Source: Citrobacter sp. FP75 (GTDB lineage Bacteria; Pseudomonadota; Gammaproteobacteria; Enterobacterales; Enterobacteriaceae). Taken from it: DNA of 64,000 nt. The stretch covers positions 338 to 64,337 of the forward strand of contig NZ_JAFDOE010000010.1 of the NCBI RefSeq assembly GCF_018342065.1. The letters run 5' to 3'. The first letter of the stretch is position 1; the number at the start of each line of letters is the position of its first letter. Positions 1-64,000 of the stretch are shown one piece after another. The position numbers were made by a program, and so were the translations under genes. The notes under the pieces are model-generated. The model had not been told where the DNA came from, ran no database searches, and was given only the letters and a program-made list of their open reading frames with translations.

Positions 1-2
1 AG

Positions 3-33
3 AGCCCTGAGCTAACGCTCAGGGCTTTTTCTT
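3..33 (+). terminator. Rho-independent terminator of an upstream transcript
   Basis: A perfect 10-bp stem (3-12 with 17-26) with a TAAC loop is followed by a run of T. In E. coli the rrnH operon with aspU lies just upstream of dkgB, so this probably ends that transcript. The rRNA operon itself is outside the window, so that part is inference. Confidence 0.85.
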
Positions 34-157
34 TACCTGCGATTTAATTGTTGCTCAATCCGCAAAAATCCTCTGCATTTTACACCCTTTTTCTCTCTAA
101 ATTAGAAGGTCATACTCCTCCCAGTTAACGAATACTGTGATTAAAAAGAGGAATTTT

Positions 158-961
158 ATGACTATCCCTGCATTCGGTTTAGGTACTTTTCGCCTGAAAG
201 ACGACGTGGTTATTGCTTCTGTTAAAACGGCGCTTGAGTTGGGCTACCGTGCTGTCGACACCGCGCAAATCTATGATAATGAAGCCGCTGTTGGTCAGGC
301 TATCGCTGAAAGTCAGGTACCCCGTGATGAATTATTTATCACCACTAAGATCTGGACGGAGAACCTGGGCAAAGACAAGCTGATCGCCAGCCTTAAAGAG
401 AGCCTGCAGAAGCTACGTACCGACTACGTTGACCTGACGCTGATCCACTGGCCATCACCAAATGATGCCGTGGAGGTTGAAGAGTTTATGGCTGCGCTGC
501 TGGAAGCGAAAACGCTGGGTTTAACTCGTCAGATTGGCATCTCTAACTTCACCATTACGTTGATGGAACGTGCAATCGCTGCCGTTGGTGCCGAGAATAT
601 CGCGACTAACCAGATTGAGCTGTCGCCGTATCTGCAAAACCGTAAGGTTGTTGATTGGGCTGCCGAACACGGTATCCACATCACTTCCTATATGACATTA
701 GCCTATGGCAAGGCATTGAAAGACGAAGTGATTTCACGTATTGCAGTGAAACATAACGCGACGGCAGCACAGGTTATTCTGGCTTGGGCAATGGGAGAAG
801 GATACGCGGTGATCCCATCTTCCACTAAACGTGAAAACCTGGCGAGCAACCTGCTGGCGCTGGATTTGAAGCTTGATGCAGAAGATAAAAAAGCGGTCGC
901 TGCACTGGAGTGCAACGACCGCCTGGTGAGCCCGGAAAGCCTCGCGCCAGCCTGGGATTAA
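158..961 (+). CDS. dkgB: Aldo-keto reductase DkgB (methylglyoxal / 2,5-diketo-D-gluconate reductase)
   Basis: Cytosolic NADPH-dependent aldo-keto reductase. It reduces 2,5-diketo-D-gluconate and small aldehydes such as methylglyoxal. The 267-residue product is nearly colinear with E. coli DkgB (YafB). The family tetrad is visible: Asp34, Tyr39, Lys64 and His97. An in-frame GTG at 137 would add seven residues, but the ATG at 158 has an AAGAGGA ribosome site and gives the usual N-terminus. The 3' end overlaps the convergent yafC by four bases. It lies just downstream of the terminator that probably closes the rrnH operon. Confidence 0.95.
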
Positions 962-1869
962 TAGCCTGATGTGCGGGTGGCAAAGCTGCCCGCATATTCA
1001 CTCAGAAAATCGATAAATGCGCGGATCCTCGGACTTACCGCTTTGTCGCTGTAATAGACTGCGCTGAATGGCATTTCTACCGGAATGCGTTTATCTGCCA
1101 GCAGTTCGATAAAATCTCCCCGCTCTAACTCCCTTGCAATCATATAGTCTGACAAGCATGCGATGCCATTGCCAGCCAGGCATAGCTGCTTAATGGTTTC
1201 TCCGCTATTGGATGATAACCCACTCGTAATTTCAAAGAGTTGCCCATCGCAACAGGATACTGGCCAGGTATTTAATGAAGCCGGTTCGGTGAACCCTAAG
1301 CAGATATGATCTTTAAGATCGGCCACGGTTTCAGGTTTGCCGCAGCGATCGATATAATCCGGCGATGCGATGATTTTCCGATAGCTGGTAAATAAAGGAC
1401 GAGCTCGAAGGCTGGAATCACTCAATGCGCCAGCGCGGATCGCGACATCCACTTTTCTCTCGATCAAATTGATAAACGTTTCGGATGACACCAGAGAAAG
1501 GGTGATCTCCGGGTAACGTTCACGAAAAGGTTTGATCAACGGCGTCAGGAAGTTCAACGTCACCGGTGTGGCCGCATCTACGCGCAGCAGGCCGCGCGGA
1601 ACACGACGCGTCTCCATTACCTCATCTTCCGCTGCTGCCATCTCCTGCAAAATCACCTGAACGCGACGGAAATAACGTTCACCTTCTTCCGTCAGGCTAA
1701 GCTGTCGGGTTGTGCGATTGAGTAACCCTACGCCAAGCTTTGATTCCAGCTTTTTAACGGCGCGGCTAACCGCGGAGTTAGCCTGCCCCAGTTGTTCGGC
1801 AGCACGACTAAAGCTGCCGCTCTCGACCACAGCGACAAAAATGGCAATTTCTTCTGATGTAGCTTTCAT
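958..1869 (-). CDS. yafC: LysR-family transcriptional regulator YafC
   Basis: 303 residues with an N-terminal winged helix-turn-helix (about residues 5-62) and a LysR substrate-binding domain (about 90-290). It matches E. coli YafC along its length and ends with a slightly different tail. The physiological ligand is unknown. It is divergent from an MFS transporter gene that K-12 lacks here, 104 bp away. LysR proteins commonly control a divergent neighbour, so it may regulate that transporter. That is inference from gene order only. Confidence 0.92.
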
Positions 1870-1973
1870 TTTTGCACCTGAAGCAAAATTATATTGAGAT
1901 TTTGAATATTTTTGTTATTAAAACATCCCGGCATACTGCGTGTCATCTGATTACTGATGATATGGAGTTAATT

Positions 1974-3149
1974 ATGCCTCTCGCTTTATTTGCGCTGACA
2001 ATAAGTGCCTTCGCTATTGGCACGACTGAATTTGTGATTGTTGGCCTGGTGCCGACCATTGCTGAACAGCTGGCGATCTCTTTGCCTTCTGCGGGGATGT
2101 TGGTTTCAATTTATGCGCTGGGTGTGGCAATTGGCGCGCCGGTACTGACCGCCCTGACCGGGAGCCTGCCACGAAAACAGTTGCTGGTTGCGTTGATGGT
2201 GTTGTTTACCGCCGGTAATTTGCTGGCATGGCAGGCGCCGGGCTATATGACATTAATTATTGCCCGTTTGCTGACCGGCCTTGCACACGGCGTGTTCTTC
2301 TCGATTGGTTCTACCATCGCGACAAGCCTGGTGCCAAAAGAGAAAGCGGCTTCCGCTATCGCCATTATGTTTGGCGGCTTAACGGTCGCACTGGTGACGG
2401 GGGTTCCGCTGGGCACATTCATTGGTCAGCATTTTGGCTGGCGCGAAACCTTCCTTGCAGTATCAATGTTAGGTGTGATTGCGCTGATCAGTAGCCAACT
2501 GCTGATTCCGGCCAATATTCCTGGCCGGGCAGCTGCCAGCATTCGCGATCAGGTGAAAGTCTTAACCCATCCTCGTTTGTTGTTGATCTATGCGGTAACA
2601 GCGCTGGGCTATGGTGGTGTCTTTACGGCGTTTACCTTCCTTGCACCGATGATGCAGGATTTGGCTGGCTTTTCACCGACAGCGGTAAGCTGGATTTTAC
2701 TCGGATACGGTGTCTCTGTGGCTATCGGTAATATTTGGGGTGGAAAACTGGCGGATAAACATGGTGCCGTCCCGGCACTGAAATTCATTTTTGCCGCGCT
2801 GTTTGTTCTGCTGATGATCTTCCAGTTAACGGCTTCCACGCACTACGCTGCGCTGGCTACCATTCTGGTGATGGGGATCTTTGCCTTCGGTAACGTGCCC
2901 GGATTGCAGGTCTATGTTGTTCAGAAAGCGGAACAATTTACCCCCAATGCGGTTGATGTCGCTTCAGGACTGAACATTGCAGCGTTTAATGTTGGTATTG
3001 CATTGGGATCGGTGATTGGTGGGCAAACGGTAGAGCATTACGGTCTGGCACAGACGCCGTGGATTGGCGCGCTAATCGTGTTGGCTGCTTTCTTACTGAT
3101 GGGCGTCAGCGGTCGTCTTGATAAACCTGCGCGTATCGCGCTGGGATAA
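1974..3149 (+). CDS. MFS drug/sugar efflux transporter (YdhP/AraJ-like)
   Basis: 391-residue inner-membrane protein with twelve predicted hydrophobic segments. It starts with the GTTEFVIVGLVP signature typical of the DHA1 efflux group that includes YdhP and AraJ. The substrate cannot be read from the sequence. The ATG at 1974 is preceded by GGAG and begins directly with the first membrane helix. An upstream in-frame start at 1872 would add 34 unlikely residues. In K-12 yafC abuts yafD, so this gene is an insertion or a lineage-specific retention. Divergence from yafC suggests control by that regulator. Confidence 0.85.
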   Translation: MPLALFALTISAFAIGTTEFVIVGLVPTIAEQLAISLPSAGMLVSIYALGVAIGAPVLTALTGSLPRKQLLVALMVLFTAGNLLAWQAPGYMTLIIARLLTGLAHGVFFSIGSTIATSLVPKEKAASAIAIMFGGLTVALVTGVPLGTFIGQHFGWRETFLAVSMLGVIALISSQLLIPANIPGRAAASIRDQVKVLTHPRLLLIYAVTALGYGGVFTAFTFLAPMMQDLAGFSPTAVSWILLGYGVSVAIGNIWGGKLADKHGAVPALKFIFAALFVLLMIFQLTASTHYAALATILVMGIFAFGNVPGLQVYVVQKAEQFTPNAVDVASGLNIAAFNVGIALGSVIGGQTVEHYGLAQTPWIGALIVLAAFLLMGVSGRLDKPARIALG

Positions 3150-3229
3150 ATCATTGATGTAAGTACCCACTTACAAAACAAACTGCAATTGTTCGTTGAA
3201 AGTGAGTGCTAAAATCCCTATAACAGAAG

Positions 3230-3253
3230 AACCAGTCCGGCTGCGGACTGGTT
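3230..3253 (+). other. Perfect hairpin upstream of yafD
   Basis: A 10-bp perfect stem with a GCTG loop lies between the MFS gene and yafD. No clear T run follows on either strand, so it may be a weak terminator, an mRNA-end stabiliser or a leader structure for yafD. Confidence 0.5.
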
Positions 3254-3271
3254 GACGTTACAGAGGTTTGA

Positions 3272-4081
<810 letters not shown>

Positions 4082-4089
4082 CGGTGTGT

Positions 4090-4113
4090 CAGGTCTGCCA
4101 TAGGGCAGGCCTG
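4090..4113 (+). other. Hairpin between yafD and yafE
   Basis: Inverted repeat with ten-base arms (4090-4099 and 4104-4113, one G-T pair) and an ATAG loop. There is no T tract, so a processing or stabilising role is as likely as termination. Confidence 0.4.
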
Positions 4114-4157
4114 TGATGGTTGCCCTTCATATTTCACTACAACCGAAGGACAACACA

Positions 4158-4928
4158 ATGACAACACGCTCTCATCACGACAACGTCGAAAAACAGTTTG
4201 GCTCTCAGGCTAATGCCTATTTAACCAGCGCGGTACACGCCTCTGGACGTGATTTACAACGCCTGGGGGAAAGATTGTCGGCATTTCCACAGGCCTGGGT
4301 TCTCGACATGGGATGCGGTGCGGGGCATGCCAGCTTTACGGCGGCGCAAAACGTCGAGCAGGTCGTGGCGTATGATTTATCGGCACAAATGCTTGAAGTG
4401 GTCGCGCAGGCGGCAAAAGAGAAGGGGTTAGATAATATCGTAACCCGACAGGGATATGCCGAAAGTCTGCCGTTTGAAGATAGCGCCTTTGACCTGGTGA
4501 TTAGCCGCTATTCTGCGCATCACTGGCATGATGTCGGGCGCGCACTGCGGGAAGTGAATCGTGTACTGAAACCCGGTGGGGTAGTGATTGTGATGGATGT
4601 GATGTCGCCAGGCCATCCTGTACGTGATATCTGGTTGCAAACCGTGGAGGCGTTACGCGATACCTCGCACGTACGCAACTATTCCAGCGGAGAGTGGCTG
4701 TCGTTAATCAATGACGCCAATCTGATTGCCGATACCTTGTTAACCGATCGTCTGCCGCTGGAGTTCAGCTCATGGGTAATGCGGATGCGAACCCCTGAGG
4801 TACTGACCGAGGCAATTCGTTTATACCAACAGAGTGCTTCTGCTGAAGTGAAAGACTATTTTGCGTTGCAGGAGGACGGTTCGTTCACCAGTGACACGAT
4901 AATGGTTGAAGCTCATAAAGCGGGATAA
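4158..4928 (+). CDS. yafE: SAM-dependent methyltransferase YafE
   Basis: 256-residue class I (UbiE-like) methyltransferase. The SAM-binding motif I, DMGCGAG, lies at residues 50-56, and the post-motif segment RYSAHHWHD is as in E. coli YafE. The substrate is unknown. The ATG at 4158 gives the K-12 N-terminus; an in-frame start at 4113 would only add translated leader. It is followed after five bases by a terminator shared with convergent mltD. Confidence 0.92.
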   Translation: MTTRSHHDNVEKQFGSQANAYLTSAVHASGRDLQRLGERLSAFPQAWVLDMGCGAGHASFTAAQNVEQVVAYDLSAQMLEVVAQAAKEKGLDNIVTRQGYAESLPFEDSAFDLVISRYSAHHWHDVGRALREVNRVLKPGGVVIVMDVMSPGHPVRDIWLQTVEALRDTSHVRNYSSGEWLSLINDANLIADTLLTDRLPLEFSSWVMRMRTPEVLTEAIRLYQQSASAEVKDYFALQEDGSFTSDTIMVEAHKAG

Positions 4929-4933
4929 ATAAA

Positions 4934-4960
4934 AAGGCACTGGGGGGAAACCAGTGCCTT
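4934..4960. terminator. Bidirectional terminator between yafE and mltD
   Basis: Ten-bp perfect stem (4934-4943 with 4951-4960) flanked by A-rich and T-rich sequence, placed between two convergent genes. Confidence 0.8.
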
Positions 4961-4976
4961 CATTTCTACAATGCTA

Positions 4977-6335
4977 TCAGGAGTCCGGCATGCCGTTGTC
5001 CTTCACAAACAACGTCAGCTGATCGCCTGGCTGCAGATTGTCGGTATCGCTGTTCCAGCGCATCACATCCTTGATGTTAACCCCGTGACGCTTGGCAATG
5101 CTCGAAAGCGAATCGCCCTTACGTACACGATAGGTGATGCTATCGCTGTTTTTTGCCAGTCGCTGTGCGCTGGTTCCCGCGCCAACAGTCAGACTTTGGC
5201 CCACTTTCAGAGTCGAACTACGCAGATTATTCCACTGCTTTAGCTCATTCGCATTCACGCCAAGACGTGAAGCGATGCCGGAAAGCGTATCGCCAGAGCG
5301 AACCTTGTAGCTACGGCTGTTCAACGGCGTATTATCCGCGATCAACGTTGACTGTACGGCTGCAATTTCGCCTGAAGCCAGAGACTCACGCAGCTTCTCT
5401 GCATGCTTCTTTGGCACCATCACGTATTGCGGGCCGCTGACACCCAACGTGGAGCCTTTCACGCCAGCATTGAAGGTCTTCAGTTTGCTGACGGAAATAC
5501 CCGCCATATCGGCAACCTGAGCCATCTCAACCGGACTGTTCAAGCGAACGCGTGCCAACGCGCGGCTTTCGTCTGTGGTTGGCAGACGCACGCCATAGCG
5601 TTTGCTGTTTTTGAGTATATCGCTCAATGCCAGCATTTTGGGCACATACTGCTTCGTTTCCTGAGGCAAAGGGAGTGACCAAAAATCAGTGGGCTTGCCA
5701 CGAGATTTGTTCGCTTTCATTGCCTTCATCACGCGACCTTCACCGCTATTATAAGCGGCAACGGTCAGCAGCCAGTCGCCATCAAACATCTTGTTCAGAC
5801 GCTGCATCATGTCCAGCGCGGCAGTGGTGGAAGCCACAATGTCGCGACGTGCATCATAATTGCGGGTCTGCTTTAAACCATAATTGCGCCCCGTGCTCGG
5901 AATGATCTGCCAAATACCTGCGGCATTGGCGCCAGACGTTGCGTGAGGATCAAAAGCGCTCTCCACTATGGGTAGTAGTACCAGTTCCATCGGCATGTTA
6001 CGTTTCTTAACCTGCCCGGCTATCCAGTACATATACGGCTCTGCCCGTAAAGTTACATCGTGGAGATAGCTCTTATTGCGTAAATACTTCTGTTTCTGTT
6101 CGCGAATCCGGTTGTTTTCCGGAATTCCCATCTTTAGCTCGTCACCAATGAAAGCCCACAAATCCTGATCGGCAGCGATAGATGTCCCATCGTCCATCCA
6201 CCGCGCTTGGCTTGTAAACTTTCCTGCTTCCCCTTGACCAGCTGCAGAAAGGCTCTGTGCGTGTTGTTGGACGTTACCAGTATTCTGGCACCCAACAAGC
6301 AGGACAGAGGCGAGTAATATCGCTTTTGCCTTCAT
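4977..6335 (-). CDS. mltD: Membrane-bound lytic murein transglycosylase D
   Basis: 452-residue outer-membrane lipoprotein that cleaves the MurNAc-GlcNAc bond of peptidoglycan with 1,6-anhydro ring formation. The lipobox LVGC puts the lipidated Cys at residue 16. The SLT domain spans about 105-240 with catalytic Glu125 in PIVESAFDP. Two LysM modules at about 340-385 and 400-446 bind glycan. Length and sequence match E. coli MltD. It is followed by gloB in the upstream direction, with 71 bp between the two start and stop codons on the same strand. Confidence 0.96.
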   Translation of the reverse strand: MKAKAILLASVLLVGCQNTGNVQQHAQSLSAAGQGEAGKFTSQARWMDDGTSIAADQDLWAFIGDELKMGIPENNRIREQKQKYLRNKSYLHDVTLRAEPYMYWIAGQVKKRNMPMELVLLPIVESAFDPHATSGANAAGIWQIIPSTGRNYGLKQTRNYDARRDIVASTTAALDMMQRLNKMFDGDWLLTVAAYNSGEGRVMKAMKANKSRGKPTDFWSLPLPQETKQYVPKMLALSDILKNSKRYGVRLPTTDESRALARVRLNSPVEMAQVADMAGISVSKLKTFNAGVKGSTLGVSGPQYVMVPKKHAEKLRESLASGEIAAVQSTLIADNTPLNSRSYKVRSGDTLSGIASRLGVNANELKQWNNLRSSTLKVGQSLTVGAGTSAQRLAKNSDSITYRVRKGDSLSSIAKRHGVNIKDVMRWNSDTDNLQPGDQLTLFVKDNGMPDS

Positions 6336-6406
6336 GTGTGTGTCAATAGTTGCTTAAAAGACGACCGATCATAACGGCGAAGTTTTCAAAAGGCAACCCG
6401 GAATTG

Positions 6407-7162
6407 TCAGAACGTATCTTTCTTTGACCTTAACCATGCAAAACGCGCTTCAGGTTGTTGCAATATTGTTTCTTTGTTTATTTCATTAATTAAATCAATA
6501 TCTTCCGTTCTTAAAAAGATATTATTTCTCCGCTCATTTTTCAGAATTACGGGGAGTGTCATTTGTTTTTTTACACGTAACTCATTAACTTTACGATAAT
6601 AATCATTTATAAACGAATCATGCGGGAGGATGCTTAAGGCAAACTTCATGTTTGCTAAAGTGTACTCATGTGCGCAACAAATTAACGTATCATCAGGAAG
6701 CGCACTTATTTTTTTAAGTGATTGATACATCTGCAATGCTGTACCTTCAAAAAGCCGACCACAGCCACCGGAAAAGAGAGTGTCGCCGCAAAACAGATAA
6801 GGACGGCTGAAGTAACAGATATGTCCTAAAGTGTGACCCGGAGTGGCAATTATCTTAAATTCATGCCCTAAAATGAGTGCAGTATCGCCATCTTCGACTA
6901 TATGCGTCGCCCCCTTATCTTGCGTTTCTACCGGACCGTAAACCACTATTTGTGGGAAATGTTGCTTGAGCTCTTTCACGCCGCCCACGTGATCGTGATG
7001 GTGATGGGTCAGGAGAATGGCCTCAGGCACCCAGTTGTGCTCAGCAATGGCTTGCAGCACCGGAGTCGCCTCGCCAGGATCGACAATCAGGCAACGGTTC
7101 TCATTATTTGTCAGGACCCAGATGTAATTGTCCTGAAAGGCGGGAATACTGTTAAGATTCAT
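6407..7162 (-). CDS. gloB: Hydroxyacylglutathione hydrolase (glyoxalase II)
   Basis: 251-residue cytosolic metallo-beta-lactamase-fold enzyme. It hydrolyses S-D-lactoylglutathione to D-lactate and glutathione, the last step of methylglyoxal detoxification. The binuclear metal motif [10 protein letters not shown] gives His53, His55, Asp57 and His58, with a further ligand in TPGHTLGH near residue 110. Length equals the E. coli protein. It is divergent from yafS with only 33 bp between starts, so the promoters must overlap. Confidence 0.96.
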
Positions 7163-7195
7163 AAATTACCTCTCAATGCGAAACGGAAGGTTGTG

Positions 7196-7918
7196 ATGAA
7201 ACCGGCAAGGATCCCTCAAGCTGTCGTAGCGCCCGTTAGCTGGGATGATTTACCCTGGGGTGAGCACTATCGTGAGGCGCTGGAGCATCAGCTTAACCCG
7301 TGGTTCGCAAAAATGTACGGTTTTCATCTGCTTAAGATTGGTAATTTAAGCTCAGAAATCAATTCCGAAGCGTGCGCGGTTTCTCATCAGGTGAATGTTT
7401 CTTCGCAAGGCTCGCCAATGCAGGTGCTGGCGGATCCTCTGCATCTTCCCTTTGCCGATAAATCCGTTGATGTTTGCTTGTTGGCCCACACGCTGCCGTG
7501 GTGCTCCGATCCGCATCGGTTACTGCGCGAGGCCGATCGTGTACTTATCGACGATGGCTGGCTAATTCTGAGCGGATTCAACCCGGTCAGCCTGATGGGT
7601 TTGCGCAAGCTGGTGCCGGTATTACGTAAAACGTCACCTTATAACAGCCGAATGTTCACACTGATGCGCCAACTGGACTGGCTCTCTTTGTTGAATTTTG
7701 AAGTACTGCACTCCAGCCGTTTTCACGTTTTACCCTGGAAGAAACACGGGGGACAAATGTTAAGTGCGCATATTCCGGCGTTGGGATGTATGCAACTGGT
7801 TATCGCGCGTAAGCGAACCATCCCGCTTACGCTTAACCCGATGAAACAAAATAAAAGCAAAGCGCGTATCCGCCAGGCCGTTGGTGCAACCCGGCAATAC
7901 CGGAAACCGGATGCTTAA
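7196..7918 (+). CDS. yafS: Predicted SAM-dependent methyltransferase YafS
   Basis: 240-residue methyltransferase-like protein colinear with E. coli YafS. The segment [20 protein letters not shown] resembles motifs II-III of class I methyltransferases, but motif I is poorly kept, so catalytic activity is uncertain. An ORF open from 6902 runs antisense through gloB. The real start is ATG 7196, preceded by GGAAGG, and gives the K-12 N-terminus. The 3' end overlaps the convergent rnhA stop by four bases. Confidence 0.9.
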
Positions 7919-8382
7919 GCCTCGGACTGATACCCAACATCATCCTGAGTGGGACTCATCGCCGCGGCGCGCGCAAGCTCGTCGCAGCGTTCGTTTTCCG
8001 GGTGGCCCGCATGGCCTTTGACCCATTCCCATTTGATTTGGTGCGGCCCTAGCGCGGCATCCAGACGTTTCCACAAATCGACATTTTTGACAGGTTTTTT
8101 ATCTGCCGTTTTCCAGCCGCGTTTTTTCCAGTTGTGGATCCACTGGGTAATACCCTGACGCACATACTGGCTGTCGGTACTGAGCACCACTTCGCATTGT
8201 TCTTTCAGGGCTTCCAGCGCAACGATGGCCGCCATCAGCTCCATGCGATTATTGGTGGTGAGGTTGTATCCTTCGCTGAAGGTTTTTTCTCGTCCGCGAT
8301 AGCGTAAAATAGCCCCGTAACCGCCGGGGCCTGGATTTCCCAGACAAGAACCATCGGTGAAAATTTCTACCTGTTTAAGCAT
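7915..8382 (-). CDS. rnhA: Ribonuclease HI
   Basis: 155-residue ribonuclease that cuts the RNA strand of RNA-DNA hybrids. Active-site residues appear in family order: Asp10 (FTDGSC), Glu48 (NNRMEL), Asp70 (STDSQY), His124 and Asp134. The start at 8382 is chosen because it gives the universal [12 protein letters not shown]-terminus; an upstream in-frame start would add 17 residues. It is divergent from dnaQ, 62 bp between starts, the arrangement known from E. coli with overlapping divergent promoters. Confidence 0.97.
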
Positions 8383-8444
8383 CTCTGGTAGACTTCCTGT
8401 TTTAGAGATCGAAATAAACGATAAGTCTGACATAAATGACCGCT

Positions 8445-9173
8445 ATGAGCACTGGAATTACACGGCAGGTAGTCCTTGATACCGAAACTACCGGTATGAA
8501 CCAAATAGGCGCTCACTACGAAGGCCACAAGATCATTGAGATCGGTGCGGTTGAAGTCGTGAACCGACGCCTGACCGGCAATAACTTCCACGTTTACCTG
8601 AAGCCCGATCGGCTGGTGGACCCGGAAGCGTTTGGTGTACACGGTATCGCAGATGAGTTCCTGCTCGATAAACCCACTTTTGCTGATGTTGCCGATGAGT
8701 TTCTCGACTATATCCGCGGTGCGGAGCTGGTCATCCATAACGCATCGTTTGATATCGGCTTTATGGACTACGAGTTCGCTAAGCTCCATCGTGATATCCC
8801 GAAAACCAACACTTTCTGCAAAGTGACCGATAGTCTGGCGCTGGCAAGGAAAATGTTTCCTGGCAAGCGTAACAGTCTTGATGCGCTATGTTCACGCTAT
8901 GAGATAGACAACAGCAAACGTACTTTGCACGGCGCATTGCTTGATGCCCAGATTCTGGCCGACGTTTATCTGATGATGACCGGTGGGCAGACCACCATGG
9001 CATTTTCAATGGAAGGCGACAGCCAGCAGCAGAATGATACCGGGATCCAACGTATTGTCCGTCAGTCCAGCAAGCTACGCGTTGTTTTTGCCACTGATGA
9101 GGAGTTAGCTGCCCATGAGTCGCGCCTTGATCTGGTACAGAAGAAGGGCGGAAGTTGCCTCTGGCGGGCATAG
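8445..9173 (+). CDS. dnaQ: DNA polymerase III epsilon subunit (3'-5' proofreading exonuclease)
   Basis: 242-residue proofreading subunit of the replicase core. Exo I motif DTETTG gives Asp12 and Glu14, and the Exo III region HGALLDAQ is intact. The C-terminal KGGSCLWRA tail that contacts the alpha subunit is identical to E. coli. ATG 8445 matches the E. coli start; an ATG three codons upstream (8436) is also in frame. The glutamine-rich linker (GDSQQQNDTG) is one residue shorter than in K-12. Confidence 0.96.
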   Translation: MSTGITRQVVLDTETTGMNQIGAHYEGHKIIEIGAVEVVNRRLTGNNFHVYLKPDRLVDPEAFGVHGIADEFLLDKPTFADVADEFLDYIRGAELVIHNASFDIGFMDYEFAKLHRDIPKTNTFCKVTDSLALARKMFPGKRNSLDALCSRYEIDNSKRTLHGALLDAQILADVYLMMTGGQTTMAFSMEGDSQQQNDTGIQRIVRQSSKLRVVFATDEELAAHESRLDLVQKKGGSCLWRA

Positions 9174-9249
9174 TTTGCGCGTTTACCGTGCAGAAATGGC
9201 TATTCGGGTGATTTTTGCAGCAAACGATTAAAAAACGTGAGAAAAAGCG

Positions 9250-9278
9250 TTGACGAGGCGTGAGGCAATCCGTAATAT
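9250..9278 (+). promoter_or_regulatory. Sigma-70 promoter of tRNA-Asp
   Basis: TTGACG and TAATAT are separated by exactly 17 bases, and the -10 lies 30 bases before the mature tRNA. A GC-rich stretch follows, typical of stable-RNA promoters. Confidence 0.8.
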
Positions 9279-9307
9279 TCGCTTCGTTCCCAAGCGGAAC
9301 ACAACGC

Positions 9308-9384
9308 GGAGTGGTAGTTCAGTTGGTTAGAATACCTGCCTGTCACGCAGGGGGTCGCGGGTTCGAGTCCCGTCCATTCCGCCA
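9308..9384 (+). tRNA. aspV: tRNA-Asp (anticodon GTC)
   Basis: 77-base cloverleaf with encoded CCA. The 7-bp acceptor stem closes GGAGTGG with CCATTCC, and the anticodon GTC is at 9342-9344 in CTGTCAC. It follows dnaQ as aspV does in E. coli. Compared with the usual enterobacterial gene, one acceptor pair has changed (T-A in place of C-G), with both arms compensating. An accessory operon begins immediately downstream, consistent with aspV as an insertion hot spot. Confidence 0.97.
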
Positions 9385-9391
9385 CTATTCA

Positions 9392-9430
9392 GAAAGCCTG
9401 AATCAGCAATGATTCAGGCTTTCGTCGTTT
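9392..9430 (+). terminator. tRNA-Asp terminator
   Basis: Perfect 14-bp stem (9392-9405 with 9410-9423), GCAA loop, then CGTCGTTTT. It ends the aspV transcript and may also block leftward read-through from the accessory operon. Confidence 0.85.
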
Positions 9431-9433
9431 TAA

Positions 9434-10384
9434 TCACTGCAAAATATTATCTATCGTTTTACCATCAAAAAAATCAATAACTGACCTCGCGGTATGAATA
9501 CCTGTCTGGTGGTACGATTCAACCGTTGCAGCGGCGATGTGCGGGGTCGTGATTATATTTCTAGAATGCAGCAGAGGGCTGAATTGTGGCAAAGGTTCAT
9601 GCTGAAATACATCGAGAGCGGAAAACACATTCCTTTCATCAATCACCTGCAACAGTGCGCGTTCATCTATTAATTTTCCTCGAGCTGCATTGATGAGCAA
9701 GGCGCCATTTCTCATCATAGAAAGGTATTTGTGACTGATAAAATTCTCTAATGACGATGTATAAGGGAGAAGCACGACAATAACGTTAGACTGCATGAAG
9801 ATGTCATCAATCGACACAAACTTAACAGCCATTTTTTCAGCTATCTCATGATCCGGTTTTTTGTCGTATGCGAGAATTTCAATCTCGAAGCCGGACAATC
9901 TCTTAACCAACGTTTTAGCAATATTTCCAAAACCTAATAATCCTACTCGTTTACCATTTAATTCATTTCCCAGCGAGTATCCCCAATAGCCATTTTGCAT
10001 GTCCATATGATTACCGGGAATATTTCTCAGACCAGAAAAAATAAGACCGATGATAAATTCGGCGACAGCGTTGGCATTGATTCCACGGGAGTTATTAACC
10101 ACAATGCCTGATTTTTTTGCCGCGTCCGTATCTATATTATCAACGCCGGTACCAAATCTTGAGATGATTTTCAGTTTTGGTAGAAGAGAATACACGCTGG
10201 TGTCATAACAATCCGCTCCGGCAATGACAGCATCAATAGACGCTCTCAACTCATCTGATTCTGATGTGATAAGATGATTAACACTATTCTTGAAAATGAG
10301 ATTAAATTGGTTATCGCGCAATAATTTGCAACCGGTTACACAACGAGCCGAAAAACTAGAAACGGTGATTAATACATTTTTCAT
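9434..10384 (-). CDS. D-isomer-specific 2-hydroxyacid dehydrogenase (phosphoglycerate-dehydrogenase-like)
   Basis: 316-residue NAD(P)-dependent dehydrogenase. The Rossmann motif GLLGFGNIAK and the family catalytic Arg (NAARGK), Glu (FQHEP) and His (TTPHIAA) are all present. The start at 10384 has a GAGG ribosome site; a longer frame from 10456 would precede it. It is the last gene of the leftward accessory operon behind the sugar isomerase. I cannot tell the substrate: the family covers phosphoglycerate, phosphonate and many 2-hydroxyacids. In context it probably oxidises or reduces a product of the imported sugar. Confidence 0.82.
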   Translation of the reverse strand: MKNVLITVSSFSARCVTGCKLLRDNQFNLIFKNSVNHLITSESDELRASIDAVIAGADCYDTSVYSLLPKLKIISRFGTGVDNIDTDAAKKSGIVVNNSRGINANAVAEFIIGLIFSGLRNIPGNHMDMQNGYWGYSLGNELNGKRVGLLGFGNIAKTLVKRLSGFEIEILAYDKKPDHEIAEKMAVKFVSIDDIFMQSNVIVVLLPYTSSLENFISHKYLSMMRNGALLINAARGKLIDERALLQVIDERNVFSALDVFQHEPLPQFSPLLHSRNIITTPHIAAATVESYHQTGIHTARSVIDFFDGKTIDNILQ

Positions 10385-10457
10385 ATCTGTTACCTCGTAC
10401 CTGAGAACGCCATCAGGTTGTGATGGCGTAGACCGGTTACTATAAAAATGACACAAG

Positions 10458-11054
10458 TTATGAATTTACTTTAACGCCGAGAGCACCTCCTGGATGAAAT
10501 AAACCAAAATCGGTTCGGGTAAACTGTTTGAGCTCTGACAGAGTGAGGGCCACCGCATCTCCCACGACGAGCACAGCAGTAGAAGAGCAGGATGGAGCAA
10601 GACCTAAGTTGTCGGCTTCACTCCTTACGGGTATTTCAATAGATAAATCACAGCAGATAGCCAGCGACGAATTGTGGCTTCGGGTAAATGAGACCAGAAA
10701 GTTTTTCATTTTTTTCAGACTTGGCAGCGTAGCTAACAGTTCTGCTGTCTCACCACTATTGGATATCAGAATAACGACGTCTTCGCTGGTAACCATACCC
10801 AAATCACCATGAACAGCTTCTGTGCCATGAATAAAAAAAGAAGGGGTACCGGTGCTGGCAAATGTCGCTGCCAATTTTTTAGCAATAATTCCTGATTTTC
10901 CTACGCCGATAAAGACAACTTTCCCTCTACAGGATTGCAGTATTTTGATCAGATTTGCGGTTTCTGAAAGTGGTGCGTTAATGATTTCCTCAACTGCTTT
11001 TTGTTCATTACGCATAAAGCCTTTAATGAGAGAGATGACGTCAGTATTATTCAT
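10458..11054 (-). CDS. SIS-domain sugar-phosphate isomerase (KdsD/GutQ-like, no CBS domains)
   Basis: 198 residues that align with the catalytic half of arabinose-5-phosphate isomerases such as KdsD and GutQ. Visible signatures are GVGKSG, STGTPSFFIHG, EAVHGDLGM, ISNSGET and the C-terminal FHPGGALG. The tandem CBS domains of KdsD (about 120 residues) are absent rather than frameshifted. The start at 11054 has a CAGGAAA ribosome site and overlaps the preceding gene by eight bases, implying coupled translation. It probably interconverts keto and aldo forms of the PTS-imported sugar phosphate; the real substrate is unknown. Confidence 0.8.
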   Translation of the reverse strand: MNNTDVISLIKGFMRNEQKAVEEIINAPLSETANLIKILQSCRGKVVFIGVGKSGIIAKKLAATFASTGTPSFFIHGTEAVHGDLGMVTSEDVVILISNSGETAELLATLPSLKKMKNFLVSFTRSHNSSLAICCDLSIEIPVRSEADNLGLAPSCSSTAVLVVGDAVALTLSELKQFTRTDFGLFHPGGALGVKVNS

Positions 11055-12237
11055 GTCTGTTTTCCTGATTAATTTTATCAATAACGTAAGCCACCCGACA
11101 TAAGCCCTGGTATAGTTTTTCTCTGCTGCAAGCCAGATTTAGCCGTAAATAATTTTCTCCACCTGGTCCATATACGTTGCCTGCCATGATCCCCACTTTC
11201 CCTTCATTAATTAATCTGGCGTAGAATTTATCGAATGAACAACTGATGTGTGAACAGTCTATCCACGCAAAATAACAACCTTCGGACTCTTTGAGTAGCA
11301 GAGGTGAAAGATTCTCTTTCACATAATGAACAGCAAAATCAATGTTTGATTGAAGGTGTGACTTCAACTGTTGTAACCATACATCACATTCATTGTAGGC
11401 AACGATAGTGGCAATAACATTCAATACCGAAGGTGAATTCACAAAATCCCGATAACGAGTTATCACCCTGAATTTTTCATTAAAGGAAGTATCAGGAGCG
11501 ATAAGATACGAGCCCGTTAGAGCAGGGACATTAAATGTTTTTGAGATAGAGTTAAAAACAACCGTTTTACCGTAGTGTAATTTAAGTGCAGACGTAAATT
11601 TATGGCTAAAAGTGAAATCGCTGTGGATCTCATCGGATAACAGCCAGCAGTTGTTTTTTATACATATCTCTGAAATTTTAATTAACTCATGCTCAGACCA
11701 GACTTTTCCTGTTGGATTGTGAGGATTACATAATAAAATTATCTTCGCATATTTGGCTTTCGTATTAAAATCACTCCAGTCTATGCCATACCGACCGTCA
11801 TCATCTTTAATCAATGTTGAAGTGAGCAATTTTCTTCCGCTATTTTTGATAACATCAAAGAAAGCATTGTATGCTGGTGTGAAAGTCAGAACGCCATCTT
11901 CAGGTACTGTTAATAACTCTAGCGTTTTGGCGATGGAGTACATCACGCTTGGGCTATAAGTAATCCACTCAGCATCGATTGCTGCATCATATTTTTGACC
12001 ATACCAATGACATATCGCATTGAGATATTCGCTATGTTGCCAGCGACTGTATCCGAGGACAGGATGTTCCAGTCTTTTCTGTAGCGCTTTGGTAATCGCT
12101 TTCGGTATGGGTAAATCCATATCAGATATGGAAAAAGGAATAATATCATGTACACCGAATCTGTCTTCGCAGAAGTCCCATTGGGTACAGTAAGTTCCTT
12201 TTCGCGAAATGGGGGCATTAAAAGTATCCATCAACAT
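11047..12237 (-). CDS. MalY/PatB-type PLP-dependent aminotransferase or C-S lyase
   Basis: 396-residue fold-type I PLP enzyme. It shows the cofactor lysine at Lys233 in NSISKTFN, the NPHNPTG motif at 171-177 and the DEIHSDF segment typical of MalY and PatB. MalY-family members are cystathionine beta-lyases, and E. coli MalY also represses MalT. Two ATGs (12237, 12231) overlap the PTS stop codon, so translation is coupled. The pairing with a MalX-like permease mirrors malXY. Whether it cleaves a C-S bond in an imported conjugate or acts as a transaminase cannot be read from sequence. Confidence 0.83.
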   Translation of the reverse strand: MLMDTFNAPISRKGTYCTQWDFCEDRFGVHDIIPFSISDMDLPIPKAITKALQKRLEHPVLGYSRWQHSEYLNAICHWYGQKYDAAIDAEWITYSPSVMYSIAKTLELLTVPEDGVLTFTPAYNAFFDVIKNSGRKLLTSTLIKDDDGRYGIDWSDFNTKAKYAKIILLCNPHNPTGKVWSEHELIKISEICIKNNCWLLSDEIHSDFTFSHKFTSALKLHYGKTVVFNSISKTFNVPALTGSYLIAPDTSFNEKFRVITRYRDFVNSPSVLNVIATIVAYNECDVWLQQLKSHLQSNIDFAVHYVKENLSPLLLKESEGCYFAWIDCSHISCSFDKFYARLINEGKVGIMAGNVYGPGGENYLRLNLACSREKLYQGLCRVAYVIDKINQENRHE

Positions 12238-13817
12238 AACCCCATGCTTTTATCCATTTCTTTACGCAACGCGATGACTTTTGTACCAATAATGACCTGC
12301 AGGGTGTTTTTATCAAGTTTGACAATTGCGATCCCTCCCTGCTTTTTAATAGCTGCCTCATCAATTGCTTCTATATCTTTTATTGTTAGCCGTAAACGTG
12401 TAACACAGTTATCCAGAGATGTAATATTATCTTTACCTCCGAGAGCCGCAATCATATTTTTAGCGGTGCTGGAACCCATATTCATATTTGCCACCGGTTG
12501 TGCAACAGGTGTTACCATCTCTGTTGCTGTTACCGTTGGAATTATGTCACTTTCTTCTCTGCCGACAGTCATTAAGTTGTATTTTATAATGGCCCATTTA
12601 AAAACCATGTAATAAATGAAGAAGTAGGCGATTTCTACACAAACGGCTACTGGCCATCCAGTTCTTGTGCCGCGTAATACGCCAAAGCTTATAAATTGAA
12701 TCAAATCACCTGTGAACCCCATTTTCACGCCGAGATACGGTAAAAACATATTCGCGAAGCCGTTCATGAACGCATGGAATACAAATAAGATGGGGCTAAC
12801 AAACAGGAATAAGAATTCAATTGGTTCGCTAACGCCGCCAATAATCACAGTCAGTACCGCAGAGATTAATAGTGCTTTAATAGCCTTGCGATTTTGTACA
12901 TGAGCAGTCTGATACATAGCAAGAGCCGCACCCGCTAAACCATACTGGATCATTAGCTTACCTTGTTCCATTTTTCCTGCAAGGTCTAAGGGAATGACGG
13001 CGTTTTCTTTGACGTAGGCCATAAACATATTGAGGGTACCGTAGTATTCCTCGCCGTTGATGATCGCTGAGCCGCCAATCGGCGTAAATCTGAATACGGA
13101 TGTGACTAAGTGATTTAGCCCGAAGGGAATCGTTACGCGCTCTGCAACGGCATAGAAGAAATAACCTACCGGGCCAGATGTGGATATCCAATGGCCGATT
13201 AACATAAACATGTTAAAGAAAGGAGGCCAGACAAAAGGGATTATGATGCCGAAAACACTCATGACAACTAACGTAATGATAGGAACAAGGCGCGGGCCAC
13301 TATAGAATCCCAATGACTCTGGGATGCGCAGATTGACGATCCGTTTGTACATGGCGAATACCATCAACCCTGCAACGATTCCCCCCAATACGCTGGTGTT
13401 ATATGACTGAATACCCAGAATAATGGTTTGTCCATGGGTCGAGATCTGATCTGTGGGGACGAGTAGACCGTGACTTTTAAGATAAAAATTTGTTCCCAAA
13501 TGCATTGCCATAAACCCGACCAGGCCAGAAAATGCACCATACGCTTTATCTTCTTTTTCTTTCAGCAGACCCAATGGGATGGCGATTGCAAATAATACCG
13601 GTAAATTAACAAAAGCGAATAAACCCAGGCTAACAATAAAGTCTAAAAATGATTTAACAACTGGGTACCCTAATACAGGAATTAATTTAGCCATTTCCTC
13701 GCTGGCTAATCCACTTCCCAGACCTAACATCATGCCGCATACGCTTAGCAGAGCGATTGGATACATAAATGCCTTACCCAGGCTCTGAAAAAAACTCCAG
13801 GCTTTTTTCTGTTTCAT
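12231..13817 (-). CDS. PTS permease EIICB, glucose/maltose (MalX-like) family
   Basis: 528-residue inner-membrane permease with an EIIC domain (about residues 1-400, ten or so hydrophobic segments and the GVSEPIEF motif) and an EIIB domain (about 440-528). The EIIB carries the phosphocysteine Cys471 in NCVTRLRL. No EIIA is encoded nearby, so a chromosomal EIIA such as Crr would have to supply phosphate. Size and order match MalX. It follows the antiterminator gene by 31 bp and precedes the MalY-like gene with overlap. The transported sugar is unknown. Confidence 0.87.
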   Translation of the reverse strand: MKQKKAWSFFQSLGKAFMYPIALLSVCGMMLGLGSGLASEEMAKLIPVLGYPVVKSFLDFIVSLGLFAFVNLPVLFAIAIPLGLLKEKEDKAYGAFSGLVGFMAMHLGTNFYLKSHGLLVPTDQISTHGQTIILGIQSYNTSVLGGIVAGLMVFAMYKRIVNLRIPESLGFYSGPRLVPIITLVVMSVFGIIIPFVWPPFFNMFMLIGHWISTSGPVGYFFYAVAERVTIPFGLNHLVTSVFRFTPIGGSAIINGEEYYGTLNMFMAYVKENAVIPLDLAGKMEQGKLMIQYGLAGAALAMYQTAHVQNRKAIKALLISAVLTVIIGGVSEPIEFLFLFVSPILFVFHAFMNGFANMFLPYLGVKMGFTGDLIQFISFGVLRGTRTGWPVAVCVEIAYFFIYYMVFKWAIIKYNLMTVGREESDIIPTVTATEMVTPVAQPVANMNMGSSTAKNMIAALGGKDNITSLDNCVTRLRLTIKDIEAIDEAAIKKQGGIAIVKLDKNTLQVIIGTKVIALRKEMDKSMGLC

Positions 13818-13848
13818 ATTAACTGTCTCGTGATAAGGTGAAATATAA

Positions 13849-14673
13849 TCAGTCCATCAATACCTTAATGCGAATTGAAAGATACAACTTTTCTTCCATC
13901 GCCAGTTCGTAGTTAAATTCTGATTTTAAATACTCTTCTATTTTTATAATAGAATGCTGGAGGGTTAGATCCTTCTCCAAAAAATGTTCATAGATATCTC
14001 CGATGTCTTTGTTCTTTATCTTTTCGTTGCATAGCACCCGACAGGAGAAATACTTTAAATGAGTCATGAAGCGAGAGTAGTTGAATGCGTTACGGTCTAC
14101 TCTTTTTTCGTAAACTTTTTCAATAATATCTGTGATTTGTTGTGAGAACTCTATAATTCTGAGCGATTCATAGTTGGAGGTGTTTTCATAGTTATTTAAA
14201 ATATGCAGGGCAATGAAACCAATCTCATCATCCGGAAGTCGGATATTAAAGTGTTCATTGACGATGGATAAAGCATCCCGGCTAATAGCATACTCTGACT
14301 TATACAATGCTTTTATCTCATCAAGGAATATATTATTGATTTGGATACCTGCAGCGCATCGAGAGATTGCGTTGGAAATATGATCGGCAAGAATGAGTAA
14401 AAGTGATGGATTCAACTTTTTGTCAAGATTCATCTCTGCATAACGGACTATATTTTCAGATACAAAAACATAATCGATGTCCACTCGTTCTATCAGTTTG
14501 TACAGCTTACCTTTCTCTTCATTTCTGACATAAAAAAACCGGTTAGCAGGATGAGTCGAAACTGGCATACCATTCTTTTTATTGTAACCAACACCGGGAC
14601 CTGAAATGATGACTTCCTGACCATTCATCGATGCCAGCACACAATTATTGTTCATGACTTTTTCGATGATCAT
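13849..14673 (-). CDS. BglG/LicT-family transcriptional antiterminator
   Basis: 274 residues: an RNA-binding CAT domain (about 1-60, GPGVGYNKKNG) and two PTS-regulation domains. PRD1 keeps both histidines (His98, His157). PRD2 keeps His205, but the second expected histidine is Arg268 in the last segment (LSIRIK). ATG 14673 follows GGAG, directly after the leader terminator. It probably binds the RAT element in its own leader to allow transcription of the whole operon when the PTS sugar is present. Confidence 0.87.
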   Translation of the reverse strand: MIIEKVMNNNCVLASMNGQEVIISGPGVGYNKKNGMPVSTHPANRFFYVRNEEKGKLYKLIERVDIDYVFVSENIVRYAEMNLDKKLNPSLLLILADHISNAISRCAAGIQINNIFLDEIKALYKSEYAISRDALSIVNEHFNIRLPDDEIGFIALHILNNYENTSNYESLRIIEFSQQITDIIEKVYEKRVDRNAFNYSRFMTHLKYFSCRVLCNEKIKNKDIGDIYEHFLEKDLTLQHSIIKIEEYLKSEFNYELAMEEKLYLSIRIKVLMD

Positions 14674-14684
14674 TTCATGGCTCC

Positions 14685-14740
14685 AAAAAAAAAGGCAAGA
14701 CAAGTAAGAAGTAATAATCACTTCAAACATTGTCTTGCCT
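14685..14740 (-). terminator. Leader terminator of the antiterminator operon
   Basis: On the minus strand, an 11-bp perfect stem (14730-14740 with 14693-14703) is followed by about nine T residues, and the GGAG of the first gene begins right after them. Its 5' arm overlaps the RAT element, the standard arrangement for BglG/LicT control. Confidence 0.85.
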
Positions 14741-14764
14741 GATTTAACAGTTACAAGATTACTC
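14731..14764 (-). promoter_or_regulatory. RAT-like ribonucleic antiterminator
   Basis: Read leftward, TTGTAACTG, a short spacer and CAGGCAAGACA resemble known bgl/sac RAT elements (TTGTTACTG ... AGGCAAAAC). It overlaps the upstream arm of the leader terminator, so protein binding here would prevent terminator folding. The match is by eye. Confidence 0.75.
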
Positions 14765-14960
14765 ACTGATGGGTATACCCTACACAGGATTATCTTAAAT
14801 AAATGAGATGCATGTCCTGTTTTGGGATCAGAATGCCAAATTTAAGGTGCCAACCACACATACAACATACTAATAATTCATATGGTGACTGCATAGGTTA
14901 AATATATAATATTTTCCTATGTATAGAGTTGTTCGTCCTTCCTTCAGCAGTGTGTAAATA

Positions 14961-15371
14961 TTACTCGCCAAGCGTCTGTGCAATGTCTTTTTGTACCAGC
15001 TTACGCTGCTCAGGCGTGAGGACTTTGCTCAGGTCAAAGTAGTATTTTACGCGGTAATAGCGCGCCTGCTGTTCGATGTTGCCAAACGCGGCAAGCTGCT
15101 TCTTGACGGCGGCTTCATCCCATTTTCCGGACTTAATCACGTCAATCAGTACGCCGTCTTTGACGTCGTTCACCGAAATCTGGCTGACATTGGTTTCCAG
15201 CTGTTGGTGCAGTTTTTTGATCTGCGCCACCTGGTCGTTGCTCAGTTTAAGGTGTTGTACTATCGGATCCTGGGCTGGAGCCGGGACATTAGATGTGGTT
15301 GCTGCAAACGTGCTAAAAGAGGCTCCTGCGAGGGTAGCTGCCAGCAAAGTCATGCGTACGAATTTCTTCAT
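14961..15371 (-). CDS. Periplasmic Spy/CpxP-like protein (LTxxQ family)
   Basis: 136-residue product with a clear signal peptide (MKKF..., cleavage after about residue 23, FSTFA). The mature part is helical and charged, with two LSNDQ/LTPEQ motifs like the LTxxQ repeats of Spy and CpxP, which are periplasmic chaperone and envelope-stress proteins. The start at 15371 has AGGA upstream. In K-12 this neighbourhood holds different genes (ivy beside yafV is absent here). Its function is inferred from the motif only; it could equally be a metal-responsive relative such as ZraP. Confidence 0.65.
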   Translation of the reverse strand: MKKFVRMTLLAATLAGASFSTFAATTSNVPAPAQDPIVQHLKLSNDQVAQIKKLHQQLETNVSQISVNDVKDGVLIDVIKSGKWDEAAVKKQLAAFGNIEQQARYYRVKYYFDLSKVLTPEQRKLVQKDIAQTLGE

Positions 15372-15523
15372 TTTGATATCCTGATAAGGAAATTTACGTG
15401 TGATTATCCTGTTCAGAATACGTTGCCTGAGGCATGTCGCCACGCGAATTTGTTTTGCGGTGAGTTACGGAGTGAAACAATCCCGCTACGTGAAAAACGT
15501 TCCGTAGCGGGAGAACGGGGGAA

Positions 15524-16291
15524 CTAGAGCATGAAAGCGTCGGCATCCTGCCAGGCAGGAAATTTCTCGCGATACTCGCGCAATGCTGCAAGCGACAGCT
15601 CTGCATCAATCCGCGTGGCCTGATGTGGCTCGGCGGTGGCAATGATCTCACCCTGCGGATTAATCACCCGGCTGTCACCGCGATAATGATGGCCGTTACC
15701 GTCAGTTCCCACCCGGTTACATCCTGCTACATAAGCCTGGTTCTCAATCGCCCGTGCGGCGAGCAGAACCTGCCAGTGCAGCGAACGCAGTGCAGGCCAG
15801 TTGGCGACATACAATGCGAGGTCGTAGTCGTTGCGATTGCGCGACCATACCGGAAAACGCAGGTCGTAACAGACTAATGGCAGAATGCGCCAGCCGCGCC
15901 ATTCAAAGATAACGCGTTCCTCGCCAGCCTGATAATGCTGATGCTCATCCGCCATTCGGAACAGATGGCGTTTGTCATAGAAATGGACATTGCCTTCGGG
16001 TTCAACCAGTAAAAAGCGGTTTACCGGGCCGCGTTCAGACTGGATTGCGGCGCTGCCCGCTATCAGGGCGTTGGTCTGTTGCGCTTTGACGTGCATCCAG
16101 TCAACAACCTCTTCCTGCGAAAGCGACGTACTGGCCGCTTCCATCGCAAACCCGCTGGTAAACATCTCGGGCAATACAATGACGTCACGTCCGGTGATGG
16201 TTTCAAGCTGTCGGTCGAAATGGCGTAGGTTGGCAGGGCCATCCATCCAGATCAGCGGTTGTTGCAGAAGCGTAATTTTCAAACCTGGCAC
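15524..16291 (-). CDS. yafV: Omega-amidase YafV (nitrilase superfamily)
   Basis: 255-residue C-N hydrolase, close to E. coli YafV, which deamidates 2-oxoglutaramate/2-oxosuccinamate-type omega-amides. The catalytic triad is Glu42 (LPEMF), Lys107 (YDKRH) and Cys141 (LVCYDLRF). Translation most likely starts at GTG 16291 behind GAGGAGCC, giving the K-12 N-terminus PGLKITLLQQP. The longer ATG frame from 16339 adds 16 unsupported residues. It lies downstream of fadE, separated by a terminator. Confidence 0.92.
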   Translation of the reverse strand: MPGLKITLLQQPLIWMDGPANLRHFDRQLETITGRDVIVLPEMFTSGFAMEAASTSLSQEEVVDWMHVKAQQTNALIAGSAAIQSERGPVNRFLLVEPEGNVHFYDKRHLFRMADEHQHYQAGEERVIFEWRGWRILPLVCYDLRFPVWSRNRNDYDLALYVANWPALRSLHWQVLLAARAIENQAYVAGCNRVGTDGNGHHYRGDSRVINPQGEIIATAEPHQATRIDAELSLAALREYREKFPAWQDADAFML

Positions 16292-16355
16292 GATCGAGGC
16301 TCCTCGTTGAACAGCATTTTGACACTGTAGCATGAGCATTCGCGAAAATGTGGCA

Positions 16356-16388
16356 ATAAAAAGCCCCGCGTTAAGCGGGGCTAAAAAG
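16356..16388 (-). terminator. fadE terminator
   Basis: GC-rich 8-bp stem (16362-16369 with 16375-16382), GTTAA loop and a T run on the minus strand, 14 bases after the fadE stop. Confidence 0.85.
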
Positions 16389-16402
16389 TCGTGCGTGTGT
16401 CG

Positions 16403-18847
16403 TTATGCGGCTTCGACTTTACGCACTTTCTCTGGCAGCTTTACTGGCTGAGTCGCCAGCTCCTCTGGCGCAAAATCATCCACGTTGATACTGCGCAGAC
16501 GGCTTTCTTCGGCTTTCACCAGAATGGCGGCCTCGTCTTTATCAATCAGCCCTTTTGCCAGCGCGTTACGAGCCAGTTCATCCAGGCGGGTAAACGGCAG
16601 GTTTTTACCCAGCTCTTTGCAAATGCGCTGGTGGATAGGGTCGGCGGCAATCACATCCAGCAGTGCTTCTTCCAGTAGGCCGACCGGATTGTATTTGCTC
16701 GGCGTCAGGTACTGACCCCGACCGATGCGTGAGCGGGTCGCGCTCGGCACCTGCAAAATCTTCGCAACTTTATGATCCAACTTATCAGAAGGAGCCTGAT
16801 AGTGGCGACCGGTCGGGAAGATAACCACATTAAGCAACCCGGCAACTAAACGGTTCGGGAAGTTTTGCAGCAGGTCGTCCATCGCCTGTTCCGCTTTATA
16901 CAACGCATCCTGTACGCCCCAGTGAACCAGCGGCAGGTCGGCTTCATTACGGCCTTCATCGTCATAACGTTTCAGCACGGCAGACGCCAGATACAGCTGA
17001 CTTAACACATCGCCCAGACGTGCGGAGATACGCTCGCGACGCTTCAGGCTACCACCCAACACGGCCATGGAGACATCCGAGAGTAAGGCCAGGTTGGCGC
17101 TCAGACGGTTCAGGTGCTGGTAGTAACGTTTGGTCGCATCGCCGGTTGGCGTGCTGCTGGTGAGTCCGCGCGTCAGGCCGAGCCAGAAACTGCGTACCTT
17201 ATTGCTGCCAACGTGACCAATATGTTTAAACAGCAGTTTGTCGAACGCATTCACATCGTTATTTTGTGCCGCAGCCATCTCTTCCAGAACGTACGGATGG
17301 CAACGAATCGCCCCCTGGCCGAAGATCATCATGCTACGGGTCAGGATGTTGGCGCCTTCAACGGTAATGGCGATTGGCGCGCCCTGATAAGCACGGGCGA
17401 GGAAGTTACTTTCGCCAAGCATAATGCCTTTACCACCGGTGATATCCATCGCATCGATGATTGACTGCTGCCCGCGGTGGGTACAGTGATATTTTACGAT
17501 AGCGGACAGGACCGCCGGTTTTTCACCGAGCATAATGCCGTAGGTAATCAGCGACGCCGCAGCGTCCATCACGTAGGCGTTGCCAGCAATACGCGCCAGC
17601 GGCTCTTCAATACCTTCCATCTTGCCGATAGAGATTTTGAACTGGCGACGAATATGCGCATAGGCACCCGTTGCCATAGCGACCGATTTCACGCCACCCG
17701 TAGAGTTTGACGGCAGAGTAATACCGCGACCGACAGACAGACATTCCACCAGCATACGCCAGCCCTGACCGGCCATTTTCGGACCACCGATAATGTAATC
17801 AATCGGTACAAAGACATCTTTACCCAGCGTCGGACCGTTCTGGAACGGGACGTTCAGCGGGAAGTGACGACGACCAATTTCCACGCCCGGCGTTGAGGTT
17901 GGGATCAGCGCACAGGTAATGCCCAGATCTTCTTCACCACCCAGCAGTTTTTCCGGGTCGGAGAGTTTAAATGCCAGGCCCAGTACGGTGGCGATAGGAG
18001 CCAACGTGATATAGCGTTTGTTCCAGGTCAGGCGCATACCTAGCACCTGCTGGCCCTGCCATTCACCCATGCAGACCACGCCGGTATCAGGGATCGCCCC
18101 TGCATCGGAGCCGGCTTCCGGGCTGGTCAGCGCAAAGCAGGGGATTTCCTGACCACGCGCCAGACGCGGCAAGTAATGATTCTTCTGCTCTTCGGTGCCG
18201 TAATGCTGCAACAGTTCACCTGGGCCTAATGAGTTAGGTACGCCGACGGTGATCGCCAGGATCCCAGAAACGCCGGAGAGTTTCTGCAAAACGCGAGCCT
18301 GTGCATATGCGGAGAATTCCAGACCGCCATATTCTTTCTTGATGATCATCGCGAAGAAGCGGTGTTCTTTCAGATACGCCCACAGTTCCGGCGGCAGATC
18401 CGCTAATTCGTGGGTGATCTGGAAGTCGTTTGCCATGCGACACGCTTCTTCGACCGGGCCGTCAATAAAGGCCTGCTCTTCTGCCGTCAGGCGCGGCTGC
18501 GGATAACTGTGCAATTTCTTCCAGTCAGGTTTGCCCTGGAACAGATCGCCTTCCCACCAGGTAGTACCGGCATCAATCGCTTCTTTCTCGGTGCGCGACA
18601 TCGGCGGCATGACTTTACGAAAACCGCGGAACACCGGCGCAGAGATCATTGATTTACGCATTGGCGTAAAGTTAAACGGAACCAGAATAATGGCCAGAGG
18701 AACCAGCAGCCAGACTGACCACAGGCCCGCGACGCCAAGCGCCGCCGTCCATGCGAGCAAAATTACGCTGCTGAGAAACAAGCTCACGCGGTGATAAAAC
18801 AGGACGCCGAGCAGAACAATCGTTGCGAGAATACTCAAAATCATCAT
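16403..18847 (-). CDS. fadE: Acyl-CoA dehydrogenase FadE
   Basis: 814-residue FAD enzyme of fatty-acid beta-oxidation that converts acyl-CoA to trans-2-enoyl-CoA. Length equals E. coli FadE. The N-terminal 75 residues carry two or three hydrophobic segments, so it is probably membrane-associated. The acyl-CoA dehydrogenase core runs from about 130 to 560 (signatures [14 protein letters not shown] and LPSNSTGG), followed by the long C-terminal extension of the FadE type. A FadR-like operator lies just upstream, so repression by FadR in the absence of long-chain acyl-CoA is expected. Confidence 0.97.
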
Positions 18848-18869
18848 ATCGAAAAGCTCCCTTGCTTGT

Positions 18870-18886
18870 AGGAGGTCTGACCACTT
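18870..18886 (-). promoter_or_regulatory. FadR operator of fadE
   Basis: On the minus strand the site reads AAGTGGTCAGACCTCCT, close to the FadR consensus AACTGGTCNGACCAGTT, with the core TGGTCNGACC fully matched. It lies 23-39 bases before the fadE ATG, a repressing position. Confidence 0.75.
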
Positions 18887-19086
18887 GTGATGATATGGTT
18901 GTAGTGTATGTGAATTCTTTTAGCAATGTGTTTACAAAATAATTACAACAACGCTCACATTGTTGTTGTTTTTACCGGCACAAAAAATCAAAAGCCCACT
19001 GCATTCCGGCGGCTTGTGCTTCTCGCGTGTAGCGCTATCCGGTACACTGCATCTTGTCATTTACATTCATGCTGAAGGATATCCTC

Positions 19087-19665
19087 ATGTACCAGGATCT
19101 TATTCGTAACGAACTGAGCGAAGCGGCGGAAACGCTGGCTAATTTTCTTAAAGATGACGCCAATATTCACGCCATTCAGCGCGCGGCGGTCCTGTTGGCA
19201 GACAGCTTTAAAGCCGGTGGTAAGGTACTTTCCTGCGGTAACGGCGGCTCTCACTGCGACGCGATGCACTTTGCTGAAGAACTGACCGGACGCTATCGCG
19301 AAAACCGCCCAGGCTATCCGGCAATCGCCATTTCTGACGTTAGCCATATCTCCTGCGTCAGCAACGATTTCGGTTACGATTATATTTTCTCTCGCTACGT
19401 TGAAGCGGTAGGACGTGAAGGGGATGTCCTGTTAGGCATTTCGACTTCCGGTAACTCGGCAAACGTGATTAAAGCAATTGCTGCTGCACGCGAGAAAGGA
19501 ATGAAAGTCATCACCCTGACCGGGAAAGATGGCGGCAAAATGGCCGGCAGCGCAGATATTGAAATTCGTGTCCCGCATTTTGGCTATGCTGACCGTATTC
19601 AGGAAATCCATATCAAAGTGATTCATATCCTGATTCAGTTGATCGAAAAAGAGATGGTGAAGTAA
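19087..19665 (+). CDS. gmhA: Sedoheptulose-7-phosphate isomerase
   Basis: 192-residue SIS-fold isomerase. It converts sedoheptulose 7-phosphate to D-glycero-D-manno-heptose 7-phosphate, the first step to the LPS inner-core heptose. Nearly identical to E. coli GmhA (LpcA); signatures [20 protein letters not shown] and ISTSGNS are present. ATG 19087 gives the usual start; an upstream in-frame codon at 19054 would add 11 residues. Confidence 0.97.
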
Positions 19666-19668
19666 CTC

Positions 19669-19862
19669 TACCCGTCATACTTCAAGCTGCAGGTGCGTTG
19701 GTTTCACTCAGAAACCCCAGTCACATAGTTATCTGTGCTCCTGGGGATTTAATGAGGGACATCCATGTCCCTCACCGAAGGTAGCCTTTGGCTGTTCAAA
19801 TTCGTTCCAGACGAATTTGTCCTTCCCTTATCGCCTTCCTGCAACTCGAATTATTTAGGGTA
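19669..19862. repeat. MITE-like intergenic repeat with imperfect terminal inverted repeats
   Basis: A 194-bp element fills the gmhA-yafJ gap. Its ends, TACCCGTCATACTTCAAGCT and the complement TACCCTAAATAATTCGAGTT, form imperfect terminal inverted repeats continuing to GCAGG. It contains internal palindromes (GAGGGACATCCATGTCCCTC and ATTCGTTCCAGACGAAT) and no ORF. The ends resemble a family of palindromic intergenic repeats widespread in enterobacteria. I recognise the type but cannot name the family with certainty. Confidence 0.65.
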
Positions 19863-19948
19863 TAGCATATTGTTTTATATGCTATTTTAAGTTCTCATTG
19901 GCTGTAACAATTACGCCTTCCCGCTTAAGGCGTTTGTGGAGGTGATGT

Positions 19949-20716
19949 ATGTGCGAACTGCTCGGGATGAGCGCCAATGTGCCAACCGATATCTGCTTTA
20001 GCTTCACCGGGCTGGTTCAGCGCGGGGGAGGTACCGGGCCGCACAAAGACGGCTGGGGTATTACGTTTTATGAAGGTAAGGGCTGCCGTACGTTTAAAGA
20101 TCCGCAACCCAGCTTTAATTCGCCTATCGCCAAACTGGTACAAGACTATCCCATCAAATCCTGCTCCGTAATTGCCCATATTCGTCAGGCGAATCGGGGG
20201 GAAGTGGCGCTGGAGAATACCCATCCGTTTACGCGCGAACTGTGGGGACGCAACTGGACCTACGCACATAACGGACAGCTCGGCGGCTACAAATCGCTGG
20301 AAACCGGTAATTTCCGCCCGGTCGGTGAAACCGATAGCGAAAAAGCGTTCTGCTGGCTGCTACATAAACTGGTTGAGCGGTATCCGCGCACGCCTGGTAA
20401 CATGGCTGCGGTGTTTAAATATATTGCCGTGCTGGCCGGAGAATTGCGTGAGAAGGGCGTTTTCAACATGTTGCTGTCCGACGGTTGCTACGTGATGGCC
20501 TTCTGCTCGACCAATCTGTTTTGGATCACGCGTCGTGCGCCATTCGGCGTGGCAACGTTGCTGGACCAGGATGTGGAAATTGACTTTAGCTCAGAGACCA
20601 CACCCAATGATGTGGTCACCGTGATTGCCACTCAGCCGCTGACGGGCAATGAAACCTGGCAAAAGATTATGCCAGGTGAATGGGCGCTATTTTGTCTCGG
20701 GGAGCGCGTAGTTTGA
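19949..20716 (+). CDS. yafJ: Class II glutamine amidotransferase-like protein YafJ
   Basis: 255-residue single-domain Ntn-type glutaminase. The catalytic Cys is residue 2 (MCELLGM), exposed after Met removal, and the glutamine pocket motifs HIRQANRG and AHNGQL are intact. No synthase domain is fused, so the ammonia acceptor is unknown. It matches E. coli YafJ over the full length. It overlaps the convergent dpaA gene by 30 bases. The repeat element between gmhA and yafJ may carry its promoter or separate it from gmhA. Confidence 0.93.
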
Positions 20717-21427
20717 CGCCAGCTGCGGCTGGACGACTTCATGACTCAACGGCTTGCTGACGACGTAACGGCCATCGATGACGGAAACGGTCGGTGGTTT
20801 ACGCGTCTGTTCAAAGTAGTCGTATCCCGGTTTTAGCTGCGTCCAGAACTCTTTGTAATACGAAAACTTATGACGCTGCATATTGGCGTCAGTCATGCGG
20901 AATGGGTAAATGCTCACCTGAACGCTTGACTGTCCGAACACCAGTGCGCCGGTGACAAACTGGAAGATCTCATCAATGCCATTATCGGTCATCGCGTAGC
21001 AGCCGACGGAAACGCAGGCGCCGTGGATCATCAGGTATTTACCTTCGTAGCCGTGAGCGCGATCGTAGGCGTTAGGAAAACCGATGTTAATCGCTTTATA
21101 GAAGCGGCTATCCGGTTTGAGCTGCCCGCGCTGTACGCTGTAAAATCCTTCCGGGCTTTTAAAATCACCCTGACGCTGTTTCGGTCCTAGCCCGCCGGAA
21201 TAGTTACAGATCTTGTAGCTGTCGAGCAATTGATACTGTTCGCCCATCTTGACGTACAGATCCAGCGTGCGTTCTTCTTTGAAGATCTGAATATAGACAG
21301 GAGAACCCATCAATTGCTGCTTATATTCTTTGCTGACAGGCGTGGTCGGGCTGCTACTGCTCAGCAAACCGGCAAATGAAACGCACGGTAATAAAAGCAT
21401 CGCAAGAAAAAATGCGATTTTACGCAT
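20687..21427 (-). CDS. dpaA: L,D-transpeptidase-fold amidase DpaA (YafK)
   Basis: 246-residue periplasmic protein with a signal peptide (residues 1-19, ending VSFA). The YkuD catalytic motif is present as His135 ... Ser140-x-Gly142-Cys143 ([14 protein letters not shown]). The E. coli homologue YafK/DpaA is reported to detach Braun lipoprotein from peptidoglycan rather than cross-link. The 3' end overlaps yafJ by 30 bases, tail to tail. Confidence 0.9.
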
Positions 21428-21775
21428 ACTGCTTATTCCTTGATAAAACGGTTACACACGCCAGGACGGCAAATAGAGTCCCCAAATCGGATAAATCTGG
21501 ATTTGGAGCGCTCACATTAGCACCAAGAGAGTTTTTCGCAAGTCTCTCGTGCTGCGTTTACACTTTAGTTTCTCTTTATACGGAAAATTGGACTTAAAGG
21601 CAGTCAGACACTGGCCTATTTTGCTGGCTACCACACTTCATTGGGTCTTATTAATGCAGAATCGCTAATATATTGAATTTAAAAAATTAATTATTTAATA
21701 ATCGAATATTAAAACGGAACTCCCGGCAATGGCGGTAGACTGCGCCGAACGTGTTTGATCAGGTATTCTTTTTTC
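21428..21775. other. Intergenic region dpaA-yafL
   Basis: 348 bases without a supportable gene. In K-12 the toxin-antitoxin pair dinJ-yafQ lies here; no trace of either is visible. The right half is AT-rich and must hold the yafL promoter and, on the other strand, that of dpaA. I see no clear operator or terminator. Confidence 0.6.
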
Positions 21776-22537
21776 ATGTCTTTTGCCGCTGCACCCCGAC
21801 GCCTTTTGCCGGGTCTGCTGTCTTTGTGTGTTGTGTTTTCACTACCGTCTGTCGCCAAAGTTCAGCCTTCCTTATCCGACGCGCATGTAAGCTATGCGGC
21901 GCAGTCGCGTATGCGTAACCGTGCCCGACTGCTGAAGCAGTATCACACACGGTTAAAAAAGCAGGCGAGCTACATTGTGGAAGGTAATGCGGAAAGTAAG
22001 AAAGCGCTACGCCTACAGAACCGGAGCCTCATTAAGCAGCACCCGGAATGGTTCCCCGGTCCGCTAAAAGCCAGCGATCATCGTTGGCAGGAGCTGGCTG
22101 AGAACGATCATTTTCTTAGTAGCGATCATTTGCACAACATCACCGAAGTGGCTATCCATCGTCTTGAGCAGCAACTGGGTAAACCTTACTTGTGGGGAGG
22201 GACGAAGCCTGAAGACGGCTTTGACTGTAGCGGGCTGGTGTTCTACGCCTACAATAAAATCCTGGCGGCGAAACTGCCCCGTACCGCGAATGAAATGTAT
22301 CACTATCGGCGGGCGACGATCGTCGCTAATCGCGATCTGCGTCGCGGTGATTTACTGTTTTTCCATATTCATAGCCGGGATATTGCCGATCATATGGGCG
22401 TCTATTTGGGGCAGGGACAATTTATTGAATCGCCACGCACCGGCGAAACGATTCGGGTAAGCACATTGTCCGAACCTTTCTGGCAGGATCATTATCTCGG
22501 TGCCCGTCGTATTCTTACGGAAAATACGATTCTTTAA
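21776..22537 (+). CDS. yafL: NlpC/P60-family cell-wall peptidase YafL
   Basis: 253-residue secreted or envelope endopeptidase. It has a signal-like N-terminus (residues 10-29) and an NlpC/P60 domain at about 125-253 with catalytic Cys151 (GFDCSGL) and His206 (IADHMGVYLG). This family cuts peptide stems of murein. It resembles E. coli YafL but its N-terminus differs and lacks a lipobox. ATG 21776 is preceded by AGGT; a TTG at 21755 is also in frame but less likely. A bidirectional terminator separates it from the flagellar locus. Confidence 0.87.
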   Translation: MSFAAAPRRLLPGLLSLCVVFSLPSVAKVQPSLSDAHVSYAAQSRMRNRARLLKQYHTRLKKQASYIVEGNAESKKALRLQNRSLIKQHPEWFPGPLKASDHRWQELAENDHFLSSDHLHNITEVAIHRLEQQLGKPYLWGGTKPEDGFDCSGLVFYAYNKILAAKLPRTANEMYHYRRATIVANRDLRRGDLLFFHIHSRDIADHMGVYLGQGQFIESPRTGETIRVSTLSEPFWQDHYLGARRILTENTIL

Positions 22538-22541
22538 TAAA

Positions 22542-22568
22542 TAAGGCGGTACTTTCAGCACCGCCTTA
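22542..22568. terminator. Bidirectional terminator between yafL and lfhA
   Basis: Nine-bp perfect stem (22542-22550 with 22560-22568) between convergent genes, with AT-rich flanks. It marks the left border of the Flag-2 locus. Confidence 0.8.
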
Positions 22569-22575
22569 CCCAGCG

Positions 22576-24669
22576 TCAGCTCAATGCCCCCATGATTTTT
22601 AATTCCAGCTCATCAGGAACTTCATTATAAGACAGCACCTGTAACCCCGGCGCGAACAGGCGGGCGTAACGTGCGAGCAACGGACGTAACTGCGGTGCGA
22701 CCAACAATACCGGTTCTTTACCCGCGGCTTTCATTTGTTCTTTTATCTGCGGCATATTGGTCTGGAACTGATTAAGCATATTCGGATCGACCGGTACGCT
22801 GTCGAGCATCACTTTGCCACTTTGCTGTGCCTGATTGACCACGTTTGCCAGCAAATTCTCTAGCTCGTTATTGAGCGTGTATACCGCCAACTCATCTTTG
22901 CGCACAAATGGATGGGTAATACTGCGACGTAGCGCCAGGCGGACATCTGCCGTCAAAAGAATATGATCTTTGGTGACGGCGCTACTGGCGACCAACACCG
23001 TCGCAATTGTTACGATATCGCGTAATGAAACGCCTTCGATAAGTAGCGTCCGATAAACCTTCAACAATTGGCTGTAGTTCAATGCTGCGCTGAGATCTTC
23101 CGCCAGTCGTGGGGCCATTGAAGACAGTCGGTTATGCAGTTGGGTAATATCGTCGTAGTTAAACAAGTCGGGAATATAGCTGCGAATGACCTTATTCACA
23201 TGCGTAGCAATAACGCTGGCGCTATCAATTACCTGATACCCCATATTTAACGCTTTTGCTTTTTGCGCCGCGACTATCCAGGTGACGGGCATGCCGTAAG
23301 CCGGATCGTGACCTAAAACGCCGTCTATCTCACCATAGGTTTCGCTGGACGGCAGCGCCATCAGCTTATCCGATGGGATATCCGCTTCATCCGCTTTAAT
23401 ACCGTTTATAAAAATGGCGTACTGGCTGGGTTTAAGCCTGAAGTTTTCGCGGATGCGAATTTCAGGCAATAGCACGCCGTTGCCGTCAGAAATCACCTGT
23501 CGCACGCCGCGAATACGCTGGGTCAGCGGATTTCCTTTGGATTTATCTACCAGCGACACCAGCTTATATCCCAGACTCAGGCTAATGGGTTCAATCAGCG
23601 GAATGGTTTCCCAACTGACCTGTTGCTCGGTGGTTTCAACGATGGTTTTGGTCAGCGTTTCGAGGTTTTTCTCTTCAGTTTCAGCGACTTTCGGGCGCTT
23701 GCTCATACGCCAGGCAGTAAACCCCAGCAGGGCAGTGAAAATCAGGAAAGGGAAGTGAGGCATCCCCGGCACTACCGCCAGCACGAACATAATGCTGGTG
23801 GCGGTATAGAGCACGGAAGGGCTGGCCAATAACTGACTACGCACATCAGTCGCGATATCGCCGCTGTCGCTCACGCGGGTAACGATGATTGCCGCCGCCG
23901 TCGACAGCAGCAGAGACGGGATCTGCGCGACCAGGCCGTCACCGATGGTCATCAGTACGTATTGCTGGAACGCGGCTTCGGCGCTTAAATCATATTTAAA
24001 GATCCCAATGCACACGCCGCCGATCAGGTTGATCGCCAGAATCATCATCCCGGCGATGGCGTCACCACGCACGAACTTCGACGCACCATCCATTGCGCCA
24101 TAGAAATCTGCTTCACCCGCCACGTCTTTACGTCGCGTTTGCGCCTGTGCCTGGTTAATCAACCCTGCGTTCAGATCGGCATCAATCGCCATCTGCTTAC
24201 CGGGCATGGCGTCCAGAGTAAAGCGGGCAGACACTTCAGAGATACGTTCCGCACCTTTGGTGACAACGATAAAGTTGATGATCATCAGGATGATGAACAC
24301 CACAAAACCGACCACAAAGTTACCGCCGATCACCACCTGACCAAAGGACTCAATCACTTTACCGGCCGCGCCTGCGCCCATATGCCCATGCAGTAAAACC
24401 ACGCGCGTTGACGCCACGTTCAGCGTCAGTCGCATCAGGGTGGTTATCAGCAAAATGGTCGGAAAAAGGCTGAATTCGAGTGGTCGTTTTGCAGAAACGG
24501 CCACCAACAGCACCATCACCGCCAGCACGATGTTAAAGGTGAACAGAATATCCAGCAAGGCGGGCGGTAACGGCAGGATCACCATCGCCAGAATACACAG
24601 GATCACCAGCGGCACGCCGATATTACCGTTACGCAGCAGTGCCAGGAATTGCTTAGTTGTTTTCGGCAT
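22576..24669 (-). CDS. lfhA: Lateral flagellar export apparatus protein LfhA (FlhA)
   Basis: 697-residue export-gate protein of the flagellar type III system. The N-terminal half has about eight membrane helices with the FHIPEP-family signature RRKDVAGEADFYGAMDGA; the C-terminal half (about 350-697) is the cytosolic nonameric docking domain. Length is normal, so this is a complete version of the gene that survives in K-12 only as the fhiA remnant. It is last in the leftward operon lfiMNPQR-lfhBA and overlaps lfhB by 17 bases. Confidence 0.95.
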   Translation of the reverse strand: MPKTTKQFLALLRNGNIGVPLVILCILAMVILPLPPALLDILFTFNIVLAVMVLLVAVSAKRPLEFSLFPTILLITTLMRLTLNVASTRVVLLHGHMGAGAAGKVIESFGQVVIGGNFVVGFVVFIILMIINFIVVTKGAERISEVSARFTLDAMPGKQMAIDADLNAGLINQAQAQTRRKDVAGEADFYGAMDGASKFVRGDAIAGMMILAINLIGGVCIGIFKYDLSAEAAFQQYVLMTIGDGLVAQIPSLLLSTAAAIIVTRVSDSGDIATDVRSQLLASPSVLYTATSIMFVLAVVPGMPHFPFLIFTALLGFTAWRMSKRPKVAETEEKNLETLTKTIVETTEQQVSWETIPLIEPISLSLGYKLVSLVDKSKGNPLTQRIRGVRQVISDGNGVLLPEIRIRENFRLKPSQYAIFINGIKADEADIPSDKLMALPSSETYGEIDGVLGHDPAYGMPVTWIVAAQKAKALNMGYQVIDSASVIATHVNKVIRSYIPDLFNYDDITQLHNRLSSMAPRLAEDLSAALNYSQLLKVYRTLLIEGVSLRDIVTIATVLVASSAVTKDHILLTADVRLALRRSITHPFVRKDELAVYTLNNELENLLANVVNQAQQSGKVMLDSVPVDPNMLNQFQTNMPQIKEQMKAAGKEPVLLVAPQLRPLLARYARLFAPGLQVLSYNEVPDELELKIMGALS

Positions 24670-25792
24670 CCAGTTTAAGAACCTCTTTTGGAATGGAAAT
24701 ATGTCTGTTCAGTGAAGGGCGCGCTTGTGAGCCGTCACGCCAGTGTTTCATTTGCAGGACGTAGGTCAGAACGTGGGCAATCGCCCGATAAAGCTGAAAC
24801 GGAATTTGTTGATTCACCTGGGTGGTGTAATAGACCGAACGTGCCAGCTTTGGAAATTCAACGATTTCAATGTTGCTCTCCGTCGCCACCTGGCGGATAA
24901 ACAGCGCAATTTCATCTGTTCCTTTGGCGATAACGAAAGGCGCAGCGGCGCGCGACTGGTCATATTGCAATGCCACGGCGTAGTGCGTCGGGTTGACGAT
25001 CACCACGTCGGCTTTCGGTACAACTTTGCGTATTTGCCCCATCGCCATTTGACGCTGTAAACGTCGGATCCTGGCTTTAACTTCCGGCTTACCTTCCTGA
25101 TTTTTATATTCTTCTTTAACTTCCTGTTTAGTCATCTTCAGCCCTTTGGTGAACATTTTCTTAGCCAAAGGAACATCGATCAGGGCGAAAAAAATAAACA
25201 GGATGACGAAATTGCGCATCACGCTGCTATAAAGCGACAAACCATCGACAATCGCCTGCTTAAAGAACAACTCCTGTAGTCCGAGAAACGCCGCGAAGTT
25301 ATTGCGCAGGCTAATCCACAGCATGACCAAAAGCACCAGTGCCTTCAGCGTCATCTTGCCGGTATCAACCAGGTGGTCGGTTGAAAGCAGACGCCCGATC
25401 CCTTTGAGCGGACTTAACTTGCTGAAGTCCGGTAAAATTTTCTTCGGCAGGAATAACCATCCGCCAGGTACCAGTGAGGCAAACAGGGCGGCGACCGGCA
25501 TCGGTAACAGCGTCAGGATAAATTTCGCTAAAATCAGCAGATGATGTTCGAGGAACTGGCCGATGATGTCCGGGTCATTAATGTTCTGCGCGTACTGATG
25601 TACGCTGATAAAACTTTCGCGTACGAAATCTTCATACCAGGGGAAGCTGCTGGAAATCACCATAAACGCGGCAAACAGACTGGCGGCAAGCCCCATGTCC
25701 TTTGAGCGTGGAATCTGACCCTCTTGTCTGGCCTTGCGAAGTTTTTGCGCCGAGGGTTTTTCTGTTTTTTCTTCGCTGCTGTTATCCGCCAT
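24653..25792 (-). CDS. lfhB: Lateral flagellar export switch protein LfhB (FlhB)
   Basis: 379-residue inner-membrane protein that switches export from rod/hook to filament substrates. It begins with the characteristic charged segment EEKTEKPSAQKLRKAREEG-like (here KARQEGQIPRSKD), then four membrane helices. The autocleavage motif NPTH lies at residues 267-270 in the cytosolic domain. Overlaps with lfhA and lfiR indicate translational coupling. Confidence 0.95.
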   Translation of the reverse strand: MADNSSEEKTEKPSAQKLRKARQEGQIPRSKDMGLAASLFAAFMVISSSFPWYEDFVRESFISVHQYAQNINDPDIIGQFLEHHLLILAKFILTLLPMPVAALFASLVPGGWLFLPKKILPDFSKLSPLKGIGRLLSTDHLVDTGKMTLKALVLLVMLWISLRNNFAAFLGLQELFFKQAIVDGLSLYSSVMRNFVILFIFFALIDVPLAKKMFTKGLKMTKQEVKEEYKNQEGKPEVKARIRRLQRQMAMGQIRKVVPKADVVIVNPTHYAVALQYDQSRAAAPFVIAKGTDEIALFIRQVATESNIEIVEFPKLARSVYYTTQVNQQIPFQLYRAIAHVLTYVLQMKHWRDGSQARPSLNRHISIPKEVLKLDAENN

Positions 25793-26564
25793 AGTGCCCC
25801 TTCAGCGCGTCAAGTTGCTGTAAGACGAAATTCGCCAGGTGCAAATAGTGGTCGGGCAGGTTGTAAAGCAAAGTCGCAAAGCAAACCAGCCCTGCCAGCA
25901 TATTGATAGGAAAACCTAAGGAGTATAGGTTGAGCGGAGGCGCAATGCGGTTAAGCAGGCCAAAGCAGCCCTGTACAATCAGCATGATAAAGGTAGTCGG
26001 CAGCGCCAGCAGTGTGGCTGCAGCGAACACCCACCCCAGCGCCAGGGAAATGGTGCGAAGAGATTGTGGATGCAGCGCATTGCCAATCGGCCAGTAGGTA
26101 AAGCCTTTGAATAAAATGCTCACCAGCAGCAGATGCCCATCCATCGCAAAGAACAGGATCACCGCGTAAATGTTGATCATTTCCGCCAGTACCGTCGTCG
26201 ATGCACCGCTGCTGGGATCGTTCATCACCGCCATACTCATCCCCATATTAAACGAGAGGATTTGCCCCGCCAGCTGCAGTGCCAGAAACAAAAACTGCAG
26301 CATCAGGCCGAAAAGCATGCCCCACAGGATCTGTTCCACGCTCAGAATAATACTGTTCATCGACAGCAGGCTGGTGGGCACGGGATGCGGGATCAACGGT
26401 GTAATAATAAAGGCCAGCGCCAGTGACAAAATAATGCGTACACGCACCGTCAGTGCCGCGTTATCCAGTACCGGCGCGTAGCGAATAAACGCCATAATGC
26501 GCACGAAAGGGAACCACATGCCCAGGATCAGGTTGCTTAGCTGCGTAATGTCTGTTTCGCGCAT
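25782..26564 (-). CDS. lfiR: Lateral flagellar export gate protein LfiR (FliR)
   Basis: 260-residue, six-helix inner-membrane component of the FliPQR export gate. It has the expected hydrophobic profile and the internal FNMGMSMAVMNDP segment typical of FliR/SctT. It starts one base after the lfiQ stop region on the minus strand and overlaps lfhB by 11 bases, in the conserved order fliPQR-flhB. Confidence 0.94.
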   Translation of the reverse strand: MRETDITQLSNLILGMWFPFVRIMAFIRYAPVLDNAALTVRVRIILSLALAFIITPLIPHPVPTSLLSMNSIILSVEQILWGMLFGLMLQFLFLALQLAGQILSFNMGMSMAVMNDPSSGASTTVLAEMINIYAVILFFAMDGHLLLVSILFKGFTYWPIGNALHPQSLRTISLALGWVFAAATLLALPTTFIMLIVQGCFGLLNRIAPPLNLYSLGFPINMLAGLVCFATLLYNLPDHYLHLANFVLQQLDALKGHYGG

Positions 26565-26565
26565 G

Positions 26566-26838
26566 TCAGTGCACCAGAATGGCGGCCTGAGTGAACAAAT
26601 GCACGCAGAGATCGCTTAACTGGACGATCATCCATTTCCCGCAAATACCCAATACCGCCAGGGTAACAATTAGCCTGGGTAAAAAGCTGAGCGTTTGCTC
26701 GTTAATCTGCGTGACCGCCTGGAAGATGCTGACCAGAATACCGACCAGCAGGCTGGGAACGACTAATACGCAGACCAGGATAATCACGACTTTTATACCG
26801 CTGGCGACGATATCGGCTGCTACATCAATAGTTAACAT
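26566..26838 (-). CDS. lfiQ: Lateral flagellar export gate protein LfiQ (FliQ)
   Basis: 90-residue protein made of two membrane hairpin helices, the normal FliQ length. The segment VPSLLVGILVSIFQAVTQIN is diagnostic of FliQ/SctS. It sits between lfiP and lfiR with 1-2 base gaps. Confidence 0.94.
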   Translation of the reverse strand: MLTIDVAADIVASGIKVVIILVCVLVVPSLLVGILVSIFQAVTQINEQTLSFLPRLIVTLAVLGICGKWMIVQLSDLCVHLFTQAAILVH

Positions 26839-26840
26839 AC

Positions 26841-27599
26841 TTATCCCAGCCCCAGACCGCGAATGCTGGAGGTGAGCGTGCCGACGGTAAGCCCCCAGCC
26901 ATCAATAAGCACAAAAAGCATCAGCTTAAAGGGTAGGGAAACGATCAGCGGCGATAGCATCATCATCCCCATTGCCATCAACACGCTGGCGACGATCAGG
27001 TCGATCACCAGGAATGGGATGTAAATCATAAAGCCTATCTGAAAGGCCGTTTTCAGCTCGCTCAGCACGTAGGCAGGAACCACAATGGAGAGATCCTGAT
27101 CGGCGGCATTCCCTTTCGCATTGGCGATCGTCATTACCTGCGCTATCGCTTTTTTATTCGTCTGTGCCAGCATAAAGCGCTTCAGCGGCGAGGCCGCGGT
27201 GCTCAGTGCGTCAGGAAGCGTTATCTGGTCGTTTTCGAAAGGCACCACGGCGTGATCGTAAATGTTGATCCAGACAGGGCGCATAACCAGCATGGTTAAG
27301 GACAGCGCAATGCCAAGCAGGATGCGGTTAGGCGGTGTTTGCTGCAGGCCCAGCGCCTGGCGCAACAGAGAAAGAACAATAATAAAACGTGTAAAGCAGG
27401 TCATCATTAGCACCAGAGTAGGCAGGATGCCTACCAGCGTCATCAGAAGCAGGACCTGAATCTTGACGCTGTATTCCTGGCTGTTACCGTGCGAAATCAC
27501 ATTCAACAACGGGATATCTCCCCCTTGCGCGCAGGCAAAGGGCGATAGCAGAAGTAAAGAGATACCCACTATAAGAGTGAGTTTTGGAGCGATTTTCAT
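26841..27599 (-). CDS. lfiP: Lateral flagellar export gate protein LfiP (FliP)
   Basis: 252-residue inner-membrane protein with an N-terminal signal sequence (residues 1-24) and four membrane helices. The FliP signature TCFTRFIIVLSLLRQALG near residues 66-84 is clear. It starts within the lfiN stop codon (ATGA overlap). It forms the pentameric core of the export gate with LfiQ and LfiR. Confidence 0.95.
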   Translation of the reverse strand: MKIAPKLTLIVGISLLLLSPFACAQGGDIPLLNVISHGNSQEYSVKIQVLLLMTLVGILPTLVLMMTCFTRFIIVLSLLRQALGLQQTPPNRILLGIALSLTMLVMRPVWINIYDHAVVPFENDQITLPDALSTAASPLKRFMLAQTNKKAIAQVMTIANAKGNAADQDLSIVVPAYVLSELKTAFQIGFMIYIPFLVIDLIVASVLMAMGMMMLSPLIVSLPFKLMLFVLIDGWGLTVGTLTSSIRGLGLG

Positions 27600-27967
27600 G
27601 GTGCCAGGTCGTTGATTTCATGGGTGTTGAATTCAAGGACGCGCAGGCCATATTTTTCATTGACCACCACCACTTCGGCCTTGCCTAACAGGATATTGTT
27701 CACCTTAATATCCAGCGGCTCGCCTGCGAGTTTGTCCATCTCAATGACGGTGTCATCATCAATGTTTAGCAGGTCGGACAGCATAACCTCCACTGAAGAG
27801 ACTTCCAGCGTTAACGTCACCGGAATGCGTTTGAGTAGAGACATGGACTCGGAAAAACGATCCTCTAACCGTGCGACCAGCTTTTCGGTAACTGACGGTG
27901 CTGGAGAGGTGCTGGCTTCAGGGGCTAATTCAAAACCTTGCTCTAAAATATCTTCTTGCTTACTCAT
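27596..27967 (-). CDS. lfiN: Lateral flagellar C-ring protein LfiN (FliN)
   Basis: 123-residue switch protein with a variable acidic N-terminus and a SpoA/FliN domain at about 50-120 (LLNIDDDTVIEMDKLAGEPLDI). It forms the bottom of the C-ring with LfiM and LfiG and connects to the ATPase complex. It overlaps lfiM by eight bases and lfiP by four. Confidence 0.93.
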   Translation of the reverse strand: MSKQEDILEQGFELAPEASTSPAPSVTEKLVARLEDRFSESMSLLKRIPVTLTLEVSSVEVMLSDLLNIDDDTVIEMDKLAGEPLDIKVNNILLGKAEVVVVNEKYGLRVLEFNTHEINDLAP

Positions 27968-28823
27968 AGGATTTCTCAGTCTTACTCGTTAACTCGGATA
28001 AAAACAGTTTGTCTTTATCTTCTACGATCAGGGCATTAAATAATTCGGATTTCCCGATATAAACAGGGAAACTATCAGGCATCGCAATAGGTAAAATGTC
28101 CCCTGGCTTAATCGTTGTCAGGTCGGCAACGTTTAAGGGGATCTCTGCAATCTTGACGTTCATGGTCAGTGGTAGCGTATTGATAATTTCTTTTATCAGC
28201 GTTTTTTTACGCGTTTCAGCATTGGCTTTATCAATCTGCTTTTTTTTATCGCCGTGTTCGCTACGACGAATTAAGTTCAGAATGTAATCGGTGTGTGAAT
28301 CATCCAGTAAGATTCTAAAACTGCAATTCTCATCATCACCTAATATAAACGTCAATTGATAGGCCCAGTGAGTTTGGACGGTACTGCTATCAGGTTTGAG
28401 CGTCAGTGGGATACCTGAGATATTTTTATTAAATATGAGATTGCTAATATCCTGGGCCAGTCTACCTTTCAATCGGATTTCTGTTTTAGTCGGTAAATCA
28501 TCCTGTGGTTTTTCATCAGCAAGAGATGATACCAAACCATAGAAATTACCTAATAGCATTAACAATAATGCGCGATCGATATCGAAAGCCAGATGGCCGA
28601 CCTGAGAAACCAATAGCTCAGCGCTTTTATTGATAACATCCATCTCACAATGTATTTTTCTGAGTGTTATATTTGTGCGATGTTTTTTTAGGAAATAGTT
28701 TCCGAGATGTGATTCAATTGTATCAAAATTACCTGTGAACATAGTCGGTAAACGATGATATGGACGCCCAAGTCGGTTTCCTTCAAGTTTAAAGATCCCG
28801 GGCGTTTGACTATATTTCAGCAT
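27960..28823 (-). CDS. lfiM: Lateral flagellar C-ring protein LfiM (FliM-like)
   Basis: 287-residue FliM-type switch protein. The C-terminal SpoA-like region (ADLTTIKPGDILPIAMPDSFPVYIGKSELF) is well kept, while the middle domain is divergent. The N-terminal CheY-binding peptide of classical FliM is not recognisable, as usual for lateral flagella that are not chemotactically switched; this last point is inference. ATG 28823 is chosen; a TTG at 28871 is also in frame. It is first in the leftward operon, divergent from lafK. Confidence 0.87.
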   Translation of the reverse strand: MLKYSQTPGIFKLEGNRLGRPYHRLPTMFTGNFDTIESHLGNYFLKKHRTNITLRKIHCEMDVINKSAELLVSQVGHLAFDIDRALLLMLLGNFYGLVSSLADEKPQDDLPTKTEIRLKGRLAQDISNLIFNKNISGIPLTLKPDSSTVQTHWAYQLTFILGDDENCSFRILLDDSHTDYILNLIRRSEHGDKKKQIDKANAETRKKTLIKEIINTLPLTMNVKIAEIPLNVADLTTIKPGDILPIAMPDSFPVYIGKSELFNALIVEDKDKLFLSELTSKTEKSYE

Positions 28824-29379
28824 GGTACACTTTCTCAGCTGTAATTTTTGGAGCGGATGAATTGAGATCAAGTCCCGCGGTTATCAAAGAAAATACAAAT
28901 CCATTTAATTTATTGCTCATCCTTGACGCTATTCTCATATTGTTGGAGTCCATTAGGTATGAAATGCGTTGCCTACAATCTTCTCTGATGTAGGGCTGGA
29001 TATTAGATAGTTTGTCCTGTTTCTCTGCAAGTTATTAATGGCGTTGAACTGTAATTAAAAAATAATTAATTGTATAAGTGCGATGTTTCTCTCTCTCTTG
29101 GTCATACCTTTCATCTCATTCTTGGTGCTTGTTTTTCACTCTGATTTCTGGTTAACTCATTGTTTTTTATGTGATAATATTTTTATAATCTTTTAATTTA
29201 AGATTGTTAACAGGACTAGTGGTAGTATTTTTTTAGGAAAAACCTTACTTAAGTTTAGTCTTTGGTAGGCCGTTATTGGGATAACGGTAAAACATGAGCA
29301 AGGATGGGATTGAAACATGGCACGAGCGATATCTATTATTCGGTAATTGTGCTTTGGAATGATTTGTATATTTCTCGTA
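28824..29379. other. Divergent regulatory region lfiM-lafK
   Basis: About 560 AT-rich bases between the leftward export operon and lafK, with no supportable gene. It holds a sigma-28-like site facing lafK (29249-29276). I found no GG-N10-GC element of sigma-54 type facing lfiM, so that operon probably uses another sigma factor. A TGGCACG at 29318 looks like a -24 box but lacks the -12 partner. Confidence 0.6.
29249..29276 (+). promoter_or_regulatory. Sigma-28-like promoter upstream of lafK
   Basis: TTAAGTTT, 12 bases, GCCGTTAT. The -10 box agrees with the FliA consensus GCCGATAA at six of eight positions. Spacing is identical to the sites before lfgM and lafA. Confidence 0.55.
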
Positions 29380-30402
29380 ATGGATGTTAACTTTACTTCT
29401 AAGTGTAAAATAATCATGTTTGAACTTATTGCCGAAGCGGCTTCCAGCATCAATGCCTTTGCACTGGCCAGGCGTATTGCCGCTTTTAATGTGCCTGTCC
29501 TTATTCATGGTGAAACGGGTACAGGTAAAGAATGTGTTGCAAAGTTTATACATTCTATTGCGTTCGCGCAGGAACCCTCCGCACCTTATATTGGTGTTAA
29601 CTGTGCCGCTATTCCTGAGAATATGCTTGAAGCGACTTTGTTTGGCTATGACAAAGGTGCATTTACGGGGGCTGTAGCGACCGTACCAGGGAAAATGGAA
29701 TTAGCCAATAATGGTACATTACTGCTTGATGAGATCGGTGATATGCCTTTAGCGCTACAGGCAAAGATATTACGTGTATTGCAGGAGCAACAGGTTGAGC
29801 GTTTAGGCAGTAATCGTGTAATCCAACTTAACTTCCGCTTAATTGCGTGTACGAATAAAAATCTTGAGGAAGAAGTGGCTGCAGGCCGTTTTAGAGAAGA
29901 TCTCTATTATCGGATGTCGGTTATTCCTGTAACCATGCCGCCGCTGCGTGAGCGCATGGAAGATATTATTCCATTGGCTGAATCCTTCATAAAAAAATAC
30001 TCAACGGTGCTGGTCAAGAATATCAAACTCTCTGAGTCCTCGCGCCGTGCATTACTCAGCTATGCATGGCCGGGCAACGTGCGTCAGCTCGAAAACGCAA
30101 TTCAACGAGGGATGATCCTTAATCGTGATGGGGTGATATATCCCGATACTTTAGGTCTGCCATCAGTGGGATCGGATTCCTGGAGCGAGCCGGAATGGCA
30201 GCCTAAACCGAACCTGCAAATTACCCACAGCGACAACCTGGGCCAGCATGGGCGCAGTGCGCAGTATCAATATATCGCCGACCTGATGCGCAAATATCAG
30301 GGCAATAAAACCAAAATTGCAGATTTATTAGGAATTACCCCGCGCGCGCTTCGCTATCGTCTGGCGTCAATGCGAAAACAGGGAATCGAAATCTTCTCCT
30401 GA
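29380..30402 (+). CDS. lafK: Sigma-54-dependent flagellar activator LafK
   Basis: About 340-residue AAA+ enhancer-binding protein, the master regulator of lateral flagella. Using ATG 29380, Walker A GETGTGK is at 44-50, the sigma-54 contact loop GAFTGA at 93-98, Walker B LLLDEIG at 114-120 and a Fis-type helix-turn-helix near 308-335. No receiver or other N-terminal sensory domain is present, so activity is probably set by expression level or a partner. Other in-frame starts exist (TTG 29347, ATG 29359, ATG 29416), and none has a strong ribosome site. It is divergent from lfiM and followed by lfiE. Confidence 0.9.
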   Translation: MDVNFTSKCKIIMFELIAEAASSINAFALARRIAAFNVPVLIHGETGTGKECVAKFIHSIAFAQEPSAPYIGVNCAAIPENMLEATLFGYDKGAFTGAVATVPGKMELANNGTLLLDEIGDMPLALQAKILRVLQEQQVERLGSNRVIQLNFRLIACTNKNLEEEVAAGRFREDLYYRMSVIPVTMPPLRERMEDIIPLAESFIKKYSTVLVKNIKLSESSRRALLSYAWPGNVRQLENAIQRGMILNRDGVIYPDTLGLPSVGSDSWSEPEWQPKPNLQITHSDNLGQHGRSAQYQYIADLMRKYQGNKTKIADLLGITPRALRYRLASMRKQGIEIFS

Positions 30403-30410
30403 ATCCGTCT

Positions 30411-30428
30411 GTGGTACAGAGAACGCAT
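30411..30428 (+). promoter_or_regulatory. Candidate sigma-54 promoter of lfiE operon
   Basis: GTGGTACAGAGAACGCAT has the invariant GG (30413-30414) and GC (30425-30426) at the required 12-base offset, with a TGGTAC -24 box. The -12 box is weaker than at lfgB or lafB. Placed 24 bases before the lfiE ATG. Confidence 0.55.
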
Positions 30429-30449
30429 TTTTCATTTTAAGAGTAGGTC

Positions 30450-30812
30450 ATGAGCATAAATACGATAGCCCCAGCCAGTACGATGCAGACGCAGATGATG
30501 CAGGACATGCAGCAGATGAAAGCGGTCGCCCAGGCACCCGTACTCTCGCCGATGCAGATTAACGCCGTCGGCGCGCAGTTGGCATCATCTCCGGTCTCAT
30601 TCGACCGTGTCCTGCAAGGCGCACTCAATCATGTTGATCAATTTCAACAGGTTGCGGAGCAAAAACAAACGGCCATTGAGATGGGAAAAAGCGATGACCT
30701 GGCAGGGGCAATGATCGCCAGCCAGCAGGCATCGTTATCGTTCTCCGCACTGGTGCAGGTACGAAATAAAGTCGCTTCCGGATTCAATGACCTGATGAGC
30801 ATGTCAGTCTAA
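30450..30812 (+). CDS. lfiE: Lateral flagellar hook-basal body protein LfiE (FliE)
   Basis: 120-residue MS-ring/rod adaptor. The C-terminal part (SFSALVQVRNKVASGFNDLMSMSV) carries the usual FliE end motif. The N-terminal 50 residues are longer and methionine/glutamine rich. ATG 30450 follows AGTAGG. It is first in the rightward operon lfiEFGHIJ, behind a sigma-54-like site. Confidence 0.92.
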   Translation: MSINTIAPASTMQTQMMQDMQQMKAVAQAPVLSPMQINAVGAQLASSPVSFDRVLQGALNHVDQFQQVAEQKQTAIEMGKSDDLAGAMIASQQASLSFSALVQVRNKVASGFNDLMSMSV

Positions 30813-30816
30813 CGTT

Positions 30817-32496
30817 ATGAATGAATTAATAAAAAAAATCACTCAGTTTTTACCGTCGTTCTCTTTCAAACTGGATGGTAATAAACGACTGGCGTTACTG
30901 GCGGCCGCCGCTATTGCGGCCACGGCTATTATTGTCAGCGTGCTGTGGAACGGGAACCACGGCTATGTTTCGCTCTACGGTCGCCAGGAGAATCTCCCGG
31001 TTTCGCAGATCGTCACCGTGTTAGATGGCGAAAAGCTGGAATACCGTATTGACCCTGAAAGCGGGCAAATTCTGGTGCCGGAAGATGCGCTTTCCAAAAC
31101 CCGGATGGCGCTCGCAGCCAAAGGCGTTCAGGCGATGTTGCCCAGCGGTTATGAACTGATGGACAAAGATGAAGTGCTGGGTGCCAGCCAGTTTGTACAG
31201 AACGTCCGTTATAAGCGGAGTCTGGAAGGCGAACTGGCGCAGAGCATCATGACGCTGGATGCTGTCGAAACCGCCCGCGTGCATCTGGCGCTGAATGAAG
31301 ATAGCTCATTTGTCGTCAGCGACGAGCCGCAAAACAGCGCTTCGGTTGTTGTTCGCCTGCATTATGGCAGCAAACTGGATATGGACCAGGTTAATGCTAT
31401 CGTGCATCTGGTATCCGGCAGTGTCCCCAATCTGAATGCCTCGAAGGTCAGCGTTGTCGACCAGGCGGGAAATTTACTGTCCGACGGCATTGGCGCAGGT
31501 GAAGCGATTTCTGCGGCAACGCGTAAGCGCGACCAGATCCTGAAAGATATTCAGGATAAGACCCGCGCCAGCATGGCGAATGTCCTCGACTCCCTGGTCG
31601 GGCCGGGAAATTATCGGGTGAGCGTGATGCCGGATCTCGATCTGAGCAATATTGACGAAACCCAGGAACATTACGGTGATACGCCGAAGGTTAATCGTGA
31701 AGAAACGGTTCTTGATAGCGATACCAACCAAATTGCCATGGGCATTCCCGGCTCGCTAAGCAACCGTCCTCCGCTGGCGGCAAATCAGATCGGAAATGGT
31801 GCCAACCCGAATACGCCTGAGGAACCTCGCGAACCTGCTGCCCTGTCGAAGCACAGTGAAAACAAGCGCGACTACTCCTGGGATCGTAGCGTTGAGCATA
31901 TTCAACATCCTGGATTTGATATCAAGCGTTTGAACGTGGCGGTGGTGCTCAACCAGAGCGCGCCAGCGTTGAAAAACTGGAAGCCGGAACAAACTACGCA
32001 GCTGACGGCGCTGTTGAATAATGCCGCCGGGATTGACGCTAAGCGTGGCGATAATCTTTCACTCTCGTTGCTCAGTTTTGTTGTGCAGGCAACCCCTGTC
32101 GAGCCAGCGCTCCCACTCTGGAAGGATGACAGCATTCTGGCATGGGTACGTCTGATTGGCTGTGGCCTGCTTGCTCTGCTGCTGCTCCTGTTTGTGGTTC
32201 GCCCGGTAATGAAACGTCTGACCGCAGAACGTCGCCGGACTTCGGCACCAGAGCTGGCGCTGGATGCCGTACCGATAGCTATTCCTGCGGATAAACCCCA
32301 TTTTGCGGCTGCTGAAGATGAACGCAAAAATATCGAACTGCCTTCTTTCCCTGGCGACGACAGCCTGCCTTCGCAGAGCTCCGGTCTGGAAGTGAAGCTG
32401 GAGTTCCTGCAAAAACTGGCGATGAGCGACACCGATCGCGTAGCTGAAGTTCTCAGACAATGGATAACCAGCAATGAGCGAATTGACAACAAGTAA
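30817..32496 (+). CDS. lfiF: Lateral flagellar MS-ring protein LfiF (FliF)
   Basis: 559-residue inner-membrane ring protein with two membrane segments (about residues 24-44 and 437-457) flanking the periplasmic ring-building domains. YscJ/FliF signatures such as GYVSLYGRQENLPVSQIV are present. The cytosolic C-terminus (LEFLQKLAMSDTDRVAEVLRQWI) is the binding site for the FliG homologue. It overlaps lfiG by 23 bases. Confidence 0.95.
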   Translation: MNELIKKITQFLPSFSFKLDGNKRLALLAAAAIAATAIIVSVLWNGNHGYVSLYGRQENLPVSQIVTVLDGEKLEYRIDPESGQILVPEDALSKTRMALAAKGVQAMLPSGYELMDKDEVLGASQFVQNVRYKRSLEGELAQSIMTLDAVETARVHLALNEDSSFVVSDEPQNSASVVVRLHYGSKLDMDQVNAIVHLVSGSVPNLNASKVSVVDQAGNLLSDGIGAGEAISAATRKRDQILKDIQDKTRASMANVLDSLVGPGNYRVSVMPDLDLSNIDETQEHYGDTPKVNREETVLDSDTNQIAMGIPGSLSNRPPLAANQIGNGANPNTPEEPREPAALSKHSENKRDYSWDRSVEHIQHPGFDIKRLNVAVVLNQSAPALKNWKPEQTTQLTALLNNAAGIDAKRGDNLSLSLLSFVVQATPVEPALPLWKDDSILAWVRLIGCGLLALLLLLFVVRPVMKRLTAERRRTSAPELALDAVPIAIPADKPHFAAAEDERKNIELPSFPGDDSLPSQSSGLEVKLEFLQKLAMSDTDRVAEVLRQWITSNERIDNK

Positions 32497-33490
32497 CGGC
32501 GGAAACAACAGCTACCTGGAACAGGCCGCAATTTTATTGTTGTGTCTGGGCGAGGAGGCGGCTGCCACGGTGATGCAGAAGCTCAGCCGCGAAGAGGTGG
32601 TTCGTCTGAGTGAAAATATGGCACGTCTGTCTGGGGTGAAAACCAGCATGGCGAAAAAAGTAATCAATAACTTTTTTGATGAGTTTCGCGAGCAGAGCGG
32701 CATCAACGGCGCGTCGCGTTCTATGCTGCAAGGGATCCTCAATAAAGCGCTGGGAACAGAAATCGCCAGCAGCGTGATCAATGGGATCTACGGCGATGAG
32801 ATCCGCTCCCGAATGGCGCGTTTGCAATGGGTAGAGCCGCGTCAACTGGCGATATTGATCTCAGAAGAACATTTGCAACTGCAGGCCGTATTTCTGGCCT
32901 TTTTGACACCGGAGATCTCCGCCACGGTGCTGTCCTATATGAGCGAGTCGGTGCAAAACGAGATCCTCTATCGGGTTGCCAAGCTGAACGATGTGAACCG
33001 CGATGTTGTGGATGAACTGGACCGTTTGATTGAGCGCGGACTGTCGGTGCTGTCCGAACATGGTTCGAAGGTGAAAGGCATCAAGCAGGCGGCGGATATC
33101 GTCAACCGTTTCCAGGGCAACCAACAGCTGATCCTCGATCAGCTTCGCGAACGCGATGAAGATGTCCTCGAACAGTTGCAGGATGAAATGTACGACTTCT
33201 TTATTTTGAGTCGCCAAAGCGACGAAGTGCGTCGCCGGCTGCTCGACGAAGTGCCGATGGAAGACTGGGCGGTGGCGTTGAAAGGCACCGAAGCGCTGTT
33301 GCGTCGTTCTATTTATGCCGTCATGCCTAAGCGTCAGGTGCAGCAGCTGGAATCGATTACCTCACGTCTTGGCCCGGTACCAGTCAGCCGTATTGAACAA
33401 ATCCGCCGTGAAATTATGGGGATTGCCCGTGAGCTTGAAGAAGCGGGTGAAATTCAGCTACAGCTATTTGCTGAACAGACTGCGGAGTAA
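32474..33490 (+). CDS. lfiG: Lateral flagellar rotor/switch protein LfiG (FliG)
   Basis: 338-residue torque-generating C-ring protein. Middle-domain EHPQ-like motif appears as WVEPRQLAILISEE, and the C-terminal domain has the charged torque helix (LKGTEALLRRSIYAVMPKRQVQQLE). Length is normal. The start lies inside lfiF, so translation is probably coupled. Confidence 0.95.
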   Translation: MSELTTSNGGNNSYLEQAAILLLCLGEEAAATVMQKLSREEVVRLSENMARLSGVKTSMAKKVINNFFDEFREQSGINGASRSMLQGILNKALGTEIASSVINGIYGDEIRSRMARLQWVEPRQLAILISEEHLQLQAVFLAFLTPEISATVLSYMSESVQNEILYRVAKLNDVNRDVVDELDRLIERGLSVLSEHGSKVKGIKQAADIVNRFQGNQQLILDQLRERDEDVLEQLQDEMYDFFILSRQSDEVRRRLLDEVPMEDWAVALKGTEALLRRSIYAVMPKRQVQQLESITSRLGPVPVSRIEQIRREIMGIARELEEAGEIQLQLFAEQTAE

Positions 33491-33493
33491 AAC

Positions 33494-34204
33494 ATGGCGA
33501 TTGAAACCATTCGTGGTCGTTACCGACTGCACCGCTTTCCTCCGCGTCAGCGTCATCTACAGTCTGAACAGCTTACACCGGGGATCACGCCGGCGGATTA
33601 TCAGCGCCAGTTAATGGACGGTTTCCAGGAAGGGCTGCAAAAAGGCTTCGAGCAGGGTATGACGGAAGGTCAGGAGCAGGGCTTTCAGGAAGGGCATCAA
33701 AAGGGCCACGAAGAGGGTACGCGCCAGGGATATACCGAAGGCAGCCTTGCGGGTCAGCAGGAAGGGCGTAAGCAGTTTACCCAGGCAGCACAACCGCTGG
33801 ATGGCATCTCCGGCAAAGTGAATGACTATCTGGCGCACATTCAGCGTAAACAGCGGGAAGATCTGTTGCAGCTGGTTGAAAAGGTCACCCGTCAGGTGAT
33901 TCGCTGTGAACTGGCGCTGCAACCGACACAGTTATTATCGCTGGTAGAAGAGGCGATCTCGGCCTTTCCGACCACGCCCGAGTCACTACAGGTTCTGTTG
34001 AGTAACGAAGAGTTTAACCGTATCAAAGATGCCGCGCCGGAAAAGGTCACCGAATGGGGGCTGACGCCATCACCTGATTTACATGCGGGTGAGTGCCGGG
34101 TGATTACCGATAAGTCCGAGCTGGATATTGGCTGCGAGCATCGGCTTGAGCAATGCATGACGGCACTCAAAGAGACACTGCTGCCGGAGCCGCAGGGTGA
34201 GTGA
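33494..34204 (+). CDS. lfiH: Lateral flagellar ATPase regulator LfiH (FliH)
   Basis: 236-residue stator of the export ATPase. A run of GxxxG-type repeats (FQEGLQKGFEQG ... GYTEGSLAG) at about residues 40-90 forms the dimeric helix typical of FliH, followed by the FliI-binding domain. Three bases separate it from lfiG, and it overlaps lfiI by eight bases. Confidence 0.94.
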   Translation: MAIETIRGRYRLHRFPPRQRHLQSEQLTPGITPADYQRQLMDGFQEGLQKGFEQGMTEGQEQGFQEGHQKGHEEGTRQGYTEGSLAGQQEGRKQFTQAAQPLDGISGKVNDYLAHIQRKQREDLLQLVEKVTRQVIRCELALQPTQLLSLVEEAISAFPTTPESLQVLLSNEEFNRIKDAAPEKVTEWGLTPSPDLHAGECRVITDKSELDIGCEHRLEQCMTALKETLLPEPQGE

Positions 34205-35537
34205 CCTTTCCGTCTTTGACAACGCGCTGCGCTCCATTGAGTCGATACCGCTTGCCCGGGTTGCCGGGCGACTGGTAAGGATGAACGGCATACTGCTGGA
34301 GAGTGTGGGCTGCCCGCTAATGACCGGGCAGTTGTGTCGCGTCGAAAGCGCCAACCATACGCTGATCGATGCGCAAGCGGTTGGTTTCAACCGCGATATT
34401 ACCTATCTGATGCCCTTCAAACACCCCGTCGGTCTCATGGCGGGCGCGCGCGTATTCCCCGAAGAAAAAGCACAAGAGATCCTGATAGGCGAAAGCTGGT
34501 TGGGTCGGGTGGTGAATGGTCTGGGCGAACCGCTGGATGCCAAAGGGCGCCTGACCGGCAATGACGTGCTGCCACCACAAGCGCCGTCGATTAACCCCCT
34601 CACGCGTCGGTCGGTGAATCAACCGCTGGACGTCGGTGTAAAGGCGATCAATGGGTTACTGACCATCGGTAAGGGCCAGCGCGTAGGGTTAATGGCCGGT
34701 AGCGGCGTAGGGAAAAGCGTGCTGTTAGGGATGATCACCCGCCAGACCAAAGCCGATATCGTCGTTGTTGGGCTCATCGGTGAGCGTGGTCGTGAAGTGA
34801 AAGAATTTATCGATCACTCGCTGGGCGCGGAAGGGCTGGCAAAATCTATTATTGTGGCGGCTCCCGCGGATGAATCGCCACTCATGCGCCTAAAGGCGAC
34901 AGAGCTTTGTCACTCGATTGCCGCCTGGTTTCGTGACCGTGGTCATCACGTACTACTGCTGGTGGATTCGTTAACGCGTTATGCCATGGCGCAGCGTGAA
35001 ATTGCCCTCTCATTGGGTGAGCCACCGGCGACCAAAGGCTACCCGCCATCGGCGTTTGGTATGATCCCGAAACTGGTGGAAAGCGCGGGCAACAGCGAAA
35101 GCGAAGGGTCAATGACCGCCATTTACACGGTACTGGCAGAAGGGGATGATCAGCAGGATCCGATCGTTGACTGCGCACGTGCGGTGCTTGATGGACACAT
35201 TGTTCTGACCCGCAAACTGGCGGAGGCTGGCCATTACCCGGCTATCGATATTGGACAGTCAATTAGCCGATGTATGACCCAGGTGACTCCCCATGAGCAC
35301 CAACAGTCGGCCCGGCTACTCAAGCAAAACTATGCCGCCTATATGGAAATTAAACCGCTGATCCCGCTAGGTGGATATGTGGCAGGCGCCGATCCCGGCG
35401 TCGACAAGGCCGTTAAAGTGTTCCCCGCCATAGAGCGCTTTCTGCGTCAGGAAGTCAGCGAACCCGCTTCCCTTGAACTGGTGCAAAGCCGCTTGCAAAC
35501 CCTTTTCCCGGTGGCTAAGAAGACGGAAGGTAAATAA
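34197..35537 (+). CDS. lfiI: Lateral flagellar export ATPase LfiI (FliI)
   Basis: 446-residue F1-beta-like ATPase. Walker A GLMAGSGVGKS is near residues 161-171, the Walker B region HHVLLLVDSLTR near 249, and the RCM family signature YPPSAFG is intact. It starts at GTG 34197 within lfiH. It powers delivery of substrates to the LfhA/LfhB gate. Confidence 0.96.
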   Translation: MSDLSVFDNALRSIESIPLARVAGRLVRMNGILLESVGCPLMTGQLCRVESANHTLIDAQAVGFNRDITYLMPFKHPVGLMAGARVFPEEKAQEILIGESWLGRVVNGLGEPLDAKGRLTGNDVLPPQAPSINPLTRRSVNQPLDVGVKAINGLLTIGKGQRVGLMAGSGVGKSVLLGMITRQTKADIVVVGLIGERGREVKEFIDHSLGAEGLAKSIIVAAPADESPLMRLKATELCHSIAAWFRDRGHHVLLLVDSLTRYAMAQREIALSLGEPPATKGYPPSAFGMIPKLVESAGNSESEGSMTAIYTVLAEGDDQQDPIVDCARAVLDGHIVLTRKLAEAGHYPAIDIGQSISRCMTQVTPHEHQQSARLLKQNYAAYMEIKPLIPLGGYVAGADPGVDKAVKVFPAIERFLRQEVSEPASLELVQSRLQTLFPVAKKTEGK

Positions 35538-35539
35538 TT

Positions 35540-35983
35540 ATGCGGCAAATTATTGATACCCTGGCGCAACTGCAGCGTCTGCGGGATAAATCAGTAAAAG
35601 ACATGACGGTACAGCTGGCTAAGCAGCAGCAGGTTTGTACGGGGTTTGAAAATAACATCAAAGCTCTCGGCTATCTTATCCAAAAAACCGGTACCGGCGT
35701 TGATGCCCCTTCTGTTGAATCACTCAAAAATGTGACCGGATATAAAGGTACGCTGCGTACGGTCATTGCCTGGCAAGAGCAGGAAAAAACGCTGGCGAAA
35801 ATCAAAGAATTACGTATTCAGAAAAACCTGGTGTCGGCGGCGTGTGAAGAGAAAATTGTCGCCATGACGCTGGATGATAAACGTTACGAGCTGAGCAATG
35901 AGGCGCTGGTAAAAGAACAAAAAGCTGTGGATGAAATTGCTGCGCAGTGCTGGTTAAGACAGAAGACGCTGGGACTGGTATGA
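35540..35983 (+). CDS. lfiJ: Lateral flagellar export chaperone LfiJ (FliJ)
   Basis: 147-residue, almost entirely coiled-coil protein with the position and size of FliJ, the central stalk of the export ATPase. Sequence identity to classical FliJ is low, as is usual. Its stop overlaps the start of the first modification-island gene (ATGA), so the island is transcribed and translated with the basal-body operon. Confidence 0.88.
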   Translation: MRQIIDTLAQLQRLRDKSVKDMTVQLAKQQQVCTGFENNIKALGYLIQKTGTGVDAPSVESLKNVTGYKGTLRTVIAWQEQEKTLAKIKELRIQKNLVSAACEEKIVAMTLDDKRYELSNEALVKEQKAVDEIAAQCWLRQKTLGLV

Positions 35984-36438
35984 AAACAATAATTACTTTC
36001 GGCACGTTTGATGTATTTCACATTGGTCATTTACATATTTTGCAGCGCGCTGGGCAGTTGGGAGAGCGGTTGATTGTCGGCGTCTCTTCCGATGCGTTAA
36101 ATATGCAGAAAAAAGGCAGGATGCCGGTCTACAGCCAAAGCGATCGCATGAGGATTGTTGCCGGGCTGAAATGTGTGGATAGCGTGTTTCTCGAAGAGTC
36201 GCTGGAGAAAAAAGCGGATTATATTCGCCAGTTTAAGGCTGACACACTGGTAATGGGCGATGACTGGGCCGGGCGCTTTGACAGTTTCTCTTACCTGTGT
36301 GAAGTGGTGTATTTTCCCAGAACGCCTTCGGTATCCACCACCTCAATTATTGAGGTGGTTAAAAATGGGACCTGTATTACTACTGGTATTGAATATCCTG
36401 TTTTTTCTTATAATCCAGATGCTACCGAATTACTCTAG
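35980..36438 (+). CDS. Glycerol-3-phosphate cytidylyltransferase (TagD-like)
   Basis: 152-residue nucleotidyltransferase that makes CDP-glycerol from CTP and sn-glycerol 3-phosphate. It shows HIGH at residues 14-17, VMGDDW near 91-96 and the RTxGISTT-type motif as RTPSVSTT at 114-121. The closest match I can recall is Gram-positive TagD, which is about 23 residues shorter at the C-terminus. ATG 35980 overlaps the lfiJ stop; no separate promoter is seen. A CDP-glycerol donor would feed the phosphotransferase domain encoded at 42085-44640. Confidence 0.85.
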   Translation: MKTIITFGTFDVFHIGHLHILQRAGQLGERLIVGVSSDALNMQKKGRMPVYSQSDRMRIVAGLKCVDSVFLEESLEKKADYIRQFKADTLVMGDDWAGRFDSFSYLCEVVYFPRTPSVSTTSIIEVVKNGTCITTGIEYPVFSYNPDATELL

Positions 36439-36458
36439 CTTGAATAATGGGTGCTTAA

Positions 36459-37652
36459 ATGCGTAAAAATATTGTCTTCCTCCATATGGAAAGCCTTAAT
36501 CAGCAGGTTTTTGCAAATCGGCAGTGGTTTCCAGCAATTAATTTAATATATGGGAAGTCTCTGCGGTTGACTCGTTTTATTTCGAGTGCTACATCAACTT
36601 TTATGGCCTTGAGTGACATGTTGCATGGGGATGATATGTTGCTGGAGCACAATGAAAACTATGATGACAATATGACTGTAAATAAATCTTGTCGTAGTAT
36701 TTTTGATATTCTTGAAGAGAATGGGTATGAAACATTGGGGACGGAATCCCCTACTGGATGGGATAGATTTAATCATATCTGGAATGATCATAACGATAAG
36801 AAACAGCAATGGGATGATGTTTGTCATGACATGATGGAGAAAATTGAAGATAAACTCAAAAATTTAAAAGCTCCATTGGGTCTTTATTTTTGGAATCCAA
36901 CTAGCCATATTTGTTGTTATGATAAGTATAAGTTTGCTGAACATGGTTTTGATTATTGGCGAAGAGGATGGTCTAATCTTGATCGTTCAATAAATGAATT
37001 AATTAGACTCCTTTTAAAATATAATCAACTTTCGAATACTATTATTGTAGCATTTGGAGACCATGGCGATGATTTTTGGACGCATGACAGTAATGGCGGG
37101 TTTGCTCATGCGATTGAACCATATATACCTTTAATTCATACTCCAGCATTTATTTTTGGAACAGGTATGCCGGCTAATGATGTTAACCATTTGGTTAGTA
37201 TGGTTGACTTAAAAAAAATATCACTTCAACTGCTTAATATACCAGATAATGATTCCGTTTCTTCACCAACATATACATTGAGTGGCGGGCGAAAATATTG
37301 TTTTAGTAGAAATATATCTGCGGCTCAGAATGATAGCAAAAAAAATGATTTACGAAAAGGCTATAGCATAACATCAGATTATCTACATTTGATGAAATTA
37401 AGAGGTAAGTATGAACTTTTTTCCTGGAATTTAGACCCATGCAATCATTTTAATCTGCTAAAACTGTTTTCTGTAAATAAAAATGACCAACTGATCTATA
37501 CTCCAGATAAATACATGAAAAAGTCACATGAAAAATGCCATGTACACTATAAAAGTATAATTTATTCTACGACGATAGACTATATCACTGAAAGTTATAG
37601 CAGAATGAAACAAGAGTTGGATTCTTTTATTGAAAGAAAAAATAATTATTAG
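36459..37652 (+). CDS. Sulfatase/alkaline-phosphatase-fold enzyme, cytosolic
   Basis: 397 residues with the metal-binding pattern of the sulfatase/LtaS superfamily: FLHMESLN near residue 8-15, a Ser/Thr-rich nucleophile segment SSATSTFMALSDMLHG, and GDHGDD ... GGFAHAIEPYIPLI. There is no signal peptide or membrane helix, unlike lipoteichoic synthases or MdoB, so it should act in the cytoplasm. Codon use is visibly AT-rich compared with the flagellar genes, a sign of transfer. Likely role: adding or removing a phospho-glycerol or sulfo group on the glycan. This is inference. Confidence 0.7.
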   Translation: MRKNIVFLHMESLNQQVFANRQWFPAINLIYGKSLRLTRFISSATSTFMALSDMLHGDDMLLEHNENYDDNMTVNKSCRSIFDILEENGYETLGTESPTGWDRFNHIWNDHNDKKQQWDDVCHDMMEKIEDKLKNLKAPLGLYFWNPTSHICCYDKYKFAEHGFDYWRRGWSNLDRSINELIRLLLKYNQLSNTIIVAFGDHGDDFWTHDSNGGFAHAIEPYIPLIHTPAFIFGTGMPANDVNHLVSMVDLKKISLQLLNIPDNDSVSSPTYTLSGGRKYCFSRNISAAQNDSKKNDLRKGYSITSDYLHLMKLRGKYELFSWNLDPCNHFNLLKLFSVNKNDQLIYTPDKYMKKSHEKCHVHYKSIIYSTTIDYITESYSRMKQELDSFIERKNNY

Positions 37653-37705
37653 CATGAAATAGCAAAGATTAAAAATTTATAGCCAGTGTTAATTATAGGT
37701 ATTGT

Positions 37706-38542
37706 ATGAATAAAAATAATTGCATTATCTGTGGCACAGATATGGAGTTTTACTTTAATAAGGAAAAATACCGCTCTTTATCTCTTGCCAGTTTTACTCG
37801 TTCTCTTGGTCCAATCAAATACTATAAATGTCCTGCTTGTGGTTTTGTTAGTTCCAGAACACATCAGGAATTAAGTGTCGAGGAGTGGAGTAATTTGAAT
37901 ATGAGTTTTCATCATTATAATGAAAGTTGTGATCGGGAATCACTTGGTTTCAATCAACCCCCTTACGCAGAGCAAGCCTTTATGATTGAACTGCTCGCGA
38001 AAAATGATATTGTCAATGCAAACGCTATTCTAGATTATGCTGCTGGATATGGCACTCTTAGTAATGTTAGTCGTAAGTATTTTGGTCGAGAAATCAATTG
38101 TTATGATAAGTATGTCATTAATGCTGAATTGAACTATATTAAGAACCCTCAACAAAAAAAATGGTCAATGGTGATAAATTCCGCGATGTTTGAACACATT
38201 CTATATAGGGAGGATCTTGAAGCTGTAAATGATTTAGTTTCTGACACAGGATCATTATTTGTTCATACAGTTGTGGTGGAAGATATTCCTAACAATCCAG
38301 ACTGGTTTTATATAGATGTTCCAGTACATACAGCAGTACATACTAATCGAAGCATGGAGGTTTTGATGAAGCAATGGGGATTTAGTTCCTCAATTTACAG
38401 TCCAAAAAGCAAATCATGGGTATTCTTAAGAAAAAATTATGATGAAATAAAACCAACTATTGATAAGATAAATAAAGAATTGCAAACTGAATATTTATTT
38501 GGAAAAAAAGGGTTTATGGACTATTGGAAAGTAGCCTGTTGA
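37706..38542 (+). CDS. Zinc-ribbon SAM-dependent methyltransferase
   Basis: 278 residues. The N-terminus carries two C-x2-C knuckles (CIIC near residue 6, CPAC near 47), then a class I methyltransferase region with ILDYAAGYGTLSN as motif I (around 110-122) and a short acidic segment MVINSAMFEHI. Similar zinc-finger methyltransferases act in sugar modification clusters such as C-methylations of nucleotide sugars. The gene is AT-rich like the one before it. A hairpin follows the stop. Confidence 0.7.
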   Translation: MNKNNCIICGTDMEFYFNKEKYRSLSLASFTRSLGPIKYYKCPACGFVSSRTHQELSVEEWSNLNMSFHHYNESCDRESLGFNQPPYAEQAFMIELLAKNDIVNANAILDYAAGYGTLSNVSRKYFGREINCYDKYVINAELNYIKNPQQKKWSMVINSAMFEHILYREDLEAVNDLVSDTGSLFVHTVVVEDIPNNPDWFYIDVPVHTAVHTNRSMEVLMKQWGFSSSIYSPKSKSWVFLRKNYDEIKPTIDKINKELQTEYLFGKKGFMDYWKVAC

Positions 38543-38554
38543 TTTTTATCTATC

Positions 38555-38579
38555 TCCCCGCCAATATACTGGCGGGGGA
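38555..38579. terminator. Terminator between convergent island genes
   Basis: CCCCGCC (38556-38562) pairs with GGCGGGG (38571-38577), flanked by an extra A-T pair. It separates the rightward methyltransferase from the leftward ATP-grasp gene. T tracts are short, so strength is uncertain. Confidence 0.6.
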
Positions 38580-38599
38580 TAATGTATGTAGTCAGATGC

Positions 38600-39868
38600 T
38601 CATGATTCGATAAGTATTTCAATCATGCTAACATCAAATACAGGAATATCTTTATTTTTAGATACCTCTGACCGCTCACTGAAACTGTCATCAATGAATA
38701 TAGCATTAGATTCGAGAATGTAATCGCTTTTTTTATCATTACAGTTTATTTTTGAAATTGTTTCAAAAATACTATGGATGCGACGTTGTTGCAGTTCATG
38801 AGTAATATTTTTAGCGTGGCGGGTAATTAAATGTATTTTTATTCCATGATTAATGCATTGATATAAAAAGGTAACTATGGGTAGGCATAACTTGTTTTTA
38901 ACAACAATAGTGTCATCATAATCTATATAGACATGTTCAAAATTGATATTGTGTTTATATTTGTTTGATAAACTCCTTGTGATTTGAATATCTTTATAGG
39001 TTGGCAGAATGTTAATATCAGTTCGCATGCTTTCATAAATAGTAAGCATCGAAAAATTTATTCCAGCAACCCTGTTGAGCGCCATAGTTCCTGCGATACG
39101 TGGAGCAACCTCCAGTAATGTTAAAACACCTGAGGTAGAACGCTTCAACTGAAAAAACCATGCGCCGTAAAGCTGTAATTGCTGAGAAATAGCGCGAGCA
39201 TAAGTTTCAACTTCCGGCAGGCTGACTAACGTTGAGGTCATCGCAATTCCGGCACGTATTCGCGAGCGTACGCGAGGCTGGCAGAACAGTAACCCGCGAG
39301 CGCGATCGGAAAAACAATCAACGGTAAACTCATCCCCATTTAAATATTCGCAAACAATCAGGTTATCTCTTTCTGCCTGCAATGATGTCAGCATTGCTGG
39401 TGTATCAACACGCACGGCTCCCTGTGCTCCCTGACCACGATCCGGTTTAACAAATACGGGCCATTGTTCGATCTCAGTAACGTCGTTAAAGATCCGCGGG
39501 GTGGGAATTGAATGTTTCAGAACCTGGTATGTTTTACTTTTAAAGCGCGTAATTTGGCATGTTTTCTGCGATGGACAGAGTACCGTGGCGGAAAGTGCCT
39601 CCCGGTTTTCAGACAGAAAAAGAAGAGCGTCATCATGAGCTGGGAAAATATAATCAATGCTTTCTTGTAGAAGTAATGCCTGCAAGGCGAGTAACCCGTC
39701 CTGATGTGTAACATCAGGCACGATATGGTATCCGCATGCGTAATGGCGGGCATGGCTATCGTAGTCGGCACCGGCTAACACCAGGTTAATGTTTTTTTCG
39801 TATTGGAGAGAGAGATAGATCTCTCTGCCAATCTCGGTCCCCGCAGGGAATATAAGGACATTGATCAT
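38600..39868 (-). CDS. ATP-grasp ligase fused to HAD-like phosphatase domain
   Basis: 422 residues in two parts. Residues 1 to about 300 are a CarB-like ATP-grasp ligase (N-terminal GTEIGREIY, VFVKPDRGQGAQGAV nucleotide loop, LLEVAPRIAG metal-binding segment). Residues about 315-422 carry HAD motifs: YIDYDDTIV, LITRH, a lysine in CNDKKSDY, and FIDDSFSER. Both halves look catalytically complete. ATP-grasp enzymes join carboxylates to amines, so it may amidate or acylate an amino sugar or a glycerate unit. It overlaps the aminotransferase gene by four bases. Confidence 0.75.
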   Translation of the reverse strand: MINVLIFPAGTEIGREIYLSLQYEKNINLVLAGADYDSHARHYACGYHIVPDVTHQDGLLALQALLLQESIDYIFPAHDDALLFLSENREALSATVLCPSQKTCQITRFKSKTYQVLKHSIPTPRIFNDVTEIEQWPVFVKPDRGQGAQGAVRVDTPAMLTSLQAERDNLIVCEYLNGDEFTVDCFSDRARGLLFCQPRVRSRIRAGIAMTSTLVSLPEVETYARAISQQLQLYGAWFFQLKRSTSGVLTLLEVAPRIAGTMALNRVAGINFSMLTIYESMRTDINILPTYKDIQITRSLSNKYKHNINFEHVYIDYDDTIVVKNKLCLPIVTFLYQCINHGIKIHLITRHAKNITHELQQRRIHSIFETISKINCNDKKSDYILESNAIFIDDSFSERSEVSKNKDIPVFDVSMIEILIES

Positions 39869-40980
39869 GAGGTAATCAGCTCGATAATGGTACTGAGTTC
39901 GACGGATGTCATATCAGGATAAATCGGCAGGCAAAGCACCTGTTCGGAGATTTGGTTCGCAACGCTCAATGTCTCTTTATTGGCGCCAGACATGTTTTTG
40001 TACATGTTGAGATTAGACAGCAATGGATAGAAATAACGTCGTGTTAAGATATTATGACTTTTTAGATGATCATATAACGCATCTCGTGACATTTTATAGT
40101 CAGGGCGGACCAGTATCGGGAAATAACTGTAGTTGCTCTTGTGATTAGCATTACTTGCAGGAATGAAGATCCCTTGCGTATTGGCTAGATGCTCTCGATA
40201 ACACCGATCTATTATTTGGCGTTTAGATATCGCCTCATCAATATACTTTAATTGCAAAAGACCAAAAGCAGACTGAATTTCATTCATTTTTCCATTGAAG
40301 CCGGGGGCTACAACGGTTAACTCATCAGCAATACCGAAGTTTTTCAGATAATCGATTCGTTGCTTTGTTTTTTTATCGTAGCTAACGATAGCACCACCTT
40401 CAAATGTGTTGAAGACTTTGGTTGCATGGAAACTCAGTACGGAAAGGTCACCATGACGCAAAATACTTCCTCCAATATCTTCTACAGCAAAAGCATGTGC
40501 TGCATCATAAATGACGGGAATACCGTAATTATTAGATATTTTTTCAATTTCAGTGGTGTTACAGGTTTGGCCGTAGACATGCACCGGCATGATCAATCCT
40601 GTTTTGGGGGTAATGGCAGATTCAATCAGATGTGGGTTGATATTAAAGCTGTGTGGATCAATATCAACAAATACCGGTGTTAATTGATTCCAGAGAATGC
40701 TATGCGTTGTGGCAACAAAAGAATAAGGGGTAGTAATGACTTCCCCCCTAATTCGCAACGTTTGCATCGCGGTGATTAGTGCGATGGTGGCATTACAAAA
40801 TAACGAGATATAAGGTACATTCAAATAAGAGGCTAGACTTTCCTCTAGCAGTTGATGCATGATGCCATTATTTGTTAATTGCTTACTTGACCAGATTTCC
40901 TGTAGAAATGGCATAAACTCCTCCAAAGGAGGAAGGAAAGGTTTGGTAACTGTGATGATGTTTTTTTCTGCTTGTTTCAT
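39865..40980 (-). CDS. DegT/DnrJ/EryC1-type sugar aminotransferase
   Basis: 371-residue PLP enzyme that transfers an amino group to a nucleotide-linked keto sugar. Cofactor lysine Lys188 lies in LSFHATKVFN and the pyridine-contacting Asp159 in YDAAHAF. Length is normal. It stands in a leftward block with overlapping neighbours (GT2 upstream, ATP-grasp downstream). No dehydratase or epimerase for making the keto sugar is encoded in the island, so the substrate must come from the cell's own nucleotide-sugar pool. Confidence 0.85.
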   Translation of the reverse strand: MKQAEKNIITVTKPFLPPLEEFMPFLQEIWSSKQLTNNGIMHQLLEESLASYLNVPYISLFCNATIALITAMQTLRIRGEVITTPYSFVATTHSILWNQLTPVFVDIDPHSFNINPHLIESAITPKTGLIMPVHVYGQTCNTTEIEKISNNYGIPVIYDAAHAFAVEDIGGSILRHGDLSVLSFHATKVFNTFEGGAIVSYDKKTKQRIDYLKNFGIADELTVVAPGFNGKMNEIQSAFGLLQLKYIDEAISKRQIIDRCYREHLANTQGIFIPASNANHKSNYSYFPILVRPDYKMSRDALYDHLKSHNILTRRYFYPLLSNLNMYKNMSGANKETLSVANQISEQVLCLPIYPDMTSVELSTIIELITS

Positions 40981-42053
40981 AACTGAAAGTCCTGAGAATA
41001 ATTCTCGCTAATATATAGATATTGTTCTGGTAGTCGGTGTTTCAGGCTGATAAGGATAGTGCTCCTTATTCTACTATCAGTAATGCTTTTTAATGCAGCG
41101 GAGTATAGTTTAGGTAATACCTTGAGGCGTATATCACAATGAATTATAGCTTGTAATATATGATACTGAACTTTACTCAGGTCTCTGTTCTGAATAGCTA
41201 CCAAAAATCCCTGAAAATGTAATAATGGATCGGTTGGCTGTCTAATCAATAGTTCGTTAATATCGTCTTTGGCCAGTGTATGATTGGGATGGGCATACTG
41301 TTTCCAGCGATTGTTCATCGCATCTACCCAGGCATCTTCATGTTTCCACTGATTAATGATCATCATTCTGTTTCGGTACATTAATTTGCTATTATCTTTT
41401 CTGTACCAGGTATTATTGTCATGTCGACGGTAGTAAGCAACTAAACGTCGGGATGAAATAAAATGGCCCTGCCGGGAAAGTTTCAAAAACATATCCCAAT
41501 CCTCCTGTACCAGGTCTGGAGGAGAACGTTCTATCTTTAAGTATGCCTCGCGACGAATTAATGAACCGATATAAAGACTAAGATTCCCTGAAACAAGTAA
41601 ATGATGGAAAACATCGCCATCAAGAAATAAATCACTGTAGGGAAAATGTGAACCGTTAGGCATAATGACCTGAATGGCGCTATAGCACATTACGCAATGC
41701 GGGTTTTTCTCTAAGATATTAACCTGATGAGAGATTTTTGTGGGGGCAATAAGATCATCTGAGTCGACGACGGCAATATATTTTCCCGAGGCCATATTCA
41801 TTGCTTCTATGATCGGTTTGTCACCAATTTTATCCTTCTGAGAGTAATAGTTAGTATTTCGCAGTATCGTTTTGCAATTATATTTCTGCTGATATTTTTT
41901 TATGATATCGACAGACTGATCGGTAGACGCATCATCGACGATGATAACTTCGGTATTTTTCCATGTCTGGTTAAAGACGCTATCCAGCGCCTCTTCGAGG
42001 AAAGCATCGTGATTATAGCTGGTAACGATAATACTCACTAAAGGTGTTGGCAT
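40977..42053 (-). CDS. Family 2 glycosyltransferase
   Basis: 358 residues, GT-A fold. The N-terminal VSIIVTSYNHDAFLEEALDS, the acidic DDAS and the metal-binding DSDD (AVVDSDDLI near residue 96) are typical of inverting GT2 enzymes. No membrane helices. It overlaps the aminotransferase start by four bases and follows the large glycosyltransferase by 31. Acceptor unknown; either flagellin or a growing glycan. Confidence 0.82.
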   Translation of the reverse strand: MPTPLVSIIVTSYNHDAFLEEALDSVFNQTWKNTEVIIVDDASTDQSVDIIKKYQQKYNCKTILRNTNYYSQKDKIGDKPIIEAMNMASGKYIAVVDSDDLIAPTKISHQVNILEKNPHCVMCYSAIQVIMPNGSHFPYSDLFLDGDVFHHLLVSGNLSLYIGSLIRREAYLKIERSPPDLVQEDWDMFLKLSRQGHFISSRRLVAYYRRHDNNTWYRKDNSKLMYRNRMMIINQWKHEDAWVDAMNNRWKQYAHPNHTLAKDDINELLIRQPTDPLLHFQGFLVAIQNRDLSKVQYHILQAIIHCDIRLKVLPKLYSAALKSITDSRIRSTILISLKHRLPEQYLYISENYSQDFQL

Positions 42054-42084
42054 AGATTAATCTCTGGCGAAAATTATTGTGTAA

Positions 42085-44640
42085 TCAACTAAATAACTTC
42101 TGTTGCAGACTAAGTAGCAACGTATTGTTTTGCTTCGGGGTTTCAATGACGTTCACAATCTCCTGCGCAGCCCTCTCACCCGCCTTACCATCCATAAACG
42201 CATCGCAATAGCGGTGGCGAATGTCGTCCAGGGGAGCTTCCAGCGAACCCCAGTCAAAAGTGTCAGATAGCGCGGTGCGTAATGCCTGCATATCGTGTGC
42301 AACCGGGAGAATGTCCCGAATACGCTGATCGGCGCTATCTGGTGTGGAGAAACTTTGTTGCCCATCCAGTAGTGAGGTCATACCAGGCCAGCTCAGTAAA
42401 ATGACGCGTTTATTCATATGAATCGCATCAAAAATAAACCCGCTGCTATCCGTCAGGATGTAATCCGCGCGTGCAATGAGCGCCAGTAAGTGTTGAGGGT
42501 TATCGACTCTTTTCTTTAAAAACCGCTGCGCTAATGCCAGAGAGGCGGCTTCTTCCGGTCTGTGCAGGGTGCCATGATGCAGTTTGGTGACGACATTGTA
42601 TTCATGGCTTAATCGGCTGAGCGATTCGGCCCACTGCGGAAGAGAGCTTAGTGCGCCATAGGTTGGCGCATACAGGATGGTCGGTTTTTTCGCATCCAGC
42701 TTCAGGCTTTCTGGAAGCGTTTTATCATAAGTCGCGTTATGCCACTCATCGAAACGGGGATTACCCACCACTTTTGCACTGCCGCCGATATCGAGCGCCT
42801 GCTGGCTATAGTCGCTGTAACAAAGAATGCGATGATAGAAAGCGTTCCACCAGGCATGATTCCACTCCTCTTTTGCCAGCCCATACATCGTGCGTACCTG
42901 AACATCCGCCAGCCCGTTCAGTAACGGCGTGTAATAAGGGCTAACCAGGCATTTATAGCGCTGATGTTTCTTAATAACTTCAGAAAGGCGCGCCCCGCCC
43001 AGCGCGGGGTCGTTAATGGTTTTCAGCGTTGCGGTCATTTCATCGAGAAACGATTTGTGTATTTTGTCGCTCACCAGCAGTGAACAGGTATGACCCATTC
43101 CCTGCAGCGCGGTAATAATCGGACGATAGACCGCATAATGCAGCGACGTTTCCATATAGAAGCCAATGGCGTCGTGAGATGTGGAGGTCAGGCGAATCGG
43201 ATGCTGGACAGGATCGTTGAGTTTGTCTGGATTTTTATTAATTTTATTGAAGTAATAACCAATATTATCGGTGTCTTTCTTCTCTATATCGCTATATCCC
43301 GCGCGTTGGTAGCAAATGCTGGGATAACAGGAGAGCCATTTATCTTCACGTAGCAGCGGTTGCCATTGCTCTTCAACGGTATCTGAGAGGTCATGCTCCA
43401 TTTGCTGAGCCAGCCTCGGGTAATAACCGCTGTTGACCAGATAGGCACACACCTTATTGCAGTCACGGGCATGGATCATGCCATTGAGGCTTTTTAGTTC
43501 GTTACCGCGTTTAATTTCCCCTCCAAGGATAACCACTTCCCATGGAAAATTGGGCAGCGCATTCAGCAGTGAATTGAGTACTCGAATATGCTTTTCCTGT
43601 TTCAGGATCACGCTATCGTCTTCGAGTAACAGGTAGTTTTTCCAGCCCTTAAGCTGCGCCAGTTGCAGCGCCTGTCTATGAGACTGGCGGCGACCCGTCT
43701 GTCCGTTGGTGGCAACACTGGCGGCCAGACGGGTTATTTTTTCCGCTGGAAAATTGAGTTGTGCCAGTTCTTGCTGAATAAGCGCCAGACGATCCGTACG
43801 TGAATCCAGATTCACGATCACCACCTGATCGATATAATCCCACGCGATCGGTTGGTTATGCGTGGCGTTATGCAGGCTTTGATACCAATTTTTGAGCATT
43901 GGGTCTGCAACAGACTGCGTCAGCGGCGTATCCAGAGCTTCGCTTGTCCCCAACACAAAATCTTTATCAAACGTATTGTGGCTGTGTGAGATACAAATAA
44001 TGGTGCGATCGCCCGGTAATTGCAGTGGGTTAGCAGTGAATTTATGGGTGAATCCCTCTTCTTCGCCTAAGTTGCACTCATCATCGTAGCGGTGCTTTTT
44101 CAAATAGTTTCGATGATAGCAAAAGGTGCCATTAAGAATATTTTGTGGGCCAAAACTGCGGGTTTTGAAGATCCGGTTTATGTGGCTGTACCAGATTGGA
44201 ATCTGATCGGAACCGGATATTAATGCGCGGTGGCGCTGCATCATCTCAATGGTGTAAGAGATTTTATCTGCCGGATAATAGTCGTCATCATCCATACAGA
44301 GAATATATTCCCCTTGGGCCAATCCATTGAGCATATTGCGCTTTTTACCCAGATCGAGTTTTTCCGGGTGATAAATATAGCGAATATTAAATTTCTCGGG
44401 ATGATTCTGCGTCAACCTGTCGATGATCGACTGGTGGCTCTGGGGGGAATCATCGAGGATCACCAATTCCCGGCGGTCGGCGGGATAATCCTGATACCGG
44501 TACATGTACAGTAAGTAGGGTAAAAATGCGGCGCGGTTCCACGTTGGGGTGATGACGCTGACAAAGGGCTTTTCGCGGCCAGTATCCAGGGTTTTGACAA
44601 TGCCAGTCAGGGCGGCGTGTGCTTTTGAGGATTTTGACAT
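42085..44640 (-). CDS. Trimodular glycosyltransferase: GT2, GT25 and CDP-glycerol phosphotransferase domains
   Basis: 851 residues. Residues about 25-240 are a GT2 domain (VSVITPTWNR, acidic DDDD at 117-120). Residues about 270-460 look like a GT25 domain (VIVNLDSRTDR near 274, LLLEDDS near 338). The C-terminal part from about 500 matches CDP-glycerol glycerophosphotransferases (TagF/TagB): ILYAPTYG near 655, KLHHG near 686-690, and TDSSGFIFD from 730. ATG 44640 is used; a TTG at 44691 would extend it into a terminator hairpin. No membrane helix is evident, so it is probably cytosolic. Confidence 0.82.
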   Translation of the reverse strand: MSKSSKAHAALTGIVKTLDTGREKPFVSVITPTWNRAAFLPYLLYMYRYQDYPADRRELVILDDSPQSHQSIIDRLTQNHPEKFNIRYIYHPEKLDLGKKRNMLNGLAQGEYILCMDDDDYYPADKISYTIEMMQRHRALISGSDQIPIWYSHINRIFKTRSFGPQNILNGTFCYHRNYLKKHRYDDECNLGEEEGFTHKFTANPLQLPGDRTIICISHSHNTFDKDFVLGTSEALDTPLTQSVADPMLKNWYQSLHNATHNQPIAWDYIDQVVIVNLDSRTDRLALIQQELAQLNFPAEKITRLAASVATNGQTGRRQSHRQALQLAQLKGWKNYLLLEDDSVILKQEKHIRVLNSLLNALPNFPWEVVILGGEIKRGNELKSLNGMIHARDCNKVCAYLVNSGYYPRLAQQMEHDLSDTVEEQWQPLLREDKWLSCYPSICYQRAGYSDIEKKDTDNIGYYFNKINKNPDKLNDPVQHPIRLTSTSHDAIGFYMETSLHYAVYRPIITALQGMGHTCSLLVSDKIHKSFLDEMTATLKTINDPALGGARLSEVIKKHQRYKCLVSPYYTPLLNGLADVQVRTMYGLAKEEWNHAWWNAFYHRILCYSDYSQQALDIGGSAKVVGNPRFDEWHNATYDKTLPESLKLDAKKPTILYAPTYGALSSLPQWAESLSRLSHEYNVVTKLHHGTLHRPEEAASLALAQRFLKKRVDNPQHLLALIARADYILTDSSGFIFDAIHMNKRVILLSWPGMTSLLDGQQSFSTPDSADQRIRDILPVAHDMQALRTALSDTFDWGSLEAPLDDIRHRYCDAFMDGKAGERAAQEIVNVIETPKQNNTLLLSLQQKLFS

Positions 44641-44655
44641 TTTGATGTGTATTCG

Positions 44656-44682
44656 CGGTTCGAAAAAGGACCGGGCATGACG
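44656..44682 (-). terminator. Terminator or attenuator between lafV and the large transferase
   Basis: On the minus strand CCGGGC and GCCCGG form a stem followed by TCCTTTTT, sixteen bases before the transferase ATG. It would end or reduce transcription from the lafV promoter before the modification genes. Confidence 0.6.
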
Positions 44683-44697
44683 CCCGGTCAACAGGCG

Positions 44698-45642
44698 CTA
44701 ACGTGTAAGCAGGGAAAATGCCGAGAGCAGATGGTCTCCCGGCAGTAGATTCTGAATCTGTTGACGTACTGATACGGCATCGCTGCTGTTTCGCCAGTCT
44801 TCAACTATCGCGAACAGGGCATAAATATCGTCATGACTGAGCTCGGAATCATCCATTGTCCACAGACAAAATAATGTACGAATCATAAAGACATCGGCGA
44901 CCAGCCAGAAGTGACGCTGGAGGGCGCTTTCGCTGTCATGTTGCGGGAAAACATCATGGTAAAGGCGATAAATCAGGTAGTTACTGAAAATCCACGGCGC
45001 TTGCGCGAAATAGCGTTCATCGGTTTTCAGCCATTGATCCTGGAGCTGCTGCTGGAGTAAGGCTTCGCTGTTAGCATCTTGCAGCATCAGCAGGCTTACC
45101 TGCAGAGGTAATGTCAGTTTACGCGTACTTTCCGGCAGCAGATCCCAGTTGAATTCACAGCTGCCCATGCGGGTGATGAATTCACGCTGAAGCTGGGGCA
45201 GGCTGGGCAATTGTGCAAACTGTTCCTGCAGTTTTCCCTCTTGCACGTAGTTCGCCAGAATCTGCGGTAGCGAGGCCAGTTTCTCCAGAACCTCTTTATT
45301 GTCACCGGGGCATTTATCGGAAAAAGAGAGCATGATGCCCAGCGCATACAGGCGCAGCTCCGGCGACAAACCGGGGAGGGTGATGGTATTCAGGGCTGAC
45401 TGATTTAACACCTGATCGCGTGGCGATAGTGCCGCGCTTTGCGCGTCAGATTCACATTGCGTGGTATGCAGGATAAAAGCGTTGGGATCGCCTAACGCAG
45501 CCTGACAGCTTGCCGGGGAGGTGAGCGCCAGACTCTGACGAATTTCCGTGTCCCAGCACAGTCTGACATGTAACGCAGAATCCGGCTGACGGGATAAAAA
45601 CAACCGGACAAAGTCAGGCTCATAGCAGTCAATCATACTCAT
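44698..45642 (-). CDS. lafV: FliB-like (lysine-N-methylase family) protein lacking the cysteine cluster
   Basis: 314 residues. The C-terminal part (FSNYLIYRLYHDVFP, then FMIRTLFCLW) is characteristic of the FliB flagellin lysine-N-methylase family, and the N-terminal YEPDFVRLFLS fits its opening motif. The FliB cysteines expected near the N-terminus (CxxCC and CxxYP-type segments) are mostly replaced; one Cys remains in RLCWDTE. The symbol follows the Flag-2 gene at this position and is tentative. It may modify LafA, or be a non-catalytic relative. A sigma-54 site precedes it. Confidence 0.65.
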   Translation of the reverse strand: MSMIDCYEPDFVRLFLSRQPDSALHVRLCWDTEIRQSLALTSPASCQAALGDPNAFILHTTQCESDAQSAALSPRDQVLNQSALNTITLPGLSPELRLYALGIMLSFSDKCPGDNKEVLEKLASLPQILANYVQEGKLQEQFAQLPSLPQLQREFITRMGSCEFNWDLLPESTRKLTLPLQVSLLMLQDANSEALLQQQLQDQWLKTDERYFAQAPWIFSNYLIYRLYHDVFPQHDSESALQRHFWLVADVFMIRTLFCLWTMDDSELSHDDIYALFAIVEDWRNSSDAVSVRQQIQNLLPGDHLLSAFSLLTR

Positions 45643-45681
45643 AATCTGTTCTCAGCAATCCCAATATTCTAATCTGGCTAA

Positions 45682-45698
45682 TGCAATATCCATGCCTG
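45682..45698 (-). promoter_or_regulatory. Sigma-54 promoter of lafV
   Basis: On the minus strand the site reads CAGGCATGGATATTGCA. It keeps GGCAT at -24 and TTGCA at -12, with GG and GC 12 bases apart. Initiation about 29 bases before the lafV ATG would follow. Confidence 0.7.
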
Positions 45699-45771
45699 AA
45701 TTATATTTTTAATTATATCAACGAGTTGAGTTTTGCGCGGAAAGCTCGTTTCCGCGACGAGGAAGGAAGTT

Positions 45772-46200
45772 TTAACGGTGGTAAATAAAATCTGGCTCAG
45801 TGCCTAAAAAGGTCTGAATAAATTCATACTGGCGGATCAGCAGCTCGCCGTTCTTTTCGTTGTAGGCTTTGCAGCGTTCTGCTTTTTGCTCAAGATTTTG
45901 CCACCAACCGTGTGCGGCATTTTTTTGCGGCGTGGGTAACCAGCTAAACACCTGTTCCAGCCCGGCGCGATTGATGCTCACGCCCAACATTTGCAGGATT
46001 GAACGACGCTGCTGGCTGCTGTTTTTCAACTGCTCATAGTGCTGTTGAATGATGTCATTTACCGCCAGTAACTCTTCGCTGGCGCGACGGATCATACACA
46101 GACGCTGTTGCTCAAGCTGGGCCCGAAGCGTGTCATACAACATCTCGTCTTCACGAATGCCCTGAAGCAGGCTCTTCACCTGCTGTAGCCTGGTGCTCAC
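45772..46200 (-). CDS. lfgN: Lateral flagellar export chaperone LfgN (FlgN)
   Basis: 142-residue helical protein in the position and of the size of FlgN, the chaperone for the hook-filament junction proteins (LfgK, LfgL). Heptad-like residues fill about 5-70. Sequence identity to classical FlgN is low. It follows lfgM by 12 bases on the minus strand. Confidence 0.85.
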   Translation of the reverse strand: MSTRLQQVKSLLQGIREDEMLYDTLRAQLEQQRLCMIRRASEELLAVNDIIQQHYEQLKNSSQQRRSILQMLGVSINRAGLEQVFSWLPTPQKNAAHGWWQNLEQKAERCKAYNEKNGELLIRQYEFIQTFLGTEPDFIYHR

Positions 46201-46212
46201 TTTTCTGGCCTC

Positions 46213-46500
46213 TTATTTCTGAAAAAAGCTGAGCATATCGCCAGCCAGTTGATCGTTATCAACCTGCATGTCGCCTGAGGCCAGCATGGCCTGCATTTGC
46301 GCCACTTTGTCGTAATCAACATCGCTTTGCGTATCGCTGTCCAGCGTTTGCTGTGCCGTTTGCAATCCGGCCTGGGTAATATCATCGGCGGAAATCACCG
46401 TGGCACTGGTCGTGCTGGTCGGGGCGCTGCTCTTGTCTGAACGTTCCGTTCCGCTCGCCGTTGTCGGGCGATCGCCTGGCAGAGTAGGTGTAATTTTCAT
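46213..46500 (-). CDS. lfgM: Anti-sigma-28 factor LfgM (FlgM)
   Basis: 95-residue protein with a Ser/Thr-rich disordered N-terminus and a C-terminal FlgM-type segment (VDYDKVAQMQAMLASGDMQVDNDQLAGDML). It holds the lateral sigma-28 (LafS, outside the window) inactive until exported through the completed hook. ATG 46500 follows GAGGTTGAT; an in-frame start at 46515 is less likely. A sigma-28-like promoter lies 48-76 bases upstream, suggesting feedback. Confidence 0.86.
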   Translation of the reverse strand: MKITPTLPGDRPTTASGTERSDKSSAPTSTTSATVISADDITQAGLQTAQQTLDSDTQSDVDYDKVAQMQAMLASGDMQVDNDQLAGDMLSFFQK

Positions 46501-46547
46501 ATCAACCTCGTACATCTTCCGTTGGGCTGTTTATCTGTTATTGGGTA

Positions 46548-46576
46548 TAAGCGACTGCTCCGCGGGAAAACTTTAA
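46548..46576 (-). promoter_or_regulatory. Sigma-28-like promoter of lfgM
   Basis: On the minus strand: T, TAAAGTTT, 12 bases, GTCGCTTA. The -35 box is the full FliA consensus TAAAGTTT. The -10 box shares GTCG.TT with the site before lafA. Confidence 0.65.
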
Positions 46577-46596
46577 TCCCGTCACAAAAAATCGCC

Positions 46597-47382
46597 TTAC
46601 TGCTCTGTCGCAAGCGTAGTGACCACACCCGTATCATCCACCACGCCGCTGATTACCCGCTGGCTGCTGCTGTTACGGATTTTTATCACATCCCCTTTAC
46701 GACCATTCTTCAATGCCACCCCGGGCATGGAGGCGGTGATCCCTGCCGTACGGGACACGATCATCACCGGTTGGTCGCGTTTGACCAGTACGGGCAGGAC
46801 CAGTTCGCTGCGGGTAAGTGGTTTGCCTGGCTGCAGGGCGCGCTTACTGGTGAGACCAATGGCCTCATCCATATTCATCATCAGCCCTTCGCGTTGACTG
46901 CTGATATTGAATTTTTTGAGCTGCAGGTCGTCGGCGGCGATCACCGTATCGCGTGCAATCAGCGATTTTGGCATCACTACCGGAACCGACACGTCGGGAC
47001 GCACCGCAACGTTGAATTGCCAGCCCGCGCTGCCAGGGCAGCTCACGACAAAATTCATTCGCGTTAGGGCCTTCTCCGCAGAAGCGCTGGAGGTGACCTG
47101 TGGTGGCGAAGGGCATAGTGCGCTGGTGCTTACCGCGGAGGGGATATAGATATTGAAGGTGTAGCGATAGTCATGCCATTGCTGCTTCTGCGCTAAAGCG
47201 TCAATGACATGGCTGGCGGCATTGAGTACCTGCGCGTTGATTTGCTCCCGGGCGCTGTGCTGAACGGGATGCACGGCGGCGTGCACGGGTAAGGCACAGC
47301 ATAACGCCAGCAGGATTTTCGCGACAAAGGGGAAAGAAGATTTCCTTCGGGGCATCGGTAATTTCATAAAATCATTTCTCAT
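46597..47382 (-). CDS. lfgA: P-ring assembly chaperone LfgA (FlgA)
   Basis: 261-residue periplasmic protein with a signal peptide (about residues 14-36, ending VHA) and a SAF-type domain (MPKSLIARDTVIAADDLQLKKF ... GVVDDTGVVTTL) typical of FlgA. It helps assemble the P-ring formed by LfgI. It starts at ATG 47382 or possibly ATG 47367, which has GAGAA at a longer distance. Divergent from lfgB across a 67-base gap. Confidence 0.9.
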   Translation of the reverse strand: MRNDFMKLPMPRRKSSFPFVAKILLALCCALPVHAAVHPVQHSAREQINAQVLNAASHVIDALAQKQQWHDYRYTFNIYIPSAVSTSALCPSPPQVTSSASAEKALTRMNFVVSCPGSAGWQFNVAVRPDVSVPVVMPKSLIARDTVIAADDLQLKKFNISSQREGLMMNMDEAIGLTSKRALQPGKPLTRSELVLPVLVKRDQPVMIVSRTAGITASMPGVALKNGRKGDVIKIRNSSSQRVISGVVDDTGVVTTLATEQ

Positions 47383-47396
47383 CAATCACTTAAAAG

Positions 47397-47413
47397 TTGG
47401 CATATATATTGCT
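47397..47413 (+). promoter_or_regulatory. Sigma-54 promoter of lfgB operon
   Basis: TTGGCATATATATTGCT matches TTGGCACG-N4-TTGCA at both boxes; GG (47399) and GC (47411) are 12 bases apart. It lies 37-53 bases before the lfgB ATG. This is the strongest such site in the locus, together with that before lafB. Confidence 0.82.
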
Positions 47414-47449
47414 TATAACAGCAATATTGATGCAGGAGTGACGTAAGAA

Positions 47450-47797
47450 ATGGGAATCAGTTTTCAGCAGGCATTGGGTGTACATCCGCAGGCAGTGAAG
47501 TTACGTCTTGAGAGGACCGAGCTACTGACTGCGAATCTGGCAAACGTCGATACACCAAATTTCAAAGCTAAAGATATTGATTTTGCCGCTGAGATGCAAC
47601 GGGCAAGTCGATCAAATGTTTTGCCCGAGGTTGACGTGAAATACCGCGTACCCATGCAACCCTCAGAGGATGGCAATACCGTTGAGCTGAATACCGAGCA
47701 GGCCCGGTTTTCGCAAAATAGTATGGATTATCAAAGCAGTCTGACCTTTTTGAACCTGCAACTTAGCGGTGTCAAAGAGGCCATTGAAGGGAAATAA
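47450..47797 (+). CDS. lfgB: Rod protein LfgB (FlgB)
   Basis: 115-residue proximal rod subunit. The N-terminal rod motif NLANVDTPNFKAKDIDF and the helical C-terminus are those of FlgB. First gene of the rightward rod/hook operon, directly behind the sigma-54 promoter. Confidence 0.94.
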   Translation: MGISFQQALGVHPQAVKLRLERTELLTANLANVDTPNFKAKDIDFAAEMQRASRSNVLPEVDVKYRVPMQPSEDGNTVELNTEQARFSQNSMDYQSSLTFLNLQLSGVKEAIEGK

Positions 47798-47799
47798 CG

Positions 47800-48231
47800 A
47801 TGTCGTTTACTGATATTTATCAGATTTCCGGTTCGGCAATGACGGCGCAAACCATTCGCCTGAATACCGTCGCCAGTAACATGGCGAATGCGGAATCTCC
47901 GGCCAGCAGCGAGGCGCAGGCCTACAAAGCGCGCAGCCCTGTGTTTGCTGCGGTTTACAACAATAGTCTGATTGGTGGGCACAACCGTCACGCCATTGAT
48001 GGCGCCAGCGTTCAGGTCCAGGACGTGATGCAAAGCGGCGGCGCGGTGAAGCGTTATGAGCCTCATCATCCGATGGCGGACCAGAACGGCTACGTCTGGT
48101 ATCCGGATGTCAACGTGGTCGAGCAAATGGCTGACATGATGTCTGCCTCGCGCGATTTCGAAACCGATGTTGATGTGCTCAATAACGTCAAAAGTATGCA
48201 GCAAAGCTTACTCAAACTGGGAGAAGTGTAA
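47800..48231 (+). CDS. lfgC: Rod protein LfgC (FlgC)
   Basis: 143-residue proximal rod subunit. Rod signature TVASNMANAESPASSEAQAY and C-terminal ASRDFETDVDVLNNVKSMQQ are present. Two bases separate it from lfgB; its stop overlaps the start of lfgD (TAATG). Confidence 0.94.
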   Translation: MSFTDIYQISGSAMTAQTIRLNTVASNMANAESPASSEAQAYKARSPVFAAVYNNSLIGGHNRHAIDGASVQVQDVMQSGGAVKRYEPHHPMADQNGYVWYPDVNVVEQMADMMSASRDFETDVDVLNNVKSMQQSLLKLGEV

Positions 48232-49094
48232 TGAATACCCTGGCTCTGTATGCCCAATCTCAGGTGCTGACTTCCTCTCAGGAGAAGACGGCGGTTGCGG
48301 AAAATAATGTAAGCACCACGTCGCAAAGCACCAATCTTGGAGACAGCAGTTCTGCGCCAACGACCGACACCAGCGGTACCAGCGGCACCAGTGGTACCCC
48401 AACGACGACGACGTCCACGGAAACCTCTGCGGTCGATACGTTCCTGACGCTGTTCGTGGCGGAAATTGAAAACCAGGACCCGACCGATCCGACCGATCCA
48501 ACCGCCTACATCGACCAACTCTCCTCAATGGCGCAGGTCGCCATGATGGAAGAGATGAGCGTTCAGGCGAATACCAATGCCGTACTGATGAGCAACATTC
48601 AGGTCATGGCGCTGGGGAATCTGGTCGGCGACGACATCATGGTGCAGACCACCACGCTGGATATTGCAGACAACACGAAAGATATCCAGGGCCGCGTCAC
48701 GCTTGACGATAGCTGTACGGATGTTGATCTGCATTTCACCGATGAGGCCGGCGATGACTACACCGTATCGTTGATCCCTGAAGGGGAAACGTCCGTAGGG
48801 CCAGGGTCGGTTGATTTCGATATTAACCCTGCTGATTACGGTATTCCGCCGGGGGATTACAGCGTCTCGGTCGTAACTAATACCGGGGAAGAAGAAGTGC
48901 CGATTGAGGTGACGGGGGAGGTTGAAGATGTGCGCATTCCGCTTGATGGCAGTACTCCGGTACTCAACATTGACGGCGTCGGCGAAGTGCCTTTCACCAT
49001 GATAACCCAGTTTGGCGTACCGGATAGCACCGATGACACCACGCCGCCTGATACTGACGGCGGCGATAACGCCGACAGCAATACCGTCATCTGA
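48231..49094 (+). CDS. lfgD: Hook-capping protein LfgD (FlgD)
   Basis: 287-residue scaffold needed to polymerise the hook. The FlgD core FLTLFVAEIENQDPTDPTD is near residues 70-88, followed by FlgD Ig/Tudor-like domains. It is some 50 residues longer than E. coli FlgD because of a Thr/Ser/Gly-rich linker at about 28-65 and a long acidic Asp/Thr tail. The linker DNA has tandem ACC/AGC-type triplets, a likely slippage site. Confidence 0.9.
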   Translation: MNTLALYAQSQVLTSSQEKTAVAENNVSTTSQSTNLGDSSSAPTTDTSGTSGTSGTPTTTTSTETSAVDTFLTLFVAEIENQDPTDPTDPTAYIDQLSSMAQVAMMEEMSVQANTNAVLMSNIQVMALGNLVGDDIMVQTTTLDIADNTKDIQGRVTLDDSCTDVDLHFTDEAGDDYTVSLIPEGETSVGPGSVDFDINPADYGIPPGDYSVSVVTNTGEEEVPIEVTGEVEDVRIPLDGSTPVLNIDGVGEVPFTMITQFGVPDSTDDTTPPDTDGGDNADSNTVI

Positions 49095-49120
49095 TCTAGT
49101 TAATATTACAGGAACAAACA

Positions 49121-50353
49121 ATGAGTTATGAAATTGCAGCGACGGGGCTGAACGCCGTCAACGAACAACTTGATGGGATCAGTAACAACATCGCTAACTC
49201 CGGTACGGTCGGTTACAAATCAATGACCACCCAGTTCTCCGCGATGTACGCCGGGACGCAGGCCATGGGCGTAAGCGTGGCGGGTTCCGCACAAAGTATT
49301 TCCAGCGGCGGCTCGATGGTTTCTACCGGCAACGCGTTGGATCTGGCGATCAACGATGATGGCTTTTTCGTCATGTGCGACAGTGCGGGCAACATTTCCT
49401 ATACGCGCGCCGGGTCTTTCGTTACCGATAAAAACGGCTATATCGTCAATGCGTCCGGTGATTATCTGCAAGGTTATCCGGTCGATGACAGCGGCACGCT
49501 GCAAACCGGTACCGTGACCGACATTCAGATTAAAACCGGCAACATCCCGGCGCAGGCCACCGACAGCATGACCTTTACGGCCAACTTTGATGCCAGTGAT
49601 GACATTATTAGCCGTACAGGTGACTCTACGGCTGACCCTGCAGTACCTGCTGTGCCCTTTGATCCGAACAACAGCGATACCTACACCGACAGCTACACCA
49701 CCACCGTGTATGACTCACTGGGCAATGAGCACTCGGTCAGCCAGTACTTTACCAAAACGGCGGATAACACGTGGGAAGTGCAGTACACCTTTGATGGCGA
49801 AGCGCAGAGCGGCGTGCCACCGACTACGCTGACGTTCGATCAGAATACTGGCAAGCTGACAGACCCGACCACGCCGCAAACCATCACCTTCACCACCGAC
49901 GAAGCCGCACCGATCTCGATGACCGTTGACTACTCTGATTGTACTCAATACGGCTCTGATTTCTCGGTCACCACCAACTCCGCAACCGGTTATGCCTCCG
50001 CAACCCAAAACGGCGTGCAGGTTGATGACGACGGTAAAGTGTACGCCACCTACAGCAACGGCGAGCGCATGTTGCAGGGCCAGGTTGTGCTGGCGACCTT
50101 CCCGGACGAGAACGGACTGGAAGCGGTAAGCGGTACTGCCTGGGTACAGACGGGTGAATCCGGTACGCCGCTGATCGGCACTCCGGGTTCCGGTTCCTGC
50201 GGCACGCTTTCTTCCGGCATGCTGGAAAGCTCCAACGTCGATATCACCAACGAACTGGTCAACCTGATGACGGCCCAGCGTAACTACCAGGCGAACACGA
50301 AAGTGATTTCGACCAGTACGCAGTTGGATCAGGCTCTCTTCCAGGCGATGTAA
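49121..50353 (+). CDS. lfgE: Hook protein LfgE (FlgE)
   Basis: 410-residue hook subunit. N-terminal ATGLNAVNEQLDGISNNIANSGTVGYKS and C-terminal VDITNELVNLMTAQRNYQANTKVIST are the conserved coiled-coil ends shared by rod/hook proteins; the middle is variable. A clear AGGAACA ribosome site precedes ATG 49121. Confidence 0.95.
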   Translation: MSYEIAATGLNAVNEQLDGISNNIANSGTVGYKSMTTQFSAMYAGTQAMGVSVAGSAQSISSGGSMVSTGNALDLAINDDGFFVMCDSAGNISYTRAGSFVTDKNGYIVNASGDYLQGYPVDDSGTLQTGTVTDIQIKTGNIPAQATDSMTFTANFDASDDIISRTGDSTADPAVPAVPFDPNNSDTYTDSYTTTVYDSLGNEHSVSQYFTKTADNTWEVQYTFDGEAQSGVPPTTLTFDQNTGKLTDPTTPQTITFTTDEAAPISMTVDYSDCTQYGSDFSVTTNSATGYASATQNGVQVDDDGKVYATYSNGERMLQGQVVLATFPDENGLEAVSGTAWVQTGESGTPLIGTPGSGSCGTLSSGMLESSNVDITNELVNLMTAQRNYQANTKVISTSTQLDQALFQAM

Positions 50354-50364
50354 GGCGTTAAGAA

Positions 50365-51102
50365 ATGGATCGGTTGATATATACCGCACTGAGCGGAGCC
50401 ACCCAGACGTTGCAGGAGCAGCAGATTAGCGCCAACAACCTCGCCAACGTGAACACCAATGGTTTTCGCGCCGATATGGCGATGGCGAGTAATGACAAGG
50501 TGAAGGGCGGCGGGTTCGATACGCGTTTTATGGCGAAGGAAAGTCCAAGCGGCGTCAATGACAGTACCGGTGTGGCGGAGAAAACAGAGCGTCCGCTGGA
50601 TGTGTCTATTCAGGGTACTGGCTATATCGCTGTGCAGGATAAAGCCGGAAACGAAGTCTATACCCGTAACGGCAATATTCAGCAGGATGACCAGGGGCAA
50701 CTGACCATCGACGGCAATATTGTCCTTGGCGATAACGGCCCGATTATTTTGCCGCCAAACGCAATTGCCTCTTTCGGCAGCGACGGCACGCTTTCAGTCA
50801 CGCCCGATGATGGTGATGTCACCGCCACAATGGATATCGACCGCCTGAAGCTGGTGGATATTCCGGTCGCCAATCTGGCGAAAAACGGTGAAGGCATGCT
50901 GGTGACGGCAGATGGCGTACCGGCGCAGCGCGATGAAAACATCAAAGTGAGCGGCGGTTTTCTGGAAAGCAGCAATGTGTCTGCGGTCAGCGAAATGATG
51001 TCGTCCATTGCGATGAACCGCCAGTTCGAAGCGCAAATCAAGATGATGAAAACCGCTGAAGATCTCAGTGACTCGGGCAACAGGCTGTTACGCGGCTCCT
51101 GA
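50365..51102 (+). CDS. lfgF: Rod protein LfgF (FlgF)
   Basis: 245-residue proximal rod protein. N-terminal LSGATQTLQEQQISANNLANVNTNGF and C-terminal SAVSEMMSSIAMNRQFEAQIKMMK are diagnostic. Twelve bases follow lfgE. Confidence 0.94.
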   Translation: MDRLIYTALSGATQTLQEQQISANNLANVNTNGFRADMAMASNDKVKGGGFDTRFMAKESPSGVNDSTGVAEKTERPLDVSIQGTGYIAVQDKAGNEVYTRNGNIQQDDQGQLTIDGNIVLGDNGPIILPPNAIASFGSDGTLSVTPDDGDVTATMDIDRLKLVDIPVANLAKNGEGMLVTADGVPAQRDENIKVSGGFLESSNVSAVSEMMSSIAMNRQFEAQIKMMKTAEDLSDSGNRLLRGS

Positions 51103-51132
51103 GTCGCTGCCTTTAATCAGGAATAAAGCTTT

Positions 51133-51918
51133 ATGAATGCAGCGTTATGGATCAGTAAAACCGGCCTGTCGGCACAAGATGCTGAGATGAGTGCGATTGC
51201 CAACAACATCGCCAACGTCAACACCACGGGCTTTAAGCGCGACCGCGTGATGTTCCAGGATCTGTTTTATCAGACTCAGGAAGCACCGGGCGCAATGCTC
51301 GATCAAAACAACATCATGCCGACCGGAATGCAGTTCGGTAGCGGTGTGCGCATTGTCGGTACGCAGAAAACCTTCACCGAAGGGAATGTGGAAACCACCG
51401 ACAATACGATGAACGTGGCCATTATGGGGCAGGGGTTCTGGCAGGTGCAAAAGGCCAACGGGGATATTGCTTATACCCGCGACGGCAACATGCAGGTTAA
51501 CGCTGACGGAGTGTTAACTAACTCTGAAGGCTTGCCTCTGCAACCGGAAATTGATGTGCCGTCCGGTGCTACCAATGTGGCATTTGGTGAAGATGGCACC
51601 GTAACGGCGATCCTTCCCGGCGACAGCGACCCGACTGAACTTGGGCAGTTGACGCTGGTGAATTTCGCCAACCCGGCAGGGCTTTCCGCAGAAGGCGACA
51701 ACCTGTATCTGGAAACCGCAGCCAGCGGTCAGCCGACGGAAGGTATTCCGGGGGAAGATGGCCTGGGTACCTTGCAGGACAGCGCGCTGGAAGGCTCGAA
51801 CGTGGATATCGTCAACGAAATGGTGGCGATGATCAACGTGCAGCGCGCCTATGAGATGAACGCCAAAATGGTCTCTGCAGCAGACGATATGCTGCAGTTT
51901 ATTAGTCAGACGCTGTAA
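51133..51918 (+). CDS. lfgG: Distal rod protein LfgG (FlgG)
   Basis: 261-residue distal rod subunit. The N-terminal ANNIANVNTTGFKRDRVMFQDLFYQ motif and the C-terminal VDIVNEMVAMINVQRAYEMNAKMV motif match FlgG at nearly every position, and length is normal. A REP element separates it from lfgH. Confidence 0.95.
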   Translation: MNAALWISKTGLSAQDAEMSAIANNIANVNTTGFKRDRVMFQDLFYQTQEAPGAMLDQNNIMPTGMQFGSGVRIVGTQKTFTEGNVETTDNTMNVAIMGQGFWQVQKANGDIAYTRDGNMQVNADGVLTNSEGLPLQPEIDVPSGATNVAFGEDGTVTAILPGDSDPTELGQLTLVNFANPAGLSAEGDNLYLETAASGQPTEGIPGEDGLGTLQDSALEGSNVDIVNEMVAMINVQRAYEMNAKMVSAADDMLQFISQTL

Positions 51919-51933
51919 CGCAACGTGGTGAAA

Positions 51934-51962
51934 TGCCGGATAAGCGGCAGCGCCATCCGGCA
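51934..51962. repeat. REP element between lfgG and lfgH
   Basis: TGCCGGATAAGCGGC followed by GCGCCATCCGGCA forms a hairpin of the REP/BIME class common in Escherichia and Citrobacter. It lies inside the operon and could stabilise the upstream mRNA or lower lfgH expression. Confidence 0.75.
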
Positions 51963-51985
51963 AATTTAAAGTAAACAGGCAGAAC

Positions 51986-52651
51986 GTGAAAAATTATCTC
52001 TGGCTGATGGTACTGCTCCCCCTGTTAAGTGGGTGTGAATCGCAGGCCATCATGGTCAAAAAAAATGACGAATTCTTTGCTCCCCCTAAAACGGAGGCAC
52101 AGCCGACGGCGGATGGCCGGGCGGGGGGCGTGTTTGAAACAGGCTACAAGTGGTCGCTGACGGCGGACCGCCGCGCCTATCGGGTCGGGGATATCCTGAC
52201 CGTTATGCTGGAGGAATCAACTCAATCCAGCAAACAGGCGAAAACCAATTTTGGCAAAAACAACACTGTCGATATTGGCGCGCCGACCCTCTTTGGTCAT
52301 ACCAAAGATAATTTGTCTGCCTCAGTTGACGCTAATCGCGATTTCAACGGTACGGCAACGTCGCAGCAGCAGAACAGCTTACGCGGCGAAATTACGGTGT
52401 CTGTGCACTCGGTACAGCCGAACGGCATTCTGGAAATTCGCGGTGAAAAATGGCTCACCCTCAACCAGGGGGATGAATACATCCGCCTGAGTGGACTGGT
52501 GCGGGCCGATGACATTCAGAACGATAACTCGGTCTCCTCGCAACGTATTGCCGATGCGCGAATCTCGTATGCAGGGCGTGGGGCACTCAGCGATGCCAAC
52601 GCGGCGGGCTGGCTGACGCGTCTGTTTAACCATCCTCTCTTCCCGATCTAA
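51986..52651 (+). CDS. lfgH: L-ring lipoprotein LfgH (FlgH)
   Basis: 221-residue outer-membrane ring subunit. Starts at GTG 51986. Lipobox LLSGC places the lipidated Cys at residue 17. The FlgH domain features [23 protein letters not shown] and [24 protein letters not shown]. Stop overlaps the lfgI frame by one base. Confidence 0.94.
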
Positions 52652-52665
52652 TGCAGGATTTTGAT

Positions 52666-53787
52666 ATGCAACACTTAAGCGGGCGCTGGATGAAGGCGTT
52701 AAACGGCATTGTTATCGCCCTGAGCCTGATTCTGCCCGGCACGACGCAGGCACAATCTCTGGAGTCGCTGGTTAACGTCCAGGGCGTCAGGGAAAACCAA
52801 CTCGTCGGCTACAGTCTGGTCGTCGGCCTGGACGGCACCGGCGATAAAAACCAGGTCAAGTTCACCAACCAGACTATCACCAACATGCTGCGTCAGTTCG
52901 GCGTTCAGTTACCGAGCAAAATCGACCCGAAGGTGAAAAACGTCGCGGCGGTGGCGGTCAGCGCGATGTTACCGCCAATGTACTCGCGTGGGCAAACCAT
53001 TGACGTTACGGTCTCTTCTATTGGCGATGCCAAAAGCCTGCGCGGTGGCACGCTATTGCTCACCCAGTTGCATGGCGCAGACGGGGAAGTGTACGCCCTT
53101 GCGCAAGGTAGCGTGGTGGTCGGCGGGATGAATGCGACCGGGGCCAGCGGCTCCAGCGTTACCGTCAATACCCCAACCGCCGGGCTTATTCCTAACGGTG
53201 CATCGGTAGAACGTGAGATCCCCAGCGACTTCCAGATGGGTGACACCATCACGCTTAATCTGAAGCGTCCTTCTTTTAAAGATGCGAACAACATTGCGGG
53301 GGCGATCAACGCCGCGTTTGGCGGTATTGCAACGGCACAAAGCTCGACCAACGTCAGCGTACGCGCGCCGACCAGCCCAGGCGCGCGCGTCGCCTTTATG
53401 TCTCAGTTAGATGATGTTCAGGTTCAGGCCGAAAAAGTACGCGCTCGCGTGGTGTTTAACTCGCGTACCGGCACGGTGGTGATGGGGGACGGTATCGCCC
53501 TGCACGCCGCGGCGGTGTCGCATGGCAGCCTGACGGTTTCCATTAATGAAAGCAGTAACGTCAGCCAGCCGAATGCCTTTGCCGGCGGTCGTACGGCGGT
53601 GACGCCGCAAAGCAACATTTCAGTGAATCATGCCCGACCTGGAATGATTACCCTGCCGGAGTCCAGCAGTCTGAAAACGTTGGTTAATGCTCTCAATGGT
53701 CTGGGCGCAACGCCGGACGACATTATGTCCATTTTACAGGCCCTGCATGAAGCCGGTGCGCTGGATGCCGATCTGGAGGTGATTTAA
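52666..53787 (+). CDS. lfgI: P-ring protein LfgI (FlgI)
   Basis: 373-residue periplasmic ring subunit with a signal peptide. It carries the FlgI hallmark [26 protein letters not shown] near residues 39-64. ATG 52666 follows AGGA at good spacing; starts at 52651 and 52690 are also in frame. Its export is Sec-dependent, with LfgA as chaperone. Confidence 0.94.
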
Positions 53788-54098
53788 TGTCCGATATCAA
53801 GGTGAACCGTAGCGGCGGCATTGACGGCAGCGATGCGTTAATGGGCCCCAAAATCAAAGACAACGATTTGCAAAAAGCTGCCCAGCAGTTTGAAGCCATT
53901 TTTTTACGCAACATGCTGAAAGAGATGCGTAAAACCAATGAGATCTTTGACTCGAAAGATAACCCGTTTAACAGCGACTCGGGGCGCATGATGCAGGGGT
54001 TTTATGACGATCAGCTATGCAACAGCCTTGCCCAGCAGCACGGTATCGGGATTGCGGCGATGATCGTCAAACAGCTCTCTCCGCATCACAAAGGATAA
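53787..54098 (+). CDS. lfgJ: Rod-cap scaffold protein LfgJ, without muramidase domain
   Basis: 103 residues corresponding only to the N-terminal rod-binding half of E. coli FlgJ (FEAIFLRNMLKEMRKTNEIFDSK). The peptidoglycan hydrolase half is absent without any sign of a frameshift. Short FlgJ is known in lateral systems, which then need a separate muramidase to open the wall. Overlaps lfgI by one base. Confidence 0.9.
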   Translation: MSDIKVNRSGGIDGSDALMGPKIKDNDLQKAAQQFEAIFLRNMLKEMRKTNEIFDSKDNPFNSDSGRMMQGFYDDQLCNSLAQQHGIGIAAMIVKQLSPHHKG

Positions 54099-54110
54099 AG
54101 GTTGCCCGGC

Positions 54111-54138
54111 GGCTTAAGAACCGTGGTTTTTAAGCCGC
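54111..54138 (+). other. Hairpin between lfgJ and lfgK
   Basis: GCGGCTTAA and TTAAGCCGC form a nine-bp stem with further AACC/GGTT pairing in the loop. No T tract follows. It could be an RNA-processing site or a partial terminator before the hook-associated protein genes. Confidence 0.45.
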
Positions 54139-54196
54139 TCTTAATCGGCAAGGTTGTTAACGACAGACCGGGTGACTGACCGGCAAGGACTCTTTG

Positions 54197-55573
54197 ATGG
54201 ATATGATTAACATTGGCTACAGCGGCGCATCTACGGCGCAGGTGGAGCTTAACGTTACCGCGCAGAACACGGCAAACGCCATGACGGACGGTTACACCAG
54301 GCAGGTTGCCATCACCAGCACCATTGGCTCCAGCTCGGGTTCAGCCAACAGTGCCGGTAACGGTGTGCAGGTTGACAGTATTCGCCGCGTTTCAAACCAG
54401 TATCAGGTGAATCAAGTGTGGTATGCCGCCAGCGATTACGGCTACTACAACACCCAGCAAGAGTATTTAACTCAGTTGGAAACGGTGCTCAGTGATGACA
54501 ACAGTAACCTGAGCGGGGGATTCGACAATTTCTTCGCGGCCCTGAATGAAGCGACAACCAGCCCGGATGATTCCGCGCTGCGCGAACAGGTGATCAGCGA
54601 GTCCGGCGCGCTGGCGCTGCGCGTGGATAACACCCTGGATTACATCGACTCCCAAAGCAGTGAAATCGTTAGTCAGGAGCAGGCGATGGTTGCTCAGGTG
54701 AATACGCTAACCAGCGGTATTGCCAGCTACAACCAGCAGATCACTGAAGCGGAAGCCAACGGTGATAACGCGTCTGCTCTGTACGATGCTCGCGATCAAA
54801 TGGTGGAACAGCTTAGCGGCATTATGGATGTGCAGGTCAATATTGATGATGAAGGCAACTACGATGTCACGCTACAAAACGGTCAGCCGTTGGTCAGCGG
54901 TCAGGAGAGTTCCAGCATTGAACTGGAGGCTAACGCTGACGGTACGCAGAGCATGTCGCTGACCTTTGCCGGGACCACATCGTCTATGGACACCGATACC
55001 GGTGGCTCGCTGGGGGCGCTGTTTGATTATCAAAATCAGGTACTGACGCCGCTGACGGGAACGATTAACAGCATGGCGGAGCAATTTGCTGATGCGGTTA
55101 ACACCCAGCTTGCACAGGGCTTTGACCTGAACGGCAACCCCGGTGAGCCGCTGTTTATTTATGATGAAAATTCATCTGATGGCCCGCTGGAAGTGAACCC
55201 CGATATCACCGCCGATGAGCTGGCGTTTTCCAGTTCGCCGGACGAAAGCGGCAACAGCGATAACCTGCAGGCGTTGATCAACATCTCTACCGAGCCGCTG
55301 GAAATTGACGGTCTGGGAAGCGTCACCGTGGGCGAGGCCTGCTCGTCGATCATCAGCAACATTGGTATCTACAGCCAGCAGAACCAGACTGAAGCCGAAG
55401 CGGCGGCAAACGTCTACTCCGAAGCGCAGAACCAGCAGAGCAGCGTCAGCGGGGTCAGCATGGACGAAGAAGCGGTGAACCTCATTACCTATCAGCAGAT
55501 TTACGAGGCCAACCTGAAAGTTATCTCAACGGGCGCAGATATTTTCGATTCTGTGCTGGAAATGTGTAGCTAA
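54197..55573 (+). CDS. lfgK: Hook-filament junction protein LfgK (FlgK, HAP1)
   Basis: 458 residues. The N-terminal NIGYSGASTAQVELNVTAQNTANAMTDGY and C-terminal MDEEAVNLITYQQIYEANLKVIS are the conserved HAP1 ends. ATG 54197 follows AAGGA; the codon before it (54194, TTG) is not needed. Secretion as a LfgN client is expected. Confidence 0.93.
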   Translation: MDMINIGYSGASTAQVELNVTAQNTANAMTDGYTRQVAITSTIGSSSGSANSAGNGVQVDSIRRVSNQYQVNQVWYAASDYGYYNTQQEYLTQLETVLSDDNSNLSGGFDNFFAALNEATTSPDDSALREQVISESGALALRVDNTLDYIDSQSSEIVSQEQAMVAQVNTLTSGIASYNQQITEAEANGDNASALYDARDQMVEQLSGIMDVQVNIDDEGNYDVTLQNGQPLVSGQESSSIELEANADGTQSMSLTFAGTTSSMDTDTGGSLGALFDYQNQVLTPLTGTINSMAEQFADAVNTQLAQGFDLNGNPGEPLFIYDENSSDGPLEVNPDITADELAFSSSPDESGNSDNLQALINISTEPLEIDGLGSVTVGEACSSIISNIGIYSQQNQTEAEAAANVYSEAQNQQSSVSGVSMDEEAVNLITYQQIYEANLKVISTGADIFDSVLEMCS

Positions 55574-55590
55574 CCTGGAGAGGAATGAAT

Positions 55591-56520
55591 ATGCGTGTGT
55601 CTACCCAGCAATCTTATGTGTCTATGACGCAGAGTTTTAATGATCTCTCCAGCGATCTGTCCCATGTCGTTGAGCAAATGGCGACCGGAAAAAGTATTTT
55701 GTTGCCGTCTGACGATCCCATCGCGGCGACCCGTATCACCCAGTTGAACCGCCAGCAATCGGCCCTTGACCAGTATCAGAGCAATATTGACTCCGCGACG
55801 GCAGGCATGAGCCAGCAGGAGTCGATCCTTGATGGCGTGAATAACGATCTGTTGGCGATTCGCGACGATCTGCTGGAAGCGGCGAACGGCACCAATACCA
55901 CCGATTCGTTAGCCAGTCTGGGGCAGGATATTCAGTCGATGACCGAAGCGATGGTCTCGGCATTAAATTACCAGGATGAAGACGGGCACTATGTGTTTGG
56001 CGGGACGGTCAACGATCGGCCGCCGATTGTTGCCGTGGACGACGACGGTGATGGTGTCACCGACAGTTATACCTACCAGGGGAATGACGACCATCGTCAA
56101 ACCACGGTATCGAATGGCGTGGATGTCGATACCAACGTTGCGGTCAGCGATTTCTTCGGCGATAGCCTGGACGTGCTGAACACGCTTACGTCGCTGTCGA
56201 AAGAGCTACAGGATCCGTCGGTTGACCCTGCCGATCCACAGGTACAAAGTGATATTGAAAATGCTATCAATACGGTGGATGACGCCTCCGACTCGCTCAA
56301 TGCTTCTATTGCCACCATCGGTGAAACGCAAAATACGATGAGCATGCTGAGCGGCGCGCAAACGGATATCACCACCTCTAACGATCAGTTGATTGGTCAG
56401 TTGAGCGATCTGGATTACGGCCCGGCCTCCATTACTTTTACCGGTCTGGAAATGGCGATGGAAGCCACTTTAAAAACCTACTCCAAAGTGAGTGAGTTAA
56501 ACCTTTTCAGTGTGATTTAA
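55591..56520 (+). CDS. lfgL: Hook-filament junction protein LfgL (FlgL, HAP3)
   Basis: 309 residues. Begins MRVSTQQSY, as FlgL proteins typically do. GAGAGGA is seven bases before ATG 55591, whereas the in-frame ATG at 55585 sits directly against it. Flagellin-like coiled ends enclose an acidic variable centre. Confidence 0.92.
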   Translation: MRVSTQQSYVSMTQSFNDLSSDLSHVVEQMATGKSILLPSDDPIAATRITQLNRQQSALDQYQSNIDSATAGMSQQESILDGVNNDLLAIRDDLLEAANGTNTTDSLASLGQDIQSMTEAMVSALNYQDEDGHYVFGGTVNDRPPIVAVDDDGDGVTDSYTYQGNDDHRQTTVSNGVDVDTNVAVSDFFGDSLDVLNTLTSLSKELQDPSVDPADPQVQSDIENAINTVDDASDSLNASIATIGETQNTMSMLSGAQTDITTSNDQLIGQLSDLDYGPASITFTGLEMAMEATLKTYSKVSELNLFSVI

Positions 56521-56545
56521 CAGTAAGCAGCAGCCCAGGAACAGT

Positions 56546-57547
56546 ATGCAGGTCGGTTTAAATACAACGTCACTCTCCGGTAACGGAGCACTTAATCATT
56601 CTGTTCAACCGCATACGGTTGCGCAGAATGCCCCTGTCCGTCAAAAGTTACCCGCTACGGCGAGTGATTATCCGGCCTCTCCACTTATTACTACCCGGCC
56701 TCAGCGCTACAGCGTTCAGCTCAACGATCAGCTCACGACGTTGCAACAGGCCGATCACTATCTTGGTCAACTGGAGCAGCATTTATTGGACTATCGCCAC
56801 GCTTCGCGCCGGGGTGGGCAGGCCCAGCAGCAGAAAGGGGCCGAACTCAGCCAGTGGCTGGAAAAACGGCCGGCATTATCTGGTAGCTCGGTTGACAGAC
56901 AGTTGCGCCCGGTATTGCAAGGTGAGGCGCGGGTGACCTTTCACTCGCCTGAACTGGCGCAGATGCTACAAAAAGGCACCATGAGTTCGCGGATGTTTAG
57001 CCTCTCTGATGGACGGCAAACGCAGCACTCTGCGGTTGTGGCCGGTGAAGATCTTGCCCCTGGCCAGTACAAAATGTTGATGAGCAATGCGCTGCGTCGT
57101 GTTGGTGTGCAGGTGCACGACCAACAGGGCGCACTGACCTTCTCCACCACGGAAAAACAGTGGCCGCAGATCGAACAAACCCTGAGTGTGCGTGATATGG
57201 ACGCAAAGTCTTCGGCGTATACGCTGCTGACAACTTTTGCCGATCCTTGCCGTACGGACGAATTACTGCAGAGCGTATCGCAGGGCAGTTCCCGCACTCA
57301 GGATGGGTTACAACAGGCGCTGGATGTCATTGGCGATCAGCGCGCGCAAATGGCCGCGCAGCAGGAGAAGGCCCGGCAGCTGATTGACGGTATGGCGCGT
57401 TTTCCGCAGGCAGAAAGTGCGGTAAAAGCCTCAGAGTCACTCGGTGGGGTATTAGATCATGCTAATCACAACTATCAGGTATTAGCACAGGCGGTAAATG
57501 GACAGGCCCGGCTTTCCAGCCAGACTGTCCGTAGTTTATTAAGTTAA
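56546..57547 (+). CDS. lafW: Lateral flagellar hook-associated protein LafW
   Basis: 333-residue glutamine-rich protein, located where Flag-2 and Vibrio lateral clusters encode LafW, an accessory hook-associated protein. Only the position and general helical, non-membrane composition support it; I see no sharp domain. AGGAACAGT precedes its ATG. It overlaps the convergent small gene by four bases. Confidence 0.75.
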   Translation: MQVGLNTTSLSGNGALNHSVQPHTVAQNAPVRQKLPATASDYPASPLITTRPQRYSVQLNDQLTTLQQADHYLGQLEQHLLDYRHASRRGGQAQQQKGAELSQWLEKRPALSGSSVDRQLRPVLQGEARVTFHSPELAQMLQKGTMSSRMFSLSDGRQTQHSAVVAGEDLAPGQYKMLMSNALRRVGVQVHDQQGALTFSTTEKQWPQIEQTLSVRDMDAKSSAYTLLTTFADPCRTDELLQSVSQGSSRTQDGLQQALDVIGDQRAQMAAQQEKARQLIDGMARFPQAESAVKASESLGGVLDHANHNYQVLAQAVNGQARLSSQTVRSLLS

Positions 57548-58023
57548 TTTTTCTGGCAGGGTTTTGTTGAGAATGTAAAGGCAGAGGGGTCTGTGATTAA
57601 CAGGCCTCCCACATCCTGGGTAAACAGCAAATTTTGCTGCGGGTTTAAATGAATCCACCATGTATGCAGGTTGTGCTCATCAACAAAGGTACTGAAATTT
57701 GATAAGCGATGGTCATTTTTATCTGCTTTGGCAGTACTAAAATGAAACTCGCCCTGCTTAGATGTTCCCGCCAAACGATTAATACACGTTAAAATTTCGA
57801 ATGTTGACGGCGCTTGATTATTTTGTTCCTGGGGGATGAGCGTAAGTGAGGTGCTTTTGCTCTGCGGACTCATAATCAGTTCGTAATGAAAATTCTTGCC
57901 GGTGTTAAGATCGTAATTGGCAATAACCGTTTTTTCAATATGGGCATGAGCCATGAAGGTACAGAATAAAGGGAAAATGGCCACGGAATAGAAAAAGTTA
58001 TTATTTGCATTTTGGTATTTCAT
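57544..58023 (-). CDS. Secreted protein of unknown function, partner of LafZ
   Basis: 159 residues with a hydrophobic N-terminal signal (about residues 8-27, MAHA), no further membrane helix and two cysteines that could pair (in ILTCINRLAG and at the C-terminal KPCQKN). No family recognised. It overlaps the end of lafZ by 23 bases, so translation is coupled, as in toxR-toxS or similar regulator/effector pairs. It probably acts in the periplasm and may protect or sense for LafZ. This is inference from gene order. Confidence 0.65.
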   Translation of the reverse strand: MKYQNANNNFFYSVAIFPLFCTFMAHAHIEKTVIANYDLNTGKNFHYELIMSPQSKSTSLTLIPQEQNNQAPSTFEILTCINRLAGTSKQGEFHFSTAKADKNDHRLSNFSTFVDEHNLHTWWIHLNPQQNLLFTQDVGGLLITDPSAFTFSTKPCQKN

Positions 58024-58963
58024 TTAACATTTTCTCCACTTCTTTAATTAAAATACCATTCATTTCATTATCTTTATTTAGCCAGTTATCAAAGCTCAGT
58101 GCTAACTGCCAGCTATCATTGCATTGATTACTTAGTACAATATCAAGCGTAAGTTTGTTTAATGCGACTCTGTAATATAGGGTCATTGAGGCATTATGCG
58201 TAACCAAAAGTTGATCAATTTGTTGTATTCCAGGGAAAATATGTTGTGAAACAACAGGTAGATTTTTCTTGTTTTCACCTGGATCGTAAAGATGATAAAC
58301 CGCAATACGGCTGATATTTTCAATGTTTTCTTTAACTAGCTGTGGCGTTTCTTCCGGTTTCGTGGCCGACGGCGCTTTAAAATAAGAGATCAGCGCGAAC
58401 AGCGATAGTGCGATAATGATAACGGGTAGCGTAATCCGAGCGGCCCGGTAAGTGGGATGTTTTGTTTCAGTTTTTCTCCGAGCGCTCAGCGGTAATGTTA
58501 TGTTAACTAATGGTTTTTCTTCATGATTAGACACGTTGTGAATCGTGTCTATGATTTCATCTGACGTACCGGTTTCGACAATAACCGTATTCTCTTCTGT
58601 TTCATCATGCGCGCCGCTATCAACCGTATTTAAATTGTGGTTAATGGTCTCTGACAGGTAATCTTTATTAAATAAATACCCTTTTTTGGGGATGGTTTTT
58701 ATAATTTCCTGTTGTTTTCCATCATCATCGATAGCGACTCGTAAGGCATGAATGGCAGTTGGTAAGCTGTTTCCACCGACGATGCGATTCTTCCAGACTG
58801 CGGTCATTAAAAATGAACGAGATAAGACGACATCGGCATTTTTAGCTAATGTTTCTAAAAGAATAAAATGGTATTCGCCCAGGCGACGCGTTTCACCTGT
58901 TTCACAGTGGATTAATGCATTAAGCGAAGAATCCATCCGCCAGTTGTTGACTACAATACTCAT
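58001..58963 (-). CDS. lafZ: ToxR-like transmembrane regulator LafZ
   Basis: 320 residues: an N-terminal winged helix-turn-helix of the OmpR/ToxR type (about 10-100, GGNSLPTAIHALRVAIDDDGKQQEIIKTIPKKGYLF), an acidic linker, one membrane helix at about 175-193 (TLPVIIIALSLFALISYF) and a periplasmic C-terminal domain. It is divergent from flagellin lafA across 567 bases. It presumably controls lafA or its neighbours from the membrane; target genes are not proven by sequence. Confidence 0.85.
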   Translation of the reverse strand: MSIVVNNWRMDSSLNALIHCETGETRRLGEYHFILLETLAKNADVVLSRSFLMTAVWKNRIVGGNSLPTAIHALRVAIDDDGKQQEIIKTIPKKGYLFNKDYLSETINHNLNTVDSGAHDETEENTVIVETGTSDEIIDTIHNVSNHEEKPLVNITLPLSARRKTETKHPTYRAARITLPVIIIALSLFALISYFKAPSATKPEETPQLVKENIENISRIAVYHLYDPGENKKNLPVVSQHIFPGIQQIDQLLVTHNASMTLYYRVALNKLTLDIVLSNQCNDSWQLALSFDNWLNKDNEMNGILIKEVEKMLNEIPKCK

Positions 58964-59291
58964 AGTTTTGTCTACCCGTGCAAGATTTTTTTAAATCCTT
59001 GATGCCACACCGTTAAAAATCAGTGCATTAAAATTCTGAAGAAATTGAGATATCTTTTGTGGCTGACTGGATGAGAAGCGGCAGCCTGATTGGCATTGGG
59101 TGTTTTTTGCGCTGTCCGAAAAAGGACTGAAAATGTAACTAAAGTGTCCTTGACTCACAATATAAAAGTGCATTGTATTTGCAACTAAATGTAAATTCAT
59201 GCGTGAGTGAGGTGAGTTAAGCTGTTTTTGATTAAGTATAATCTTATTGATTTCATGGTGTTAATAATCAGTGTTTGATGGTGATCGTTTC

Positions 59292-59313
59292 ATTATTAGA
59301 CATTTCTAATAAT
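59292..59313. promoter_or_regulatory. Perfect palindrome, candidate regulator site
   Basis: ATTATTAGA, CATT, TCTAATAAT: nine-base perfect arms, four-base loop, in the lafZ-lafA gap. It is 218-239 bases before lafA. No gene end is nearby, so an operator is more likely than a terminator. Confidence 0.45.
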
Positions 59314-59457
59314 CTTTTAATTAAAAATTGATTGAGCTAATTCTTATGCTAAGGGGGGTGAAAAATAGCACGGGATGCTAATAAAGGTAGCCCTTAGCGT
59401 TTGTTTATATCCCCTGAACTGATTTTTTAAACGAGTGAAAAAATTTTTCTCAGGGCT

Positions 59458-59485
59458 TTAAGTTTTACAAACGGATGGTCGTTTT
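59458..59485 (+). promoter_or_regulatory. Sigma-28-like promoter of lafA
   Basis: TTAAGTTT, 12 bases, GTCGTTTT. Both boxes and the spacing match the site before lfgM. It lies 46-73 bases before the flagellin ATG. Confidence 0.65.
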
Positions 59486-59530
59486 TACAGGGTATCGAAA
59501 CGAACACGATTATTCCCAAGGAGCAGTACC

Positions 59531-60433
59531 ATGTTATCGATTAATACTAATACCGCATCAATGGCAGCTGTTAACGCTATCAACAAAAGCAGCGCATCTC
59601 TGTCTACTTCTATGGAACGTCTGGCGACAGGTAACCGCATTAACTCTTCTGCTGATGATGCTGCGGGCAAACAGATTGCCAGCCGCCTGACTGCACAATC
59701 CAGCGGCATGGGCGTTGCACTGAGCAACATTCAGGACGCAACCGCAATGCTGCAGACCGCAGATAGCATGTTTGATGAAATGACCGACGTGCTGGGCCGC
59801 ATGAAAGACCTGTCCACGCAGGCAGCGAACGGAACCTACAACAGCGACGACCTGCAGGCTATGCAGGATGAATACGACGAACTGGGCCAGCAGATGTCCG
59901 ACATGCTGCAGAACACCACCTACGGCGGTACTAACCTGTTCGGTACGGCTTCTGGCAGCAACACCGGTACTGCTGGCCTGTTCCAGGGCGCAGTGACCTT
60001 CCAGGTTGGTGCAGAGTCTTCTGACACCATGACCGTGGATATCTCCAGCCAACTGGGCGACCTGGTGAATGATCTGGGTAGCGTGAGTGCTTCTTTCACT
60101 TCTGATCAGGCTGGTACTGCTGGTACTGGTGGTACGGAGCTGACCACTTCTGGTTCTGCTAACACCATGATCGGCAGTATCCAGACTGCCATGGACGACG
60201 TGTCCAAGATCCAGTCCAAACTGGGTGCGTCTATCAACCGTCTGAACGACACCGCAGCTAACCTGACCAGCATGCAGGACAACACTGAAGTCGCTATCGG
60301 TAACATTATGGATACCGACTACGCGACGGAAGCCTCCAACATGACTCAACAGCAGGTGCTGATGCAAACAGGTATCACCATGCTGAAGCAGTCCAACAGC
60401 ATGTCCAGCATGGTTTCCAGCCTGCTGCAGTAA
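59531..60433 (+). CDS. lafA: Lateral flagellin LafA
   Basis: 300-residue filament subunit. Highly conserved flagellin ends, N-terminal SINTNTASMAAVNAINKSS and C-terminal ATEASNMTQQQVLMQTGITMLKQSN, flank a short Thr/Ser/Gly-rich middle region (about 137-220). No cysteine. The strong AAGGAG ribosome site fits high expression. The Ser/Thr-rich centre would be the natural target of the glycosyl/glycerophosphate modification island. A terminator follows. Confidence 0.96.
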   Translation: MLSINTNTASMAAVNAINKSSASLSTSMERLATGNRINSSADDAAGKQIASRLTAQSSGMGVALSNIQDATAMLQTADSMFDEMTDVLGRMKDLSTQAANGTYNSDDLQAMQDEYDELGQQMSDMLQNTTYGGTNLFGTASGSNTGTAGLFQGAVTFQVGAESSDTMTVDISSQLGDLVNDLGSVSASFTSDQAGTAGTGGTELTTSGSANTMIGSIQTAMDDVSKIQSKLGASINRLNDTAANLTSMQDNTEVAIGNIMDTDYATEASNMTQQQVLMQTGITMLKQSNSMSSMVSSLLQ

Positions 60434-60453
60434 TGCCTGAAGTGATGCCATGA

Positions 60454-60484
60454 ACAACACCGCCGCCTGGCGGTGTTGTGCTTT
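60454..60484 (+). terminator. lafA terminator
   Basis: Eleven-bp perfect stem (60454-60464 with 60469-60479), GCCT loop, then GCTTTC. It isolates the flagellin message from lafB. Confidence 0.8.
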
Positions 60485-60578
60485 CAGCAACTGAGAATAT
60501 TTCAGGAAACCTTCCTGGATAAGGGAAAATTCATTTCCTCTCATGAGGTAACTTACTGAATATAAAGTATAAAATATC

Positions 60579-60595
60579 TTGGCATGTATTTTGCT
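60579..60595 (+). promoter_or_regulatory. Sigma-54 promoter of lafB operon
   Basis: TTGGCATGTATTTTGCT fits the consensus at both boxes; GG (60581) and GC (60593) are 12 bases apart. It is 35-51 bases before the lafB ATG. Confidence 0.82.
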
Positions 60596-60629
60596 ATCAC
60601 ATCAATAACGTTACACGGGGTTATTAATT

Positions 60630-61970
60630 ATGAGCTTTACGAGTCCGATTCAAAAGTTAGCACAACAATTTGCCTACGCTGATATCGCCACGCAGGCTGC
60701 TAACTTGCAGAACGAGCAGGCCGATCTGGATGCGGAGAGCAGCGGTCTGGACTCGTTAAGTACAGCGCTCACCGACTTTCAGTCAGCAATTGACGCACTG
60801 AACAGCGACACCGATGGCCCGCTAACATTCTCTGCGACGTCAAATAATGAATCAAATACGGTGTCAGCAAACTCGCAGGCGCAGGCGGGTACTTATTCTT
60901 TTTATGTCGAGCAATTGGCGCAGGCGCAACAATCAACGTTCAACATAAACGACGATACTTTAACCGCCACCGGAACATTTGAGCTCACCATGGGCGATAG
61001 CACCATGGATATCGATCTGACAACAGCGGATCAGAACGGTGATAACGATGGGTTTATTGATGCCAGCGAACTGGTTGATGCCATTAATGACTCAGATGAC
61101 AACCCTGGCGTTTCGGCGGCGCTGGTCAAAACCGATGGCACGACGACGATTATGCTGACGTCTGATGCAACCGGTGCGCAAAGTGCGTTCTCCATGAGCG
61201 TTACAGGTAATGATGGTTTCGCTACCGCATTGACGCCGCAAACGATGACTAATGCGCAAGATGCGATAATTCATCTGGGTGGCCCAACAGGGCAAGTAAT
61301 AACCAGCAGTACCAATACGTTTGATGATGTGATCCCTGGCGTAACGATGACCTTCTCTGAGGTCAGTACACCTTACGTAGAGGGGCAGCCTTATGACTCG
61401 TCTGATTTAACCACCTTTACCGTTGCGGAAGATTCCAGCGGATCGCAGGCGAAGGTGCAGACCTTTGTGGATGCCTATAACACGCTGATCGACACCATCG
61501 ACTCTCTCACTAGCTATGGCGATGACGACACGGCTGCCGGGGTTTTTGCCGGTGATGCGGGGATGAACTCTCTGGCAAATCAGATGGATGATATTGCCCA
61601 TGCCTCTTATGGCGGTGTGTCGATTGTCGATTATGGCATTACGCTGGATTCCGACGGCCATCTACAGATTGATTCAGACCAATTTAATGAAGAGATGGAC
61701 GAAAACCCGGACGGTTTGACCTCCATCTTTGTGGGTGAGGACAGCATGGTCGCGCAGATGGATGAACTGATGGAAAGCTACCTGGATTCCAGTAACGGCA
61801 TCATCGCTATGCGCCAGGAAAACATCGATGACCAGCAGAGCAAAATTCAGGACGAAGGCGATCAGCTGACTGAAACCTATAACACCAACTACGAGCGTTA
61901 CGTAGAAGAGTACACCAATACGCTGGTTGAGACGTACACCATGAAAGTGAGTATGGCCGCATTTATGTAA
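60630..61970 (+). CDS. lafB: Lateral filament cap protein LafB (FliD, HAP2)
   Basis: 446-residue filament cap. FliD_N features (FTSPIQKLAQQFAYADIATQ, then TYSFYVEQLAQAQQSTF) and the C-terminal coil (NTNYERYVEEYTNTLVETYTMKVSMAAFM) are present. The central part is acidic and divergent. First gene behind a sigma-54 promoter, followed by lafC. Confidence 0.92.
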   Translation: MSFTSPIQKLAQQFAYADIATQAANLQNEQADLDAESSGLDSLSTALTDFQSAIDALNSDTDGPLTFSATSNNESNTVSANSQAQAGTYSFYVEQLAQAQQSTFNINDDTLTATGTFELTMGDSTMDIDLTTADQNGDNDGFIDASELVDAINDSDDNPGVSAALVKTDGTTTIMLTSDATGAQSAFSMSVTGNDGFATALTPQTMTNAQDAIIHLGGPTGQVITSSTNTFDDVIPGVTMTFSEVSTPYVEGQPYDSSDLTTFTVAEDSSGSQAKVQTFVDAYNTLIDTIDSLTSYGDDDTAAGVFAGDAGMNSLANQMDDIAHASYGGVSIVDYGITLDSDGHLQIDSDQFNEEMDENPDGLTSIFVGEDSMVAQMDELMESYLDSSNGIIAMRQENIDDQQSKIQDEGDQLTETYNTNYERYVEEYTNTLVETYTMKVSMAAFM

Positions 61971-62003
61971 GCGTCCGGTTTAGTAAAAGAATAGAGAGTC
62001 AAT

Positions 62004-62396
62004 ATGTACGACACGCAGGATGGTTATTCGCAATACAAAGAGATAGATCTTGCTGCACGTACGGCGGCAGCGTCACCTCTTGAACTGGTGCTGGTGCTGT
62101 TTTCCGGTTTGATGGACGAACTGGAACGCGCCAAAAGCCATATTGAAAACAAACGTTATGAGAAGAAAGCGCAGAGCATCAATAAATGCATCGATATTCT
62201 CAATGCCCTGACCAGTTCACTGGAGTTTGAAACGGGGGGAGAGCTGGTGGTGAACCTGTCCCGGCTTTATGACCACTGTGTCTACCGTCTGTATGAGGCC
62301 AGCGGTGAATTGTCGTTAGACAAAATCGATGAAGTGATCCTCATCCTGACGAATCTGCGGACAGGCTGGGAAGGCTTGTCGGCCAAACTGGGATAA
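62004..62396 (+). CDS. lafC: Flagellin export chaperone LafC (FliS)
   Basis: 130-residue helical chaperone that binds the flagellin C-terminus. YSQYKEIDLAARTAAASPLELVLVLFSGL is the FliS signature. Thirty-three bases from lafB. Confidence 0.93.
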   Translation: MYDTQDGYSQYKEIDLAARTAAASPLELVLVLFSGLMDELERAKSHIENKRYEKKAQSINKCIDILNALTSSLEFETGGELVVNLSRLYDHCVYRLYEASGELSLDKIDEVILILTNLRTGWEGLSAKLG

Positions 62397-62400
62397 GGCG

Positions 62401-62718
62401 ATGGAAAGAGAGCGTCAGCAACAACAACTCTACGCCCTGGTCGGGGAAATGAACGAAGCTCTCGACCAAAAGCGCTGGCGACGGTTACCGGGGCTACACC
62501 AGCAGGTGATGAAGGTTTTTCACCAATATGCTGCCTGGGAGACCGATGCTAGCGCGTTGCGAGAGGTAAAGGCCAACATGCTGGCGGCATTTGAGACGCT
62601 GATTGAACGACGTACGCAGCGTGCACAAGAGCTTAAAGCATGTATGGATAAGCACCAGCAGAACCTGGAAGGCGTGTTGGCGTATTCAATGGTTAATTTA
62701 ATTTCGGAGAAGGCATGA
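62401..62718 (+). CDS. lafD: Filament-cap chaperone LafD (FliT-like)
   Basis: 105-residue all-helical protein in the place of FliT, between FliS and FliK homologues. Sequence similarity is weak; assignment rests mainly on size, composition and order. Its stop overlaps the lafE start (ATGA). Confidence 0.8.
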   Translation: MERERQQQQLYALVGEMNEALDQKRWRRLPGLHQQVMKVFHQYAAWETDASALREVKANMLAAFETLIERRTQRAQELKACMDKHQQNLEGVLAYSMVNLISEKA

Positions 62719-63890
62719 ATCCTGTATTACTGGCCTCGGCCAGTGCGCTGGCTGAGGCTACGCCGGAAAAAGCGGCTATTTCGGCCCCAGCAGCGTCTGC
62801 GAGCGGTAGCACAACTACGTTACCGCAGGCTGGCTTTAACGCCGTGGTTGAACGCCTGGTCGGGGCAAAAGTTAACCAGCAGCAAGCGTCGATTGCTCAG
62901 CATCAACATGACGACGCCGACCCGGCTGCAATGCAGGCGTTGCTGGCTATGCTGCTGGCACAACCGGTCCAGACGGCGGCTCCCGCGGCTTCACAACATC
63001 AGCCTGAGGGTGAAATGTTGAAAATGCTGGCGCAGGTGCAATCCGGTAATACGCAGTCACCGCTGCTGCGTCAGCTGGCGAGCGCAATGACCCAGCAGGG
63101 AAAAACTGCGGCTTCAGGGGAACAGCCCGCGCCGGATTTAGCCGCGCTGCCACCTAAATTGCAGGCGCTACTGACGTCATTAACTGAGGATTTGCCGCCG
63201 GCTACTGCGGAACAGCAGGCCAAACTGGCAACGTTATCTGCTCAGGATTTGCGCGCGATCGCGCCTGAATCGGCATCGCTCTCGACCTCGAAGCAAATTT
63301 CTGCCCAGGTGAAATCAGCGGAACACGCTGTTCCTCACCCGATGGTAGTGAAAAAAACGGGCGGTCTGGCGGTTAATCAGTCGGTTTCCACACCGAACTT
63401 GCTGAATACGGCCGTGCAGGGGAATCAACCGGGGAGCGCCCTTACTGACCGCAGCATCGTGTCGACGCAGGCATCCACTCCGGTGGCGATGTCGACGGAT
63501 GAACTGGGTGAAAAACTCACTGCATTATTGAAAGACCGAATTCAGTTTCAGTTGGGTCAGCAGCAGCAAATTTCTACCATTCGTCTTGATCCTCCGTCGC
63601 TTGGCAAACTGGAAATTGCCGTGCAACTGGATGCGGGAAAACTGATGGTTCATATCGGCGCCAATCAGAGTGATGTCTGTCGGTCGTTGCAGCAATTTAG
63701 CGAGAACCTGCGCCAGCATTTGACGGCGCAGAACTTCATGGAAGTCAATGTTCAGGTCTCTTCTGAGGGACAGTCGCAACAGCAACAACAGCAGCAGTCG
63801 GGCCATCAACAGGACGAGGTCATGTCGGCGTTAACGCTTAATGATGAACCTCAATTTCAACAGAACGAATCCGTTCTGATCAAAGTGTAA
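62715..63890 (+). CDS. lafE: Hook-length control protein LafE (FliK)
   Basis: 391 residues. The long Ala/Gln-rich N-terminal ruler region is followed by the FliK C-terminal switch domain with STIRLDPPSLGKLEIAVQLDAGKL near residues 287-310, and a terminal Gln run (seven in a row) and acidic end. It measures the hook and flips LfhB. Confidence 0.9.
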   Translation: MNPVLLASASALAEATPEKAAISAPAASASGSTTTLPQAGFNAVVERLVGAKVNQQQASIAQHQHDDADPAAMQALLAMLLAQPVQTAAPAASQHQPEGEMLKMLAQVQSGNTQSPLLRQLASAMTQQGKTAASGEQPAPDLAALPPKLQALLTSLTEDLPPATAEQQAKLATLSAQDLRAIAPESASLSTSKQISAQVKSAEHAVPHPMVVKKTGGLAVNQSVSTPNLLNTAVQGNQPGSALTDRSIVSTQASTPVAMSTDELGEKLTALLKDRIQFQLGQQQQISTIRLDPPSLGKLEIAVQLDAGKLMVHIGANQSDVCRSLQQFSENLRQHLTAQNFMEVNVQVSSEGQSQQQQQQQSGHQQDEVMSALTLNDEPQFQQNESVLIKV

Positions 63891-63897
63891 AAGAAAG

Positions 63898-64000
63898 ATG
63901 AAGAAAATCGTTATCGCATGTGTGATCAGTTCCGTTGTTGCTCTGGGTATTGCCGGGGGCGCAGGGTGGGGCATTTATCATTCTATGGCTAAGAGAGGCA
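63898..64000 (+). CDS. lafF: LafF (FliL-like), 5' part only
   Basis: The first 34 codons are inside the window: MKKIVIACVISSVVAL, a membrane helix and a short charged stretch, as in FliL. It begins eight bases after lafE. The remainder, and the expected lafS, lafT and lafU, lie beyond the edge. Confidence 0.75.
   Translation, partial: MKKIVIACVISSVVALGIAGGAGWGIYHSMAKRG

Follow-up and report, generated by a model that had tools for sequence, protein, structure and literature searches.

An island of genes within the locus of the second, lateral flagellum (flag-2) of a Citrobacter-like bacterium most likely serves to make CDP-glycerol and to put glycerol phosphate on a sugar of the flagellin. 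The island lies in a stretch of 64,000 nucleotides (the window) and encodes a TagD-type cytidylyltransferase together with a protein that joins GT2, GT25-like and TagF-like domains (Table 1). TagD is coupled with an intact TagF-like domain across Enterobacterales genomes, and the function that these features make probable is a cytosolic flagellin-modification system, in which the TagF-like domain would place glycerol phosphate from TagD-made CDP-glycerol on the flagellin glycan.

The idea has been in print since 2020, when De Maayer, Pillay and Coutinho described variable region 1 of flag-2 loci, with TagD in 235 strains, TagB1-8 in 65, LtaS in 30 and WecE in 29, LafV as well, and inferred that a teichoic-acid-like polymer belongs to the flagellin glycan (PMC6993521). 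The island occupies the same site (lfiJ to lfgN), has the same kinds of genes and leads to the same inference, so that the claim of a glycerophosphate glycan on flagellin in the preliminary description of this DNA has no priority; flagellin is nevertheless the best supported target, as the presumed substrate. Section 9 of the 2020 paper contains no mention of the fused GT2/GT25/TagF-like protein, of a coupling of TagD to the motifs of that domain, or of a flag-1 cassette. Newly added here are the hidden C-terminal domain, which may explain the mismatch of 235 TagD to 65 TagB strains in that paper, its coupling to TagD, and the flag-1 cassette.

Gene content of the island

Table 1. Features of the island, its borders and the proposed substrate (window positions)
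Feature	Position	Strand	Basis or remark
lfiJ (FliJ-like)	35540..35983	+	PF02050 39.9 bits; left border of variable region 1
TagD-type glycerol-3-phosphate cytidylyltransferase (predicted)	35980..36438	+	1COZ, PF01467, TIGR01518
Soluble sulfatase/alkaline-phosphatase-superfamily protein	36459..37652	+	PF00884 48.5 bits
Putative SAM methyltransferase, N-terminal Cys pairs	37706..38542	+	motif reading only
ATP-grasp ligase with C-terminal HAD-like stretch	38600..39868	-	PF15632 68.9 bits; HAD from motif
DegT/DnrJ/EryC1-family sugar aminotransferase	39865..40980	-	PF01041 316.6 bits
GT2 glycosyltransferase	40977..42053	-	PF00535 90.8 bits
GT2/GT25-like/TagF-like protein	42085..44640	-	domain profiles
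its GT2 domain	44215..44559	-	PF00535, residues 28-142
its GT25-like middle domain	43234..43848 (approximate)	-	residues 265-469; PF01755 in relatives
its TagF-like GT-B domain	42121..43173	-	residues about 490-840; PF04464 match at 42397-42771
FliB-like (LafV) lysine N-methylase	44698..45642	-	NF038110 65.5 bits, under cut-off 85
lfgN	45772..46200	-	match to annotated flgN, same place in E. coli; right border of variable region 1
LafA lateral flagellin, proposed substrate	59531..60433	+	PF00669 115.8 bits, PF00700 73.4 bits

The tagD gene begins within the stop codon of lfiJ, as had been noted earlier, in an ATGA overlap (ATG at 35980, TGA at 35981-35983). The G+C content in 1-kb steps is 31-50% in the island versus 51-57% in the flanks, and the genome of the window has a single PF04464 match and a single TagD match (E<=1e-20), both within the island. 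The sugar aminotransferase, ATP-grasp ligase and glycosyltransferases of the preliminary description are confirmed by PF01041, PF15632 and PF00535; its methyltransferase stands as a motif reading, with nothing in Pfam or NCBIfam reaching the thresholds used and weak 20-21% matches in two other loci (L047, L110). Of 10 genomes that have relatives of the ATP-grasp ligase (at least 49% identity), 9 have them linked to TagD. The sulfatase-superfamily protein and the GT25-like middle domain are features beyond that description.

The island TagD resembles the characterised B. subtilis TagD (PDB 1COZ) over nearly its whole length (E 2e-31, query residues 1-127 of 152), and the profile search proposed earlier gives 73.2 bits for PF01467 (cut-off 21); its product would be CDP-glycerol. 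In the NCBIfam search it scores 119 bits for TIGR01518, under the equivalog cut-off of 165.4. A close tagD is present in 1262 of 5426 complete E. coli genomes, and fliJ adjoins it in all 12 of the matches listed.

The hidden TagF-like domain

The TagF/TagB-like domain claimed for the end of the three-domain protein is recognised by PF04464 at residues 624-748 (29.1 bits, cut-off 22.1), and its predicted structure has the GT-B fold of TagF, with matches to 8qoy and 8a0m (the TagF-like capsule polymerase comparison) and a similarity to an epimerase fold as well. Homologues encoded as separate genes score 31.7 (L035) and 34.6 bits (L036), the E. coli homologue scores 16.0 bits, under the gathering score of 22.1, and the eroded C-domains of L029 and L031 are not matched by this profile. 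The domain is often hidden as the C-terminus of a protein labelled "glycosyltransferase". At E<=1, PF01755, the basis for the middle domain, matches 9 of the 14 fused proteins, with a best E of 2.3e-4; the window copy is not among them.

Residues are numbered here from residue 481 of the three-domain protein, which is residue 1 of the domain. The His of KLHH (H208) is invariant in 29/29 intact loci and may occupy the position of TagF His584; it pairs with KMHP of TarL in a weak alignment (E 0.42), from which the hhalign mapping to TagF, covering only domain residues 122-271, is shifted by two residues. TagF H444 aligns to GHGIPLK in two ordinary family members, and the corresponding motif, which no alignment spans, reads YGLAK in 29/29 intact flag-2 domains. 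Tyr thus probably replaces the catalytic His444, and the island domain is apparently not a plain TagF.

Coupling of TagD to the intact domain

Among 391 Enterobacterales genomes, a linked TagD is found in 27 of the 31 that have the TagF-like C-domain and in 0 of the 15 that have only the front part of the protein (Fisher p 7.6e-9), so that the co-occurrence suggested for survey in the preliminary description is observed, both where the C-domain is fused (18/22) and where it is a separate gene (9/9). Y106, K110 and S253 are kept in 27/27 TagD-linked C-domains, and all three are lost in the 4/4 TagD-less ones. On a tree of 47 rows the TagD state changes at least 12 times, and supported independent pairs agree in 10/10 cases (p 0.002). 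The closest neighbour of the window on the tree of GT2 domains, G012, has an eroded C-domain, and the place of tagD is taken there by a legionaminic-acid-type pathway, with scores above cut-off for the LegC, NeuC, NeuB and NeuD models.

In the sister pair L043/L060 (TagD-less/TagD-plus) Ka/Ks is 0.203 for the C-domain, against 0.089 and 0.077 for its two companion domains, and in ten pairs without a TagD-less member the C-domain value is 0.062-0.141; the contrast is to be taken as supportive only, since one of these ten pairs has a value as high as 0.375 for the GT25-like domain. The C-domain of L042, 51-52% identical to that of the window with synonymous sites saturated, may have recombined rather than decayed in place. 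A class-wide search of 276 genomes with the C-domain (E<=1e-15) returned only its own genome and a weak partial match in G469, whose 20 kb surroundings as retrieved (L104) contain no TagD match, and an origin outside Enterobacterales is therefore not traced. A genus search around G090 gave no contrast because G090 is the sole carrier of the protein among 5 genomes.

The coupling bears on the view of the C-domain as an epimerase-like or non-catalytic module, with TagD serving another enzyme, e.g. the sulfatase-superfamily protein. This would agree with the epimerase fold similarity, with the persistence of the eroded domain in four genomes without TagD and with flag-1 cassettes that have TagD and a sulfatase-like protein and no TagF-like domain, but it is very unlikely given the 27/27 to 0/4 retention of the motif residues and a sulfatase-like relative that is missing beside TagD in 22 of the 27 TagD/C-domain genomes and from the E. 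coli island read.

Flag-2 genes are present in 26 of these 27 loci in the stretches fetched, and the cassette is also found next to fliC in flag-1 loci. A simple hydropathy scan of the eight island products detected no membrane segments (highest 19-residue value 1.56 vs 2.13 for the LfgA control), and none of the membrane lipid-carrier or export steps of the wall teichoic acid system was seen among them. The island thus does not suggest a teichoic acid polymer pathway. These observations leave only a slight chance that the island makes a polysaccharide of the cell surface, whether O-antigen, capsule or teichoic-like polymer, and has an incidental flagellar placement, even though 24 further TagD places exist, of which the 19 fetched have no flagellar genes, and in one of them (L098) TagD adjoins ORFs that on reading resemble a capsule exporter.

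The sulfatase-superfamily protein

Relatives of this protein adjoin TagD in 9/9 genomes; four of these are flag-1 loci in which TagD, ATP-grasp and sulfatase-like genes sit between fliC and fliA. The main text of the "Flashy flagella" paper on flag-1 (PMC4875605) does not contain cytidylyltransferase, sulfatase, glycerol, TagD, LtaS or teichoic. LtaS-like proteins have been reported from variable region 1 (PMC6993521), but the island protein shows no LtaS-type membrane anchor with an extracellular catalytic domain, having a peak 19-residue hydropathy of 1.03 and no hydrophobic N-terminus. It has conserved E, SATS(T/S) and GDHGDD motifs, its solved relatives are S1 sulfatases (E 5.7e-9) and LtaS 4uoo (E 2.8e-5), and its structure model (pLDDT 48.6) is too poor to use. 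We offer as a tentative and rather unlikely proposal that enterobacterial flagellins of flag-1 and flag-2 alike receive glycerol phosphate through two unrelated cytosolic enzymes sharing TagD, i.e. the Tyr-for-His TagF-like domain and a soluble alkaline-phosphatase-superfamily phosphoglycerol transferase dependent on CDP-glycerol. Such CDP-glycerol-dependent transfer is not known for that superfamily.

Relation to known systems

The closest working precedents are the b-type PA1088-PA1091 genes of P. aeruginosa and the type A CD0240-CD0244 genes of C. difficile, whose PA1091 (FgtA) and CD0244 proteins are proposed to attach phospho-threonine groups to flagellin glycans (PMC11833859, PMC10714395). 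The island has their combination of a GT2 and a TagF-like phosphotransferase in a flagellin locus: in PA1091, too, a GT2 is joined to a phosphotransferase predicted to be TagF-like, and the protein is proposed to draw on a CDP donor and attach a group to a flagellin sugar by a phosphodiester link, whereas the island protein has a GT25-like domain between the two. The donor in those systems is proposed to be CDP-(methyl)threonine, with a nucleotidyltransferase that models on a sugar pyrophosphorylase, unlike the TagD-type island synthase.

The activated alcohol used by the TagF-like domain, or the phospho-alcohol activated by the TagD-like enzyme, might be a different one, to give a phosphodiester group other than glycerol. 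The CDP-threonine donors proposed for these precedents, the TIGR01518 score under cut-off, the probable Tyr at His444 and an aminotransferase and ATP-grasp ligase that could modify the alcohol fit this unlikely alternative; the likeness to B. subtilis TagD opposes it, as does the lack of a Pfam or NCBIfam match among the eight island proteins to the sugar-nucleotidyltransferase-type cytidylyltransferase (the CD0242 kind). The ThrH-like phosphatase/phosphotransferase of the FgtA/CD0244 type is likewise unmatched among these eight proteins.

The Gram-positive contrast drawn earlier was overstated, since CDP-glycerol chemistry is established in Gram-negative capsules (PMC5974469). Cps7D, Cps3D and Bcs3 resemble the island protein as multidomain Gram-negative proteins with a TagF-like domain, the donor being CDP-glycerol for Cps7D and Cps3D; however, they make capsule polymers, and both catalytic His of TagF are reported in the polymerases studied (PMC5974469), while capsule machinery is lacking from the island, whose TagF-like domain probably has a Tyr at the first His position. 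Such Gram-negative polymerases, and the presence of a second possible glycerophosphotransferase, speak for a poly(glycerol phosphate) chain on flagellin in place of a single unit, as "glycopolymers" in the 2020 paper implies (PMC6993521). This is improbable, as FgtA and C. difficile type A glycans carry single phosphodiester-linked groups and there is no sequence evidence of processivity. Geobacillus thermoglucosidans DSM 2542 also has tagD within a flagellin glycosylation island, but this organism is Gram-positive and its tagD is paired with pgs (phosphatidylglycerophosphate synthase), read as a possible phospholipid-derived modification (PMC5109656). Among the papers of the library searched, none joins flagellin, glycerol phosphate, CDP-glycerol and glycosylation.

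Proposed mechanism and significance

CDP-glycerol synthesis and transfer inside the lateral-flagellum locus, as first described, is supported, with CDP-glycerol as the presumed donor. Flagellin modification ranks above the teichoic-acid polymer and capsule/O-antigen readings, and the best reading by analogy is a cytosolic transfer like that of P. aeruginosa FgtA, with glycerol instead. TagD would make CDP-glycerol, and the three-domain protein would act before export, its GT2 domain setting a core sugar on LafA, its GT25-like domain possibly extending this sugar, and its TagF-like domain moving glycerol phosphate, likely as a single unit, from CDP-glycerol to the LafA glycan. The FliB-like LafV may methylate flagellin lysines, and the aminotransferase, ATP-grasp ligase, second GT2, methyltransferase and sulfatase-superfamily protein would form a lineage-specific accessory cassette elaborating the glycan.

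If this is correct, a building block of teichoic acid is carried on the flagella of common enteric bacteria, and glycerol phosphate joins the phosphodiester-linked groups of flagellin. Annotators would have reason to seek a phosphotransferase behind a "glycosyltransferase" label, and the four genomes with natural loss of function, from at least two separate events, would be usable for active-site mapping. The genome comparison links the TagD and TagF-like enzymes and makes the idea testable, ordinary E. coli included.

Organization of the island

The island of Citrobacter sp. FP75 (genome size 5.09 Mb) corresponds to variable region 1 of the flag-2 (lateral flagellum) locus, bordered by lfiJ and lfgN, and is A+T-rich relative to its flanks. 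The preliminary description of a CDP-glycerol-type gene island within this locus is borne out: the tagD-type gene (glycerol-3-phosphate cytidylyltransferase) begins in the lfiJ stop codon through an ATGA overlap, and a TagF-like domain (C-domain) ends a three-domain protein whose nearest named relatives by protein comparison come from Citrobacter, with up to 87% identity. The genes form two convergent groups, and the G+C-rich inverted repeat CCCCGCCA...TGGCGGGG between them is possibly a shared terminator. No membrane segments were found in the eight island proteins by a Kyte-Doolittle scan (top score 1.56 vs 2.13 for the LfgA control), which fits cytosolic modification before export and not a lipid-linked polymer.

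Coordinates of island features and of two comparison loci
Feature	Sequence	Position	Strand
tagD-type gene	window	start 35980	+
Sulfatase-superfamily gene, then putative methyltransferase gene, downstream of tagD	window	36459-38542	+
G+C-rich inverted repeat	window	38555-38580	
ATP-grasp gene	window		-
DegT aminotransferase gene	window		-
GT2 gene	window		-
Three-domain protein gene (851 residues; GT2/GT25-like/TagF-like)	window	42085-44640	-
FliB-like gene	window		-
Legionaminic-acid-type pathway in the flag-2 variable region of genome G012	L042	10754-17773	
TagD and PF04464 protein of genome G327	L098	9706-11224	

Glycerophosphate on the flagellin glycan, the further proposal of the preliminary description, appears largely right but is not new. 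The available text of De Maayer et al. 2020 (PMC6993521) lists for flag-2 variable region 1 TagD (235 strains), TagB1-8 (65), LtaS (30) and WecE (29), together with LafV and many glycosyltransferases, and concludes that the flag-2 flagellin glycan consists partly of teichoic-acid-like glycopolymers; the idea was thus already in print as a prediction. A literature search, with most subscription journals outside its reach, found no experimental test of it, and in the passages covered the hidden C-domain, the coupling of TagD to C-domain motifs, and the flag-1 cassette with its sulfatase-superfamily partner were not met.

Coupling of TagD and the C-domain

In an even draw of 391 Enterobacterales genomes from the window's GTDB family, relatives of the three-domain protein (E<=1e-50) occur in 46 and TagD (E<=1e-20) in 52. 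The C-domain is present in 31 of the 46, fused in 22 and as a separate gene in 9, and is missing in 15. The co-occurrence of TagD and TagF that the preliminary description would have sought among flag-2 loci is seen: 27 of the 31 C-domain genomes have a linked TagD (18/22 fused, 9/9 separate) vs 0 of the 15 lacking the domain (Fisher p 7.6e-9). This count scores G041, which lacks the C-domain and has TagD ~2 Mb distant, as unlinked; G380 is linked across a contig break, and G171 is linked with its C-domain gene ~79 kb from TagD and the front part of the protein. For G344 the distance to lfiI/lfiJ is about 20 kb. Among 17 genomes of the window's own genus, 12 carry the protein and 11 of these a linked TagD.

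TagD places total 55: 27 with the C-domain (26 showing flag-2 genes), 4 in flag-1 loci and 24 elsewhere. No flagellar genes were seen in the 19 of these 24 that were fetched, the other five (43-47% identity) being outside the fetched set, nor near TagD and the C-domain in the 20 kb fetched from G173. There a sulfatase-like gene split in two pieces adjoins TagD and a motif-intact C-domain. In G327, a PF04464 protein bearing a similar YGYAK motif is encoded directly after TagD and may be a non-flagellar relative of the C-domain; the pair adjoins ORFs resembling a capsule ABC exporter.

Of 5426 complete E. coli genomes, 1262 carry a close tagD, with fliJ adjoining in 12/12 among the matches listed. 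The three-domain gene is found in 1265 of the 5426, at least 80% of the query being covered in 1263, and is labelled a glycosyltransferase among the matches listed. The one intact locus read, that of SD134209, has only tagD, the three-domain gene and a hypothetical gene whose product is a 55% match to the window's FliB-like protein; what strain H2 retains of the three-domain gene is its end, next to a truncated fliD. Since the E. coli C-domain scores 16.0 with PF04464, below cut-off, routine annotation misses it, and on these sequence grounds such misses may explain the excess of TagD over TagB in the 2020 survey.

Erosion of the C-domain without TagD

Four genomes (G012, G104, G169 and G090) retain the C-domain without linked TagD, and its motifs are broken in all four, while all 27 TagD-linked C-domains, the window's included, are motif-intact. 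Fifty-four positions are invariant in the window and 29 intact loci, of which 26 come from the family sample and three others from the window's genus. Of these positions G012 has lost 14, G104 4, G169 18 and G090 20 (including two gaps); Y106, K110 and S253 (C-domain numbering) are missing in every one of the four genomes. All four changes in G104 fall within the three motifs, and this genome differs from its same-genus relative G222 precisely in TagD and C-domain motif integrity, with a C-domain branch of 0.15 vs 0.011 for G222. On a GT2-domain tree of 47 rows, including those three added loci from the window's genus but without G191 and G173 (front part outside the fetched stretch), TagD state has changed at least 12 times, and in 10 of 10 independent pairs on well-supported branches it agrees with C-domain integrity (p 0.002). 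Because G169 and G090 group together on the C-domain tree, with a long-branch warning, at least two separate erosions are clear, perhaps three or four.

G012 is the single protein-bearing genome of the window's genus without linked TagD. The tagD position is occupied by a nonulosonic-acid pathway of legionaminic-acid type, with LegC-family aminotransferase, NeuC, NeuB and NeuD models above cut-off and a PseF-like protein below it; the eroded C-domain is 51-52% identical to that of the window, the GT2 domain 94%. Legionaminic acid is reported on Plesiomonas lateral flagella in the available part of PMC4481668, and by its gene content G012 looks like a swap of one flagellin decoration for another.

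Proposed mechanism and flagellin substrate

As far as the available texts go, PA1091 of P. aeruginosa is described as both a glycosyltransferase (GT2) and a phosphotransferase (PMC11833859), mutants show its cluster to be required for a phosphodiester-linked dimethylthreonine on a flagellin deoxyhexose, and C. difficile CD0244 is proposed for the equivalent step (PMC11833859, PMC10714395). The island differs in that its donor synthase is TagD-type, so that the group transferred is probably glycerol. TagF requires His444 and His584, according to the portion seen of PMC5974469. The flag-2 C-domain retains KLHH, probably the His584 position, and has YGLAK where two ordinary family members show HGIPLK. 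No alignment spans this motif, so equivalence of its Tyr to His444 is inferred; the Tyr is gone from each of the four TagD-less copies, which suggests that it is important.

Of the 391 genomes, 9 encode a relative of the sulfatase-superfamily protein (E<=1e-30), always with TagD within ~1.2 kb. ATP-grasp relatives occur in 18 genomes: nine of the ten with at least 49% identity are TagD-linked (G080 is the exception), and none of the other eight (32-37%) is near a TagD of the survey. The sulfatase-like and methyltransferase-like genes of three related Citrobacter islands (L012, L025, L030; sulfatase-like 41-42% identical) follow ATP-grasp on the same strand, unlike those of the window, whose sulfatase-like protein is nearer to the G191 copy (L070, 66%); strand placement and this identity together suggest a cassette swap.

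Four of the nine sulfatase-superfamily relatives (G103, G095, G214 and G397; L089, L094, L116 and L120) lie between fliC and fliA in the flag-1 locus. These loci combine TagD, ATP-grasp and sulfatase-superfamily genes, with DegT in three; L089 and L094 also show FliZ (by pattern) and adjoin a GT41 (OGT-like)/methyltransferase protein. The TagF-like domain was absent from the fetched stretches of all four. The strongest evidence for a flagellin substrate, which we infer from gene context, is the recurrence of this cassette beside two different flagellin systems.
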